NCBI GenBank assembly: GCA_944323595.1
Contig: CALUTF010000012.1
Span: forward strand, 1 to 44,394
DNA length: 44,394 nt
Source of the DNA: Candidatus Gastranaerophilales bacterium
GTDB lineage: Bacteria; Cyanobacteriota; Vampirovibrionia; Gastranaerophilales; Gastranaerophilaceae
Reading direction: 5' to 3'
Below the pieces are notes generated by a model. That model searched no databases. It saw nothing but the letters and a program-made list of their open reading frames with translations, and was not told where the DNA came from. Below, piece after piece: positions 1 through 44,394 of the stretch; position 1 is the first letter of the stretch; the number at the start of each line of letters is the position of its first letter. The position numbers and the translations under genes were made by a program.

Positions 1-4
1 TAAC

Positions 5-77
5 TGGGCGATACGTGACTCGAACACGTGACCCTCACAACGTCAATGTGATGCGCTACCAACTGCGCTAATCGCCC
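5..77 (-). tRNA. tRNA-Val (GAC)
   Basis: Read on the minus strand this folds as a full cloverleaf. The acceptor GGGCGAT pairs with ATCGCCC, the D stem is GCGC/GCGC, the anticodon stem is TCACA/TGTGA around the loop TTGACGT (anticodon GAC, Val codons GUC/GUU), and the T arm is ACGTG-TTCGAGT-CACGT. The discriminator base is A and no CCA is encoded. Two degenerate copies of its 5' end occur in the tandem repeat that follows. Confidence 0.95.
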
Positions 78-111
78 ATGTAATAAAAAATGTAGTTAAA
101 TTGTTTGGCTT

Positions 112-325
112 AGCTTGTTGGCAGCCTGCGCTACCGTACCTCTCCTCAAATATGACATTAAGTCATATTCTCGTCGGCAGAGTGCTAATCGCCTGTATAA
201 AAATATTAAATTGTCAAAATCAGCTTGTTGGCAGCCTGCGCTACCGTACCTCTCCTCAAATATGACATTAAGTCATATTTTCGTCGGCAGAGTGCTAATC
301 GCCCATAAAAATATTAAGTTGTCAA
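112..325. repeat. two-copy 110-bp tandem repeat with tRNA-Val 5'-end fragments
   Basis: Two copies of a unit of about 105 bp start at 112 and 222 (period 110) and differ at only a few positions. Each has an inverted repeat, AATATGAC-N5-GTCATATT, in its middle. Each ends in GCTAATCGCC followed by an A/T-rich tail, which matches the minus-strand tRNA-Val 5' end and its upstream flank at 66-105. The string TGCGCTACC, also part of the tRNA D arm, recurs near the start of each copy. The units therefore look like partial tRNA-region duplications carrying a palindromic insert. I find no credible gene between 78 and 388. Confidence 0.8.
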
Positions 326-353
326 TTTTACATAGCGCTTCGCGCAGTTGTTT

Positions 354-380
354 ATGTAGGTTGGGTTTACCAACCCAACA
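354..380. repeat. REP-like hairpin (TGTAGGTTGGG family)
   Basis: TGTAGG is followed by a perfect hairpin, GTTGGGTT-TACC-AACCCAAC. The same architecture of an 8-bp stem and 4-nt loop occurs at 11858-11883 and 43774-43793. It resembles the TGTAGGTTGGGTT repeats I know from cyanobacterial intergenic regions; that resemblance is from memory. Confidence 0.6.
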
Positions 381-388
381 GTAAAATT

Positions 389-616
389 TTAGCCTTGCTT
401 TTTACTGAAATGAGCCATTAACTTACCGATTCCGTTGCGCATTTTTATGAAAGGATTTGAATTATGCGGCTTTTCTGATGAAATAAATTTATCAGCGGTA
501 TTATCAGCTTTAGGCAATATTCTTACAGATTCTACAGGCTTTTTATATGTAAGAGGTTTGATGGCTTTATCTATTGTAGAAACAGGATTATCTGATATAC
601 CAAAAATTTTACCCAC
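389..616 (-). CDS. small hypothetical protein, 75 aa
   Basis: I do not recognise this protein. The start is GTG at 616, chosen because a strong ribosome binding site, AGGAGGT, lies six bases upstream. The product is basic, with many Lys, Ser and Asn residues and no membrane segment or known motif. Its 3' end lies in a short hairpin (CAGTAAAA/TTTTACTG, 379-407) that could end transcription. The gene follows tRNA-Cys on the same strand with only 22 bp between them, so the two may share a transcript. The good Shine-Dalgarno sequence is the main reason to accept it as real. Confidence 0.6.
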   Translation of the reverse strand: MGKIFGISDNPVSTIDKAIKPLTYKKPVESVRILPKADNTADKFISSEKPHNSNPFIKMRNGIGKLMAHFSKKQG

Positions 617-638
617 TTATTACCTCCTAATATAAAAA

Positions 639-709
639 AGGCGACACCCGGATTCGAACCGGGGGTAAAAGCTTTGCAGGCTTCTGCCTTACCACTTGGC
701 CATGTCGCC
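639..709 (-). tRNA. tRNA-Cys (GCA)
   Basis: The minus strand folds with acceptor GGCGACA/TGTCGCC, anticodon stem GAAGC/GCTTT and loop CTGCAAA (anticodon GCA), and a T arm CCCGG-TTCGAAT-CCGGG. The discriminator is T, as expected for tRNA-Cys. No CCA is encoded. Confidence 0.95.
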
Positions 710-901
710 ATCCTCGTTACTCTATCATAAAAAAGACATACTGTAATGTCAAGGTATTCCATTGGGGACTTATATACAACTTTACACCAAATACACTCAA
801 AATATAGGTATAATGTCATTCCGAACTTAGTAGTAAGACCCTGAAACAAGTTCATGGTGACATTTTAACCTTTTTTAGTGAAAATGCGATATAAATCCCT
901 T

Positions 902-1123
902 CTATTGCTCAAAATCAAAGAGCTCTTTAATCGGAACTTCAAGGGCATTAGAGATTTTTATCAATGTTTTTAGCCCAGGCTTATTTATATTGGCTTCGAT
1001 TTTACAGAGATAATCCAAACTTATCCCGCTTATTTCCGCCAGTTTTTCCTGTGTTAAACGAGCGTTTTCTCTTAGCGTTTTTATTCGTTTCCCCAATTTA
1101 TTGTAAAGTTCATTTTCGTTCAT
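902..1123 (-). CDS. XRE-family helix-turn-helix regulator, 73 aa
   Basis: This is a single Cro/C1-type DNA-binding domain. Residues about 10-65 carry the family pattern: basic helix 1 (KRIKTLRENA), helices 2-3 TQEKLAEISGISLDYLCKIE, then a P-G-L-KTLIKISNAL stretch. There is no sensor domain, so it is a minimal repressor type. It is divergent from the prepilin gene that starts 66 bp away. The space between them holds a symmetric site (TTTACTGG-N7-CCAGTAAA) and a third half-site close to its own start, so autoregulation and control of the prepilin are likely. No clear Shine-Dalgarno sequence precedes its ATG. A second regulator of the same design sits at 37368-37586, also beside a prepilin gene. 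Confidence 0.88.
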   Translation of the reverse strand: MNENELYNKLGKRIKTLRENARLTQEKLAEISGISLDYLCKIEANINKPGLKTLIKISNALEVPIKELFDFEQ

Positions 1124-1133
1124 TTGACTAATC

Positions 1134-1178
1134 TTACTGGAAATGTTAATATAATTTTACTGGTAAATATCCAGTAAA
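1134..1178. promoter_or_regulatory. candidate operator of the XRE/prepilin pair
   Basis: The intergenic region has a perfect 8-bp inverted repeat, TTTACTGG (1156-1163) and CCAGTAAA (1171-1178), with a 7-bp spacer. An extra half-site TTACTGG lies at 1134-1140. A plus-strand -10-like TATAAT (1150-1155) lies between the half-sites, and TTGACT (1124-1129) is a poor -35 at 20 bp. Binding of the adjacent XRE protein here would cover the prepilin promoter and its ribosome binding site. The regulator-site match is inferred. Confidence 0.6.
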
Positions 1179-1189
1179 GGTGGGTGATT

Positions 1190-1921
1190 TTGAAAAAAGC
1201 TTTTACTTTGGCAGAAGTATTAATAACCCTTGGAGTTCTCGGTGTGGTTGCGGCGATGGTTATGCCTACGTTGATGTCAGAATTTCAGGAGAGGGTTTGG
1301 ATTACACGCTTAAAGCATACTGCTGCGGTATTATCGCAGGCTTATTTAATGGCTTCAAAAGATTACGGTGTTTCTGCGGAATGGAATCATAACGGCAGTG
1401 ATGAAGAACGTGCTGAGCGCTATTATAATTATTTGAAAGATTATATACAAAAACCTCTTATTTCTGATAAAAGATTTAACTACCAAATTAAAGAGTTAAG
1501 TGGTGACGGAAATTTTGCTCCAGGTATGAATAGTTCTTCAAATTATGGTTTTGTTTTAAACAACGGAACAATAATTTCTATTATGAAAACTGCATCTAAC
1601 GGACAGGGAGAGGATGCTGAAAACGGGCATGAATATGGTGAAAACCATTATTTTGTTGGTTTGGTAGTTGATGTAAATGGTCAGCAAAAACCAAATGTTT
1701 TAGGTAAAGATGTCTTCCTTTTATTTTTAGAACCTAATAAAGTTGTTGTTGAGGGATATGACCTCTGGTGGGTAACACGCCGTTCTTGTTCTACGACAGA
1801 ACACGATGCCTGGTGGGCAGGAGGTGCTTGCGCAACCTGGGTTTTAAAAATGGGCAATATGGATTATCTGCATAGAGAACTTACTACAGAAGAGTGGGAT
1901 AGCATTAAAGTAGGTAATTAG
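1190..1921 (+). CDS. type IV prepilin-like (pseudopilin) protein
   Basis: The N-terminus is a class III signal: short KKA, then FTLAEVLITLGVLGVVAAMVMPTLM, with the conserved Glu at +5 of the mature protein and a hydrophobic helix for membrane insertion and pilus packing. Prepilin peptidase would cut after Ala (A|FTLAE) instead of the usual Gly. The C-terminal part has the motif DVNGQQKPNVLGKDVF, shared in form with the prepilin at 37695-38432 (DANGYAKPNQYGRDIF). I chose TTG at 1190, since AGGTGG lies nine bases upstream. GTG at 1184 would add two residues but sits almost on the ribosome binding site. The gene is divergent from an XRE regulator and ends before a strong hairpin. Whether it is a structural pilin or a secretion pseudopilin is not visible. 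Confidence 0.88.
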   Translation: MKKAFTLAEVLITLGVLGVVAAMVMPTLMSEFQERVWITRLKHTAAVLSQAYLMASKDYGVSAEWNHNGSDEERAERYYNYLKDYIQKPLISDKRFNYQIKELSGDGNFAPGMNSSSNYGFVLNNGTIISIMKTASNGQGEDAENGHEYGENHYFVGLVVDVNGQQKPNVLGKDVFLLFLEPNKVVVEGYDLWWVTRRSCSTTEHDAWWAGGACATWVLKMGNMDYLHRELTTEEWDSIKVGN

Positions 1922-1946
1922 TTATTACATGTTTTTATAATCAAAA

Positions 1947-1980
1947 AATAAACCGTCAATTATAAAATTGACGGTTTATT
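1947..1980. terminator. bidirectional terminator between prepilin and adhE
   Basis: A 15-bp perfect stem, AATAAACCGTCAATT pairing with AATTGACGGTTTATT around a 4-nt loop, lies between the convergent ends of the two genes. It has A/T-rich flanks on both sides. Confidence 0.85.
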
Positions 1981-2009
1981 TTATCAAATGGCTTTAATCT
2001 TTAAGCTAT

Positions 2010-4688
2010 TTATTTTTTAGATGTTGAATAGTAATCTCTAACTACACCGTTGAATGCGTCGATGTAAATAGCTTTGATATCTTCCATAAGCGGATATGCA
2101 GGGTTTGCACCTGTGCATTGGTCGTCGAATGCTAATTCAACCATTTCGTCCAATTTAGCGTTGAAGTCAGCTTCTTTTACGCCAAAGTCTTTGATTGAAT
2201 TTGGAAGATTGATAGCGTGCATTAACTTGTCAATAGCTTCAATCAGCAATTCAACTTTTTCGTCATCATTTTTGCCGCCTAAGCCAAGTTCATCTGCAAT
2301 TTGACCGTATTTAGCTTTTGCATTAGGGAACTTGTATTGCGGGAAGATACATTGTTTTTTCGGACAATCAACAGCGTTGTATTTGATTACCTGTCTGATT
2401 AACAATGCGTTAGCAACACCGTGAGGTACATTGAACATTGCACCTAATTTGTGTGCCATTGAGTGGCATAATCCTAAGAATGAGTTTGCAAATGCCATAC
2501 CTGCAATTGTTGCAGCATAGTGCATTTTTTCTCTTGCTATAGGATCGTTTGCACCTTCAGTCCAAGATCTTTCAAGGTATCTGAATACAAGCTTTGTAGC
2601 TTCCAAAGCATTTGAATTTGTGAAGTTTGTAGCCATAGCTGAAACGTAAGCTTCAAGAGAGTGAACAAGTGCGTCAATACCTGATGCAGCGGTCAATCCT
2701 TTAGGCATACCGTCTACAAAGTTCGGGTCAATGATTGCCATATTAGGTGTTAATGCGTAATCAGCGATTGCGTATTTAACGTGTGTTTCGTCATCTGTGA
2801 TGATTGCAAACGGTGTAACTTCTGAACCTGTACCTGAAGTTGTAGGAATTGCAACCATTGTTGCTTTTTTGCCCAAGTCAGGAATTCTGCAGATTCTCTT
2901 TCTGATATCCATAAATCTCATAGAGATATCTTCGAATACAGTGTCAGGTTGTTCATACATTAACCACATAATCTTAGCAGCATCCATCGGAGAACCTCCG
3001 CCTAATGAGATGATTACATCAGGTTCGTAAGGTCTGATGATTTCCATTGCCTGATTGATAGTAGACAAAGTTGGATCCGGTTTTACATCAAAGAAGATTT
3101 GGTGATCAATACCGATTTCATCCAATACGTTAACGATGCTGTCTACGGCGCCGGAATTGAACAGGAATCTGTCAGTTACAATAAAGGCACGTTTTTTGCC
3201 TTCAAGTTCACGGAGTGCAAGGTCAACAGCACCTCTTTTGAAGTAAACTTTCGGCGGAACTTTAAACCAGAGCATATTTTCTCTCCTTTCTGCAACTGTT
3301 TTGTAGTTTAATAAGTTTTCAACTCCGATGTTACCGGATATAGCGTTTTTACCCCATGAGCCGCAGCCGAGAGATAATGACGGTTCAAGTTTGAAGTTGT
3401 ATAAGTCACCGATACCGCCCTGTGCAGATGGAGAGTTAATCAATACTCTGCAGGCAGGCATTTTTTCAGCAAATTTGTCAACTCTTTCCTGACGACGTGT
3501 ATCTGTATAAAGGTCTGCAGAGTGACCTGCACCGCCTTTAGAAACAAGTTCGTAAGTCATTTCTGTTGCTTCATCAAAGTCTTTTGCTTTATACATAGTT
3601 AAAATCGGTGATAATTTTTCTCTTGAGAACGGATCTTCCCAATCTACTGATGGTCTTTCTGCAAGAAGAATTTTTGCTGTTGCCGGAACTTCAAATCCTG
3701 CTAATTCAGCGATTTTGTGTGCCGGTTGGCCTACGATTGCAGGGTGAGCAGTTCCTCTTTTCGGATCAATGAACGGAAGATCTATCAATTTCTTTTCGTC
3801 ATTTTTATTTAAAAGATATGCACCTCTGTAGATGAATTCTTTTTTAACTTCTTCGTAAACTTTGTCTACAACGATAACTGATTGTTCTGAAGCACAAATC
3901 ATACCGTTATCAAATGTTTTTGACATAAGAATTGAAGAAACAGCCATTTTGATATCTGCAGTTTCATCAATAACTGCTGCTGCGTTACCAGGACCTACGC
4001 CCAATGCAGGGTTTCCTGATGAATATGCTGCTGTAACCATTCCAGGACCGCCTGTTGCTAAGATACATGCAATTGATTTGTGTTTCATTAACTGGTTAGA
4101 TAATTCAATTGACGGAACATCAATCCAGCCGATAATATCTTCAGGTGCACCTGCTTTTACTGCAGCTTCCAAAACTAATTTTGCAGCGGCTATTGTGCAT
4201 TTTGTTGCTCTAGGGTGCGGTGAAAAGATGATTGCGTTTCTTGTTTTTAATGCAATCAATGACTTAAAGATTGCAGTTGATGTAGGGTTTGTTGTAGGGA
4301 TGATACCTGCAATTACGCCTAAAGGTTCTGCAACTACTTTAATACCGTTGGTTCTGTCTTCTTTAATAATACCGCAGGTTTTTGCGTTTTTGTGTTTGTT
4401 GTAGATGTATTCAGAAGCAAAGTGGTTTTTAATAATTTTATCTTCCAGTACACCCATACCTGTTTCTTCAACAGCCATTCTTGCTAAAGGAATACGGGCT
4501 TTGTCTGCTGCAGTTGCTGCTGCTTTGAAGATTGCATCCACTTGTTCCTGAGTAAATGTTGAGTAAATTTTTTGAGCTTTCTTAACTCTTTCAATAAGCA
4601 ATTCCAATTGCTCTGCGTTGTCAACCAGACTTGACTTGTTTAAAGTCTGTTCAAGGCTTTCAACGGTCTTTTTGCTTTTTGTTGCCAT
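2010..4688 (-). CDS. adhE: bifunctional acetaldehyde-CoA / alcohol dehydrogenase AdhE
   Basis: At 892 aa this is the full length of the AdhE fusion. The N-terminal half (about 1-440) is a CoA-acylating aldehyde dehydrogenase. Its catalytic Cys265 lies in FDNGMICASEQS, and ATGGPGMVTAAYSSG and GVGPGN belong to the same fold. The C-terminal half (about 455-892) is an iron-dependent alcohol dehydrogenase with the nucleotide-binding GGGSPMDAAK and iron-ligand histidines in ALVHSLEAYVS and HSMAHKLGAMFNVPHG. It converts acetyl-CoA to ethanol in two NADH-dependent steps, in the cytoplasm, and is known to polymerise into spirosomes. AAAGGAG lies about nine bases before the ATG. Upstream are a good promoter and an 18-bp Rex-like operator, so NADH/NAD+ control is likely. 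It is a single-gene unit that ends at the bidirectional hairpin. Confidence 0.97.
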   Translation of the reverse strand: MATKSKKTVESLEQTLNKSSLVDNAEQLELLIERVKKAQKIYSTFTQEQVDAIFKAAATAADKARIPLARMAVEETGMGVLEDKIIKNHFASEYIYNKHKNAKTCGIIKEDRTNGIKVVAEPLGVIAGIIPTTNPTSTAIFKSLIALKTRNAIIFSPHPRATKCTIAAAKLVLEAAVKAGAPEDIIGWIDVPSIELSNQLMKHKSIACILATGGPGMVTAAYSSGNPALGVGPGNAAAVIDETADIKMAVSSILMSKTFDNGMICASEQSVIVVDKVYEEVKKEFIYRGAYLLNKNDEKKLIDLPFIDPKRGTAHPAIVGQPAHKIAELAGFEVPATAKILLAERPSVDWEDPFSREKLSPILTMYKAKDFDEATEMTYELVSKGGAGHSADLYTDTRRQERVDKFAEKMPACRVLINSPSAQGGIGDLYNFKLEPSLSLGCGSWGKNAISGNIGVENLLNYKTVAERRENMLWFKVPPKVYFKRGAVDLALRELEGKKRAFIVTDRFLFNSGAVDSIVNVLDEIGIDHQIFFDVKPDPTLSTINQAMEIIRPYEPDVIISLGGGSPMDAAKIMWLMYEQPDTVFEDISMRFMDIRKRICRIPDLGKKATMVAIPTTSGTGSEVTPFAIITDDETHVKYAIADYALTPNMAIIDPNFVDGMPKGLTAASGIDALVHSLEAYVSAMATNFTNSNALEATKLVFRYLERSWTEGANDPIAREKMHYAATIAGMAFANSFLGLCHSMAHKLGAMFNVPHGVANALLIRQVIKYNAVDCPKKQCIFPQYKFPNAKAKYGQIADELGLGGKNDDEKVELLIEAIDKLMHAINLPNSIKDFGVKEADFNAKLDEMVELAFDDQCTGANPAYPLMEDIKAIYIDAFNGVVRDYYSTSKK

Positions 4689-4731
4689 AGTGTTTTATCT
4701 CCTTTATTAAAAACAAATCATCTTTTTCTTT

Positions 4732-4782
4732 TCGTGATTTATTTCACAATTACATTTTAAAACAAAGAAGAATAAAAATCAA
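4732..4782 (-). promoter_or_regulatory. adhE promoter with Rex-like operator
   Basis: On the minus strand, -35 TTGATT (4777-4782) and -10 TAAAAT (4754-4759) are separated by 17 bp, putting the start point near 4747. Exactly there lies TTGTGAAATAAATCACGA (4732-4749), which matches the Rex consensus TTGTGAAATATTTCACAA, as I recall it, at 15 of 18 positions. Rex is a redox-sensing repressor that releases DNA when NADH is high and commonly controls adhE. A CRP/FNR-family site (TGTGA-N6-TCACG) is the alternative reading. Confidence 0.65.
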
Positions 4783-4857
4783 GTGTATCTGATACAATCT
4801 TTATCTAATTTTAATATTATACATTAAATGGATGAAACTTTTGGGGGATAAGGATTG

Positions 4858-4870
4858 TATAATATTTTAT
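4858..4870 (+). promoter_or_regulatory. -10 box directly upstream of an ATG (possible leaderless start)
   Basis: A perfect TATAAT (4858-4863) is followed by only seven bases and then ATG (4871). Transcription would begin at or next to the start codon. No good -35 is visible. Confidence 0.4.
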
Positions 4871-5572
4871 ATGTGCAGTTTATCTGAAAAATTTGCAAAT
4901 TTATTTTTAGCTATGAGAGAAAGAATGCTTGCAAAAAAGTTGAGCAAAACTTTTGGCAGTTCTTTTCAAAACAAAACAAGCAAGACTATTCTTTCCGGTA
5001 TGGAAACTATGACATTGAGCGCTGAAACCGATAAAAAAAGGGAGCAGGTGCTCAATAGTGTTACGGAAATTATGATTTCCGCCAAGAATAATCCCCAAAA
5101 AATGCTTGACTATATAAAAAGCACCGGTACAAAGGTTTATGTTATAAAAAATAACTCAAAACTTTTGAAAAATCTGGGCGAAGAGGATGGTTTTATTCTT
5201 CCTGCAGACGGGATTAAGGCTGTTACTTTGAACTTGGCTCTGAATAATGCATTTAGTTTCAAAACACCGGCTATGTTTGTATTTAGAGAAGAAATGCTTG
5301 ACGAATACTATATTTTGCAGCAATTTTATAAATGGTTTTCTTACAGGAGCGGACTTCCGGGATTTGATACCCGAACTCAGAATATATTTAAGAAGTATAT
5401 GACTAAAGGTTATGATATTTCAAAGCTGACTCTGGAGGAAACTCTTATGCTTCAAGAGGCTGTAGCGCGGGATACAGAGGCTACGGATTTTGCAATAGAA
5501 GTTGCAAGACTGCGTGACGGCGGGCGTAATGTGCTTAATAAAATGCAAAAAGACGGCGGTGCCAGTATTTAA
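4871..5572 (+). CDS. hypothetical protein, about 233 aa
   Basis: I do not recognise a family. The protein is soluble in appearance: a basic N-terminal part rich in Lys and Ser, then a mixed alpha/beta middle with NNAFSFKTPAMFVFREEML, an aromatic YKWFSYRSGLPGF segment, and a helical acidic C-terminus with EETLMLQEAVARDTEA. I prefer ATG 4871 because a TATAAT lies seven bases upstream. ATG 4832 in the same frame would add 13 residues and place the -10 box inside the coding region. Neither start has a Shine-Dalgarno sequence. The gene stands alone, divergent from adhE, and ends before a hairpin. Confidence 0.7.
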   Translation: MCSLSEKFANLFLAMRERMLAKKLSKTFGSSFQNKTSKTILSGMETMTLSAETDKKREQVLNSVTEIMISAKNNPQKMLDYIKSTGTKVYVIKNNSKLLKNLGEEDGFILPADGIKAVTLNLALNNAFSFKTPAMFVFREEMLDEYYILQQFYKWFSYRSGLPGFDTRTQNIFKKYMTKGYDISKLTLEETLMLQEAVARDTEATDFAIEVARLRDGGRNVLNKMQKDGGASI

Positions 5573-5592
5573 TAAAAATGCTTATATATAAA

Positions 5593-5619
5593 AGCCACTC
5601 TTAATTTTTAAGAATGGCT
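5593..5619 (+). terminator. putative terminator
   Basis: The arms AGCCACTCTTAA and TTAAGAATGGCT form a 12-bp stem with one C-A mismatch and a 3-nt loop, 20 bp after the stop codon at 5572. The T-tract is weak. Confidence 0.55.
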
Positions 5620-5711
5620 TATCATAAAATAGTTTACTTAGATTTGTATATGGATAAGTATTTTAGGGGTAAATGTTGGTTTACTGTTTTTGGGGGCTGA
5701 CTTAAAAAACG

Positions 5712-5993
5712 TTATGCAACATAGTCAACGTGTTGTTTTGAGTTATTGTTGTCAGCATTATTTTTGTTTGGTGTAAATAAGATATTATAAGTCTTGACAA
5801 ATTTGTAAGCTAAAGCAGGAATCATACTTGATTGTACAGCATCAGCTTTTGTTGATCTTTCAAATTCTTTTTGAAAGTTTATGCCTGCATTAGGATTTTG
5901 CAAAGGCAAAATCGCTACGTTAGATTTAATATCATTTACACGGTTTTCTTTAAAAGAAATATTATTATTTGTATTAATTGCGTTTATTTTCAT
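5712..5993 (-). CDS. small Asn-rich hypothetical protein, 93 aa
   Basis: The start is the ATG at 5993, chosen because AAAGGAGGG lies about six bases upstream. An in-frame ATG at 6038 would lack such a site. The protein begins MKINAINTNNNISFKEN, is polar and Asn-rich, and has no membrane span. Short N-termini of the form NxISFK recur in small proteins of gut Melainabacteria as I remember them, but no function is known to me. The region AYKFVKTYNILFTP near residue 70 is its only hydrophobic patch. Confidence 0.72.
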   Translation of the reverse strand: MKINAINTNNNISFKENRVNDIKSNVAILPLQNPNAGINFQKEFERSTKADAVQSSMIPALAYKFVKTYNILFTPNKNNADNNNSKQHVDYVA

Positions 5994-6563
5994 TTTAATC
6001 CCTCCTTTGAGGCTTGTTATTAAGTGTTTAATTAACACTTCATCTTACACATTCACTATAAACTATAATAAATAATTTGTCAACCCTTATTGTGAATATT
6101 TGTTAAGAATGTTTCAATGTCTTGAAATATAAGGGTTTTGCCATAAAGTGGAAGATGTACACTTATTCTTTGATTATAGTGATTTTTTATTAATTTATAA
6201 ATTGCCCATGCTTCTAATTTTTATTTTTTTTATTACCCAAGTGGGTAATTGTTTATTAAAAGTGTTTTTGATTACATGTAAATATCGAAAGTTTCAATAC
6301 TTCCAACAATACTTAATTCCAACGGGGACAATAGTTTCCCCTGTTTTTTTGTCTGAAAAATATACTACAAGAATAGTGTATTAATAGTGTATTTTGTACG
6401 TTTATTTTTTAGCACAATATTTGATATCGTTTGTGTAAGTATTTTTCATAAAAAAGCATGCTGCAAATTAGTTAATGATTTTTATTTTGCATACGGCTTT
6501 TTTAGCCAATTCGGTGTGTAGTTGCACTGGCAGGATAGATGTCCATATACTTTCGTTATTTCT
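5994..6563. other. 570-bp intergenic region without a supported gene
   Basis: This stretch is very A/T-rich. It contains the 5' end of the small gene at 5712-5993, an inverted pair AACCCTTAT/ATAAGGGTT (about 6083-6135, widely spaced) and a hairpin at 6450-6503. The only longer reading frame (6148-6384, plus) starts with GTG without a ribosome binding site and reads as a low-complexity hydrophobic string. I see no RNA gene. Confidence 0.5.
6450..6503 (-). terminator. possible terminator of the lysC operon
   Basis: AAAAAAGC (6450-6457) pairs with GCTTTTTT (6496-6503), and after a 4x4 internal loop TGCAAA pairs with TTTGCA. It lies 60 bp downstream of the last minus-strand gene of the operon. 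Confidence 0.45.
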
Positions 6564-7052
6564 CTATTTATGGCTTTTTAAGTTTGTATCATCTGATGCA
6601 GGTATTAATTCTTGTGCCGGTTGAGGAGGTGAATTCAGCCCCAGTGCTTCTAGAAGTTTAAAATAAGTATTGAGTCCGAGCATACTGCAATCAAGAGTTT
6701 CACGTTTATTGGTAATCTGGTTTGTTATAAAAAGATTACAATCGCTGTCAGATCCTATTGATTCAAATTGTGTTTTTATATAAGAATCAAAGACTACACT
6801 TTTCAAATAATACTTCCGTTTCAGTTTATTCAGGCAGAATACCTGCATGGTTTCATTATCCAGACGGATTGTGATGTTGTTGCTGGTAAAACTTGAAAAC
6901 AGCCAGAAAAGTGCTGCCAATGTGCTTATCCCGAATATTATTGCGTTATTGTCCGTGAATAATCTGATTACGATTGATAAAAATGCCCCTGCACATATAG
7001 AATATATTACGAGTTTTGTTTTCGTAAATATATTACTTTTAAATATTTTCAC
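6564..7052 (-). CDS. two-span membrane protein of unknown function, 162 aa
   Basis: The start is GTG at 7052, chosen because GGGAGA lies six bases upstream and the frame then begins ten bases after the lysC stop. A longer form from 7082 would overlap lysC and lacks such a site. Two membrane segments (LVIYSICAGAFLSIVIRLF and AIIFGISTLAALFWLFSSF) form a hairpin near the N-terminus. A cytoplasmic domain with a beta-strand pattern follows (NNITIRLDNETMQVFCLN). That layout recalls small bacterial PH-domain membrane proteins, but this is a guess. It is the last gene of the kdsC-like/TPR/lysC operon. Confidence 0.7.
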   Translation of the reverse strand: MKIFKSNIFTKTKLVIYSICAGAFLSIVIRLFTDNNAIIFGISTLAALFWLFSSFTSNNITIRLDNETMQVFCLNKLKRKYYLKSVVFDSYIKTQFESIGSDSDCNLFITNQITNKRETLDCSMLGLNTYFKLLEALGLNSPPQPAQELIPASDDTNLKSHK

Positions 7053-7062
7053 TAAGTTCTCC

Positions 7063-8328
7063 CTAAACGTTAGGCAAATCACCTTTTACTTCTGCTATTT
7101 CATCGCTTTCCAGCTGAAATTCTTTATGAAGTGCTGCCACAGCACGCTTTGCGTCTTCTTTATCCACAAGGCAGCTTATTTTGATTTCACTTGTTGAAAT
7201 CATGCGGATGTTGACATTGAGTTTTGCCAGAGTTTCAAACATTGTAGATGCGATACCGGGTCTGTCAATCATACCGGCGCCTACAATTGAAACTTTTGCA
7301 ATATTCTCATCTATTTTAATATCTCCGGCTTTCAATTCTCCTTTCAAATCTTCCAGAGCTTTTTTTGTTTTTTCAAGGTCTGCACTGTCGATAGTGAAAG
7401 CGATATCGTTTGTATTAGAAATTTTTCTTGCGTATGATTGGATAATCATATCAACGGAGATTCCTTCCTGAGCCAGTTTGCCAAAAATCATTGCTGCCTG
7501 CCCCGGAGTATCCGGAACATCGCAAACGACGATTCTTGCCTGTGACAAATCTGCCGCAACCCCTGCGACCGGTTTATAAATTTCCATCTTGTCAACTCCC
7601 AATATTAAAGTACCTAAATTATCTGTTTTAAAACTGCTGCGTACCCGTAGCGGAACGTTGAATTGTTTTGCTGTTTCTACGCTTCTCGGGTGAAGTACAT
7701 TAGCCCCTGCGTGAGCAAGTTCCAGCATTTCTTCGTATGAAATTTCATTAAGTCTGGATGCATTTGGAACAACACGCGGGTCTGTTGTATAAACACCTTC
7801 TACATCAGTGTAAATATCGCAGCGTTCTGCATTTAATGCTGCAGCAAGCGCAACGGCTGAAGTATCCGAACCGCCTCTGCCGAGCGTTGTGATTTCGCCA
7901 TCGGGAGTTACCCCTTGAAAACCTGCTACAACTATTATTTTACCTTCCTGAAGATTTTTTTTCAGTTTATCTGTTTTTATATCAATAATTCGTGCTTTTG
8001 AGTGGACATTTTCTGTTACTATACCAATTTGCATTGCGTTGAAGCTTACCGCATCATATCCTGCTGCCTGTATAGCCATGGCAAGTAATGCTATTGAAAC
8101 ACCTTCACCTGTAGAAAGAAGCATGTCCATCTCACGGCTTGACGGATTGGGGCTTAAATCTTTTGCCATTTTGACAAGATAATCTGTCGTGTGACCCATC
8201 GCAGATACAACTACAACTACATCATTCCCGTTCTTTTTTTCTTTGATTACTGTTTGGGCAACGTTTTTAATTTTTTCCGTATCTGCAACAGATGTGCCGC
8301 CAAACTTTTGTACAATAACTTTTCTCAA
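7063..8328 (-). CDS. lysC: aspartokinase
   Basis: The enzyme phosphorylates aspartate, the first step to lysine, threonine, methionine and diaminopimelate. The N-terminal kinase domain (1 to about 240) has VQKFGGTSVAD, VVVVSAMG, the sugar-kinase-like LLSTGEGVS and GRGGSDTSAVALAA. Two ACT domains follow (about 265-335 and 345-410), where lysine or threonine would bind for feedback inhibition. At 421 aa the length fits the monofunctional class. The start is TTG at 8328, with only two bases after the TPR gene's stop, which indicates translational coupling. The ribosome binding site is weak. Confidence 0.96.
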   Translation of the reverse strand: MRKVIVQKFGGTSVADTEKIKNVAQTVIKEKKNGNDVVVVVSAMGHTTDYLVKMAKDLSPNPSSREMDMLLSTGEGVSIALLAMAIQAAGYDAVSFNAMQIGIVTENVHSKARIIDIKTDKLKKNLQEGKIIVVAGFQGVTPDGEITTLGRGGSDTSAVALAAALNAERCDIYTDVEGVYTTDPRVVPNASRLNEISYEEMLELAHAGANVLHPRSVETAKQFNVPLRVRSSFKTDNLGTLILGVDKMEIYKPVAGVAADLSQARIVVCDVPDTPGQAAMIFGKLAQEGISVDMIIQSYARKISNTNDIAFTIDSADLEKTKKALEDLKGELKAGDIKIDENIAKVSIVGAGMIDRPGIASTMFETLAKLNVNIRMISTSEIKISCLVDKEDAKRAVAALHKEFQLESDEIAEVKGDLPNV

Positions 8329-8330
8329 GA

Positions 8331-9827
8331 TTATTCGCTTTCTTTAAAGGTTTTTAATAAGTTTTCCAGTTCTTCTTTTTCTTTGTAATATTTGAAACCG
8401 GTATCACTTATTTGGATTATTTTTTCTGCAAGAGCTACAGTTTCTTTTATATTATATTCACAAACGTTTTCTTTGACAAGTATATAGCTCACAAAAAATT
8501 GTAAATTTAACACTTCTAAATCTTTGTCATATATTTTAACAATTTTTCTGAGTTTTCTTTGTGCTTCAGCATACTCTTCACAGGCGATTAAAAACCTTGC
8601 GTAATCTATGCCGGCGGTCATAAAATACGGATTAAGATTCATAGATTTTTCATAGAAATCAATTGCTTTTGAATTATTCTTTTTAAATTCATTTATTTTT
8701 GCCTGATAGTATGCGATTAAGAATTCAAGATCTTCCGTTTCAAGTTTTCGGAAACTTGAAAGCGCAGTGTCGAAATTACCGTTGTTAAATTCTCTTATGG
8801 CACGGCACAAATCAATAATATCTGTGTCAGCGCCTCCATTTAGAGCCATTTGTATTAAAACTTCATCGTCATTGTGCTTTATCATTCTGACTAATGCTAA
8901 ATAAGCCATGCTTTCTGCGTTTTCGCCGTCATATCCAAGCGCTTTTACGAATTTTTTTTCTGCGTCATCGAGATTTGTAAATTTAATGAGCGCTTTTCCC
9001 CATTCCGTGTACAGGTTGGAGTTATTTAATTCTCTTTTTGCGGCTGTTGAATACATTTCCAGCGCCTTATCTCTGTCGCATTCTATTGTATACAGCTTAC
9101 CCAGCAGCAAATACGACGGGAGCATGTTCTTATTGAATTCCAGTGATTTCAGGGCATAGTGCTTTGCATTTTTGTAATCTTTTTTTAAAAATTTCAGGTT
9201 AGCAAACTCGTAAGTATTAGTTTCGTTTGGGCAGACATTTGCAAGAAATGTCAATTTAGCTTCTGCGTCTTTGTGTTCACCGAGTTTAATTTCGCATACG
9301 GCAGCCAGAAATATTGCAGTAAAATTATATTTGTTAATTCTTGAGGCTGTGACAAATTTTTCGCGTGCGGCATCGTATTTTTTTTGTTTCATAAGCGCCA
9401 TGCCCCAGCCTGTGAATGTATCGGAATTTGCCGGCGCAATTTTGTCGGAATTTTCAAAAGATTGTTCGGCCTCTTCGTAATCGTGGCATGACATCTGCGC
9501 AAATCCCAGCTTTTGCCAGATATTTTTATCGGTATAACATATTTGGGCGGATTTTTTGTATGCATCTACGGCTTTTGAATGCTCATGTTTTTTGTCATAG
9601 ATAATTCCGAGGTATTTGTACACAAGAGGGTCTTTTTCCGTAATATTAAGAGCCTCAAGAAGTACTGTTTCCGCCTCATCAATTTTATTTTCTTCCAGAA
9701 ATTTTTTTGCCCTGTTTACATACGCTACTGATGGCAGCGATTGGATTATGGTAGACTCTTTGTACCTGTCAATTGATAAGTTAAGATTTTTTATATATTC
9801 AATTATTTTTTTTAACCTGTTAAACAA
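8331..9827 (-). CDS. tetratricopeptide-repeat protein, 498 aa
   Basis: The protein is built almost wholly from TPR helices. From about residue 35 a series of roughly ten degenerate repeats shows the pattern A-x-LG-x-x-Y and A-x3-Y-x-KA (for example YKYLGIIYDKKHEHSKAVDAYKKS). There is no signal peptide or membrane segment, so it is a cytoplasmic scaffold by appearance. The start is TTG at 9827 with GAGAGG upstream; it overlaps the preceding HAD gene by 16 bp. It lies between a KdsC-like phosphatase gene and lysC in one operon. The partner is unknown. Confidence 0.88.
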   Translation of the reverse strand: MFNRLKKIIEYIKNLNLSIDRYKESTIIQSLPSVAYVNRAKKFLEENKIDEAETVLLEALNITEKDPLVYKYLGIIYDKKHEHSKAVDAYKKSAQICYTDKNIWQKLGFAQMSCHDYEEAEQSFENSDKIAPANSDTFTGWGMALMKQKKYDAAREKFVTASRINKYNFTAIFLAAVCEIKLGEHKDAEAKLTFLANVCPNETNTYEFANLKFLKKDYKNAKHYALKSLEFNKNMLPSYLLLGKLYTIECDRDKALEMYSTAAKRELNNSNLYTEWGKALIKFTNLDDAEKKFVKALGYDGENAESMAYLALVRMIKHNDDEVLIQMALNGGADTDIIDLCRAIREFNNGNFDTALSSFRKLETEDLEFLIAYYQAKINEFKKNNSKAIDFYEKSMNLNPYFMTAGIDYARFLIACEEYAEAQRKLRKIVKIYDKDLEVLNLQFFVSYILVKENVCEYNIKETVALAEKIIQISDTGFKYYKEKEELENLLKTFKESE

Positions 9828-10297
9828 TCCACAACCTCTCTGAATGCACCGTTGCCGCCATCATTATTTGTTATTTGAATCCCTTTAATTTTTTTTACTT
9901 TAGAAACAGCATGCGGCACTGTTATTTTATATTTTGCATATTCCATGCATTCTATATCATTAATATCATCACCTATATAAACGTATTCATTCTGGTTTAA
10001 GTTATATTTTTCTACGATTGATTTAAGAACATTAATTTTAATTCTGATATCCTGATGAACCTCATCTATCAGAAACTTTCTTGCAAGCGTGTCAATCGCG
10101 GCATTTTGTTCGCCGGATATAATACCTATTTTAAAGTTACTTTTTTTCAGAATAGAAAACGCCATAACATCTTTAAAATTAATTTTTCTTGCCATAGAAA
10201 AGTCGTCATGGATATATACGCAGTTGTCTGTAATAATTCCGTCAAAATCAGTTATAACCATTTTGATAGTGTTTGGCAGTTTAATCTTTTTCACCAT
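9812..10297 (-). CDS. KdsC-like HAD phosphatase, 161 aa
   Basis: This is a short HAD hydrolase without a cap domain, the size of KdsC (3-deoxy-D-manno-octulosonate 8-phosphate phosphatase). The motifs are in order: DFDGIITD (nucleophile Asp17, acid/base Asp19), IISGE (motif II), a Lys in the IKINVLK stretch and GDDINDIECM (Mg-binding motif IV). Family members act on Kdo-8-P or on N-acylneuraminate-9-P; the sequence alone does not decide. I use ATG 10297, which has GGAG just upstream; ATG 10312 has no such site. It is the first gene of a four-gene operon with a TPR gene and lysC. No other lipopolysaccharide gene is nearby. Confidence 0.88.
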   Translation of the reverse strand: MVKKIKLPNTIKMVITDFDGIITDNCVYIHDDFSMARKINFKDVMAFSILKKSNFKIGIISGEQNAAIDTLARKFLIDEVHQDIRIKINVLKSIVEKYNLNQNEYVYIGDDINDIECMEYAKYKITVPHAVSKVKKIKGIQITNNDGGNGAFREVVDCLTG

Positions 10298-10324
10298 AAT
10301 ACTCCGCGTCATCAGTTTAATGTA

Positions 10325-10353
10325 TTAACAAAGAATTTCGTATTTGATATAAT
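10325..10353 (+). promoter_or_regulatory. promoter of the histidine kinase gene
   Basis: -35 TTAACA (10325-10330), a 17-bp spacer and -10 TATAAT (10348-10353) lie in the divergent region. The start point would be near 10360, giving a 35-nt leader. Confidence 0.7.
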
Positions 10354-10394
10354 TTTAACATGAAATCCGTCTAAAAAAAAGGTCATAGATTTAT

Positions 10395-11663
10395 ATGCTG
10401 TGGTATTTGCTAAACATTGGTATTATAATAGTTTTCATCGGTTTGTTCCTGATAACCCGCAACACAAATAAGCGGTGGTCAAAGATTAATGATTATCTGG
10501 GAATGGTTACAAATACTGTTGATTCCGTTCGTTACGGGAATCTTTCCACCAAAATTGAGCAAATCCACCACCCTACATATCAGAATGTAACAGACAGTAT
10601 TAACCGGATGGTTGAGACCTTAAATGACAGAGAGCACATGATTGTTGAATATCAGACAGAACTGATGAGGCAGAACAAGCTTTTGGAATCTGTTATTAAT
10701 TCGCTTTCCGACGGCATTTTAATTGTTAATGACAAGGGTGCAATTCTGCGTGCTACTCCAAAAATTTCCTCATGGTTCGGAGTCAAGGGGGCGGAACTTT
10801 TAGGGAAGAATATATTTGATTACATAAAAATAGACGGGGATTATTCATTTGATAAGCTTAATAATGTTGATATTTTCATAATACATACTCCGACAAATAA
10901 TTTTGTGGCAAACTCAAGACGGCTTACTCTGGAGGATAAAAAACGTTTTGTTTTTATTATTAAAGATGTCACAAACGAACGCGAGATTGAAAAATTAAAG
11001 GAAGATTTTGTTGCAACACTTACACATGATTTGAAAGTACCTATAGTAGCCGAGTCAAATATTATTAACTTTCTTCTGGAGGGGCGCTTTGGAGAGATTA
11101 ATGAAAAGCAGGATGTCGCCCTGAAAAACATGAAAGCATCCAATCAGGAGCTTGTAGAACTTGTTCAGATTTTGCTTGAGACCTATAAGATAAAAGAAAC
11201 CGGTATAAAACTTTTAAAAGAAAATATCAAGCTAAATCAATTTATAACACAAATAGTGGAAGAAGTTCAGCCAATAGCTGAAAATTCCGGCATGCGTATT
11301 AATTTTCAGCCGGAGCGTGATATCAAGGTAGTAGCAGATCCGCTGCAGCTTGAACGTGTTATAAAAAATCTTATATCAAATGCGATTTCCCACAGTAATA
11401 CAAAAGAGAATATCGATATCAAAACAGGAGAGATTCCGGGATATATAACCATTTCAGTTATAGATTACGGGCAGGGAATACCTGAGAAAGAGTTAAAGTT
11501 AATATTTAACAAATATTATTCTGCGGCAAAAAAATTCCGAAAGATAGGCACTGGTTTAGGGCTGTATCTTTCACAGCAGATAGTCAAATCTCATAACGGA
11601 GAGATTACTGTTACCAGCGAAGAAAATGTGCGTACTGAATTCTGCGTAAAGCTCCCTGTCTAA
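10395..11663 (+). CDS. sensor histidine kinase (orphan), 422 aa
   Basis: One membrane segment (residues 3-21) at the very N-terminus is followed directly by a HAMP-like linker (about 25-80), so there is no periplasmic sensor domain. A PAS domain comes next (about 95-190, with LLESVINSLSDGILIVND). The dimerisation/phosphoacceptor domain has His211 in ATLTHDLKVP. The ATPase domain has an N box NLISNAISHS (326-334), DYGQGIP (357-363) and GTGLGLYL (385-392). It would sense an internal or membrane signal through PAS and phosphorylate a response regulator. No response regulator gene is adjacent. The ribosome binding site AAGG lies rather far upstream. A long hairpin follows the gene. Confidence 0.95.
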   Translation: MLWYLLNIGIIIVFIGLFLITRNTNKRWSKINDYLGMVTNTVDSVRYGNLSTKIEQIHHPTYQNVTDSINRMVETLNDREHMIVEYQTELMRQNKLLESVINSLSDGILIVNDKGAILRATPKISSWFGVKGAELLGKNIFDYIKIDGDYSFDKLNNVDIFIIHTPTNNFVANSRRLTLEDKKRFVFIIKDVTNEREIEKLKEDFVATLTHDLKVPIVAESNIINFLLEGRFGEINEKQDVALKNMKASNQELVELVQILLETYKIKETGIKLLKENIKLNQFITQIVEEVQPIAENSGMRINFQPERDIKVVADPLQLERVIKNLISNAISHSNTKENIDIKTGEIPGYITISVIDYGQGIPEKELKLIFNKYYSAAKKFRKIGTGLGLYLSQQIVKSHNGEITVTSEENVRTEFCVKLPV

Positions 11664-11722
11664 CTGCAAACGAAACGTTTGGCAAACGTGGCGTTTGCAT
11701 CAACACGGCTCCTCAACTTTCA

Positions 11723-11782
11723 AAAAGTCGCCTTTTAAAGATGTTCAAGAAATTTTGAATATCTTTGTAACAGGCGGCTTTT
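11723..11782 (+). terminator. long two-part terminator hairpin
   Basis: AAAAGTCGCC (11723-11732) pairs with GGCGGCTTTT (11773-11782), and inside it AAAGATGTTCAA (11737-11748) pairs with TTGAATATCTTT (11755-11766). Both stems keep pairing through G-T wobbles, and the distal arm ends in TTTT. Confidence 0.65.
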
Positions 11783-11790
11783 GCAGAAAC

Positions 11791-12100
11791 TGTACTCCCC
11801 CTCTCCTAAGTAGGAGAGGGGAAAGGGGTGAGGTATGACATTCCACAAGCTAAGCAATGTAGGTCGGATTTACTAATCCGACAAAAAATAGTGTCGCAGC
11901 GGAGTATACCCCCTCACCCTACCCCTGTCTTGGATTTGCTCCACGCTCACGGAGACTCGACAAAAAGCCTGCGGCTTAGCTGTCTCGTTCCGTTCGCTAT
12001 CCGGACTTACTCCGTATCGTCCGTCCGCAAATCCGCTCTCCCCACAGAGGTCAATCTGGTTGGGCGAGGGAGTATAGGAATAAATCCGTCATATTAAAAT
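11791..12100. repeat. hairpin-rich repeat block with REP-like element
   Basis: There is no gene between 11664 and 12237. The block contains a perfect hairpin CCCCTCTCCT-AAGT-AGGAGAGGGG (11798-11821), a REP-like hairpin GTCGGATT-TACT-AATCCGAC (11863-11882), and longer-range pairs such as GGGGTGAGGTAT (from about 11825) with ATACCCCCTCACCC (from about 11907). It is clearly richer in GC than its surroundings and looks like mobile or repeat-derived DNA, not coding sequence. Confidence 0.6.
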
Positions 12101-12107
12101 TCCCGCA

Positions 12108-12166
12108 GAGCCTGATTTTATAAAAGAACTCATTTACTCATTCACATATTTACTTATTCACTTAAC
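12108..12166. repeat. dispersed repeat, copy A
   Basis: This stretch (from GAGCCTGATTTTATAAAAG to TTATTCACTTAAC) recurs in inverted orientation at 41326-41378 with a few differences. Both copies contain near-periodic TTCAC/TTTAC units of about 8 bp and both adjoin other repeat elements. Confidence 0.65.
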
Positions 12167-12203
12167 GACTCTAAATTATATTTGACTGCCTTTACTAATC
12201 ATC

Positions 12204-12237
12204 TTTTAACGGATGGCTTTTAGTGTATAATATTTTT
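12204..12237 (+). promoter_or_regulatory. promoter of comF, probable leaderless transcript
   Basis: TATAAT (12226-12231) is followed by six bases and then the ATG at 12238, so transcription would start at the start codon. A weak -35 (TTTTAA, 12204-12209) lies 16 bp upstream. Confidence 0.45.
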
Positions 12238-12888
12238 ATGAAAACTTTTTTTATCGGACTGCTGGATTGGATTTATAAAAAGAAATGCTATTTTTGCAGA
12301 AGTTCAAAAGAATGTGTCAAAATGTGTTCCAAATGCTATTGCGAACTTGAACATCTTAATCCTGCAGTTAACAGAATTGTTAATTCCAAAAATGTCTATT
12401 GTGCAGGTGTTTATTCAAAAAATTTGCAGAAACTTATCCGCGGGCTTAAATATCATAACCAGAGAGATTTAGCATATTATCTGGCTAAATTTATGTATGA
12501 ATACTGGATTGAATTAACCGATGCCGTAGATTATCAAATCGTCCCGGTGCCAATTTATCCTACACGTCTTAAAAAACGTAAATACAATCATATGGATTTA
12601 GTCGCGGAAGAATTTTCAAAACTTAGCGGCTATCCGGTAAACAAAGAACTGATATCCCGAATTAAAGATACAAAAGCACAGTATAAACTTAAGCGTGCTG
12701 AACGTGTTGAAAATCTCCAAAATGCTTTTAATGTCGATGTAACGAAATTTGATAAACGCCGCAGGATACTTCTTATTGATGATATTTGTACAACAGGCTC
12801 GACTTTTGAAGAAATGATAAGAGAGTTTGAGAAAAATAATATTTATGATATAACTTGTTTTGCGGCAACAACCCCGTTTGAGGATTAA
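12238..12888 (+). CDS. comF: ComF-family phosphoribosyltransferase-like protein
   Basis: The N-terminal zinc-binding cysteines are Cys17-x2-Cys20 and Cys30-x2-Cys33. A linker with the family's conserved LKYHNQRDLAYYLA follows, then a type I phosphoribosyltransferase fold with VPVPIYPTRLKKRKYNH and the PRPP loop LLIDDICTTGSTFEEM. ComF proteins take part in natural transformation, working with the DNA-import helicase at the inner membrane face. At 216 aa the length is typical. ATG 12238 is preferred over GTG 12223, which lies upstream of the -10 box. Type IV pilus genes follow within 2 kb, which fits a competence role, but no other com gene is in view. Confidence 0.9.
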   Translation: MKTFFIGLLDWIYKKKCYFCRSSKECVKMCSKCYCELEHLNPAVNRIVNSKNVYCAGVYSKNLQKLIRGLKYHNQRDLAYYLAKFMYEYWIELTDAVDYQIVPVPIYPTRLKKRKYNHMDLVAEEFSKLSGYPVNKELISRIKDTKAQYKLKRAERVENLQNAFNVDVTKFDKRRRILLIDDICTTGSTFEEMIREFEKNNIYDITCFAATTPFED

Positions 12889-12889
12889 T

Positions 12890-13207
12890 ATGATACTCGC
12901 TGAATTTTCAAAATATTTACAGTCTAGAAAACAGGAAATTATTGACGGTAAAACTTCCGCTACTAAAATCCTTTGCGACTGGGTGCGCCTTGTTATATAT
13001 AAAAATCCCAAAAATCACGTGGATAAAATTATTCATAAAGAACTGCTGTTTGCTGAAAATTCCCTCGGAGATTTTTTGATTGTAGGAAAATCAGACAGCG
13101 GCAGAGTGCTTGCTAATGCTCTTTATAATTATGCCCAGAGTTATGAACATTACATAATGAGCAGATGGCTTCAAGATAAAAATCCGATGGATTTTAATGA
13201 AAAGTAA
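12890..13207 (+). CDS. hypothetical protein, 105 aa
   Basis: The start is ATG 12890, one base after the comF stop, with GAGG six bases upstream inside the comF end. Close coupling makes it an operon partner of comF. The product is a charged, mostly helical small protein (RKQEIIDGKTSATKILCDW, SGRVLANALYNYAQSYEHY). No signal peptide or known motif is visible, and I do not recognise a family. Confidence 0.72.
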   Translation: MILAEFSKYLQSRKQEIIDGKTSATKILCDWVRLVIYKNPKNHVDKIIHKELLFAENSLGDFLIVGKSDSGRVLANALYNYAQSYEHYIMSRWLQDKNPMDFNEK

Positions 13208-13295
13208 TTGCCCTGTTGGCGGATTTTTATATGATATTCTCTTTGTAAAATAATTTTGACTTCAATAAATTATTTCTGCAAAAGGAGAGTTGATT

Positions 13296-14162
13296 ATGAC
13301 AAGTACTATCTGGCAAGCCCCTGTTTGCGAGCTTGATGAACTGAACAATCTTTTTATCGAATTAACCGCAAAAAATTGTAATAACCGCTGCAAACATTGT
13401 TACATTGATTTCCCGCTTACTAAAAACGTAAAAGATTTTATCCAGATTGATTTAATTAAAGATGCACTTAATGCAGCTTCCTGTGAAAAGTTACAGTGTA
13501 TTTATCTCACCGGCGCTGAACCTATGACACATCCTGATTTTAATTCTATTTTGAGATTGTGTCTGAAATATTCAAATGTTTGTATCTGCACAAACGGCAG
13601 TTTTATAAATGAAAAGAAAGCAAGGTTTTTGAAACGTGTTCAATCCGAAAGTAATTTTGAAATTATTTTTCAGTTGAGTATTGACCATTACAATGAAGTG
13701 AAATGCGATGATATCCGCGGCAGAGGTGCTTATCGTATTGCAATTTCTGCTATAAAAAATCTTGTTAAATATGATTTTAACCCGATTTTGGCAATTACTG
13801 ATTACTATCAGGAAGGGCGTGAGGTTTTGATTAATGAATTTATGAATATCGCTCATAAAATTGGGTTTCCTGCGGAATTAAGTAATTTTAAAATTAACAA
13901 ATATTATGACAAAAATAATAAAGATATTCCTGCTGATTATGACCATATTCTTATGGACAAATTGGATTGTAAAAATGGAAGAGTCTTAACCACAAAAGGT
14001 ATTTATACCTGCCCGTTTCTTGCAAATGACCATCGGGGCAGATGCGGTGCTGATTTAAGTAATTATTCCAAAAAAAATATTCTGGAAACTGATTTTTGTT
14101 CCACATGTATTCAAAATAAAAATAAAATTTTTGCAATAGATTTTTCTCAGTTTCTTGTGTAG
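13296..14162 (+). CDS. radical SAM protein with C-terminal Cys cluster
   Basis: The radical SAM motif is Cys28-x3-Cys32-x2-Cys35 (CNNRCKHC). The usual barrel follows, with LTGAEPMTHPDF (the GGEP position) and CICTNGSFI. The C-terminal part has further cysteines (CKNGRVLTTKGIYTCPF, RCGADL, CSTC), a SPASM-like arrangement that could hold a second 4Fe-4S cluster. The substrate is not evident; SPASM-type enzymes modify peptides or make cofactors. ATG 13296 has AAGGAGAG six bases upstream. No peptide substrate gene is visible next to it. The gene ends at a strong terminator. Confidence 0.88.
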   Translation: MTSTIWQAPVCELDELNNLFIELTAKNCNNRCKHCYIDFPLTKNVKDFIQIDLIKDALNAASCEKLQCIYLTGAEPMTHPDFNSILRLCLKYSNVCICTNGSFINEKKARFLKRVQSESNFEIIFQLSIDHYNEVKCDDIRGRGAYRIAISAIKNLVKYDFNPILAITDYYQEGREVLINEFMNIAHKIGFPAELSNFKINKYYDKNNKDIPADYDHILMDKLDCKNGRVLTTKGIYTCPFLANDHRGRCGADLSNYSKKNILETDFCSTCIQNKNKIFAIDFSQFLV

Positions 14163-14166
14163 TTAA

Positions 14167-14193
14167 AAAAAGCAGCCGGTCTGGCTGCTTTTT
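14167..14193. terminator. bidirectional terminator
   Basis: AAAAAGCAGCC (14167-14177) pairs with GGCTGCTTTTT (14183-14193) around a 5-nt loop. It serves the radical SAM gene on the plus strand and the pilus operon on the minus strand, where it touches the stop codon. Confidence 0.9.
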
Positions 14194-14782
14194 ATTTTTG
14201 TGCATAAAGTTTAAGTTTCATATTTATAAGTAATATTTTTTTGTTTTTTTGATAAGGTGTAATCTCTATAGTTTCCATATCCAGAAAATGTTCATGTTTG
14301 TATAAATCCTGCATAAAACGTTCAAACGCTTTATATTCTGCAATAAGCTCCAGTGTAAGCCTGCAAACGTGGTATTTATCTCCGGCATTTGCCACAAAAG
14401 CATCGTCCTGCGGATCATACTCATAATCTATTGAACGTGCTTTAATCATATTTGCTCTAAGTATTCTTATAATATCTTGCAGTTGGTCTGTTATAACAGT
14501 TTCTGTATCTGCTCCTGTTATAATCGGTTTATAAAATTTTTTTGTGATTGGATCTTTTGCTTTTTGTTTCTCTCTGTTTTCAGCTTGTTGTTTTAATGTT
14601 TCAAGAGTTCTTTGTTTTTCCTCGTAACTTGCCGTTTGAGTTTTATATGTTTTGTTATCATTAAAAATTGATTGAACAGATGGCATCAATTTTGAAAGTA
14701 AGAATATAAACAAAATTATGCCGAATATTAATAGCAGAATAGCATTTTTAAATTTTTCAAAATATACTTTATATTCTCCCAT
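14192..14782 (-). CDS. PilO-like type IV pilus inner-membrane protein
   Basis: The design is that of PilO: a short cytoplasmic tail, one membrane segment (about residues 13-33, AILLLIFGIILFIFLL), a coiled coil rich in Lys, Gln and Glu (about 45-80), and a C-terminal alpha/beta domain whose pattern (VCRLTLELIAEYKAFERFMQDLYK and an IEITPY strand) fits the ferredoxin-like domain of PilO. PilO pairs with PilN in the periplasm and links the motor to the secretin. It is the third gene of the operon with the PilM-PilN fusion, four bases after the small membrane protein gene. The assignment rests on domain layout and context. Confidence 0.75.
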   Translation of the reverse strand: MGEYKVYFEKFKNAILLLIFGIILFIFLLSKLMPSVQSIFNDNKTYKTQTASYEEKQRTLETLKQQAENREKQKAKDPITKKFYKPIITGADTETVITDQLQDIIRILRANMIKARSIDYEYDPQDDAFVANAGDKYHVCRLTLELIAEYKAFERFMQDLYKHEHFLDMETIEITPYQKNKKILLINMKLKLYAQK

Positions 14783-14785
14783 AAA

Positions 14786-15007
14786 TTATAGTTCTCCTTG
14801 TGAGGTATTATCGGATTTGTAACTATCTCCGACAACTTCAGGTGCGTATCCTTCAGGTGTAAGTTTATTACCCTGAGATGAATCAAAGTGGGTACGTGCA
14901 TAAGTTTCTTTTATAATTGTTGAGATTTCTGATCTGCTAAGTACTCCTGCTATGATTAGCAATAAGATTGCTATGATAATTGTTAAAAATTTTTTGGATT
15001 TATTCAT
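14786..15007 (-). CDS. small single-span membrane protein, 73 aa, in pilus operon
   Basis: One membrane helix (about residues 7-25, FLTIIIAILLLIIAGVL) is followed by about 45 polar residues that would lie outside the cytoplasm. The gene sits between the PilM-PilN fusion and the PilO-like gene with 15- and 3-base gaps. PilP is also a small protein in this operon position, but PilP is a lipoprotein of about 170 aa with a beta domain; this one lacks a lipobox Cys and the domain. It may be a reduced functional counterpart. I assign no symbol. Confidence 0.7.
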   Translation of the reverse strand: MNKSKKFLTIIIAILLLIIAGVLSRSEISTIIKETYARTHFDSSQGNKLTPEGYAPEVVGDSYKSDNTSQGEL

Positions 15008-15022
15008 TATCTGCTAATCTCC

Positions 15023-16753
15023 CTATTTTCCAGTTACTTCTTTCGCATAATTACCGCTGCGTTTTGATGATTTTTGTTTAGGAAGTTCTTTTGGTGGTGT
15101 TGATTTTTTAGAAACATTTTTGGTGTTTTTATTATTACCCTTTTCTTCTTGCGGTACTTCTTCTGTCATGCCCAATTCTTCTTCTGACATGTTGGTTATC
15201 TCAAATTCATACCCCTCGGAGAGCATTCCATCTTCAACCAATTCATCTACATTATCCGATATCAGTTGAAGTTTGTGTAGTCTTAAATTGCTATTTAAAA
15301 GGGAATCTTTCATGTTTCTGAAAAATGCATAAACATCCTCTACGCTTTCAGCTTCTCCCTGAATATCTATGAGTCCGTTATTCTGTGCTGAAAAATATGT
15401 TATCCATAATGTTTTCGGTACAGATGCGCCGAGTGCAGAATAACTCATAAGTTTAGTCTTATTATTTTCAAGAGTGGTTTTGATGCTATCTTGTTCATTG
15501 AATTGGTTAGATTTATTACCGTCTGAAAATTTCTTAATTTCATCATCTATGCTTGCTATTTGCTTATTAATTTCTTGCACTTTTGCAGATGAATTTTGTG
15601 CAGTTTTCGGAAGAAGCATCATCAATAAAAGTACAGGAACAACAAGTATTGCACAAGCTATGCCGGATATTTTCAGGGCTGATGTAGGTGATATTTCAAA
15701 TTCATTTTCCCCGATAGAAATTTTTACCGGTTCATTGTCATCTCCGCCGGTTACCGCCTGTTTCTGGATAAAATCAAATTTTACAGGATAGTTCCTTGTT
15801 CTTGGCGCAGCAATTCCTATGCTATTGGCCGAAATTTTCAATACATAATCCGGTAAAACAGACAAGCTTGCTGGAATAAGTTCTTGTTTTTTAAATTGGT
15901 TATTATCAAGATAATCAACAGTACTTTCTGTGTTTATTTTTTTTGCAATTAACTCAGCACTGACCATGTTTGTTTCTGATACAATATAGAGATAATTGGC
16001 AGGGTAACTCATTAAGGTAATATTCGCCGATGAGCATATTGCATTATAAATTTCATCACCTTCAAATGTTTTAATTGCAAGCGGTTCTTCATAAAAATCT
16101 ACAATGTTTTTACCTACCATAGATATAATATAATAGCCGCTTGAGCCTATTAGCATAAGATTCCAGGTGATACCGTCTTTCATTTGGGTTTCAGTAACCC
16201 CAGAGTAATCAAGAGCTTTTAAAAGGGAGGTTAATGACATTTCCATTCCCTGTAATGTTGCTCCAATTTCGGTTAATGCAGCTGAAATATTATCAATAAC
16301 TGATTTTTGGATTGCAGTATAGAGAATTTTTCTCATATCGTTAGAGACACTTGAGTTAGAATCTGTCCACGCGACAACCGGTTCATGTCTTTTGAATACA
16401 TAAGACTGCTCTACATCAGAAATGAGGGATTCTTTAACAGCATCATCACTCAGAATCAGCGGGCGTTCTGCAATACCAAATGAAACCATTGGCATGTTAA
16501 GAACAACATTGCTTTTGGGGATAATGTGTAATTCTTCAAATAGCTCCTGTGCAGCTTCTTTAAACTGATTGTAATCAGCTAATTCACGTAAAGTTTCGTT
16601 GTAATCGAGAGGTCTGCAAGCATATGCCGCAACTGTTTTTGTCGTATTGTCGAGTTGAATCATTTCCAGACCGACGCCCGGAGTTACTGACATATATACA
16701 GTACCCTTACTTTTTACACCCAATTGAGATAAAATATTACTTTGCGCAACCAT
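15023..16753 (-). CDS. PilM-PilN fusion, type IV pilus assembly
   Basis: At 576 aa it holds two pilus proteins in one. Residues 1 to about 320 follow the actin-like PilM/FtsA layout: beta-rich start, VVLNMPMV, a helical 'ESLISDVEQSY' region and LTSLLKAL, then a C-terminal half-fold. A single membrane helix lies at about 360-382 (ALKISGIACAILVVPVLLL), then a coiled coil (387-440), then a ferredoxin-like domain with PKTLWITYFSAQ and the DVYAFFRNMKDS helix, as in PilN. A Lys/Ser/Pro-rich tail (540-576) is extra. In most bacteria PilM and PilN are separate and bind through PilN's short N-terminal peptide; here that link would be covalent. It is the first gene of the operon. A TATAAT lies 26 bp upstream of the ATG at 16753, with a weak -35. 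Confidence 0.82.
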   Translation of the reverse strand: MVAQSNILSQLGVKSKGTVYMSVTPGVGLEMIQLDNTTKTVAAYACRPLDYNETLRELADYNQFKEAAQELFEELHIIPKSNVVLNMPMVSFGIAERPLILSDDAVKESLISDVEQSYVFKRHEPVVAWTDSNSSVSNDMRKILYTAIQKSVIDNISAALTEIGATLQGMEMSLTSLLKALDYSGVTETQMKDGITWNLMLIGSSGYYIISMVGKNIVDFYEEPLAIKTFEGDEIYNAICSSANITLMSYPANYLYIVSETNMVSAELIAKKINTESTVDYLDNNQFKKQELIPASLSVLPDYVLKISANSIGIAAPRTRNYPVKFDFIQKQAVTGGDDNEPVKISIGENEFEISPTSALKISGIACAILVVPVLLLMMLLPKTAQNSSAKVQEINKQIASIDDEIKKFSDGNKSNQFNEQDSIKTTLENNKTKLMSYSALGASVPKTLWITYFSAQNNGLIDIQGEAESVEDVYAFFRNMKDSLLNSNLRLHKLQLISDNVDELVEDGMLSEGYEFEITNMSEEELGMTEEVPQEEKGNNKNTKNVSKKSTPPKELPKQKSSKRSGNYAKEVTGK

Positions 16754-16862
16754 AATTAATTTTCTATATTCCTATGCTAATTCCTATTTTTATTATACAA
16801 TATATACTGTTAAGTTCTTCAATTTAACATAAATTTACACTAAACGGAGGATATTAACCTTA

Positions 16863-17771
16863 ATGGCAGAGCTTATTGAGAAGATAAAGAAACTTAAAAA
16901 CGAGAAGAATGCGGTAATTCTTGCTCATTGTTATCAAAATCCGGAGATTGATGACGTTGCAGATTTTGTCGGAGATTCTTTATATCTTAGTCAAATGGCT
17001 GCTAAAACTGATGCGGACATAATAGTTTTTGCAGGAGTGTATTTTATGGCTCAAACCGCAAAAATTTTATCGCCGGATAAGAAAGTGCTGCTGCCAAGGC
17101 GTGAAGCTGGTTGTGCTATGGCTGATATGATAAATGTTGAGCAGCTCCGTAAATTTAAGTCTTTACATTCAGGCGTGCCTGTTGTTTGTTATATTAATTC
17201 GACAGCTGAAGTTAAAGCCGAATGCGACATTTGCTGTACAAGTTCAAATGCTGTGAAAATAGTTGAAAGCCTCAAGTCAGATAAAGTTTTATTTTTGCCG
17301 GATCAGTATCTGGGAAAATGGGTTGAGTCAAAACTTAATGGCGTTGAAGTTATAACTTATGATGGATGCTGTCCTGTTCATCATCAGATTTTAGCTGAAG
17401 ATATTTTAAATGCAAGAGATAAATATCCTGATGCAAAAATTTTATCTCATCCGGAGTGCAGAAAAGAAGTTACGGAACTGTCGGATTATGTTGGCAGTAC
17501 AACAGGAATTATGAAATATGCAAAAGAAAGTAATGCCAAAAATTTTGTAATCGCAACAGAAAAAGGTGTTGTAGACAGACTGCGCAGAGATTGTCCTGAT
17601 AAAAACTTTATTTTGATAAAAGAAAATCTGCTCTGTGAAAGTATGAAATGTACAACGCTTGAAGATATATATAAAGCCCTGTGTGAAGAAAAATATGAAA
17701 TAAAAGTTGATGCAAAACTTTCTGAAAAGGCCCATCTTTGTATAGATAGAATGCTGGGGGTATCTGAATAA
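16863..17771 (+). CDS. nadA: quinolinate synthase
   Basis: NadA condenses iminoaspartate with dihydroxyacetone phosphate to quinolinate, in de novo NAD synthesis. The protein is 302 aa, as expected. It has LAHCYQNPEI and the signature GDSLYLSQ at the N-terminus. The three cysteines of the 4Fe-4S cluster fit Cys84 (EAGCAMAD), Cys170 (GCCPVHH) and Cys258 (LLCESMK). GGAGG lies 12 bases before the ATG, a long but workable spacing. Neither nadB nor nadC is next to it. Its stop overlaps the start of the methyltransferase gene by one base. Confidence 0.96.
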   Translation: MAELIEKIKKLKNEKNAVILAHCYQNPEIDDVADFVGDSLYLSQMAAKTDADIIVFAGVYFMAQTAKILSPDKKVLLPRREAGCAMADMINVEQLRKFKSLHSGVPVVCYINSTAEVKAECDICCTSSNAVKIVESLKSDKVLFLPDQYLGKWVESKLNGVEVITYDGCCPVHHQILAEDILNARDKYPDAKILSHPECRKEVTELSDYVGSTTGIMKYAKESNAKNFVIATEKGVVDRLRRDCPDKNFILIKENLLCESMKCTTLEDIYKALCEEKYEIKVDAKLSEKAHLCIDRMLGVSE

Positions 17772-18520
17772 TGGAGGATATTATTTTTGGCAAAAATTCA
17801 GTACTTGAAGCGTTAATCTCCGGCGAAAGAGAAATTAATAAGATTTTGATATCCAAAAATATTCACAATGATGTTAAGCTTAATAAGATTAAAGAGCTTG
17901 CTCAGGCAAACGGTATTGTCTTTCAATTCGTTGCAAAGGAAAAATTTCAACCATACGCTGAATACAATCATCAAGGCATCATTGCAAGAATATCTCCGGT
18001 AAAATACTATGATTTGGATGAATTTCTTGAAGCTGCTCATGAAAATGCATCTCTGGTTATTTTGGATGGAGTTGAAGATTCACACAATCTTGGTGCCATT
18101 ATCAGAACCTGTGTGTGCGCAGGTGTTGATGCCGTGATAATTCCGTCAAGACGCAATGTTCAGGTAAATTCAATTGTCGAAAAAACAAGTGCCGGCGCTG
18201 TAAATCATATTAAAATAATAAAAGTCAATAGTCTGGTTAACGCTGTCCAAAAATTAAAAAATAACAACTGGTGGATAATTGCGGCAGACGCATCTGCGAA
18301 TGATAATTATTTTGATGTAAATTACAATGATATGAATTTTGCAGTGATAATGGGTGCAGAACACGCCGGTGTCTCCAGGTCGCTTTTAAAACTTTCTGAT
18401 TTTGTTGTAAAAATTCCTATGATGAATGATTTTAATTCTTTGAATGTATCGACAGCATTGAGCGCAATAATATTTGAAACTGTACGCCAAAAAATTCGTA
18501 AAACTGCAAAGGTTAAGTAA
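17771..18520 (+). CDS. rlmB: TrmH/SpoU-family rRNA 2'-O-methyltransferase (RlmB type)
   Basis: An N-terminal substrate-binding domain (1 to about 75, IIFGKNSVLEAL) precedes a SpoU knot domain. The three family motifs are present: DGVEDSHNLGAIIRTC (motif 1), VIMGAEHAGVSRSLL (motif 2) and SLNVSTALSAIIFE (motif 3). RlmB methylates a guanosine ribose in 23S rRNA using S-adenosylmethionine. TrmH-like members that act elsewhere on rRNA or tRNA look alike, so the exact target is less sure than the family. It is translationally coupled to nadA. Confidence 0.9.
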   Translation: MEDIIFGKNSVLEALISGEREINKILISKNIHNDVKLNKIKELAQANGIVFQFVAKEKFQPYAEYNHQGIIARISPVKYYDLDEFLEAAHENASLVILDGVEDSHNLGAIIRTCVCAGVDAVIIPSRRNVQVNSIVEKTSAGAVNHIKIIKVNSLVNAVQKLKNNNWWIIAADASANDNYFDVNYNDMNFAVIMGAEHAGVSRSLLKLSDFVVKIPMMNDFNSLNVSTALSAIIFETVRQKIRKTAKVK

Positions 18521-18534
18521 CGTAAAATAGAGTA

Positions 18535-18564
18535 TTTACATCTTTAGGTAAAATAAATTATAAT
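18535..18564 (+). promoter_or_regulatory. promoter of the sigma factor gene
   Basis: TTTACA (18535-18540), an 18-bp spacer and TATAAT (18559-18564) lie between the methyltransferase and sigma factor genes. The start point would be near 18571, about 20 nt before the ATG. Confidence 0.7.
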
Positions 18565-18591
18565 TATAACAGAAGAGACGGAGATTTTAAT

Positions 18592-19593
18592 ATGAAAAAA
18601 GCAATTGAACAACTCGGTATACTTGATACTGATATTTCCGATGAAGATGTAGATTTTCACAAATTAGAATACGATGATGAAATTGCTGAAGTCTTAGAAT
18701 CTGTATCAGATCCTAAAGTGCAGGAAACTCTGGCTTCAATAAATACTGATGACAGTGTTCGTTTATATTTGCAGCAGATAGGGAAAATACCGTTACTTTC
18801 TTCAGAAGAAGAATTGGAAGTTGCAAAAAAGGCACATGATGAGCAGGATGCATTTGCAAAAAATATACTGGTAAACGCAAATCTTCGTCTGGTAGTCAGT
18901 ATTGCTAAACGCTATGTCGGACGGGGGCTTTCATTTCTTGATTTGATTCAGGAAGGTAATTTAGGTTTGATGAAAGCTGTTGGGCGTTTTGATTATTCAA
19001 AGGGGTATAGATTTTCAACGTATGCAACCTGGTGGATAACGCAGGCTATAACCCGTGCAATTGCTGATAAAGCAAGAATTATAAGGCTTCCTGTTCATCT
19101 TATGGAATCTTTAAGTAAAATAAGAAGAGCTACTCTTGATTTAACAACAGAATTGGGGCATACTCCATCCAAACAGGATATTGCTTACAGAATGGGTGTA
19201 CCGGTTAGCCGGATAACCGAAATAATTAAAGCCGCTCAATCTACTATTAGTATGGAAGCACCTCTCACAACGGATGACGAGTCTTCCAAAATAGCCGATT
19301 TTATTGTTGATGAAGACACGATTGCACCGGAAAATCGTGTTACATTAGAAAATCTTTCCGATGATATAAGAAAAATTCTTTCACAATTAACCCCGAAAGA
19401 ACGTGATGTGTTGATTTTGCGCTACGGTCTGGATACTGACGGTACAAAGAAAACACTTGAGGAAATCGGCATTCAATTTGGTATTTCGCGTGAACGTGTC
19501 AGACAAATTGAAAACAGAGCTATTGCAAAGTTAAAACGCTTATGCCGTAATGAGGAAGTTGCTTACAGCCTGAAAACTTATTTTAAAGAATAA
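18592..19593 (+). CDS. RNA polymerase primary-type sigma-70 factor
   Basis: Regions 1.2 to 4.2 are all present in 333 aa: region 1.2 (DSVRLYLQQIGKIPLLS, about 63-80), region 2 with NLRLVVSIAKRYVGRGLSFLDLIQEGN and YRFSTYATWWITQAITRAI, region 3 (RLPVHLMESLSKI), and region 4 ending in GISRERVRQIENRAIAKL. The acidic region 1.1 is missing apart from a short acidic leader of about 55 residues. Both the housekeeping SigA and close group 2 factors look like this; nothing here separates them. GGAG lies upstream of the ATG and a shared terminator follows. Confidence 0.93.
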   Translation: MKKAIEQLGILDTDISDEDVDFHKLEYDDEIAEVLESVSDPKVQETLASINTDDSVRLYLQQIGKIPLLSSEEELEVAKKAHDEQDAFAKNILVNANLRLVVSIAKRYVGRGLSFLDLIQEGNLGLMKAVGRFDYSKGYRFSTYATWWITQAITRAIADKARIIRLPVHLMESLSKIRRATLDLTTELGHTPSKQDIAYRMGVPVSRITEIIKAAQSTISMEAPLTTDDESSKIADFIVDEDTIAPENRVTLENLSDDIRKILSQLTPKERDVLILRYGLDTDGTKKTLEEIGIQFGISRERVRQIENRAIAKLKRLCRNEEVAYSLKTYFKE

Positions 19594-19623
19594 AATTAAA
19601 TTATACTTATTGTTTTGTAAAAT

Positions 19624-19652
19624 AAAACTCCCGTTAAACTAACGGGAGTTTT
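19624..19652. terminator. bidirectional terminator between sigma factor and rpsA
   Basis: AAAACTCCCGTTA (19624-19636) pairs perfectly with TAACGGGAGTTTT (19640-19652) around a 3-nt loop. It serves both convergent genes. Confidence 0.9.
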
Positions 19653-19674
19653 AGAATATATTATTCAAATTTTA

Positions 19675-20748
19675 CTATTCAGCGTCTTTGTTAATATCTT
19701 TGATGCTGAGAGCAATTCTGTGTTCTTGCGGAGTGAATTTCTTAATAAGAACTTCAACACTGTCGCCTACTTTGAATTTATTGAACGGGTTAACGTTTTC
19801 TTCAGCCATTTCTGAAACCGGTAATAAAGCTTCAACGCCAGGGAAGATATTGATAAATGCACCGAAACCTGTAACTTTATTTACTGTACCGGTAATGATT
19901 TGACCTTCTTCAAATTGACCTTCAATTTGCTGCCATGGATCTTCGCCCATTCTCTTTAAAGAAAGAGATATTCTCTTCAATTCTGTATCAATTTTGATAA
20001 TTTTAACTTCAATAGTTTCGCCGAGAGAAATAACATCAGACGGGTGTTTAATTCTTTGCCATGAAATTTCAGAGATAGGAAGTAAGCCGTCGATTCCGTT
20101 GATATCAACAAAAGCGCCAAAATCAGCAATTCTTACAACTTCACCTTTAACAACTGTATCTTCTTTCAAATCTGCTAAGATGTTATCAACAACCTGATCT
20201 CTTTGTTCTGCAACAGCCAATCTTTGAGAGAGGATAAGTTTATTTTTCTTAGGATCAGCTTCAAGAACTTTAACTTCAACTTTCTGGTCAATTAAACCGT
20301 CAAACGGAGTTCCTGTTCTTAATTGAGAAGACGGGATAAAACCTTTGAGGTCTGCAACGTCAACAAGTACTCCGCCTTTAACGATAGAAACAACTTTCGC
20401 AAGGATAGTGTCTCCTTGAAGTTTCGCATCATTAAGTTGAGCCCAGGCTTGAGCAAAAGCGAGTCTTTTTAATGATAAAAGCATACCGTCTTCATCGTTT
20501 TCCTCTTTAAGAACGTAAAATTCTTTAATATCACCGATATCAATAGTTTCGCTTTCAGATGACGGAAGTTCTTTATTCGGCAAGAAAGCTTCGGTTTTAG
20601 CACCTCTTACGCTAACGAGATAACCGTCTTGTTCTTTTTTAATTACTGTACCTTCTACTACATCAGCTACAGAGTAGCTTTTAGAGAAAGATTCTTCCAA
20701 TAATTTTTCAAATTCATCCATAGATGTTTTTTCTAATGTTGCTGTCAT
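19675..20748 (-). CDS. rpsA: ribosomal protein S1 (bS1)
   Basis: Four S1 RNA-binding domains lie in series: about 27-95, 112-180, 197-268 and 283-352. The last two are the most canonical (GEVVRIADFGAFVDINGIDG and GTVNKVTGFGAFINI). At 357 aa it is shorter than the six-domain form of proteobacteria and near the short forms of cyanobacteria and Gram-positives. It helps mRNA bind the 30S subunit. Its AAGGAG lies inside the end of ispH, whose stop is five bases upstream, so the two are co-transcribed. Confidence 0.94.
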   Translation of the reverse strand: MTATLEKTSMDEFEKLLEESFSKSYSVADVVEGTVIKKEQDGYLVSVRGAKTEAFLPNKELPSSESETIDIGDIKEFYVLKEENDEDGMLLSLKRLAFAQAWAQLNDAKLQGDTILAKVVSIVKGGVLVDVADLKGFIPSSQLRTGTPFDGLIDQKVEVKVLEADPKKNKLILSQRLAVAEQRDQVVDNILADLKEDTVVKGEVVRIADFGAFVDINGIDGLLPISEISWQRIKHPSDVISLGETIEVKIIKIDTELKRISLSLKRMGEDPWQQIEGQFEEGQIITGTVNKVTGFGAFINIFPGVEALLPVSEMAEENVNPFNKFKVGDSVEVLIKKFTPQEHRIALSIKDINKDAE

Positions 20749-20753
20749 GTTTA

Positions 20754-21623
20754 TTATTCTCCTTTTTTTAATTTAGTAATGACATTATCAATAATATTTT
20801 GCGGAGTCGAAGCGCCTGCAGTTACTGCAATTTTTTCGGCTTTGTTGATTATATCTGCGTAATCATCAAGTTCCGCATCAGTTTCTATATGAATAGTTTT
20901 TGTAATCCCTTTTAATATTTCTGCCAGATGGGAAGTATTGGCACTTTTTTTAGAACCTACAACAATCATCAAGTCATTTACCTGTGCAAGTTCACGAGCT
21001 TCTTTTTGTCTCATGGAAGTGCTGGCACATATTGTATTTGCAACATGTAATTCTTTAGATATTGAGGTCAGAAATTCAACGATTTTGTTGAGTGTTTCAA
21101 GACGCTGGGTTGTCTGGACAACGACGCCAACTTTTCTGTGAGCCTTAATTTTATCTTGAATAGGGAGCAGTTGTTCAACCGAACTGGCTACAGTTACATT
21201 ATCTGTCCATAGAGCTGCATTTGCGCGGATTGCAATGACTTCCGGATGTTCTGACTTGCCGACAATGACGACGAAATAATCATCTTTAGCAAGTTCAATG
21301 GCTTTTTGCTGAACTTTTTTAACATCAGGGCAGGTTAAATCAACAGGGGTAAAGCCTGCTTGTTTAATTTTTTCAATAACTTCCGGACTTTCTCCATGGC
21401 TTCTTATGACGCAGATGCCTGTACCTGATTCCGGAATTTGGTTTAGAGTTTTAATCCCGAGAGCTTCAAGTTCTTTAATGACTTCTGCATTATGAATAAG
21501 TTCACCGAGGACAGATACCTGAGTGTCTATATTTTCCGCTTTTAATTTCTTAGCGGTTTCTACGGCTCGTTTAACTCCGTAGCAAAAACCTGCATATTTA
21601 GCCAGTGTAATAATTTTCGGCAA
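20754..21623 (-). CDS. ispH: 4-hydroxy-3-methylbut-2-enyl diphosphate reductase
   Basis: IspH (LytB) makes IPP and DMAPP in the last step of the MEP isoprenoid pathway. The three 4Fe-4S cysteines are Cys14 (GFCYGVKRA), Cys98 (LTCPDV) and Cys199 (TICASTSMRQ). The conserved histidines in ELIHN and SHGE are present, as are KSEHPEV and TTQR. At 289 aa it has full length. The start is TTG at 21623, since no better codon matches the conserved N-terminus; the ribosome binding site is weak. It lies directly before rpsA. A nested inverted repeat occupies its predicted 5' leader. Confidence 0.96.
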   Translation of the reverse strand: MPKIITLAKYAGFCYGVKRAVETAKKLKAENIDTQVSVLGELIHNAEVIKELEALGIKTLNQIPESGTGICVIRSHGESPEVIEKIKQAGFTPVDLTCPDVKKVQQKAIELAKDDYFVVIVGKSEHPEVIAIRANAALWTDNVTVASSVEQLLPIQDKIKAHRKVGVVVQTTQRLETLNKIVEFLTSISKELHVANTICASTSMRQKEARELAQVNDLMIVVGSKKSANTSHLAEILKGITKTIHIETDAELDDYADIINKAEKIAVTAGASTPQNIIDNVITKLKKGE

Positions 21624-21638
21624 CTTTAAATTGTCTTC

Positions 21639-21686
21639 TTTCTAATGAACTCGCATAAATAATTTATGCTGTAATTTTATTAGAAA
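21639..21686. promoter_or_regulatory. nested inverted repeat upstream of ispH
   Basis: An inner palindrome GCATAAAT-A-ATTTATGC (21653-21669) is framed by TTTCTAAT (21639-21646) and ATTAGAAA (21679-21686). It lies 15 bp before the ispH start. It could be an operator or an mRNA structure that affects ispH-rpsA expression; no protein is assigned to it. Confidence 0.45.
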
Positions 21687-21827
21687 ACAAACAAAACAAA
21701 AAATCAATATTATTCAACCGTGTCGCAGTAAATATGAATAAAATTATTCAGGGGGTGGTATAGTGATTAATTTTTATAATACTTGGATTACTATCCTATA
21801 AACATATATAATTAATGTAAAATTATA

Positions 21828-21855
21828 TTGTCAGTATTGTGTATTGTGTTATAAT
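21828..21855 (+). promoter_or_regulatory. promoter of the AsmA/TamB-like gene
   Basis: TTGTCA (21828-21833), a 16-bp spacer and TATAAT (21850-21855) put the start point near 21862. The ATG is at 21867, leaving a leader of about five bases with no room for a ribosome binding site. Confidence 0.65.
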
Positions 21856-21866
21856 TATTGAGAATT

Positions 21867-24800
21867 ATGGGTTTAAAAAGCAAAATTTTAATATCGGCTA
21901 TTGTCCTGTCCTTTCTCTACGGCGGATATTATTGGGGAATTCCTGCGGCTGTTAATCTACCGAAACGTATGCCTGATATTGAAGCTAAAATTAAACAAAA
22001 GTCGGGATTTGATATTTCCGTAAAAAATCCTGTTCTTAAGATGGGAATTATACCATCAATTTACTTTAAGGCTGAGTGCGCGGCTCTTTTGAATTCTGAT
22101 GGCACAAAAGCCTTTGCTCTTGAACATCCGTCTTTGCACTTGAAGCTCCTCCCTTTGATTTTCAATCGTGTTGAACTGGATAATTTTTATGCTGAATCTG
22201 TGAGTGCGGATTTTTCTCTCGGGCAAGATGAAAAAATTCGTATCGGTGATTATGTGCTCCCTGAATTTAAAAAAAACGATGTGAATTTTGAAGCTTCAGA
22301 CGTAAGCATTAAAAAATATAAATTTAATTTTGATGATGAGATTAGAAATAAAGAGTTTGAATATAGCGGGGATAATTTTATTCTTAGTGAATTTTCAAAA
22401 CATCACATCTCTCTTTCTGCAAAATCCGTTCTGACAGTTAACGGAAAAAGTTCGCGCATTAACTTTGATATCTCATCAAAATTTCCGCTGAATAAGATTG
22501 ATGAAGATCATCTTAATATAAATGCTGATATTGAAAATTTGGATTTGAGTGTTATTTCTGAATATGCACGCTTTTTTACACAAAATCAAATAAAAAGTAC
22601 AGGCGGCATTCTTAATGTAAAAGCTGTTACTACTGTCACTGACACAGGGCATAAAAATATCATATCAGGAGTGCAGGTTGATAACCTGTCACTGGTGCAT
22701 GAGGATAAGTTTAAATCAATCTATTCTCCAAATCCTTTGAATATTACATCAAACCTGAGTACTATGAAAAACGGTTTATGCATTAATGATATGCAGATAA
22801 AATCAAACGGTATTGACGTTAATTTGAACGGTAATATCAAAAATCTCTCTTCAAAAGTGCCTAATCTTGAAAATCTGGTTATAAATATTAATCCGTCACG
22901 TACTGACGCGTTTATACCATTAATGCCCGGGGAAAGAAATCTTTCTCCTGATGTTGATATGTATTCCTTGAAACAACATCCTTTTTACGGCGATGTATCA
23001 GGACAGCTCAAATTGAACGGCAATGCTCTTACACCCGATGTATACGGTCAGGTTATCGTAACAAACGGATATTTAGAACACCCCATAAAGACTGCTCCAA
23101 AAGGTGCTGATATAAAACTGGGATTTGAAAAAGATTATATGACTATGGACGTTTTTGTGCCTGCAACAAAAACAGAAAACGTCACGGTGAACGGCGGAGT
23201 TTTTCTGTACGGCGAAAAAATTGCCGATTTGTATATCAAATCAACACAAAACGTTGATTTAAAAACTGCACAAATAGTTTTAAATCCACTGCACAGAATT
23301 TTAAAATTCCTGATAGGCCCTGTACCGGTTATGGATATTAACGGTATAGGGAATATTGACCTGCATGTCACAGGCAACAAGCAAAAACCGCATGCTTTCG
23401 GACAATTTAATTTTAGAAATGCAAAGGTTTCTTTCCTTGAGATACATAATATGCTTGTGGAAAACGGTGCAGGGTTCCTAAAATTTAATGACATTGATAC
23501 TTATTTTGAAAATTCAAAGGGCGATTTTCATGGCAAACCCGTAAAGATTACCGGAACATGTAACCTTTACGGCGTGCTGGATTTTAATGTCCTTACAAAC
23601 GGGCAGGATATGGGGGATTTGCTGAAAATTATAAGAACCTCACCTATGTTGAAAGATATCCAGCCTATGATTGCACCTGTTAAAGATGCTAAAGGACCGG
23701 CTGACTTCAATCTGCATCTGACAGGTGAAGTTCCTGATATTGATAATATGGTCTTTAATAAAAACCTTTTTGCCAGCGGTTCTGTTAATTTACATTCTGT
23801 TGCGGTAATTCCGCAGGGTTTGTCAGTACCTCTAACCGCTGTCAGTGGTATTTTAAATTTTGAAAATACAACTGCAGATATGGATTTAGTGTCATTTTTG
23901 GACAAATCCAAAATTAATCTGAAAGGTAAAATTGCGGACAACAGGGCAGATTTAAAAATTTCATCGGATAAATTCAGAGCCGGTGATGCTTTTGCGCTTA
24001 TTGGCGGGATGTTCAAAATGCCTTTCAAAGAAGATTTTTCATCTATTATTACAAAGTTTGATGCGGCATATTCCGGACCTGTTGAAGTGATAGACTTGGA
24101 TAAAATAATTCTTAACGGAAAAATTTATTCAAATCAGGGGAGTAAAAATATCGTCCAAATTTCTGACGGTGAATATTCACTGAAAAACGGTACAATTAAA
24201 CTTTCACCTGTCAAAGGTTCATTTAATTCAATTCCGTATAATATGCATTTCAGTGTCGAGAATGCTTTTTCTGATAATAGAAAAATTTCCGGCGTTTTCA
24301 GGATGAACGGATTTAATCTTGAAACACTTTCAAAACTTCAAAACGAAGATGTTGTGCCTGAAAATATACGAAAAGAGCTCGCCGGTATAACAAATTTTGA
24401 AGGGACTGTTGATATTAATGCAAATGCCAGAAATAATTCAATAAAAGCCTTTATAAATCCGCACGATGTAAGCTTTATCTATCAGCCGGCACGTATGAAG
24501 TTGAAATTAAACAGCGGCACAATTTCCATGAATAATGATACATTGTATCTTAATAAACTCAATTCATACGCAGGAGAGATGCCTGTTCTTCTGGACGGGC
24601 ATGTAAGTAATATATATAAAAAGCCATATCTTAATTTGTATGTAAATGCAAAACCGACACAGGAATTTTTTGACCAGTTTTTTAATAACAGAACCCTATA
24701 CCCGCTGAAACTGAAAGGCGATATGCTGCTTTCTGCGAGAGTGAACGGTTATCAGGATAATATCCGTTCCAGAATTAATCTTGATGTTGCGGAAAATTCC

Positions 24801-26336
24801 AGTCTGTATTATATGGGTGCGACCATAGGCGGCGCGGATAAAGTTGTTAAAATATATCTGGATAGTATTTTGACACCGCTTAAGTTTAAGATAAATGATT
24901 TTAAATACAGCAATTTGATTCAATCCCAAAATAACAAGGCGTTTGAAATGGAAATGCTGAGGGCCTCAGGTGCTGTTCGAATGATTGATGAAAATACTGT
25001 TGTATTTGAAAACATGAAAATTAAAACAGCCAATCCTACCGATGCCAAGATATTTAATATTTTGTTTAGAAAACCGTTTATGAAACAGGGACTGTTTTCT
25101 TCTGATTTAACATTGAACGGTAATATCACTTCTCCAAAAGTCCGCGGTTTTCTTGATGTTACAAGTATTGATGTGCCGTTTTACGATTCTACGATTAATG
25201 ATATTCACGTTGATTTTACGTCAAGCGATATTCTTGTACGTTCAAGAGGAGTTGTATTAACTAATAACATTGATTTCTTTGCAAGAATGAAAAATGATTT
25301 GACTCCTCCGTTTATCTTGAAGAACGTCAAATTTGAACTTGCAGATTTGAATATCAACCAGATTACCCGCATAATCAGAGATTTGGAACTTGATTATCAG
25401 AGAAATAATCAGGTTGCCAAAAACGCGGTAGCCTCAAACGCACAGCTTCCGCTGGATATGTCGCAATTCAGGATTGAAGATGCACGGATACTTGCAGATA
25501 CTATTAAAGTCAAAAATATAAGCGCGGAAGATTTTGTCGCCTCTTTTAGGCTTGATGATAATATGGATTTAGCCGTTGATAATTTTAATTTTAAACTGGC
25601 AAACGGCAATGTTAACGGGAACCTTAAATATAATCTTGGTAACAACCTGCTGAATATGTCTTTAGATTTGAAAGATGCGGATGCGTTGATTATGTCAGAG
25701 GCTTTGTTCGACTTGAAAGGTCAGGTTTACGGGAATGTTACCGGAAATATTTCGCTTGCCTGTGACGGTAAATCGCAGGAAATTTGTACTAAAACACTCA
25801 GCGGAGCCGGCAGTTTTGATATAAAAGAGGGTAAAATGCCGAAACTGGGCTCTCTGGAATATCTTTTAAAAGCCGGTAATCTTATTACAGGCGGTATCCG
25901 CGGGCTTTCAATTAATGGTATAATTGATTTAATTACGCCGTTGAAAACCGGTGAATTTGAAGATATTAGCGGAAATATTGCAATTAAAGACGGTGTGATT
26001 TATCCGTTAAATATTTATTCCCGTGGCAAAGATTTAAATATTTATCTTACCGGAGAATATGATATCCTTTCTGCAGTTGCCAACATGAAAGTTTACGGAA
26101 ACCTGACAAGAAACATGTCAACTGTATTCGGGAAAATAAAGAACGCATCGTTAAATTCTCTTTTGAATACAATTCCTTTTATGAACAAAACTGAAATTGA
26201 CGATGATATGCGTAAAGAACTTGAGAAAATTCCGAATACAAAAGTCGGAAGTAATGAGGCAAGAATTTTTGCGGTAGAAGTTGAGGGTAATATTAACGGT
26301 GATGCTTATGTTAAAAGTTTCAAATGGGTTAAATAG
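21867..26336 (+). CDS. giant AsmA/TamB/YhdP-like envelope protein, 1489 aa
   Basis: An uncleaved N-terminal membrane helix (about 5-22, ILISAIVLSFLYGGYYWGI) anchors a very long periplasmic part made of repeated short beta strands with the pattern 'VNGNLKYNLGNNLLN' or 'LNGNITSPKVRGFLDV'. This is the signature of the AsmA/TamB/YhdP superfamily, whose members form a hydrophobic groove that carries phospholipids between inner and outer membrane. The C-terminal part (GSLEYLLKAGNLITGGIRGL, GEFEDISGNIAIKDGVIYP) fits the AsmA-like C-terminal domain. ATG 21867 is preferred over TTG 21858 from the promoter position. Its presence implies a two-membrane envelope. The last eight bases overlap yraN on the other strand. 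Confidence 0.85.
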   Translation: MGLKSKILISAIVLSFLYGGYYWGIPAAVNLPKRMPDIEAKIKQKSGFDISVKNPVLKMGIIPSIYFKAECAALLNSDGTKAFALEHPSLHLKLLPLIFNRVELDNFYAESVSADFSLGQDEKIRIGDYVLPEFKKNDVNFEASDVSIKKYKFNFDDEIRNKEFEYSGDNFILSEFSKHHISLSAKSVLTVNGKSSRINFDISSKFPLNKIDEDHLNINADIENLDLSVISEYARFFTQNQIKSTGGILNVKAVTTVTDTGHKNIISGVQVDNLSLVHEDKFKSIYSPNPLNITSNLSTMKNGLCINDMQIKSNGIDVNLNGNIKNLSSKVPNLENLVININPSRTDAFIPLMPGERNLSPDVDMYSLKQHPFYGDVSGQLKLNGNALTPDVYGQVIVTNGYLEHPIKTAPKGADIKLGFEKDYMTMDVFVPATKTENVTVNGGVFLYGEKIADLYIKSTQNVDLKTAQIVLNPLHRILKFLIGPVPVMDINGIGNIDLHVTGNKQKPHAFGQFNFRNAKVSFLEIHNMLVENGAGFLKFNDIDTYFENSKGDFHGKPVKITGTCNLYGVLDFNVLTNGQDMGDLLKIIRTSPMLKDIQPMIAPVKDAKGPADFNLHLTGEVPDIDNMVFNKNLFASGSVNLHSVAVIPQGLSVPLTAVSGILNFENTTADMDLVSFLDKSKINLKGKIADNRADLKISSDKFRAGDAFALIGGMFKMPFKEDFSSIITKFDAAYSGPVEVIDLDKIILNGKIYSNQGSKNIVQISDGEYSLKNGTIKLSPVKGSFNSIPYNMHFSVENAFSDNRKISGVFRMNGFNLETLSKLQNEDVVPENIRKELAGITNFEGTVDINANARNNSIKAFINPHDVSFIYQPARMKLKLNSGTISMNNDTLYLNKLNSYAGEMPVLLDGHVSNIYKKPYLNLYVNAKPTQEFFDQFFNNRTLYPLKLKGDMLLSARVNGYQDNIRSRINLDVAENSSLYYMGATIGGADKVVKIYLDSILTPLKFKINDFKYSNLIQSQNNKAFEMEMLRASGAVRMIDENTVVFENMKIKTANPTDAKIFNILFRKPFMKQGLFSSDLTLNGNITSPKVRGFLDVTSIDVPFYDSTINDIHVDFTSSDILVRSRGVVLTNNIDFFARMKNDLTPPFILKNVKFELADLNINQITRIIRDLELDYQRNNQVAKNAVASNAQLPLDMSQFRIEDARILADTIKVKNISAEDFVASFRLDDNMDLAVDNFNFKLANGNVNGNLKYNLGNNLLNMSLDLKDADALIMSEALFDLKGQVYGNVTGNISLACDGKSQEICTKTLSGAGSFDIKEGKMPKLGSLEYLLKAGNLITGGIRGLSINGIIDLITPLKTGEFEDISGNIAIKDGVIYPLNIYSRGKDLNIYLTGEYDILSAVANMKVYGNLTRNMSTVFGKIKNASLNSLLNTIPFMNKTEIDDDMRKELEKIPNTKVGSNEARIFAVEVEGNINGDAYVKSFKWVK

Positions 26337-26676
26337 ATTTCAGATGTTCAATTTTTAATTTCGGCTGCAGGGTAATCCCTATTATATCAATGCGGAAATT
26401 TTTATGTTTAACAGGTGTTGCTTGTAAATATGAAAAAACACCTGTTTTTATATTGTTGTATTTTGTTTTTGTAACAGCTTCCAGCGGGCTTCCAAAGTCG
26501 TTATTTTTTCTGGTCTTAACTTCTACAAAAACTAGGGTATCTTTTTGTTTTGCAATAATATCTATTTCACATAATTTAGAAAAATGCACGTTACGTTCTA
26601 TAATTTCATATCCGTTTTTCGTCAGATATTCGCAGGCTAAATCTTCACCTTTATTACCGAATTCCCGTTTATTCAT
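26329..26676 (-). CDS. yraN: YraN (UPF0102) family protein
   Basis: The protein has 115 aa and the family's conserved features: GNKGEDLACEYLTKNGYEIIERN at the start (FGxxGExxAxxYL pattern), then EIDIIAK and LVFVEVKTRK, which is the D-ExK core of a restriction-endonuclease-like fold. The function is uncertain; a DNA-processing nuclease role is assumed for the family. Its ATG overlaps the queF stop by one base (TAATG), so it is co-translated with queF. Confidence 0.93.
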   Translation of the reverse strand: MNKREFGNKGEDLACEYLTKNGYEIIERNVHFSKLCEIDIIAKQKDTLVFVEVKTRKNNDFGSPLEAVTKTKYNNIKTGVFSYLQATPVKHKNFRIDIIGITLQPKLKIEHLKSI

Positions 26677-27593
26677 TATTGTTTTATCCCGTGTCTTGCA
26701 TATTTTGTTAAGTCAATTAGGGCCTCAACATCTTTGACTTTACAGTTTTTGCTCCATCTTACAGGGCAGATATCTATTCCGCCGCGGCGTGTGTATAGCG
26801 CGCAGACAAAAAGTTCGTCATCTTTTTCCAGCAAATCATATAATCTTTTGAAAATCATTTCACAGCATTCTTCATGGAAATGATATTCTGATCTGAATGA
26901 TGTCAGGTATTCCACAATAGTATTTTCATCAATGTGGTTTTGTGATTTGTAATAAATGAAAGCATCGCCAAAATCCGGCTGGTGGGTAACTCTGCAGTTT
27001 GAGCGCAGAGAATCAAAATAGATATAATGCTCTTGAGTATTCTCCGTTTCAATAACTTTCAAGACTTCCGGCGCTTCTTTGAAGTTGTTAATTTTTATGC
27101 TGTTCTCATCTGCCAGCTGCATAATATTTTCAAAGTTATTAAAAATATCAATTCGTTTTGTATCAGGTTTTAAAAAATTGACTTCGACTGTTGTATGCAG
27201 CTTTTCGCTCAAATCTTTCTCTATTAATTCTTTACAAATTTTCAGGCAATCTTCAGTATTTTCACCTGTTCTTGTCATATTAAAAGAATTCAAATATAAT
27301 TTCAGTGATTTTGATTCAACAAGGAAATCATTATTACAATTGTATCTTAACTTTAATACTCTTGTGACGGGAACCCCGTTTTTGGTCAGGGTTGAAAACT
27401 CGTAACAATGCCATACATCCTGACCCTCAAACGGCAGATTATCATTTGTAATACCATATTGTTTCCTGTTTTCATGTCTTGGAACCGCAACTAGAATTTC
27501 CGGAGTATAGGTTTCCTTGCCGCTTACTTTTTTCCCGAGCAGCGTGGATGCTATTTGGTCGGTTTGACTTGTTTGATTAAGCGAGTTCTTCAT
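26676..27593 (-). CDS. queF: NADPH-dependent preQ0 reductase, two-domain type
   Basis: QueF reduces 7-cyano-7-deazaguanine (preQ0) to preQ1 for queuosine in tRNA. The long two-domain (YqcD) form is recognised by 305 aa, the N-terminal NADPH-binding motif ESKSLKLYLNSFN (about 93-105) and the catalytic pair Cys200 and Asp207 in SNCRVTHQPDFGD. SFRSEYHFHEEC follows as expected. It overlaps the upstream symporter gene by 17 bp. No other queuosine genes are in view. Confidence 0.95.
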   Translation of the reverse strand: MKNSLNQTSQTDQIASTLLGKKVSGKETYTPEILVAVPRHENRKQYGITNDNLPFEGQDVWHCYEFSTLTKNGVPVTRVLKLRYNCNNDFLVESKSLKLYLNSFNMTRTGENTEDCLKICKELIEKDLSEKLHTTVEVNFLKPDTKRIDIFNNFENIMQLADENSIKINNFKEAPEVLKVIETENTQEHYIYFDSLRSNCRVTHQPDFGDAFIYYKSQNHIDENTIVEYLTSFRSEYHFHEECCEMIFKRLYDLLEKDDELFVCALYTRRGGIDICPVRWSKNCKVKDVEALIDLTKYARHGIKQ

Positions 27594-28899
27594 ACTTAGC
27601 AGGGTTGTTTAATAAATCATAGTTAATTTCATTTTCGTTATCAGCTATAGCTGCAACAACAACTGCATCAGATGTTACATTGACAAGGGTTCTCATCATA
27701 TCTGTAATTCTTTCTATCGTGAACAGGAATGCAAAGCCTGCAACCAGTTGTTCCGGGCTTAAGCCCATGCCGTTAAGAATAAGAGCAATTGTAATTAACC
27801 CAGCCCCCGGAATACCTGCACATGTACTTGATGCAATGATAGCAAGTAATGCTATTTGAACAATTAAGAACGGAGTGAGCGCTACACCGTAAGCCTGAGT
27901 TAGGAAAATAACGGCAACAACCTGTAACAAAGCTGTTCCATCCATATTTAATGTTGCACCTAAAGGAAGTACAAAGCTTGAAATTTTATGAGAAATACCT
28001 CTCTTTTCACAGCATGCAATAGTCAGCGGCAGAGTAGCGGAAGAGCTTGCTGTTCCGAAAGCAACCATCATTGCTTCCGCAATAGCTGAATAAAGCATCC
28101 AGATAGATACTTTTGAGAAAAATCTCAAGAACAGCGGATAAACAACGAATAATTGTAATAAAAATCCTATAGCTAATACCAGCAGATATTTTGAAATACT
28201 TGCAAAAATATCAATACCGAAGCTGGAAACAGCAGAAGCGGTCAGTGCAAAAACACCCGGAGCTGCAAGGAACATAATCCAGTCGGTAATTTTCATTGTA
28301 GCTGCAAAAATAGATTCAAAGAATGAAACAATCGGTCTGTTAACATCGCCAACTTTAGCAAGAGCAACTGCAAAGATTAAGACGAATACAATAATAGCAA
28401 CCATATTACCGTTTGCAAGAGCATTTAAAGGATTGCTCGGGATAAATCCAAGGAACATATTGAGTAAGTTCCCCTGTTGTTCATCCATTGCAGTTGCAAC
28501 AGTAGTTTGCACCTCGGCAGCGGCATTTTCTGTAATATAATGAGCAGCACCGTTACCCGGATGCATAACAAGAGCGAGTGCAGTTCCTATCACAACAGCC
28601 GCTACTGTTATTATCCCATAGTATAAAATCATTTTTGAGCCGAATTTGCTCAATTGTTTATTGTCGCCTATACTTGTAACCCCGATTACAATGGCGGATA
28701 CAACCAGCGGGATTACAACCATTTGGATTAATCTTATAAATATTTGACCAACGAATGTAAGGATATTGGAAACCAAAATATTTTGATGTGAATGCAGGAA
28801 TATACCAACCAGAATACCGGCAATTATACCGAAAAATATGTGCCAATTTCTTTTTATACCTAATCCCAGTGCAATCAAAATCTGCATATGTAGTTTCAT
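27577..28899 (-). CDS. dicarboxylate/amino acid:cation symporter (DAACS family)
   Basis: This inner-membrane transporter of the glutamate/aspartate/C4-dicarboxylate family is 440 aa, with about eight helices and two re-entrant loops. Family motifs are visible: AFGTASSSATLP (HP1 Ser-rich loop), LPLGATLNMDGTALLQ (helix 7 NMDGT, Na/substrate site) and AGIPGAGLITIALILNGMGL (HP2). It imports glutamate, aspartate or succinate/fumarate with Na+ or H+; the exact substrate is not decided by sequence. GAGGTT lies seven bases before the ATG at 28899. It is the first gene of the symporter-queF-yraN operon. Confidence 0.94.
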   Translation of the reverse strand: MKLHMQILIALGLGIKRNWHIFFGIIAGILVGIFLHSHQNILVSNILTFVGQIFIRLIQMVVIPLVVSAIVIGVTSIGDNKQLSKFGSKMILYYGIITVAAVVIGTALALVMHPGNGAAHYITENAAAEVQTTVATAMDEQQGNLLNMFLGFIPSNPLNALANGNMVAIIVFVLIFAVALAKVGDVNRPIVSFFESIFAATMKITDWIMFLAAPGVFALTASAVSSFGIDIFASISKYLLVLAIGFLLQLFVVYPLFLRFFSKVSIWMLYSAIAEAMMVAFGTASSSATLPLTIACCEKRGISHKISSFVLPLGATLNMDGTALLQVVAVIFLTQAYGVALTPFLIVQIALLAIIASSTCAGIPGAGLITIALILNGMGLSPEQLVAGFAFLFTIERITDMMRTLVNVTSDAVVVAAIADNENEINYDLLNNPAKYEELA

Positions 28900-28980
28900 A
28901 TATATAACCTCTTCATTCTATTCTTTAACTCGTTTATTATATCATCCGGCGATAAAAAATTCAAATATTTCCCTTAAAAA

Positions 28981-29421
28981 TCATAGGGTTGATGGAGATT
29001 CTGGATTTAATTGGGACGGTTTCATCAGGTATTCATTTCTTGAGATTTTAAAAAGTTTCCGTTTGATAATCATATTTTTATGATCTGCAATATCAGCGCC
29101 GAGCAGAGCACCCATAGTACCGAACGCAAGAGTTGTAAGTGTTTTAAGCCCCCAACTTTTTTGCCATAAAATGCTCGCAGTTCCGCCTGTAATTAAGCCC
29201 AATGCGCCGCCGATAGTACTGTAGGCTTTAACTTTCTGGGCAATAATTGAACGTTTGCCTTTTCCGTCAATATGTTCATTTTCGTATTTATTTCTTAATT
29301 TTTCAAAAGTATCAGCATTTTCTTTTTTTACGCTTACAATTGCTTTTTTACCTGTGTAAACCTTTGTAATTTCGTAATATTGTCTTTTGTCATTCGGACC
29401 TGCAACTTGTTTTATCGCCAT
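28981..29421 (-). CDS. hypothetical membrane-associated protein, 146 aa
   Basis: I do not recognise it. A basic N-terminal half (YTGKKAIVSVKKENADTF and a charged helix) precedes two Gly-rich hydrophobic segments (about 68-88, STIGGALGLITGGTASIL; about 95-113, TTLAFGTMGALLGADI), then a basic tail. The two Gly-rich spans could form a membrane hairpin. AGAGGG lies before the ATG at 29421. It stands alone between the symporter and tRNA-Pro. Confidence 0.65.
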   Translation of the reverse strand: MAIKQVAGPNDKRQYYEITKVYTGKKAIVSVKKENADTFEKLRNKYENEHIDGKGKRSIIAQKVKAYSTIGGALGLITGGTASILWQKSWGLKTLTTLAFGTMGALLGADIADHKNMIIKRKLFKISRNEYLMKPSQLNPESPSTL

Positions 29422-29483
29422 AAATTATACCCTCTGAATTTTTATTTATTATATTATAACTTTAACAAAAATAAATTTGCTAC

Positions 29484-29511
29484 TTGATATTAAAATTGGG
29501 TGTACTATAAT
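29484..29511 (+). promoter_or_regulatory. promoter of tRNA-Pro
   Basis: TTGATA (29484-29489), a 16-bp spacer and TATAAT (29506-29511) lie 25 bp before the tRNA gene. Confidence 0.7.
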
Positions 29512-29536
29512 AAAATATGTAACAATAAAACTATAT

Positions 29537-29610
29537 CGGAATGTAGCGCAGTTTGGTAGCGCACCGTGTTCGGGTCGCGGGGGTCGCAGGTTCGAATCCT
29601 GTCATTCCGA
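29537..29610 (+). tRNA. tRNA-Pro (CGG)
   Basis: This is a full cloverleaf: acceptor CGGAATG/CATTCCG, D stem GCGC/GCGC, anticodon stem CCGTG/CGCGG around the loop TTCGGGT (anticodon CGG), and T arm GCAGG-TTCGAAT-CCTGT. The discriminator is A and no CCA is encoded. The last eight bases are the start of a tandem repeat. Confidence 0.95.
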
Positions 29611-29932
29611 TTTTTTGTATAAAATTTTACGATACATGGACAGGATTACATCCTGACAGGATGCAAGAATTTTAACGCCTCAAAAATCGGCGAAAATTCT
29701 ATCCATCCTGCATTCGTCAATCTACGCAATTAAAAATTGCTTGATTGTCGTATCATTCCGATTTTTTTGTATAAAATTTCACAATGCATGGACAGGATTA
29801 CATCCTGACAGGATGCAAGAACTTTGACGCCTCAAAAATCGGCGAAAATTCTATCCATCCTGCATCCGTCAATCTACGCAATTAAAAATTGCTTGATTGT
29901 CGTATCATTCCGATTTTTTGTATAAAGTTTTG
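29603..29932. repeat. 151-bp tandem repeat beginning in the tRNA-Pro 3' end
   Basis: Two full copies (29603-29753 and 29754-29905) and the start of a third (29906-29932) each begin with CATTCCGATTTTTTTGTATAA, where CATTCCGA is the tRNA 3' acceptor end. The copies differ at only a few positions. Each unit can fold: GCAATT-AAA-AATTGC is a perfect hairpin, and AGAATTTT...CGCC pairs with GGCG...AAAATTCT. No reading frame is conserved. The array ends next to the stop codon of the gene at 29937-30383. Confidence 0.85.
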
Positions 29933-29936
29933 CCTG

Positions 29937-30383
29937 CTAGTCGACAAGTTTATTCCAGCCTGCAAGAACTTTTTTATACCATTTCATTCTGGATGTTTTG
30001 AGTTTTGAAGAGTCAAAGCAAAAAGATTCAAAGTAAGATTCAATGGCTTTTCTTTTGTAAATTGTATCGGGGTATAATCCTTTGTATGAGCTATCAAACA
30101 ACATTTGTTCAAACGGAAATTTTTTTGTCAATGCAAGTAATTTTGTAGAAATTGACCAGTTTCCGGAATTGTCTTTTGTTTTTAATCTTTGTTCAGGTTT
30201 GACAAAAGTTTTTGGGTCGTTAATCGCTTCTATAAGTTTTAGTTTTGCATATCCGGGAGCTTTTTCACCTGCAACTAAAAATTTATGATAACTTTTTTCG
30301 GCACGTACATCATTTGCATTTAAATATCTTATAGTATCGTATGCATGCTGTGTTATCGCTTTTACGTTGACTTTCGGTATCAT
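29937..30383 (-). CDS. hypothetical protein, 148 aa
   Basis: I do not recognise it. The product is soluble, basic and rich in Lys, Tyr and Phe, with no signal peptide. It opens with MIPKVNVKAITQHAYDTIRYLN and has a mostly helical pattern (EAINDPKTF, KAIESYFESFCF). AAAGGAG lies well placed before the ATG at 30383, so expression is likely. The 3' end abuts the tandem repeat array, where tRNA-Pro-derived copies end. Confidence 0.7.
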   Translation of the reverse strand: MIPKVNVKAITQHAYDTIRYLNANDVRAEKSYHKFLVAGEKAPGYAKLKLIEAINDPKTFVKPEQRLKTKDNSGNWSISTKLLALTKKFPFEQMLFDSSYKGLYPDTIYKRKAIESYFESFCFDSSKLKTSRMKWYKKVLAGWNKLVD

Positions 30384-30447
30384 TTTGACTCCTTTGTTTA
30401 CTTAACCCCATATGTTTATGCATAAAAACGAAACAATATTTTTTTTG

Positions 30448-32160
30448 CTATTTATTTAACAAATCTTTATGAAATGCATTATTGATATCAAGCCTTGTAA
30501 TTATTCCTTTAATTTTATTGTTTCTATCTGTGACGATAAGCCATTCAGTATTGTTGGAGTGGAGTCTGTAATAAGCTATGTATAAATTATTTCCCGGCAT
30601 AATTGTAACCGGTGCAGGATTCATTATTTTATCAATCGTTGTGTCCTGTGCAATTCCCTGAAATAAGGCATCTTCAATGTCAGATTTTGTAATAATTCCG
30701 GCAAGTCTTTTTTTAGTGTCAACTACGGGGTATGCTGAATGTCCGTACTCTAAAAGCACCTGTTCCGCATCATTAATTGTAGAATTAGTATTCAGGGTAA
30801 TAACATTGTGTGCCATAAAATCTTTTACAAACAGTTTACTCAGTAATTTGGCTTCAGGGGATTGTGCCTGATTTACAATAAGGCTTGCATAAATTGGTCT
30901 GTGGTTCATTTTTTCTGCTATCAAATCCGCAATAGCAGCACTCAGCATTATAGGCAGAATATGGTGGTATCCTCCTGTCATCTCAAAGACCATTACAACT
31001 GCAGTAATCGGCGTACGTGCGACTGCTGATAAAAATGCTCCCATCCCTATCATAGCAATGATTATTGGATTTACATCCAATCCGCAGTTATTAAAAATTG
31101 TACCTGTGAAATACCCGAGAAAAGCTCCTAACATCAGCATTGGCAGAAATATCCCGCCAGCAGCGCCCGAGCCAAAACATAAAGGTGTTATAAAAAATTT
31201 GGCTAAAAATATTATAATTACGCTTGTCACTGTGAATTTATTTTCTAAAAGCAAATCTACAGAAAAATTTCCGGAGCCAAGAATATATGGAATGAATAAA
31301 CCTGCAATTCCTACAATTAAACCTGCCATAGCCGGTTTTGCCCAATTGGGAATTTTTATTTTTTCAAATATCTCGTTACTTTTAAATATAACTTTGGAAA
31401 ACGCAACTCCCAGCACCCCTGCCGTCAGTCCAAGGATTACACATACTATAACCAGATCTAATGATAATTCACCGCCTGTAATATAAGGGATATTAAAAGA
31501 AGGATTTACACCAAGGTAGTGTCTGGCAAAGGAGGCTGCCGTGACAGTTGCTACCAGTACCGGAAATAATAGCGACGGTGAAAATTTTTGTACCAATTCT
31601 TCAAGCACAAAGATTGTTCCCGCAATCGGAGCATTAAAAGTTGCACCTATAGCAGACCCTGCACCTGCAGCTATTAATTTATCTTTGTCGGTGCCTTTCA
31701 TTTTAAATATTTTTCCGACCAGCGCGCCTGCTCCCGCGCCAAGCTGTACGCTTGGTCCTTCTCTTCCCAGTGATAACCCGGAACCTATTCCTGCGACACC
31801 GGCAAAGAATTTGACAAATATACTGCGTATTCGTGTAAGATTTCCCATTCTTGCCATTGTCATTTTTACATAAGGAATTCCGCTGCCTTTTGTCTCCGGC
31901 GCTATTTTGAATACCAGAAGTCCTGATATTAAACCGCCGGTTGTTGTTATTAACGGAAATATAAGATTTTTAATTCCGGTGCTTAGTGTGTTGCAATAAG
32001 CGTTTATGCTGCTGAATGTAAAATCAATACTTATTTTAAACAGAACGACAAGCACTCCTGAAATTAATCCAACAAGAACTGCCTGCAATATAATTTTGCT
32101 TCTTGCAATTTCCTGTAAAAAATAGCCCGTTTGTCTGAAAATTTTATTATTTATATGCAT
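30448..32160 (-). CDS. ClC-family chloride/proton antiporter with CBS domains
   Basis: At 570 aa, it has a ClC membrane core (about 1-430) followed by a CBS pair (about 445-565). The selectivity motifs are GSGIP (92-96), GREGPSVQ with the gating Glu134, and GSGAAGGIFLPML. The internal proton glutamate is present: FVLEELV, with Glu188 in the position of E. coli Glu203, so it should be a Cl-/H+ exchanger, not a channel. The CBS domains probably bind adenine nucleotides. The gene starts 22 bp after the matrixin-like gene on the same strand, without a visible ribosome binding site. Confidence 0.95.
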   Translation of the reverse strand: MHINNKIFRQTGYFLQEIARSKIILQAVLVGLISGVLVVLFKISIDFTFSSINAYCNTLSTGIKNLIFPLITTTGGLISGLLVFKIAPETKGSGIPYVKMTMARMGNLTRIRSIFVKFFAGVAGIGSGLSLGREGPSVQLGAGAGALVGKIFKMKGTDKDKLIAAGAGSAIGATFNAPIAGTIFVLEELVQKFSPSLLFPVLVATVTAASFARHYLGVNPSFNIPYITGGELSLDLVIVCVILGLTAGVLGVAFSKVIFKSNEIFEKIKIPNWAKPAMAGLIVGIAGLFIPYILGSGNFSVDLLLENKFTVTSVIIIFLAKFFITPLCFGSGAAGGIFLPMLMLGAFLGYFTGTIFNNCGLDVNPIIIAMIGMGAFLSAVARTPITAVVMVFEMTGGYHHILPIMLSAAIADLIAEKMNHRPIYASLIVNQAQSPEAKLLSKLFVKDFMAHNVITLNTNSTINDAEQVLLEYGHSAYPVVDTKKRLAGIITKSDIEDALFQGIAQDTTIDKIMNPAPVTIMPGNNLYIAYYRLHSNNTEWLIVTDRNNKIKGIITRLDINNAFHKDLLNK

Positions 32161-32182
32161 ACATTAATCATATAACAAAGTT

Positions 32183-32713
32183 TTAATCCGGCAGGTAAAT
32201 CTTTTTTAAAGTATCTAAATCATTTCCTGACAAAAATGTTTGTCCGTGCACCTGTGGATACATAATATCTCCGCGGGATGCAGAATGCGGAAGCCCGAGG
32301 GCGTGTCCGATTTCATGAAGTGAAGTTTCGTAAAGTTCACTGTCATTTAATTCCCTACCTGTAGCGGGATCCAGAAGAAATATCGTTAAATCCGCTTTTG
32401 AGTAAAACCCCAGAGGACTCTGGGTTGCGGCTAACCCGACAGCATTAGAAAAGTCTTTCTTTTGAATTTTGGGATTTTTATCTTCAAATTTTACATGCAA
32501 TGATGCCGCTAACTTTGCATCTTTCATTTTAAAAGTTACAATTTCATCTGATGCAGACTGCCATGTATTAAATGCTTTTTCTACAATAGCTTTTTTAGGA
32601 TGGTCTTCTATATACACATTAAGCGGGAAATACCCCCAGCGCGGTGTTCTCCATGCTAAAGTTGCCCCGCAGCATATAAGCATTATGAAGATAAACAGTA
32701 AAAATCTTTTCAT
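32183..32713 (-). CDS. matrixin-like exported zinc metalloprotease, 176 aa
   Basis: A signal peptide (about 1-20, LLFIFIMLICCGATLA) precedes a small metzincin domain. The zinc site is HEIGHALGLPHS with His133, Glu134, His137 and His143, and the Met-turn is GDIMYP (Met151). That is the complete matrixin set, in one of the smallest possible catalytic domains with no propeptide. It would cut proteins in the periplasm or outside. AAGGA lies seven bases before its ATG, inside the end of the upstream paralogue (three bases between stop and ATG), so the two are made together. Confidence 0.9.
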   Translation of the reverse strand: MKRFLLFIFIMLICCGATLAWRTPRWGYFPLNVYIEDHPKKAIVEKAFNTWQSASDEIVTFKMKDAKLAASLHVKFEDKNPKIQKKDFSNAVGLAATQSPLGFYSKADLTIFLLDPATGRELNDSELYETSLHEIGHALGLPHSASRGDIMYPQVHGQTFLSGNDLDTLKKIYLPD

Positions 32714-32716
32714 TAA

Positions 32717-33268
32717 TTATTCCTTAGAATCTTCACGCTTTTGTATGGTATCTTTTATTGATGTTTCTCTGTAAGTTTTATCCAGCACTTCAATATCTTT
32801 ATCCTGAAGTTCATTTGGTTGGGTTACTTGTTCATAGAAATTTTTTGTAGTTATGTAGCCCTGGTCTTCAATAAGTTTCAGCCCGAGTGCATTTGCAATT
32901 TCATGCAGTGCAGCCGCTTTAAATCTTGTATCCGGGAGTTTCTTTCCTCCGACAGCATCTGCAAGTATAACATCAACTTTGAATAAATAAGTAGTGGCAG
33001 CATGAATGTCTGTCGTTCCTGGAACATTTGCATCACCTGCGACTTCAAATACTATATTGGCAGAAATTTTGCTTTTTGATTGTTTGAAGCTTATAAGACC
33101 GTTGGATTTCGTGCTCCATTCATTTAAAGCTTCATTGATGGCTTCTGCTCTGTCACCAGCAGGAACATAAACTTTTACCGGAAAAAAACTCCATCTCGGC
33201 ATTGTAAATGCTATTGCGGATGCTGTTGTTACTAATAATAATCCTAAAGTTAATAATATCTTTTTCAT
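32717..33268 (-). CDS. degenerate matrixin paralogue (pseudoprotease), 183 aa
   Basis: It is homologous to its neighbour along its length: signal peptide, then TMPRWSFFPVKVYV versus RTPRWGYFPLNVYI, and a helix ending LHEIANALGL versus LHEIGHALGL. The second zinc His is replaced by Asn126, the third is absent, and the Met-turn is lost (GYITT). His122 and Glu123 remain. It should not be an active protease; a role as regulator, inhibitor or binding partner of the active protein is possible. The reading frame is intact, so it is not a pseudogene. A TATATT seven bases before the ATG at 33268 suggests a near-leaderless start. Confidence 0.82.
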   Translation of the reverse strand: MKKILLTLGLLLVTTASAIAFTMPRWSFFPVKVYVPAGDRAEAINEALNEWSTKSNGLISFKQSKSKISANIVFEVAGDANVPGTTDIHAATTYLFKVDVILADAVGGKKLPDTRFKAAALHEIANALGLKLIEDQGYITTKNFYEQVTQPNELQDKDIEVLDKTYRETSIKDTIQKREDSKE

Positions 33269-33381
33269 AGTGTTTAATATACCATTTTTTTTTGTTTTTG
33301 TACAGGGGTACTATCCGATTATGGGTATTGAGTTTTTTGAAATTTTGGGGTATTCTTTAACTTGAAGATAAGGGAGAGTAT

Positions 33382-34686
33382 ATGACTACAGAAGTTCAAG
33401 AAGAATTAAAGGTTATAAATGACGCGATAAAAGAAGTTGCCAATTTTGTGCAGACTGATGCAACAGTAAAACCGGATTTCGATGAGTATATCAGGACAAT
33501 AAGCGGAGGCAGACCTCAATCAATAAATTTCCAATCCGCTTGTTTCAACTATATCTTTGAACGTTATCTGGGTGAAGAGCGCAAATCTATATTTGAATTG
33601 TATCTCGCTAATACTAAAAAATTGCCGGCAGAAACAAAAAAAGTTATCAAAGCTCTTCAAAAGTCTGTTTCCTCTGTATTTGAGGTTAAAAAAGTACACA
33701 GAACCGGTTTTGAATTAGATAATATTATTAACGAAAAATTATACAATGTAACTTCTCTTGTGAAGATGACATCATTTAGAGGTATAGGACCGGGACAGTT
33801 TGTTGTAGCAAGGATTTTTAAGTATAACAAAGAACATTATCTTCTGGAAATTTCAGGCGTACTTTCTTCTTCTAAGAGGGATGATGCTTTGAGATTTTCT
33901 GTTGCTAAAATTATTCAAAATCCTGAACTTGTATATATGGATAACCCTGAAAAATTAAAAGAAATTGAGAAAAATGTAGCAAAATTATACAAAGATTTTG
34001 TTGATTATTTCGGTGTTGATGAAGTTGTAACAACTAATAAATACGCTGACGATATTATAGGGTTGTTTAATGATTATGCGGAAAGCGGCGAAAAGAAAGA
34101 ATTCGCGGACAAAATCCATGAACCCGCTGCGTACAGATTTTTCAATGTAAGTGAATTTAACAATTCATATTCAAACTTCCTTGAAAATTCTTTAGGCGGT
34201 TTTTCTTCCCATAAAGAAGAATATGATGTAGGTATTTTGTTTGATGAAGAATTAGGGCTTTATGCAGTTCCTTTCTATGCAACTTTTAACAAAATTTTTG
34301 AAGCTAAAGATTATTCAAAGATTATCAATTATGATAAATGCGTTGAATATATGCTTAAAAATGATAAACTTTCCGCAAATTTAATAAAGCGGGTAGCCGC
34401 AAAACACGATAACTTTATGAAAGTTGTTAATGAAATATTGAAGAAAAATTATACTCTGGAAGAGCTTTTACAAACTTATAAGGCTCCGTATCTGGAACAA
34501 AAAATCTTTTCTTCAACAACTGTTCTTTATAAATCAAAAGCATTTTCAAGAACTCTCGGTATAATTGAAGAGCATGAAGAACGCCCTAAAATTGATACAA
34601 CAGGTGTCGGACGCAATGACCCTTGTCCTTGCGGAAGCGGGAAAAAGTTCAAAAAATGCTGCGGTGCTGCTGCGCTAAACAATTAA
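33382..34686 (+). CDS. SEC-C motif protein, 434 aa
   Basis: The last 25 residues are a SEC-C zinc motif ([19 protein letters not shown]), as at the end of SecA and of many proteins that bind zinc or ribosomes. The long N-terminal part (1 to about 400) is alpha/beta without a domain I recognise: acidic helices, [17 protein letters not shown], and [23 protein letters not shown] lies just before the ATG. The 3' end overlaps maf by 12 bp in convergent orientation. Confidence 0.85.
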
Positions 34687-35232
34687 TTTCATAAGCGCAT
34701 CAGGACATAAGCCTATAATATTTTTGAAACTGCCTTCTACGTTTTTGACAAAACCTGAAGGCAGTTCCTGTATTCCGTAAGAACCTGCTTTGTCGAGAGG
34801 CTTGTATTCTTTTACGTAAGATTCAATCTGTTCATCTGTAAGTTGTTCAAATTCGACATAAGAGGTAACTGCGGTCTTTTTGACTGTATTGTTTTCAGTG
34901 TTTATAACTGCAATAGCCGTAACAACTTTATGTTTGCGTCCTGATAATCTTTTCAGCATTGATATTGCTTCAGCTTCGTCTTTTGGCTTTCCTAATATCT
35001 CATCATCAAGCACAACTACAGTGTCTGCGCCGATTACGAGGGCATTTTCTTTAATTCTGTTTGAAACATCCAAAGCCTTATTGTATGCAAGATTTTCAAT
35101 AAATTCATAAGAAAAAACCGTCCTCGTATGATCTTCCTCATACTGCGACGGTATAATCTCAAATTTTAAATTAGTTTCTTTTAAGATATTTTGTCTTCTG
35201 GGAGATGAAGACGCAAGTATAATTTTTCCCAT
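34675..35232 (-). CDS. maf: Maf-family nucleoside triphosphate pyrophosphatase
   Basis: It has 185 aa with the Maf signature [13 protein letters not shown], then [17 protein letters not shown] and DKAGSYGIQ. These are house-cleaning enzymes that hydrolyse dTTP/UTP or modified pyrimidine nucleotides. The DKAG-YGIQ pattern fits the YhdE-type dTTP/UTP group. The ribosome binding site GAGGAA is well placed. It is convergent with the SEC-C gene and overlaps it by 12 bp. Confidence 0.94.
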
Positions 35233-35304
35233 CAGCAGTTCCTCGTATTCGTTCTGACAGATTTAGTTTATCAGAAAAATAAGAGGAACAAAAACTTTGG
35301 AAAG

Positions 35305-35544
35305 CTATTGTAAAGTTCGTGTTCGATTATATCTTGCCGTTTTGGCATTTATTGCATAACAGGCTATATTAAGACGCTGTTTAAGCATCATCATGTTCCT
35401 GTGCATATTGGCATAATCATTCATTGCCCCCATCATCTTGTCCGGGTCAACCATTGATTCCATATTGTCATGATTATCTACGCGTTCGTCTTGGTATTTT
35501 TTGACCAGTAGCTGGTCGATGTAATCTTCAGCACCTATTGCCAT
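35305..35544 (-). CDS. Met-rich small protein, 79 aa
   Basis: ATG 35544 is chosen because GGGAGGA lies just upstream; a longer in-frame reading back to 35793 has no such site and a low-complexity translation. The product has Met clusters in the middle (MESMVDPDKMMGAMNDYANMHRNMMML), mostly in a helical amphipathic context, then a basic tail ending TARYNRTRTLQ. The Met-rich, Asp/Asn-spaced middle could bind a soft metal or a membrane, but no family is recognised. Confidence 0.62.
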   Translation of the reverse strand: MAIGAEDYIDQLLVKKYQDERVDNHDNMESMVDPDKMMGAMNDYANMHRNMMMLKQRLNIACYAINAKTARYNRTRTLQ

Positions 35545-35710
35545 GCCGATCCTCCCTATTGAATTGTGTGTGATGAGAAAGTTTAAATATCCTAATATAT
35601 TCCTTATGTATATACAAAGTATTTTACTTTTCAAAAATTGCCTTTTTTTGTACAAATGTGAAGAAATGTTAAAATAAAATTTAAAAATGTATTTTTTCCA
35701 CACGGAAGAA

Positions 35711-35722
35711 TATAATAAATGT
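35711..35722 (+). promoter_or_regulatory. -10 box six bases before an ATG (possible leaderless start)
   Basis: TATAAT (35711-35716) is followed by six bases and the ATG at 35723. No good -35 is visible. Confidence 0.4.
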
Positions 35723-37366
35723 ATGAAAGAGATAAGTATAATTGCACCGTTAAAAAAGCCAGAGGACATTGATTTATTCTGTAAATCCACCAATTGCCGC
35801 TCTTATTATGTTTATTACAAAAAGTTTTTAAACAACAACTTTGAGTACGTAAATGAGTTTGTGGAAGCCGCAAGACGTCAGGGGTGCAAGTTTTATATTA
35901 ATTTTAAACATGATATAACGGAAGAGAATTTGCCAGAGATTAAAAAAATGCTGAAATTCCTCAAGACAGCAGGAATTGACGGCATTTTTATAAACAGTTT
36001 TGCTATGCTTGAGGCAATAAAGGTTTTTAAACTTCCGTTTGATGTTATTGTAGATTCGTATTTTGACATTCATAATCTTTCGGGCATTGATTTTATAAAC
36101 AGTTTTCACAAAGTAAACGGCGTGATTATTACGGAAGAAATTTATATGAAAAATATAGCCAAGATTAAGAAATATACAAACCTGCCGCTTGCTATAGATT
36201 CTGATAATCTCCCGTGGTGTGCGGAAGATATTATAAAACTTAATGCTATCGACAATGTGATTATCAAAGGAAAATTCGCCTCCTCTGACGAAATACTTGA
36301 AGGTATTGAACTTGTGGAGAAAATTCTTGAAAAGCCTAAACTCTTTAAGAATCAAAAGCTTCCGTTTAAACATGTGCGTAAATGTATTTATCAGACAAAC
36401 CATTTTTCAGGAGAAATGGTTAGTGCCAAAGGTCGCGATTTTAAATTTAGCCGTCATATCCAAAATTTTGAATGGGATATTAAAAGAACCCGTATTTCCA
36501 AAACTATTAATTATGAGCGGAATTCGGAGATAAAGATTAACCTGCGGCTTTCCGAGTTAGAGCAGATTAAGGAACTCAACAAATATATAAAAAAAATAGG
36601 TACAAATCCTGTTTATTCCATTGAATACGGCGAAATCCTTTCTACTGCAGACCTTGCAACAAGCAGTTTTCATGAAATCATAATTAAGGTTAAAAAGTTT
36701 TGTACTGATAACGGTATTCACTTTCAGCTTTCTACTCCGAGAATTCTTATTGAACGCGATTTTGACAGAGTATTTGAGTATGAAAAGCAAATATTGCTTG
36801 ATGAACCGGCGCCGTCATCCTTGATAATAAACAATATAGGCTATTTCTGGGCAGTCATTAATGATCCTGATATTAACCATATTTCACTTGAAATCGGACA
36901 GGGGATTAATCTTTTGAACAGTATGTCAATTAAATGCCTTAATAATCTGCATCATTTACACACGGTTGATTTTACCTCATTTAATGATATGGAAAGTGTT
37001 CTGCAGACTTTGAAAAAAGTACGTAATATTATTGAGAACAAAAAATACACAATAGCGGGTAATATCAGAGTGCCAAGTTTGGGGTTGTGTCCTTTAAATA
37101 ATGACAGCGCAATTATTTCCCGCCTGTCCTGCAAGGCACCCTGTCACAGAGGCGGGTATGCATTGAAAGATCCGTCATTAAAGAAAATTTATCCGTTTAC
37201 CTGCGACGGATTCTGCAGAATGCACATGTTTGAAGACCGGATTCTGGAAGATTTCAGCCATATTGATGAACTTACTGATGCCGGTATAAATGAATTAGTC
37301 TTTGACTTCAGTGCATTGCCGGCAAAATATGTTCCTATCTTACTTGATAAGTATTTTAACAGATAA
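35723..37366 (+). CDS. U32-family peptidase-like protein, 547 aa
   Basis: The layout fits the U32 (YhbU/UbiU/RlhA) superfamily. A TIM-barrel-like part (about 1-230) has the repeating pattern GIDGIFINSFAMLE and VNGVIITEEIYMKN. A second alpha/beta part ends in a Cys cluster: LGLCPLNND, LSCKAPCHRGGYALKDP and FTCDGFCRMH. U32 proteins that act on rRNA or in quinone hydroxylation bind an Fe-S cluster through such cysteines. The length and second barrel half resemble the two-part forms. Protease activity is doubtful for this superfamily, so the activity is not assigned. ATG 35723 has a TATAAT six bases upstream and no ribosome binding site. Its stop lies one base from the XRE gene's stop. Confidence 0.75.
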   Translation: MKEISIIAPLKKPEDIDLFCKSTNCRSYYVYYKKFLNNNFEYVNEFVEAARRQGCKFYINFKHDITEENLPEIKKMLKFLKTAGIDGIFINSFAMLEAIKVFKLPFDVIVDSYFDIHNLSGIDFINSFHKVNGVIITEEIYMKNIAKIKKYTNLPLAIDSDNLPWCAEDIIKLNAIDNVIIKGKFASSDEILEGIELVEKILEKPKLFKNQKLPFKHVRKCIYQTNHFSGEMVSAKGRDFKFSRHIQNFEWDIKRTRISKTINYERNSEIKINLRLSELEQIKELNKYIKKIGTNPVYSIEYGEILSTADLATSSFHEIIIKVKKFCTDNGIHFQLSTPRILIERDFDRVFEYEKQILLDEPAPSSLIINNIGYFWAVINDPDINHISLEIGQGINLLNSMSIKCLNNLHHLHTVDFTSFNDMESVLQTLKKVRNIIENKKYTIAGNIRVPSLGLCPLNNDSAIISRLSCKAPCHRGGYALKDPSLKKIYPFTCDGFCRMHMFEDRILEDFSHIDELTDAGINELVFDFSALPAKYVPILLDKYFNR

Positions 37367-37367
37367 T

Positions 37368-37586
37368 TTATTTTATCGGTATAAGAGTATTTAAATCAAC
37401 ATCAAGAGCTTTTGCTATAGAAATTATAGTAAACAGTGTAGGATTTGCAACACCCCGTTCAATCATATTGACAGTATCAAGTGAAATTCCTGCCTTTGTT
37501 GCAAGGTTAAGTTGTGATATTTTGCGTTTTGCACGTTCCACACGCATATTTTTTGCCAGCTTTTCATAGTATTTCTTAATATCCAT
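37368..37586 (-). CDS. XRE-family helix-turn-helix regulator, 72 aa
   Basis: This is a single Cro/C1-type domain. Residues about 12-68 include RAKRKISQLNLATKAGISLDTVNMIERGVANPTLFTIISIAKAL. It has the same size and single-domain design as the regulator at 902-1123, with a partly similar core (GISLD). It is divergent from a prepilin gene and shares a 108-bp upstream region with it. That region has a near-consensus promoter for the prepilin and a directly repeated 7-bp site, so repression is likely. The ribosome binding site is weak. Confidence 0.9.
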   Translation of the reverse strand: MDIKKYYEKLAKNMRVERAKRKISQLNLATKAGISLDTVNMIERGVANPTLFTIISIAKALDVDLNTLIPIK

Positions 37587-37603
37587 TTCTTAATTCTAAT
37601 ATA

Positions 37604-37645
37604 TTGACATCACGAGTATACGGAATATAATATAGATAATACGGA
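37604..37645 (+). promoter_or_regulatory. prepilin promoter with directly repeated candidate operator
   Basis: TTGACA (37604-37609), a 16-bp spacer and TATAAT (37626-37631) form a near-consensus promoter. ATACGGA occurs at 37618-37624 (in the spacer, up to the -10) and at 37639-37645 (near the start point), 21 bp apart, two helical turns. The adjacent XRE protein is the natural candidate to bind here. Confidence 0.65.
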
Positions 37646-37694
37646 TTATATTACGTGTTATTTATGTTATATTCATAATTTGAGGTTGTGTTTG

Positions 37695-38432
37695 ATGAAA
37701 AAGAGCGGACGAAAAGCTTTCACACTGGCAGAAGTACTGATAACTCTCGGTATAATAGGCGTTGTTGCAGCTTTGACTATACCTACGCTTATCAACCATT
37801 ATCAAAAAGTCGTGATGAGTGCCCGTAATAAGAAATTTGTGAGTTCAATAAATCAGGCAGTGCTTCGTTCTACTGCTGATAACGGTCCTCCTCATGAATG
37901 GCCTAATCATATCCTGTATCATGATCCGGAATCTTTATATGACTGGTTTGATGAATACATTATGGGATATATGAAAATTTTAAAAAACTGCCGGCATGAT
38001 CCTATCGGCTGTATTGCGGAATATCGCTGGTGTGAAACCGCAGACAGATGCTGGTCTGCTAACGGGATAGGCAACAGTAATGTTTTATATGTGTTTAATG
38101 ACGGCAGTATGATTATTGCACTTACCGGTGGAGGTTTAAATAATGACACCGGTATCACCACAGGTTTAACTATCCATATTCGTTTTGATGCCAACGGTTA
38201 TGCAAAGCCTAATCAGTACGGTCGCGATATTTTTTCATATAGATTTACGGTTGCAAAAAACAAGTTTTACATAACCTGTGATAACCATAAAAACCTGACC
38301 GGCGGGACTGTTTCTACAAATAACAGCAGAACTTATCTTATAGAAAGCTGCAAAACTGATCCGCAGACCTGTAGTTGTTTGTTAATGAAAGATAATTACG
38401 AATTTAAAAATGATTATCCGTACAGATTATAA
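37695..38432 (+). CDS. type IV prepilin-like (pseudopilin) protein, 245 aa
   Basis: The N-terminus MKKSGRKAFTLAEVLITLGIIGVVAALTIPTLI is a prepilin signal with a basic leader of eight residues, Ala at -1, Phe at +1 and Glu at +5. The body is Cys-rich (about eight, e.g. CRHDPIGC, CETADRC, CKTDPQTCSC), suggesting disulphide bonds in the exported domain. The motif DANGYAKPNQYGRDIF matches the form seen in the prepilin at 1190-1921. ATG 37695 has GAGGT eight bases upstream; TTG 37680 lies further up without support. It is divergent from an XRE regulator and ends before a terminator. Confidence 0.9.
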   Translation: MKKSGRKAFTLAEVLITLGIIGVVAALTIPTLINHYQKVVMSARNKKFVSSINQAVLRSTADNGPPHEWPNHILYHDPESLYDWFDEYIMGYMKILKNCRHDPIGCIAEYRWCETADRCWSANGIGNSNVLYVFNDGSMIIALTGGGLNNDTGITTGLTIHIRFDANGYAKPNQYGRDIFSYRFTVAKNKFYITCDNHKNLTGGTVSTNNSRTYLIESCKTDPQTCSCLLMKDNYEFKNDYPYRL

Positions 38433-38456
38433 ATCAAAACACTCGTTAAGTTTACT

Positions 38457-38489
38457 AAAAAAGCCTCTCGTTTAATTGAGAGGCTTTTT
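38457..38489. terminator. bidirectional terminator
   Basis: AAAAAGCCTCTC pairs with GAGAGGCTTTTT (arms 38458-38469 and 38478-38489) around an 8-nt loop. It serves the prepilin on the plus strand and the malQ operon on the minus strand. Confidence 0.9.
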
Positions 38490-38498
38490 AACAATTAA

Positions 38499-39335
38499 TT
38501 ATTCTGCTATTTTATATTTTATAATGGAATTAGACCCCTGAGATGAAATGTAGAGAATATTCCCGCCGATATGGAGCCCGTAGGGTTTTTGGACATTACC
38601 CAGCAATATTGAAACGTAGCCGTTTTTTCCGACTTTTAAGACGTTATTGTTGTTGTAATTGGCAATATAAATATTGTCTTCTGCATCGCTTGCCATACCT
38701 ATAGGGCCGTTCAGGCGGGCATCTTTAAGAAATACAAGCCGTCTGCCGTCTGTTGTAATTTTATAGACTATATTATCCGAAAATCCTGCAACGTAAAGGT
38801 TACCCTCTTTGTCGGTTGTAATACCAGTAGGGCTTACAATATCTTCATATATTCCCGGTTTAGCCGTCTCGGAATCTGCCTTGAGCTGGTCAGCCTTGAT
38901 TGTTGCTAAATCTGTATTCAATGTATATGCCAGTTCCTGTGCTTTCTGGTAAATCGGCGCATTGGGCGGAATTATTGAAAGATACGATTTGGCATTGTCT
39001 GTTTGATTTAATTTTGCACTAAGGTAGGCAGCTTTGTAGGTTGCCTCGTAATCATTTGGATTTCTGACAATGATTTGTTTAAACGTTGAAAGCGCTGCAT
39101 CATATTGCTGCAGGTATTCAAGAATAGAGCCGAGATTAAAATATGCATCTGTGTAATTAGGGTCTAATTCAATGGCTTTTCTAAAAGCTGCCATTGATTT
39201 ATCGTAAAGACCGACTTTATAATGATCTACGCCCTGATTGTAATATAATTTTGCTTCTGTCATGACATCTTCTGCCGCAGCAAAAGATGCCATTCCAAAA
39301 GCTAATATAAAAGCTGTAATTAACAGTTTTTTCAC
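38499..39335 (-). CDS. exported TPR / NHL-type beta-propeller protein, 278 aa
   Basis: A signal peptide (MKKLLITAFILAFGMASFAAA) is followed by three TPR units (about 25-125; YNQGVDHYKVGLYDKSMAAF and AYFNLGSILEYLQQYDAALSTF). The C-terminal part (about 160-278) has short NHL-like strands: PTGITTDKEGNLYVAG, PIGMASDAEDNIYIAN and PYGLHIGGNILYISS. Only three or four blades are present, too few for a closed propeller on their own, so it may dimerise or be a partial fold. GTG 39335 overlaps the malQ stop, which couples it to the glucanotransferase gene. The ligand is unknown. Confidence 0.82.
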   Translation of the reverse strand: MKKLLITAFILAFGMASFAAAEDVMTEAKLYYNQGVDHYKVGLYDKSMAAFRKAIELDPNYTDAYFNLGSILEYLQQYDAALSTFKQIIVRNPNDYEATYKAAYLSAKLNQTDNAKSYLSIIPPNAPIYQKAQELAYTLNTDLATIKADQLKADSETAKPGIYEDIVSPTGITTDKEGNLYVAGFSDNIVYKITTDGRRLVFLKDARLNGPIGMASDAEDNIYIANYNNNNVLKVGKNGYVSILLGNVQKPYGLHIGGNILYISSQGSNSIIKYKIAE

Positions 39336-41203
39336 TACCTGCTTATTTCCTCTAATTCCTCAATGAGTTTTTCATTTTTCTTTGCAAATTCACTTCCTCT
39401 CGCTATTATAGCAAGTTTTAGAATATTTGCAAGGTTAATCGAAGTCATATCTTTGTAGTTATCCGGTAATCTTAAAGACCAATTTTGATCTCCTGATGTT
39501 CCCGGTCTGTTGTATACATCGCAGAGTTGGAAGAAATCCGTGAAGAAAATCTGGAGATTTTCTGCCTTTGATGCAAAGATTTCAACCAGTTTTGTTTCTG
39601 TTAAAAAGTCAACATCATCTGTAAGTCTTACAATGATATCATCTTTATTTTCACATTCCGCAAAAAGGTCTTCCGCGAGATTTTTTGCATGGAGATATCC
39701 CTCGTGCGTATGAATCATAGATTCAGCCCACATTCTGATAGGTTCATTATCATGTGTTCCTACCATAGCCCATACATTTTTTTCAATATTACAGCATCTG
39801 TAAGGGTGTTCAGGTTTTTCTGGCACTACAAACTGTGTGAGGCGCATACCCTGAAGTTTATATTCTTTCATTACTGCTGCAACAGGGTTTGTAAGTGTAC
39901 CGAGGTCTTCGCATACAATTGCATTTTTATCAAGACCTTCTTCTTCCGCAGCTGCAATAACGATTTTTTCTATAAGTCTGCCATAAGCTTTAATTTGCGC
40001 TTTTGTTAAAGTTTTCACACGTTTTTCTTTGTCAGCCTCAAGCGTAGTATCCAGATCGTCAAGTTTTGCAATCGCAAACTGTTTCAGGAACGGATGTTCA
40101 GGTGAAGAATACAATCTGCCCGCACCTTCTTCAATTTTAGGTTTTTTGCCTGCTTTGTAAACCCATGGGTCGATTAGACCTACAATGTGGTCAATTCTTA
40201 CTCCGCCCGGATTTTCTCTGAACATTTTTTTGTAGAGCTGTTTCATCAGCATTCCGCCCTCGCCGAGGGAACCATCTGCATTATACATTGTATCAGGATT
40301 CATTACAGGGAAGCCCCAGGCCTGTCCGTCTTTTGAAAAATAATCAGGCGGGCAGCCAAGCATCCATCCGTCTAAGAAAAGTGACTGGTATGCCCATGTA
40401 TCTCTGTCAGAAAATGCAACCTGACGGTCTGCAATCATTTTTATTCCGTTTTCAAGTGCGTATTCACGAGTTTTTTCGTTTTGTTTGTTTAATACAAACT
40501 GGATAAATTTGTATTTTTCAATGTCATTTTCGTATTTTTTAGAAATTTCATCAATACGTTTTGCAAATTCCATTTTTTCTTCAATAGATTTAGGATTGAA
40601 GAGGTTTTTGTCAGTTTCGGAATCCCACAGCGGCCAGTAGTCATTTCCGTGTTCTATTGATAAAGCTTCGTAAAGACTGTCTTTGTCAAGCCAGAAGTCA
40701 TTTCTTATTTTGTATTCCTGAAATTCTTTCAAAAGTTTCTTATCAGGGTTTGCTTTAAAGTTTTGCCATGCTTCATTAAGTGCTTCTGCCTGTTTTTGAT
40801 AAATATAAGCATAAGCTGTTTTGTTTGTATCTTTGTTCGGATTGCCCGCAACAATTTCTTCAAAAGTTTCTTGAGACAGAATAGACTTCCATTCAGGAGT
40901 TGTAAGCTGTTTAAGGTCTATAAAAAGCGGATTGCCGGAAAAAATTGTGCCTGTATAAGGCGATGCGTCACAGCTTTTTGTTTTTCCTGCTGGTCCGAGT
41001 TGTATAGCGTTAAAAATTCCTGAAGCAAAATCAATAATTTCTTTGCCGCCGTTGGAATTCATCGTGCCGAATCCGGTATTTTCACCTGCTGCAGACGGAA
41101 AACTACCGCCGTGCATAATGAGTGCAAAATTCTTTTTGTTTAGCGCCTTAAGTGCTTTTTTGATAGTTTTAACTCTCTTTTTGTCATCTGTTTTACAAAG
41201 CAT
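39335..41203 (-). CDS. malQ: 4-alpha-glucanotransferase (GH77)
   Basis: This cytoplasmic amylomaltase transfers alpha-1,4-glucan segments. GH77 features: SPYTGTIFSGNPLFIDLKQL near the N-terminus, the nucleophile in GGVRIDHIVGLIDPWVY, the acid/base Glu in VCEDLG and THDNEPIRMW as the third carboxylate. At 622 aa it is longer than the 500-aa bacterial type, with an extended, highly charged middle (about 130-260). AGAGGT lies just before the ATG at 41203. It is followed in the same operon by the TPR/propeller gene. It fits use of stored or imported glucans in a fermenting cell. Confidence 0.93.
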   Translation of the reverse strand: MLCKTDDKKRVKTIKKALKALNKKNFALIMHGGSFPSAAGENTGFGTMNSNGGKEIIDFASGIFNAIQLGPAGKTKSCDASPYTGTIFSGNPLFIDLKQLTTPEWKSILSQETFEEIVAGNPNKDTNKTAYAYIYQKQAEALNEAWQNFKANPDKKLLKEFQEYKIRNDFWLDKDSLYEALSIEHGNDYWPLWDSETDKNLFNPKSIEEKMEFAKRIDEISKKYENDIEKYKFIQFVLNKQNEKTREYALENGIKMIADRQVAFSDRDTWAYQSLFLDGWMLGCPPDYFSKDGQAWGFPVMNPDTMYNADGSLGEGGMLMKQLYKKMFRENPGGVRIDHIVGLIDPWVYKAGKKPKIEEGAGRLYSSPEHPFLKQFAIAKLDDLDTTLEADKEKRVKTLTKAQIKAYGRLIEKIVIAAAEEEGLDKNAIVCEDLGTLTNPVAAVMKEYKLQGMRLTQFVVPEKPEHPYRCCNIEKNVWAMVGTHDNEPIRMWAESMIHTHEGYLHAKNLAEDLFAECENKDDIIVRLTDDVDFLTETKLVEIFASKAENLQIFFTDFFQLCDVYNRPGTSGDQNWSLRLPDNYKDMTSINLANILKLAIIARGSEFAKKNEKLIEELEEISR

Positions 41204-41325
41204 ATATTACCTCTTTCCCAAAATAATCAACATATTTATATTATCATGTAAAAATATTTTGGCAAACCGCTGGTGTTATTGTGGGTTCCGAACTATGTTG
41301 CCATACCCTGACCGGCGGGAGAATA

Positions 41326-41378
41326 GTCAATAAGTGAATAGGTGAATGAGTGAATAAGTTCTTTTATAAATCAAGCTC
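41326..41378. repeat. dispersed repeat, copy B (inverted)
   Basis: It is the reverse complement of 12108-12166 with a few differences (GTCAATAAGTGAATAGG ... TTATAAATCAAGCTC). It lies between malQ and the phage-derived block. Nothing else is recognisable between 41204 and 41458. Confidence 0.65.
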
Positions 41379-41458
41379 AGTGATAATTTTACTACAACTG
41401 ATTTATTTTCGGACTTTTTCACTTTTCACTCTAATTTAATCGTTGTAGAAATGTAGGA

Positions 41459-41540
41459 CAAGTCGGTTGGGCATACTTGAAATGTTCTACTGACCGATTA
41501 CGTTTTAATGGGGACTATTCAGGTATGCCCAACCGACAGT
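41459..41540. repeat. REP-like inverted repeat at the left edge of the phage block
   Basis: GTCGGTTGGGCATACTT (from about 41463) pairs with AGGTATGCCCAACCGAC (41521-41537), one mismatch, around about 40 bp. The right arm contains GTATGCCCAACCGACAGT (41523-41540), repeated exactly and in the same orientation at 43783-43800. ATGTAGG just before the left arm matches the lead-in of the other REP-like copies. Confidence 0.65.
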
Positions 41541-41905
41541 TGCGTTCGACCTCGAAAGAGAAAAGAGAATTACATCTTGAATATGCGAAAGAAACAGGCA
41601 ACCAGTACGGGTTAGGCGGAACAAATATATTTTCATTCTCTGACCCGCCGATTATAGAACAAATCAAGGTCGGTAACAGTTTCGTTCCTAAACCTGACGG
41701 ACAAAAAGGACTACCGCAGCAAACATATAATTGTTCTTGCAATCTGGTTGGGATTAAGAACCCTCAATACTACATAAACAGAAGAAAAATTGAAAATGCT
41801 AAAAGAACTATTTTCACAAAGATTAAATACGCAATCGAAAACCGTACAGAACGCAATAATTACGCTTGGCGATACAGACGATTCGGGCAGGGGCAGGAAG
41901 TTTAA
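41477..41905 (+). pseudogene. fragment of a phage head morphogenesis (Mu gpF-like) gene
   Basis: The frame opens inside the repeat, so its first 20 codons are repeat sequence. From about 41538 it reads as protein, with YAKETGNQYGLGGTNIFSFSDPP and then QQTYNCSCNLVGIKNPQYY. The Cys-x-Cys turn followed by hydrophobics resembles the C-terminus of phage minor head proteins of the Mu gpF group. The last 36 codons overlap the next gene in another frame and look non-coding. Nothing upstream supplies the missing N-terminus. The family match is a judgement by eye. Confidence 0.45.
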
Positions 41906-42431
41906 AGCTCGTTTTATACAGCCGGGGATAGCAGGTTATCCTGGGCAGTTTGGGAATGCTTTAATCCGCAAAGAAACACTGGATAAATTTATAAATACAA
42001 TGATTGGCGTTCCTGTAATCATTAATCATCAGGACGTGACAAAAGACAATGCTGATGAAGTACGCAGAGGCGTAGTTTCAGATGTTTGGTATAACCCTGA
42101 AATTAATTGGTTTGAATGCGCAGGCGTCATCTGGGATGAAACCGCACAAAACCTGATTACAAACAAAGGCTGGTCAGTTTCTTGTTCTTATGATGTAAAG
42201 CTTGCAGACGACGCGGGCGGAACAGAAAATAATATTCCGTATGATATTGAGTTCTTAGACGGGGTGTTTACCCACCTTGCAATCGTTGACAATCCGCGCT
42301 ATGAGCGAGCAAATATTGTATTTAATTCAAAGACGGTAGTTAAAAACGAAAACCATAACGCACAGGTAATTGAGCAAATATTCCAGGAAGCGATAGATGA
42401 AGTTTTGCAGGAAATAGCACAAGATGCTTAG
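41796..42431 (+). CDS. phage prohead protease/scaffold-like protein (DUF2213 type)
   Basis: The body follows the DUF2213 pattern: KARFIQPGIAGYPGQFGNALI, MIGVPVIINHQDVT, RRGVVSDVWYNPEINWFECAG, GWSVSCSYDV, then FLDGVFTHLAIVDNPRYERANIVFN. The conserved His in NHQDV and the Ser in SVSCSYD are where a phage Mu gpI/U35-like protease would have its catalytic residues. It has 211 aa and ends early, without the long scaffold tail of phage forms. The start is ATG 41796 or TTG 41790; ribosome binding is weak. It is the best preserved gene of the phage remnant. Confidence 0.78.
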   Translation: MLKELFSQRLNTQSKTVQNAIITLGDTDDSGRGRKFKARFIQPGIAGYPGQFGNALIRKETLDKFINTMIGVPVIINHQDVTKDNADEVRRGVVSDVWYNPEINWFECAGVIWDETAQNLITNKGWSVSCSYDVKLADDAGGTENNIPYDIEFLDGVFTHLAIVDNPRYERANIVFNSKTVVKNENHNAQVIEQIFQEAIDEVLQEIAQDA

Positions 42432-42639
42432 TGAAAAAGAAAAAATATTGTTGCAACTGGATGAATACGCAAAAAAATTAGGTATAACTCTTTATACCAT
42501 TGAATTTGGGCTAACACCTGCCCCGAAGAATTGCACATATAGAATTTATGATTTTAACCTTTGCCCTAAATCAAAAGAGAGATTTGCAGAAGCTATAAGT
42601 TATGTTGAATGTGTAAAATCCGGGAATAGTCGTAACTAA
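42424..42639 (+). CDS. small phage-associated hypothetical protein, 71 aa
   Basis: The ATG overlaps the stop region of the preceding gene by eight bases, in phage-like packing, with AGGAAA about ten bases upstream. The product has charged helices and an aromatic-rich middle (LGITLYTIEFGLTPAPKNCTY). I recognise no family. Its last 47 bp overlap a convergent small gene on the minus strand, so one of the two may not be expressed. Confidence 0.5.
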   Translation: MLSEKEKILLQLDEYAKKLGITLYTIEFGLTPAPKNCTYRIYDFNLCPKSKERFAEAISYVECVKSGNSRN

Positions 42640-42796
42640 CCGGCGGGTGGATGTCAAAAATTAAGCGTTGATTTTTATTATCGTTTACAATGCTTGAAAA
42701 ATAAACGTTTCTACACATCCTGTCATCAGTAACTATTGTGACCCTGTGACAAGCTTTCAACTCGTTTAATTTCTTTTCAATTTCGATAGCCTTCAT
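42593..42796 (-). CDS. small hypothetical protein, 67 aa, antisense within the phage block
   Basis: ATG 42796 has AAAGGAG about eight bases upstream, which supports translation. The upstream in-frame ATG at 42814 sits beside that site and is less likely. The product starts MKAIEIEKKLNELKACHRVTIVTDD and is alpha/beta in pattern, without known motifs. It runs against the phage genes and overlaps the end of its neighbour, as phage moron-type or regulatory genes do. Its function is unknown. Confidence 0.55.
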   Translation of the reverse strand: MKAIEIEKKLNELKACHRVTIVTDDRMCRNVYFSSIVNDNKNQRLIFDIHPPVSYDYSRILHIQHNL

Positions 42797-42891
42797 GTTC
42801 TCATCTCCTTTCATTGGAATTGTGGTTAATTACATGAATACAACAGAGGTGAGGGCATGGGGGATTATTTAATAAAATCTTAAGGTTTAAA

Positions 42892-43848
42892 ATGGACAAA
42901 CTTAAAGACTACATAAAAACACTGTTAAAACTTGCTATAAACAACAACCCGGAGGTGTTGAATGTTGTTAGGAATGCTAAAGTTGAAAATGACGCCGCTT
43001 TTGAAAGCAAACATCCGAGAAAAGAAGACGGCACTTTTACAAGGACAAACGGACAAAACTTTTATAACGAAACAACAAAAACAATAAAATTAAAAGGTAA
43101 CGAACTTGGTTCTACTGATGAAGAAATCAGAGAAAACGGGCTAAAATACTTTAAAGAAAATTATCAGGGTAAAAAGTTTGATAATCCTGAACTGAAAGAA
43201 ATTTTATTTAGCAACCCAGGCATAAAGAAGTTTTATACAAGTAGTGCAGATATACATAAAATAAAAGCAATCCCAGCATTAAAAGACATTATTGAAAAAG
43301 GGAAATACCAAGGTTCAGAAGATTTAGCGCATCCAAGACACGACGGAATAATTAAATTTCACCGCATAAATCATAATGTTTCGATAGACGGACATAAAGA
43401 AAATATGTCTGTGTTGATTGGAGAAGATAAAAATGGTAATAAGTTTTATAACTTAAACCATAGAACTTATAAAGCAGAAAACTCCTCAAGGGGTGAACGC
43501 GCTATAGGCGTAGCCAATGAAGAGTTTCTTATAAACATTATACCAGATTTCAACGAAAATTTCAACCCCGGAGCACCAAATATGAAGAAACATGAAGTAC
43601 AAAATCATAAGGAGAATACAGAAATGGCATTAATTGACGAACTAAAAAAGCTCATCACTAAGGTCGAAAATGACAAAGCGGCTTGCAAGCAGAGTGCGCA
43701 GCGAAGCGAAGGCACGTTTAATGCGAGCAACCAAGGAGAAGAAGATATGGACGACAAAGAAAAAGTTATTATTGTTGGGCAAGTATGCCCAACCGACAGT
43801 ACTGTAATTGAATTGCAAAAGATTACAAAAAATCCGCCTCTAAATTGA
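42892..43848 (+). CDS. phage-derived protein with a polyvalent-protein (LPD3/PBECR-like) domain, C-terminus altered
   Basis: The N-terminus has AAFESKHPRKEDGTF, a segment common in phage head proteins. The middle (about 100-205) has KKFYTSSADIHKIKAIPALKDII, then HRINHNVSIDGHKENMSVLIGEDKNGNKFYNLN, which resembles the LPD3 or phage Barnase-EndoU-RelE-like nuclease domains carried on phage head proteins. An internal ATG at about 43624, preceded by AAGGAG, starts MALIDELKKLITKVENDK and may be a separate scaffold-like gene start now read through in frame. The final codons (from about 43774) are the REP-like repeat, so the native C-terminus is lost. AAGG lies six bases before the ATG. Confidence 0.6.
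   Translation: MDKLKDYIKTLLKLAINNNPEVLNVVRNAKVENDAAFESKHPRKEDGTFTRTNGQNFYNETTKTIKLKGNELGSTDEEIRENGLKYFKENYQGKKFDNPELKEILFSNPGIKKFYTSSADIHKIKAIPALKDIIEKGKYQGSEDLAHPRHDGIIKFHRINHNVSIDGHKENMSVLIGEDKNGNKFYNLNHRTYKAENSSRGERAIGVANEEFLINIIPDFNENFNPGAPNMKKHEVQNHKENTEMALIDELKKLITKVENDKAACKQSAQRSEGTFNASNQGEEDMDDKEKVIIVGQVCPTDSTVIELQKITKNPPLN
43774..43800. repeat. REP-like hairpin at the right edge of the phage block
   Basis: GTTGGGCA-AGTA-TGCCCAAC (43774-43793) is a perfect 8-bp hairpin. It includes the start of GTATGCCCAACCGACAGT (43783-43800), which is also found at 41523-41540 in the same orientation. It lies inside the end of the phage-derived reading frame. Confidence 0.7.
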
Positions 43849-43859
43849 AGCGGATTTTT
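43827..43859. terminator. bidirectional terminator downstream of rpsH
   Basis: AAAAATCCGC (43828-43837) pairs with GCGGATTTTT (43850-43859) around a 12-nt loop. It ends the ribosomal-protein transcript on the minus strand and the phage-derived gene on the plus strand. Confidence 0.85.
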
Positions 43860-43886
43860 ATATGATATTTGTTTATTGATTTCAAA

Positions 43887-44282
43887 TTAATAAATGTAGC
43901 AGAGTACTTCGCCGCCAAGGTTTTCTTTACGAGCTTTTCTGTCTGTCAACAAACCTTTGCTTGTTGATACAATTGCTACACCCATACCGCCCAATACTTG
44001 CGGAAGGTTTTTAGCTTTGCAGTATGTTCTTAAACCCGGTTTTGAAACTCTTTTCAAACTTGTAATTACAGGCTTACGTTTTTCATCGTATTTCAATTCG
44101 ATTTCTAATACTTTGAATTTGCCTACTTCTTTTATTGTGTAATCAGTAATGAATCCTTCTTCTTTTAATAATTTTGCTAATTCAACTTTTAATTTAGAAG
44201 ACGGAATTTCAACGCTAGGGTGTGATACCATATTAGCGTTTCTGATTCTTGTTAGCATATCTGCTATCGGATCTGTATTCAT
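43887..44282 (-). CDS. rpsH: ribosomal protein S8 (uS8)
   Basis: The full 131-aa S8 starts [17 protein letters not shown] and ends with [35 protein letters not shown], the conserved RNA-binding and subunit-contact tail. ATG 44282 has AAAAGGAAA upstream; an in-frame ATG at 44300 is less likely. It binds 16S rRNA helix 21 and often regulates the spc operon by binding mRNA. Here a terminator follows 28 bp after its stop, and rplF, the usual next gene, is absent. Confidence 0.96.
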
Positions 44283-44329
44283 AATTATTTTCCTTTTCAA
44301 CTTATGCCGAATCTCTCCGGCGCTACTTA

Positions 44330-44394
44330 CTAAATTTTATTGTCCGGTTCAGCTTTTGTGCTGCCTTGACATATTTCTAGCAGTTTAGCAAGTC
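44330..44394 (-). CDS. rplE: 3' end of an upstream ribosomal gene, probably rplE (partial)
   Basis: A minus-strand frame runs in from the window edge and stops at 44330 with [19 protein letters not shown], 47 bp before rpsH. The AKLL segment fits the last helix of L5, which in cyanobacteria lies directly before rpsH (without rpsN between). Only 21 codons are visible, so the identity rests mainly on gene order. Confidence 0.45.

Follow-up and report, generated by a model that had tools for sequence, protein, structure and literature searches.

Regulators of the RstR (CTX phage), HipB-type antitoxin and DicA kinds are small HTH_3 proteins with a divergently transcribed target and palindromic operators in the shared promoter, and XRE1 and XRE2, the two regulators described here, resemble them in each of these respects, the operators being candidates. 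The targets of the known proteins are phage, restriction or toxin genes, whereas the gene facing XRE1 and XRE2 encodes a prepilin, and unlike the known systems a single Gastranaerophilales genome carries many independent regulator copies with different operators. Neisseria pilE/pilS, the fim switch and pap are systems with several alternative pilin genes that can be expressed separately. Gastranaerophilales have this in common with them; unlike those systems, no inversion or repeat switch was seen, and each paired prepilin has a dedicated trans-acting regulator. The prepilins resemble type IV pilins (TIGR02532, PF07963; PilA, FimA) in their class III signal, N-terminal helix, C-terminal cysteine pair and modelled beta sheet, and differ from PilA and FimA in being numerous scattered single genes, in carrying an additional DxNG..PN..G.D.F motif and in a weak fold match (Z 4.3). 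The components are ordinary; the design, in which many portable private repressors each sit on a single prepilin, did not turn up in the literature searched. That literature held nothing relevant on XRE–prepilin pairs, the S. suis SrtR paper mentioning only an unrelated prepilin peptidase.

Divergent XRE–prepilin pairs in the window and its relatives

The window, the whole stretch of DNA analysed here (44,394 nucleotides), is contig C12 of a 2.05-Mb Gastranaerophilales genome in 77 contigs (G000), from a gut-dwelling lineage akin to the cyanobacteria. The first-pass annotation had described a divergent XRE/prepilin module occurring twice in the window, and both copies are present as described.

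902–1123, minus strand: XRE1, single-domain HTH_3 regulator of 73 aa (ORF and profile match; orthologues 79% identical in G001, 74% in L302)
1124–1183: shared control region of pair 1, the 60-bp gap between XRE1 and prepilin 1
1124–1152, plus strand: predicted sigma-70 promoter of prepilin 1, TTGACT-17-TAATAT, 9 of 12 consensus bases (promoter scan)
1134–1140, plus strand: candidate XRE1 operator half-site TTACTGG within the -35/-10 spacer, kept about 16 bp upstream of the start of XRE1 orthologues
1157–1177: candidate XRE1 operator TTACTGG-N7-CCAGTAA between the -10 and the prepilin start (homologue conservation)
1184–1921, plus strand: prepilin 1, 245 aa, type IV prepilin-like (KA^FTLAEVL; ORF and prepilin profile)
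1945–1982, plus strand: hairpin, 17-bp perfect, likely terminator 3' of prepilin 1 (inverted-repeat search)
37368–37586, minus strand: XRE2, single-domain HTH_3 regulator of 72 aa (ORF and profile match)
37587–37694: shared control region of pair 2, the gap between XRE2 and prepilin 2, 93–108 bp depending on the prepilin 2 start
37604–37631, plus strand: predicted sigma-70 promoter of prepilin 2, TTGACA-16-TATAAT (promoter scan)
37618–37637: candidate XRE2 operator copy 1 (ATACGGAATATAATATAGAT), overlapping the -10, 4 mismatches to the XRE2-homologue palindrome
37639–37658: candidate XRE2 operator copy 2 (ATACGGATTATATTACGTGT), 3 mismatches to the same palindrome
37695–38432, plus strand: prepilin 2, 245 aa from the ATG at 37695, 250 aa if from the TTG at 37680 (ORF and prepilin profile)
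38459–38489, plus strand: hairpin GCCTCTC...GAGAGGC with a T run, likely terminator 3' of prepilin 2 (from the sequence itself)

The ATG at 37695, which follows TTGAGG, is probably the start of prepilin 2 rather than the TTG of the mechanically called ORF.

Both regulators are confident HTH_3 matches (E 2.8e-13 for XRE1 and 1.9e-13 for XRE2; PF01381 scores of 50.1 and 50.7 bits against a gathering score of 23), and no sensor domain is visible in these short proteins. None of the named XRE subfamilies RstR, HipB, DicA and SlrR scored over its curated NCBIfam cut-off, the best weak matches being RstR (44.7 bits, cut-off 80) and the Y4mF-type HipB (38.7, cut-off 71.65). At L182, L222, L297 and L044 unrelated prepilins have as neighbour a divergent XRE of one subtype, about 91 aa long (SLCMFAYENDIPRSTLSRIE), and L182 and L222 also have a conserved TCCCATATATGAGA-like site. 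Small HTH proteins of another family, DUF6471-like and 69–80 aa long with weak to moderate Pfam matches, occupy the same divergent slot beside about a dozen further prepilins (L015:979–1221, L097:1705–1914, L172:2369–2605, L304:2178–2387, L348:2143–2379 and others); they are like the XRE proteins in slot, size and orientation and differ from them in HTH family, and no literature was found on DUF6471-like proteins divergent from prepilins.

With its signal, its cysteine pair and a structural model that gives weak matches, the partner protein is in all likelihood a type IV pilin. Prepilins 1 and 2 reach 21.2 and 22.1 bits with the TIGR02532 model (cut-off 16.3), match only prepilin models above cut-off, and both carry a class III signal; two C-terminal cysteines are invariant in alignment A1. 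The prepilin 2 model (pLDDT 80.6) combines a long N-terminal helix with an antiparallel beta sheet, and its relevant structural matches are type IV pilins in the correct register but weak (PAK pilin, FimA, PilA4), the PAK pilin giving a Foldseek E of 0.048 and a Z of 4.3 over 113 residues; nothing can be concluded from other pilin families being missing from the VIA-align list. The DxNG..PN..G.D.F motif that the first-pass annotation had pointed out is carried by both window prepilins and by 44 of the 64 paired ones. Alanine before the cleavage site, noted there as well, is found in both window prepilins and is not a hallmark of the module, the residue being Ala in 38 and Gly in 26 of the 64 paired prepilins and Ala in 66 and Gly in 38 unpaired ones. 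Secretion and assembly of these pilins are presumed, and machinery of the T4P/T2SS kind is represented by four T2SSE ATPases over cut-off in the genome and a PilN domain protein in the window. This PilN-domain protein (15023–16753) and a ComF-like phosphoribosyltransferase (12223–12888) suggest that other parts of the window serve type IV pili or competence, and a published report describes type IV pilus genes in a termite relative (PMC5877343).

Family searches, from which the own-genome coordinates were taken, returned 22 prepilin hits and 27 HTH_3 genes over cut-off in this genome, and nine of the prepilins stand head to head with an HTH_3/XRE gene (on C60, C25, C7 twice, C27, C21 and C11, and both window pairs); adjacency at the chance rate, which the first-pass annotation had raised as the counter-case, would give well under one. 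A tenth pair is decayed, its XRE gene being divergent from a mere prepilin tail (L044). In a nonredundant set of 64 pairs, gathered across the genus and the family and from named genomes, every pair is divergent and none co-directional, with a median gap of 101 bp. Paired fractions of 39 of 101 and 25 of 61 among the collected loci are biased because most loci were picked by similarity to paired prepilins. A less biased count of divergent pairs per prepilin hits gives at least 4 of 13 in G003, at least 5 of 61 in G004, at least 3 of 55 in G009 and at least 1 of 9 in G001, and none among the matches listed for G008 (10 prepilin hits) and G012 (123), so that the six relatives together hold at least 13 divergent pairs for about 271 prepilin hits. 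The paired share is uneven, from nine of about 22 prepilin hits in the window's genome to none of 123 in G012 among the matches listed, and many prepilins in pair-bearing genomes have no XRE partner. Pairing is family-wide but far from universal, and the earlier observation of two modules understated it. G012 itself is a 1.8-Mb relative with 30 XRE hits, and many of the open frames behind its prepilin hits are 320–400 aa long.

Candidate operators and their association with the regulator

Generic palindrome enrichment was weak (15 of 37 control regions against 16 of 60 control promoters at p<0.05; Mann-Whitney P 0.07), and homologue footprinting was used in its place, yielding candidate operators for XRE1, XRE2 and a few others; no firm operator emerged for most pairs, above all those with long XREs. 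The inverted TTTACTGG repeat reported in the first-pass annotation for pair 1 was correct, and the half-site at 1134–1140 can be added to it. TTACTGG-N7-CCAGTAA is unique in its own genome and is kept with orthologous XRE1 in other genera. Orthologues of XRE1 that lie away from any prepilin (G010, G012, G019 and G021) have the inverted TTACTGG-N7-CCAGTAA upstream, in some cases with one to a few mismatches, and, some 16 bp ahead of the start codon, a CCAGTAA half-site, spaced as in the window. At L302, in a genome of the named set, an XRE 74% identical to XRE1 faces a prepilin only 19% identical to prepilin 1, and palindrome and half-site are the same with matching spacing. A pattern search blind to prepilins found the exact palindrome in only four places in 59 genomes, each adjoining an XRE1-family gene: the window, G001, the orphan XRE1 in G019, and G033, whose XRE1-family gene points away from a long prepilin of a different class (FSLIELLVTL). 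An XRE1-type operator and regulator stand beside an FSLIE-type prepilin of at least 484 aa at L368:1250–3021, where the locus end cuts the frame; this prepilin class resembles frames of about 640 aa on C48 of the window's genome.

The 'direct ATACGGA' repeat that had been proposed for pair 2 makes better sense as a pair of degenerate copies of the palindrome ATACNGAATATATTCNGTAT. XRE2 homologues have ATACNGAATATATTCNGTAT upstream both where the prepilin is orthologous (G003) and where it is a different one (G039, G010 and, weakly, G063), and only one of 200 random stretches reached a match with 4 or fewer mismatches.

By sequence likeness, the control region follows the regulator and not the pilin. 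Where XRE proteins were at least 60% identical and prepilins less than 35%, control regions were similar in 9 of 11 comparisons; where prepilins were at least 50% identical and XRE proteins less than 37%, they were similar in 1 of 19. The pair-by-pair co-variation of regulator and operator by which the first-pass annotation would have its idea judged is therefore found, and it supports the suggested family in which every prepilin gene has a regulator and an operator to itself, the nine paired regulators of this genome being at most 43% identical to one another with control regions no closer than background. Sequence comparison shows swapping of regulators between pilins in C12:37k, C21 and C7:58k, whose prepilins are 67–82% identical while their regulators share 26–33% and their control regions are at background likeness; the closest match of the C21 regulator is L165 from another genus (83%), where the prepilin belongs to the same clade as these three. 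Strict co-evolution of regulator and pilin was considered and dropped in favour of swapping, the Mantel correlation (r 0.33) being driven by a few orthologous pairs and the Spearman coefficient over all comparisons being 0.01. Because linkage alone would keep an XRE gene and its adjacent control region together, it is conserved operator arms around a diverged spacer that carry the functional argument, and the XRE1 operator of G001 has its arms kept and its spacer different.

Cassette movement and competing explanations

Comparison of gene order among relatives indicates that the cassettes are gained and lost as units. The site of pair 2 is empty in G001, where the module is absent and 133 bp, in place of about 1130 bp, separate the flanking genes, and in G003 the module is present with the left flank and synteny ends at the prepilin stop. 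G002 and G003 lack pair 1 between tRNA-Cys and adhE; in G001 it is present with a frameshifted prepilin 1 orthologue, so not every cassette is maintained. One 1.2-kb cassette lies in unrelated contexts on C25 of the window's genome and C6 of G003. The cassette boundaries showed no shared end motif, no direct repeat and no recombinase, and for phage carriage only two weak relatives turned up in IMG/VR. The right end of the contig (41477–44388) encodes phage-type proteins (DUF2213, LPD3) and is likely a prophage edge. A short repeat of about 110 bp occurs near tRNA-Val (window 101–384; L276:1–655), with several copies in G002.

That two common families merely happen to lie side by side might be argued from the expansion of both and from G012, with so many prepilin and XRE hits and no pair among the matches listed; the counts reject it, with nine of 20 prepilins paired in the window's genome (P ~2e-12, for 27 HTH_3 genes and 2000 genes assumed), all 64 pairs divergent and operators conserved, and we attach practically no weight to it. 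The first-pass annotation had suggested bistable or alternating display, each XRE–prepilin unit being an epigenetic on/off switch that leaves one pilin per cell at a time. Regulators and operators that are private within one genome, and strong promoters lying under an operator, speak for such a switch, yet there is a single repressor per locus and no second antagonist. With one regulator per locus and a prepilin as its divergent partner, no mutual repressor pair of the CI/Cro type is present. No tandem repeat was detected at pair 1 (TRF), no invertible segment was seen at either pair, where the only flanking inverted repeats were a terminator and short imperfect matches, and negative autoregulation, the arrangement proposed here, normally damps variation. 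We regard bistable or alternating display as unlikely.

A selfish or addiction-like part, in which silencing of a costly surplus pilin by the XRE protein lets the cassette enter a genome and stay there by a logic akin to zygotic induction or toxin-antitoxin systems and without adaptive pilin switching, would fit the gain and loss of whole cassettes in unrelated contexts, the resemblance of the regulators to HipB/RstR-type proteins and the decayed pairs (prepilin 1 of G001; L044). The partner is nevertheless pilin-like with no match to a toxin family, orphan XRE1 regulators persist without a prepilin, and prepilin coding regions stay conserved between genera, which makes this account rather unlikely. 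Activation of the divergent prepilin by its XRE protein is very unlikely: XRE proteins can act as dual regulators, and a divergent layout is neutral as to the sign of control, but in pair 1 one site occupies the -35/-10 spacer and another the stretch from the -10 to the start codon, and in pair 2 the sites cover the -10 and DNA past it, positions from which repression is inferred. The prepilin promoters are also often near consensus already, which favours repression; promoters with at least 10 of 12 consensus bases were found on the prepilin strand of 33 of 61 control regions and on the XRE strand of 6, against 9% of shuffles.

A model of private pilin silencing

The reading we consider likely is that portable, self-regulated small repressors privately silence individual type IV prepilin genes. 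The module would be a portable cassette of one small autoregulated XRE repressor, its private operator or operators and one prepilin gene. The XRE protein, probably as a dimer, would bind palindromes in or just downstream of the strong sigma-70 prepilin promoter and repress the prepilin, and since the operators also precede the XRE start, it could be expected to limit its own synthesis. Because the regulator–operator pair differs from cassette to cassette, each pilin may be kept silent separately, until the repressor belonging to it is removed, an arrangement from which the cell would presumably benefit. Over evolution cassettes have entered and left genomes whole, and the half made up of regulator and operator has been rejoined to different prepilins. 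More tentatively, and with the balance of our judgement against it, these genomes could hold a combinatorial repertoire of dozens of prepilins, a sizeable share of them behind interchangeable switches without cross-talk, with pilins turned on singly and cassettes traded between species.

Gut Gastranaerophilales carry up to more than 100 prepilin-like genes without a known purpose, and the evidence for private, swappable silencing of many of them turns this into a testable question of when and why each pilin is made, whether for adhesion, DNA uptake or phage avoidance. The cassettes also offer a natural set of many small, orthogonal repressor–operator pairs with specificities that the sequence itself reveals, and switches swapped between pilin genes would allow each pilin to be controlled separately.
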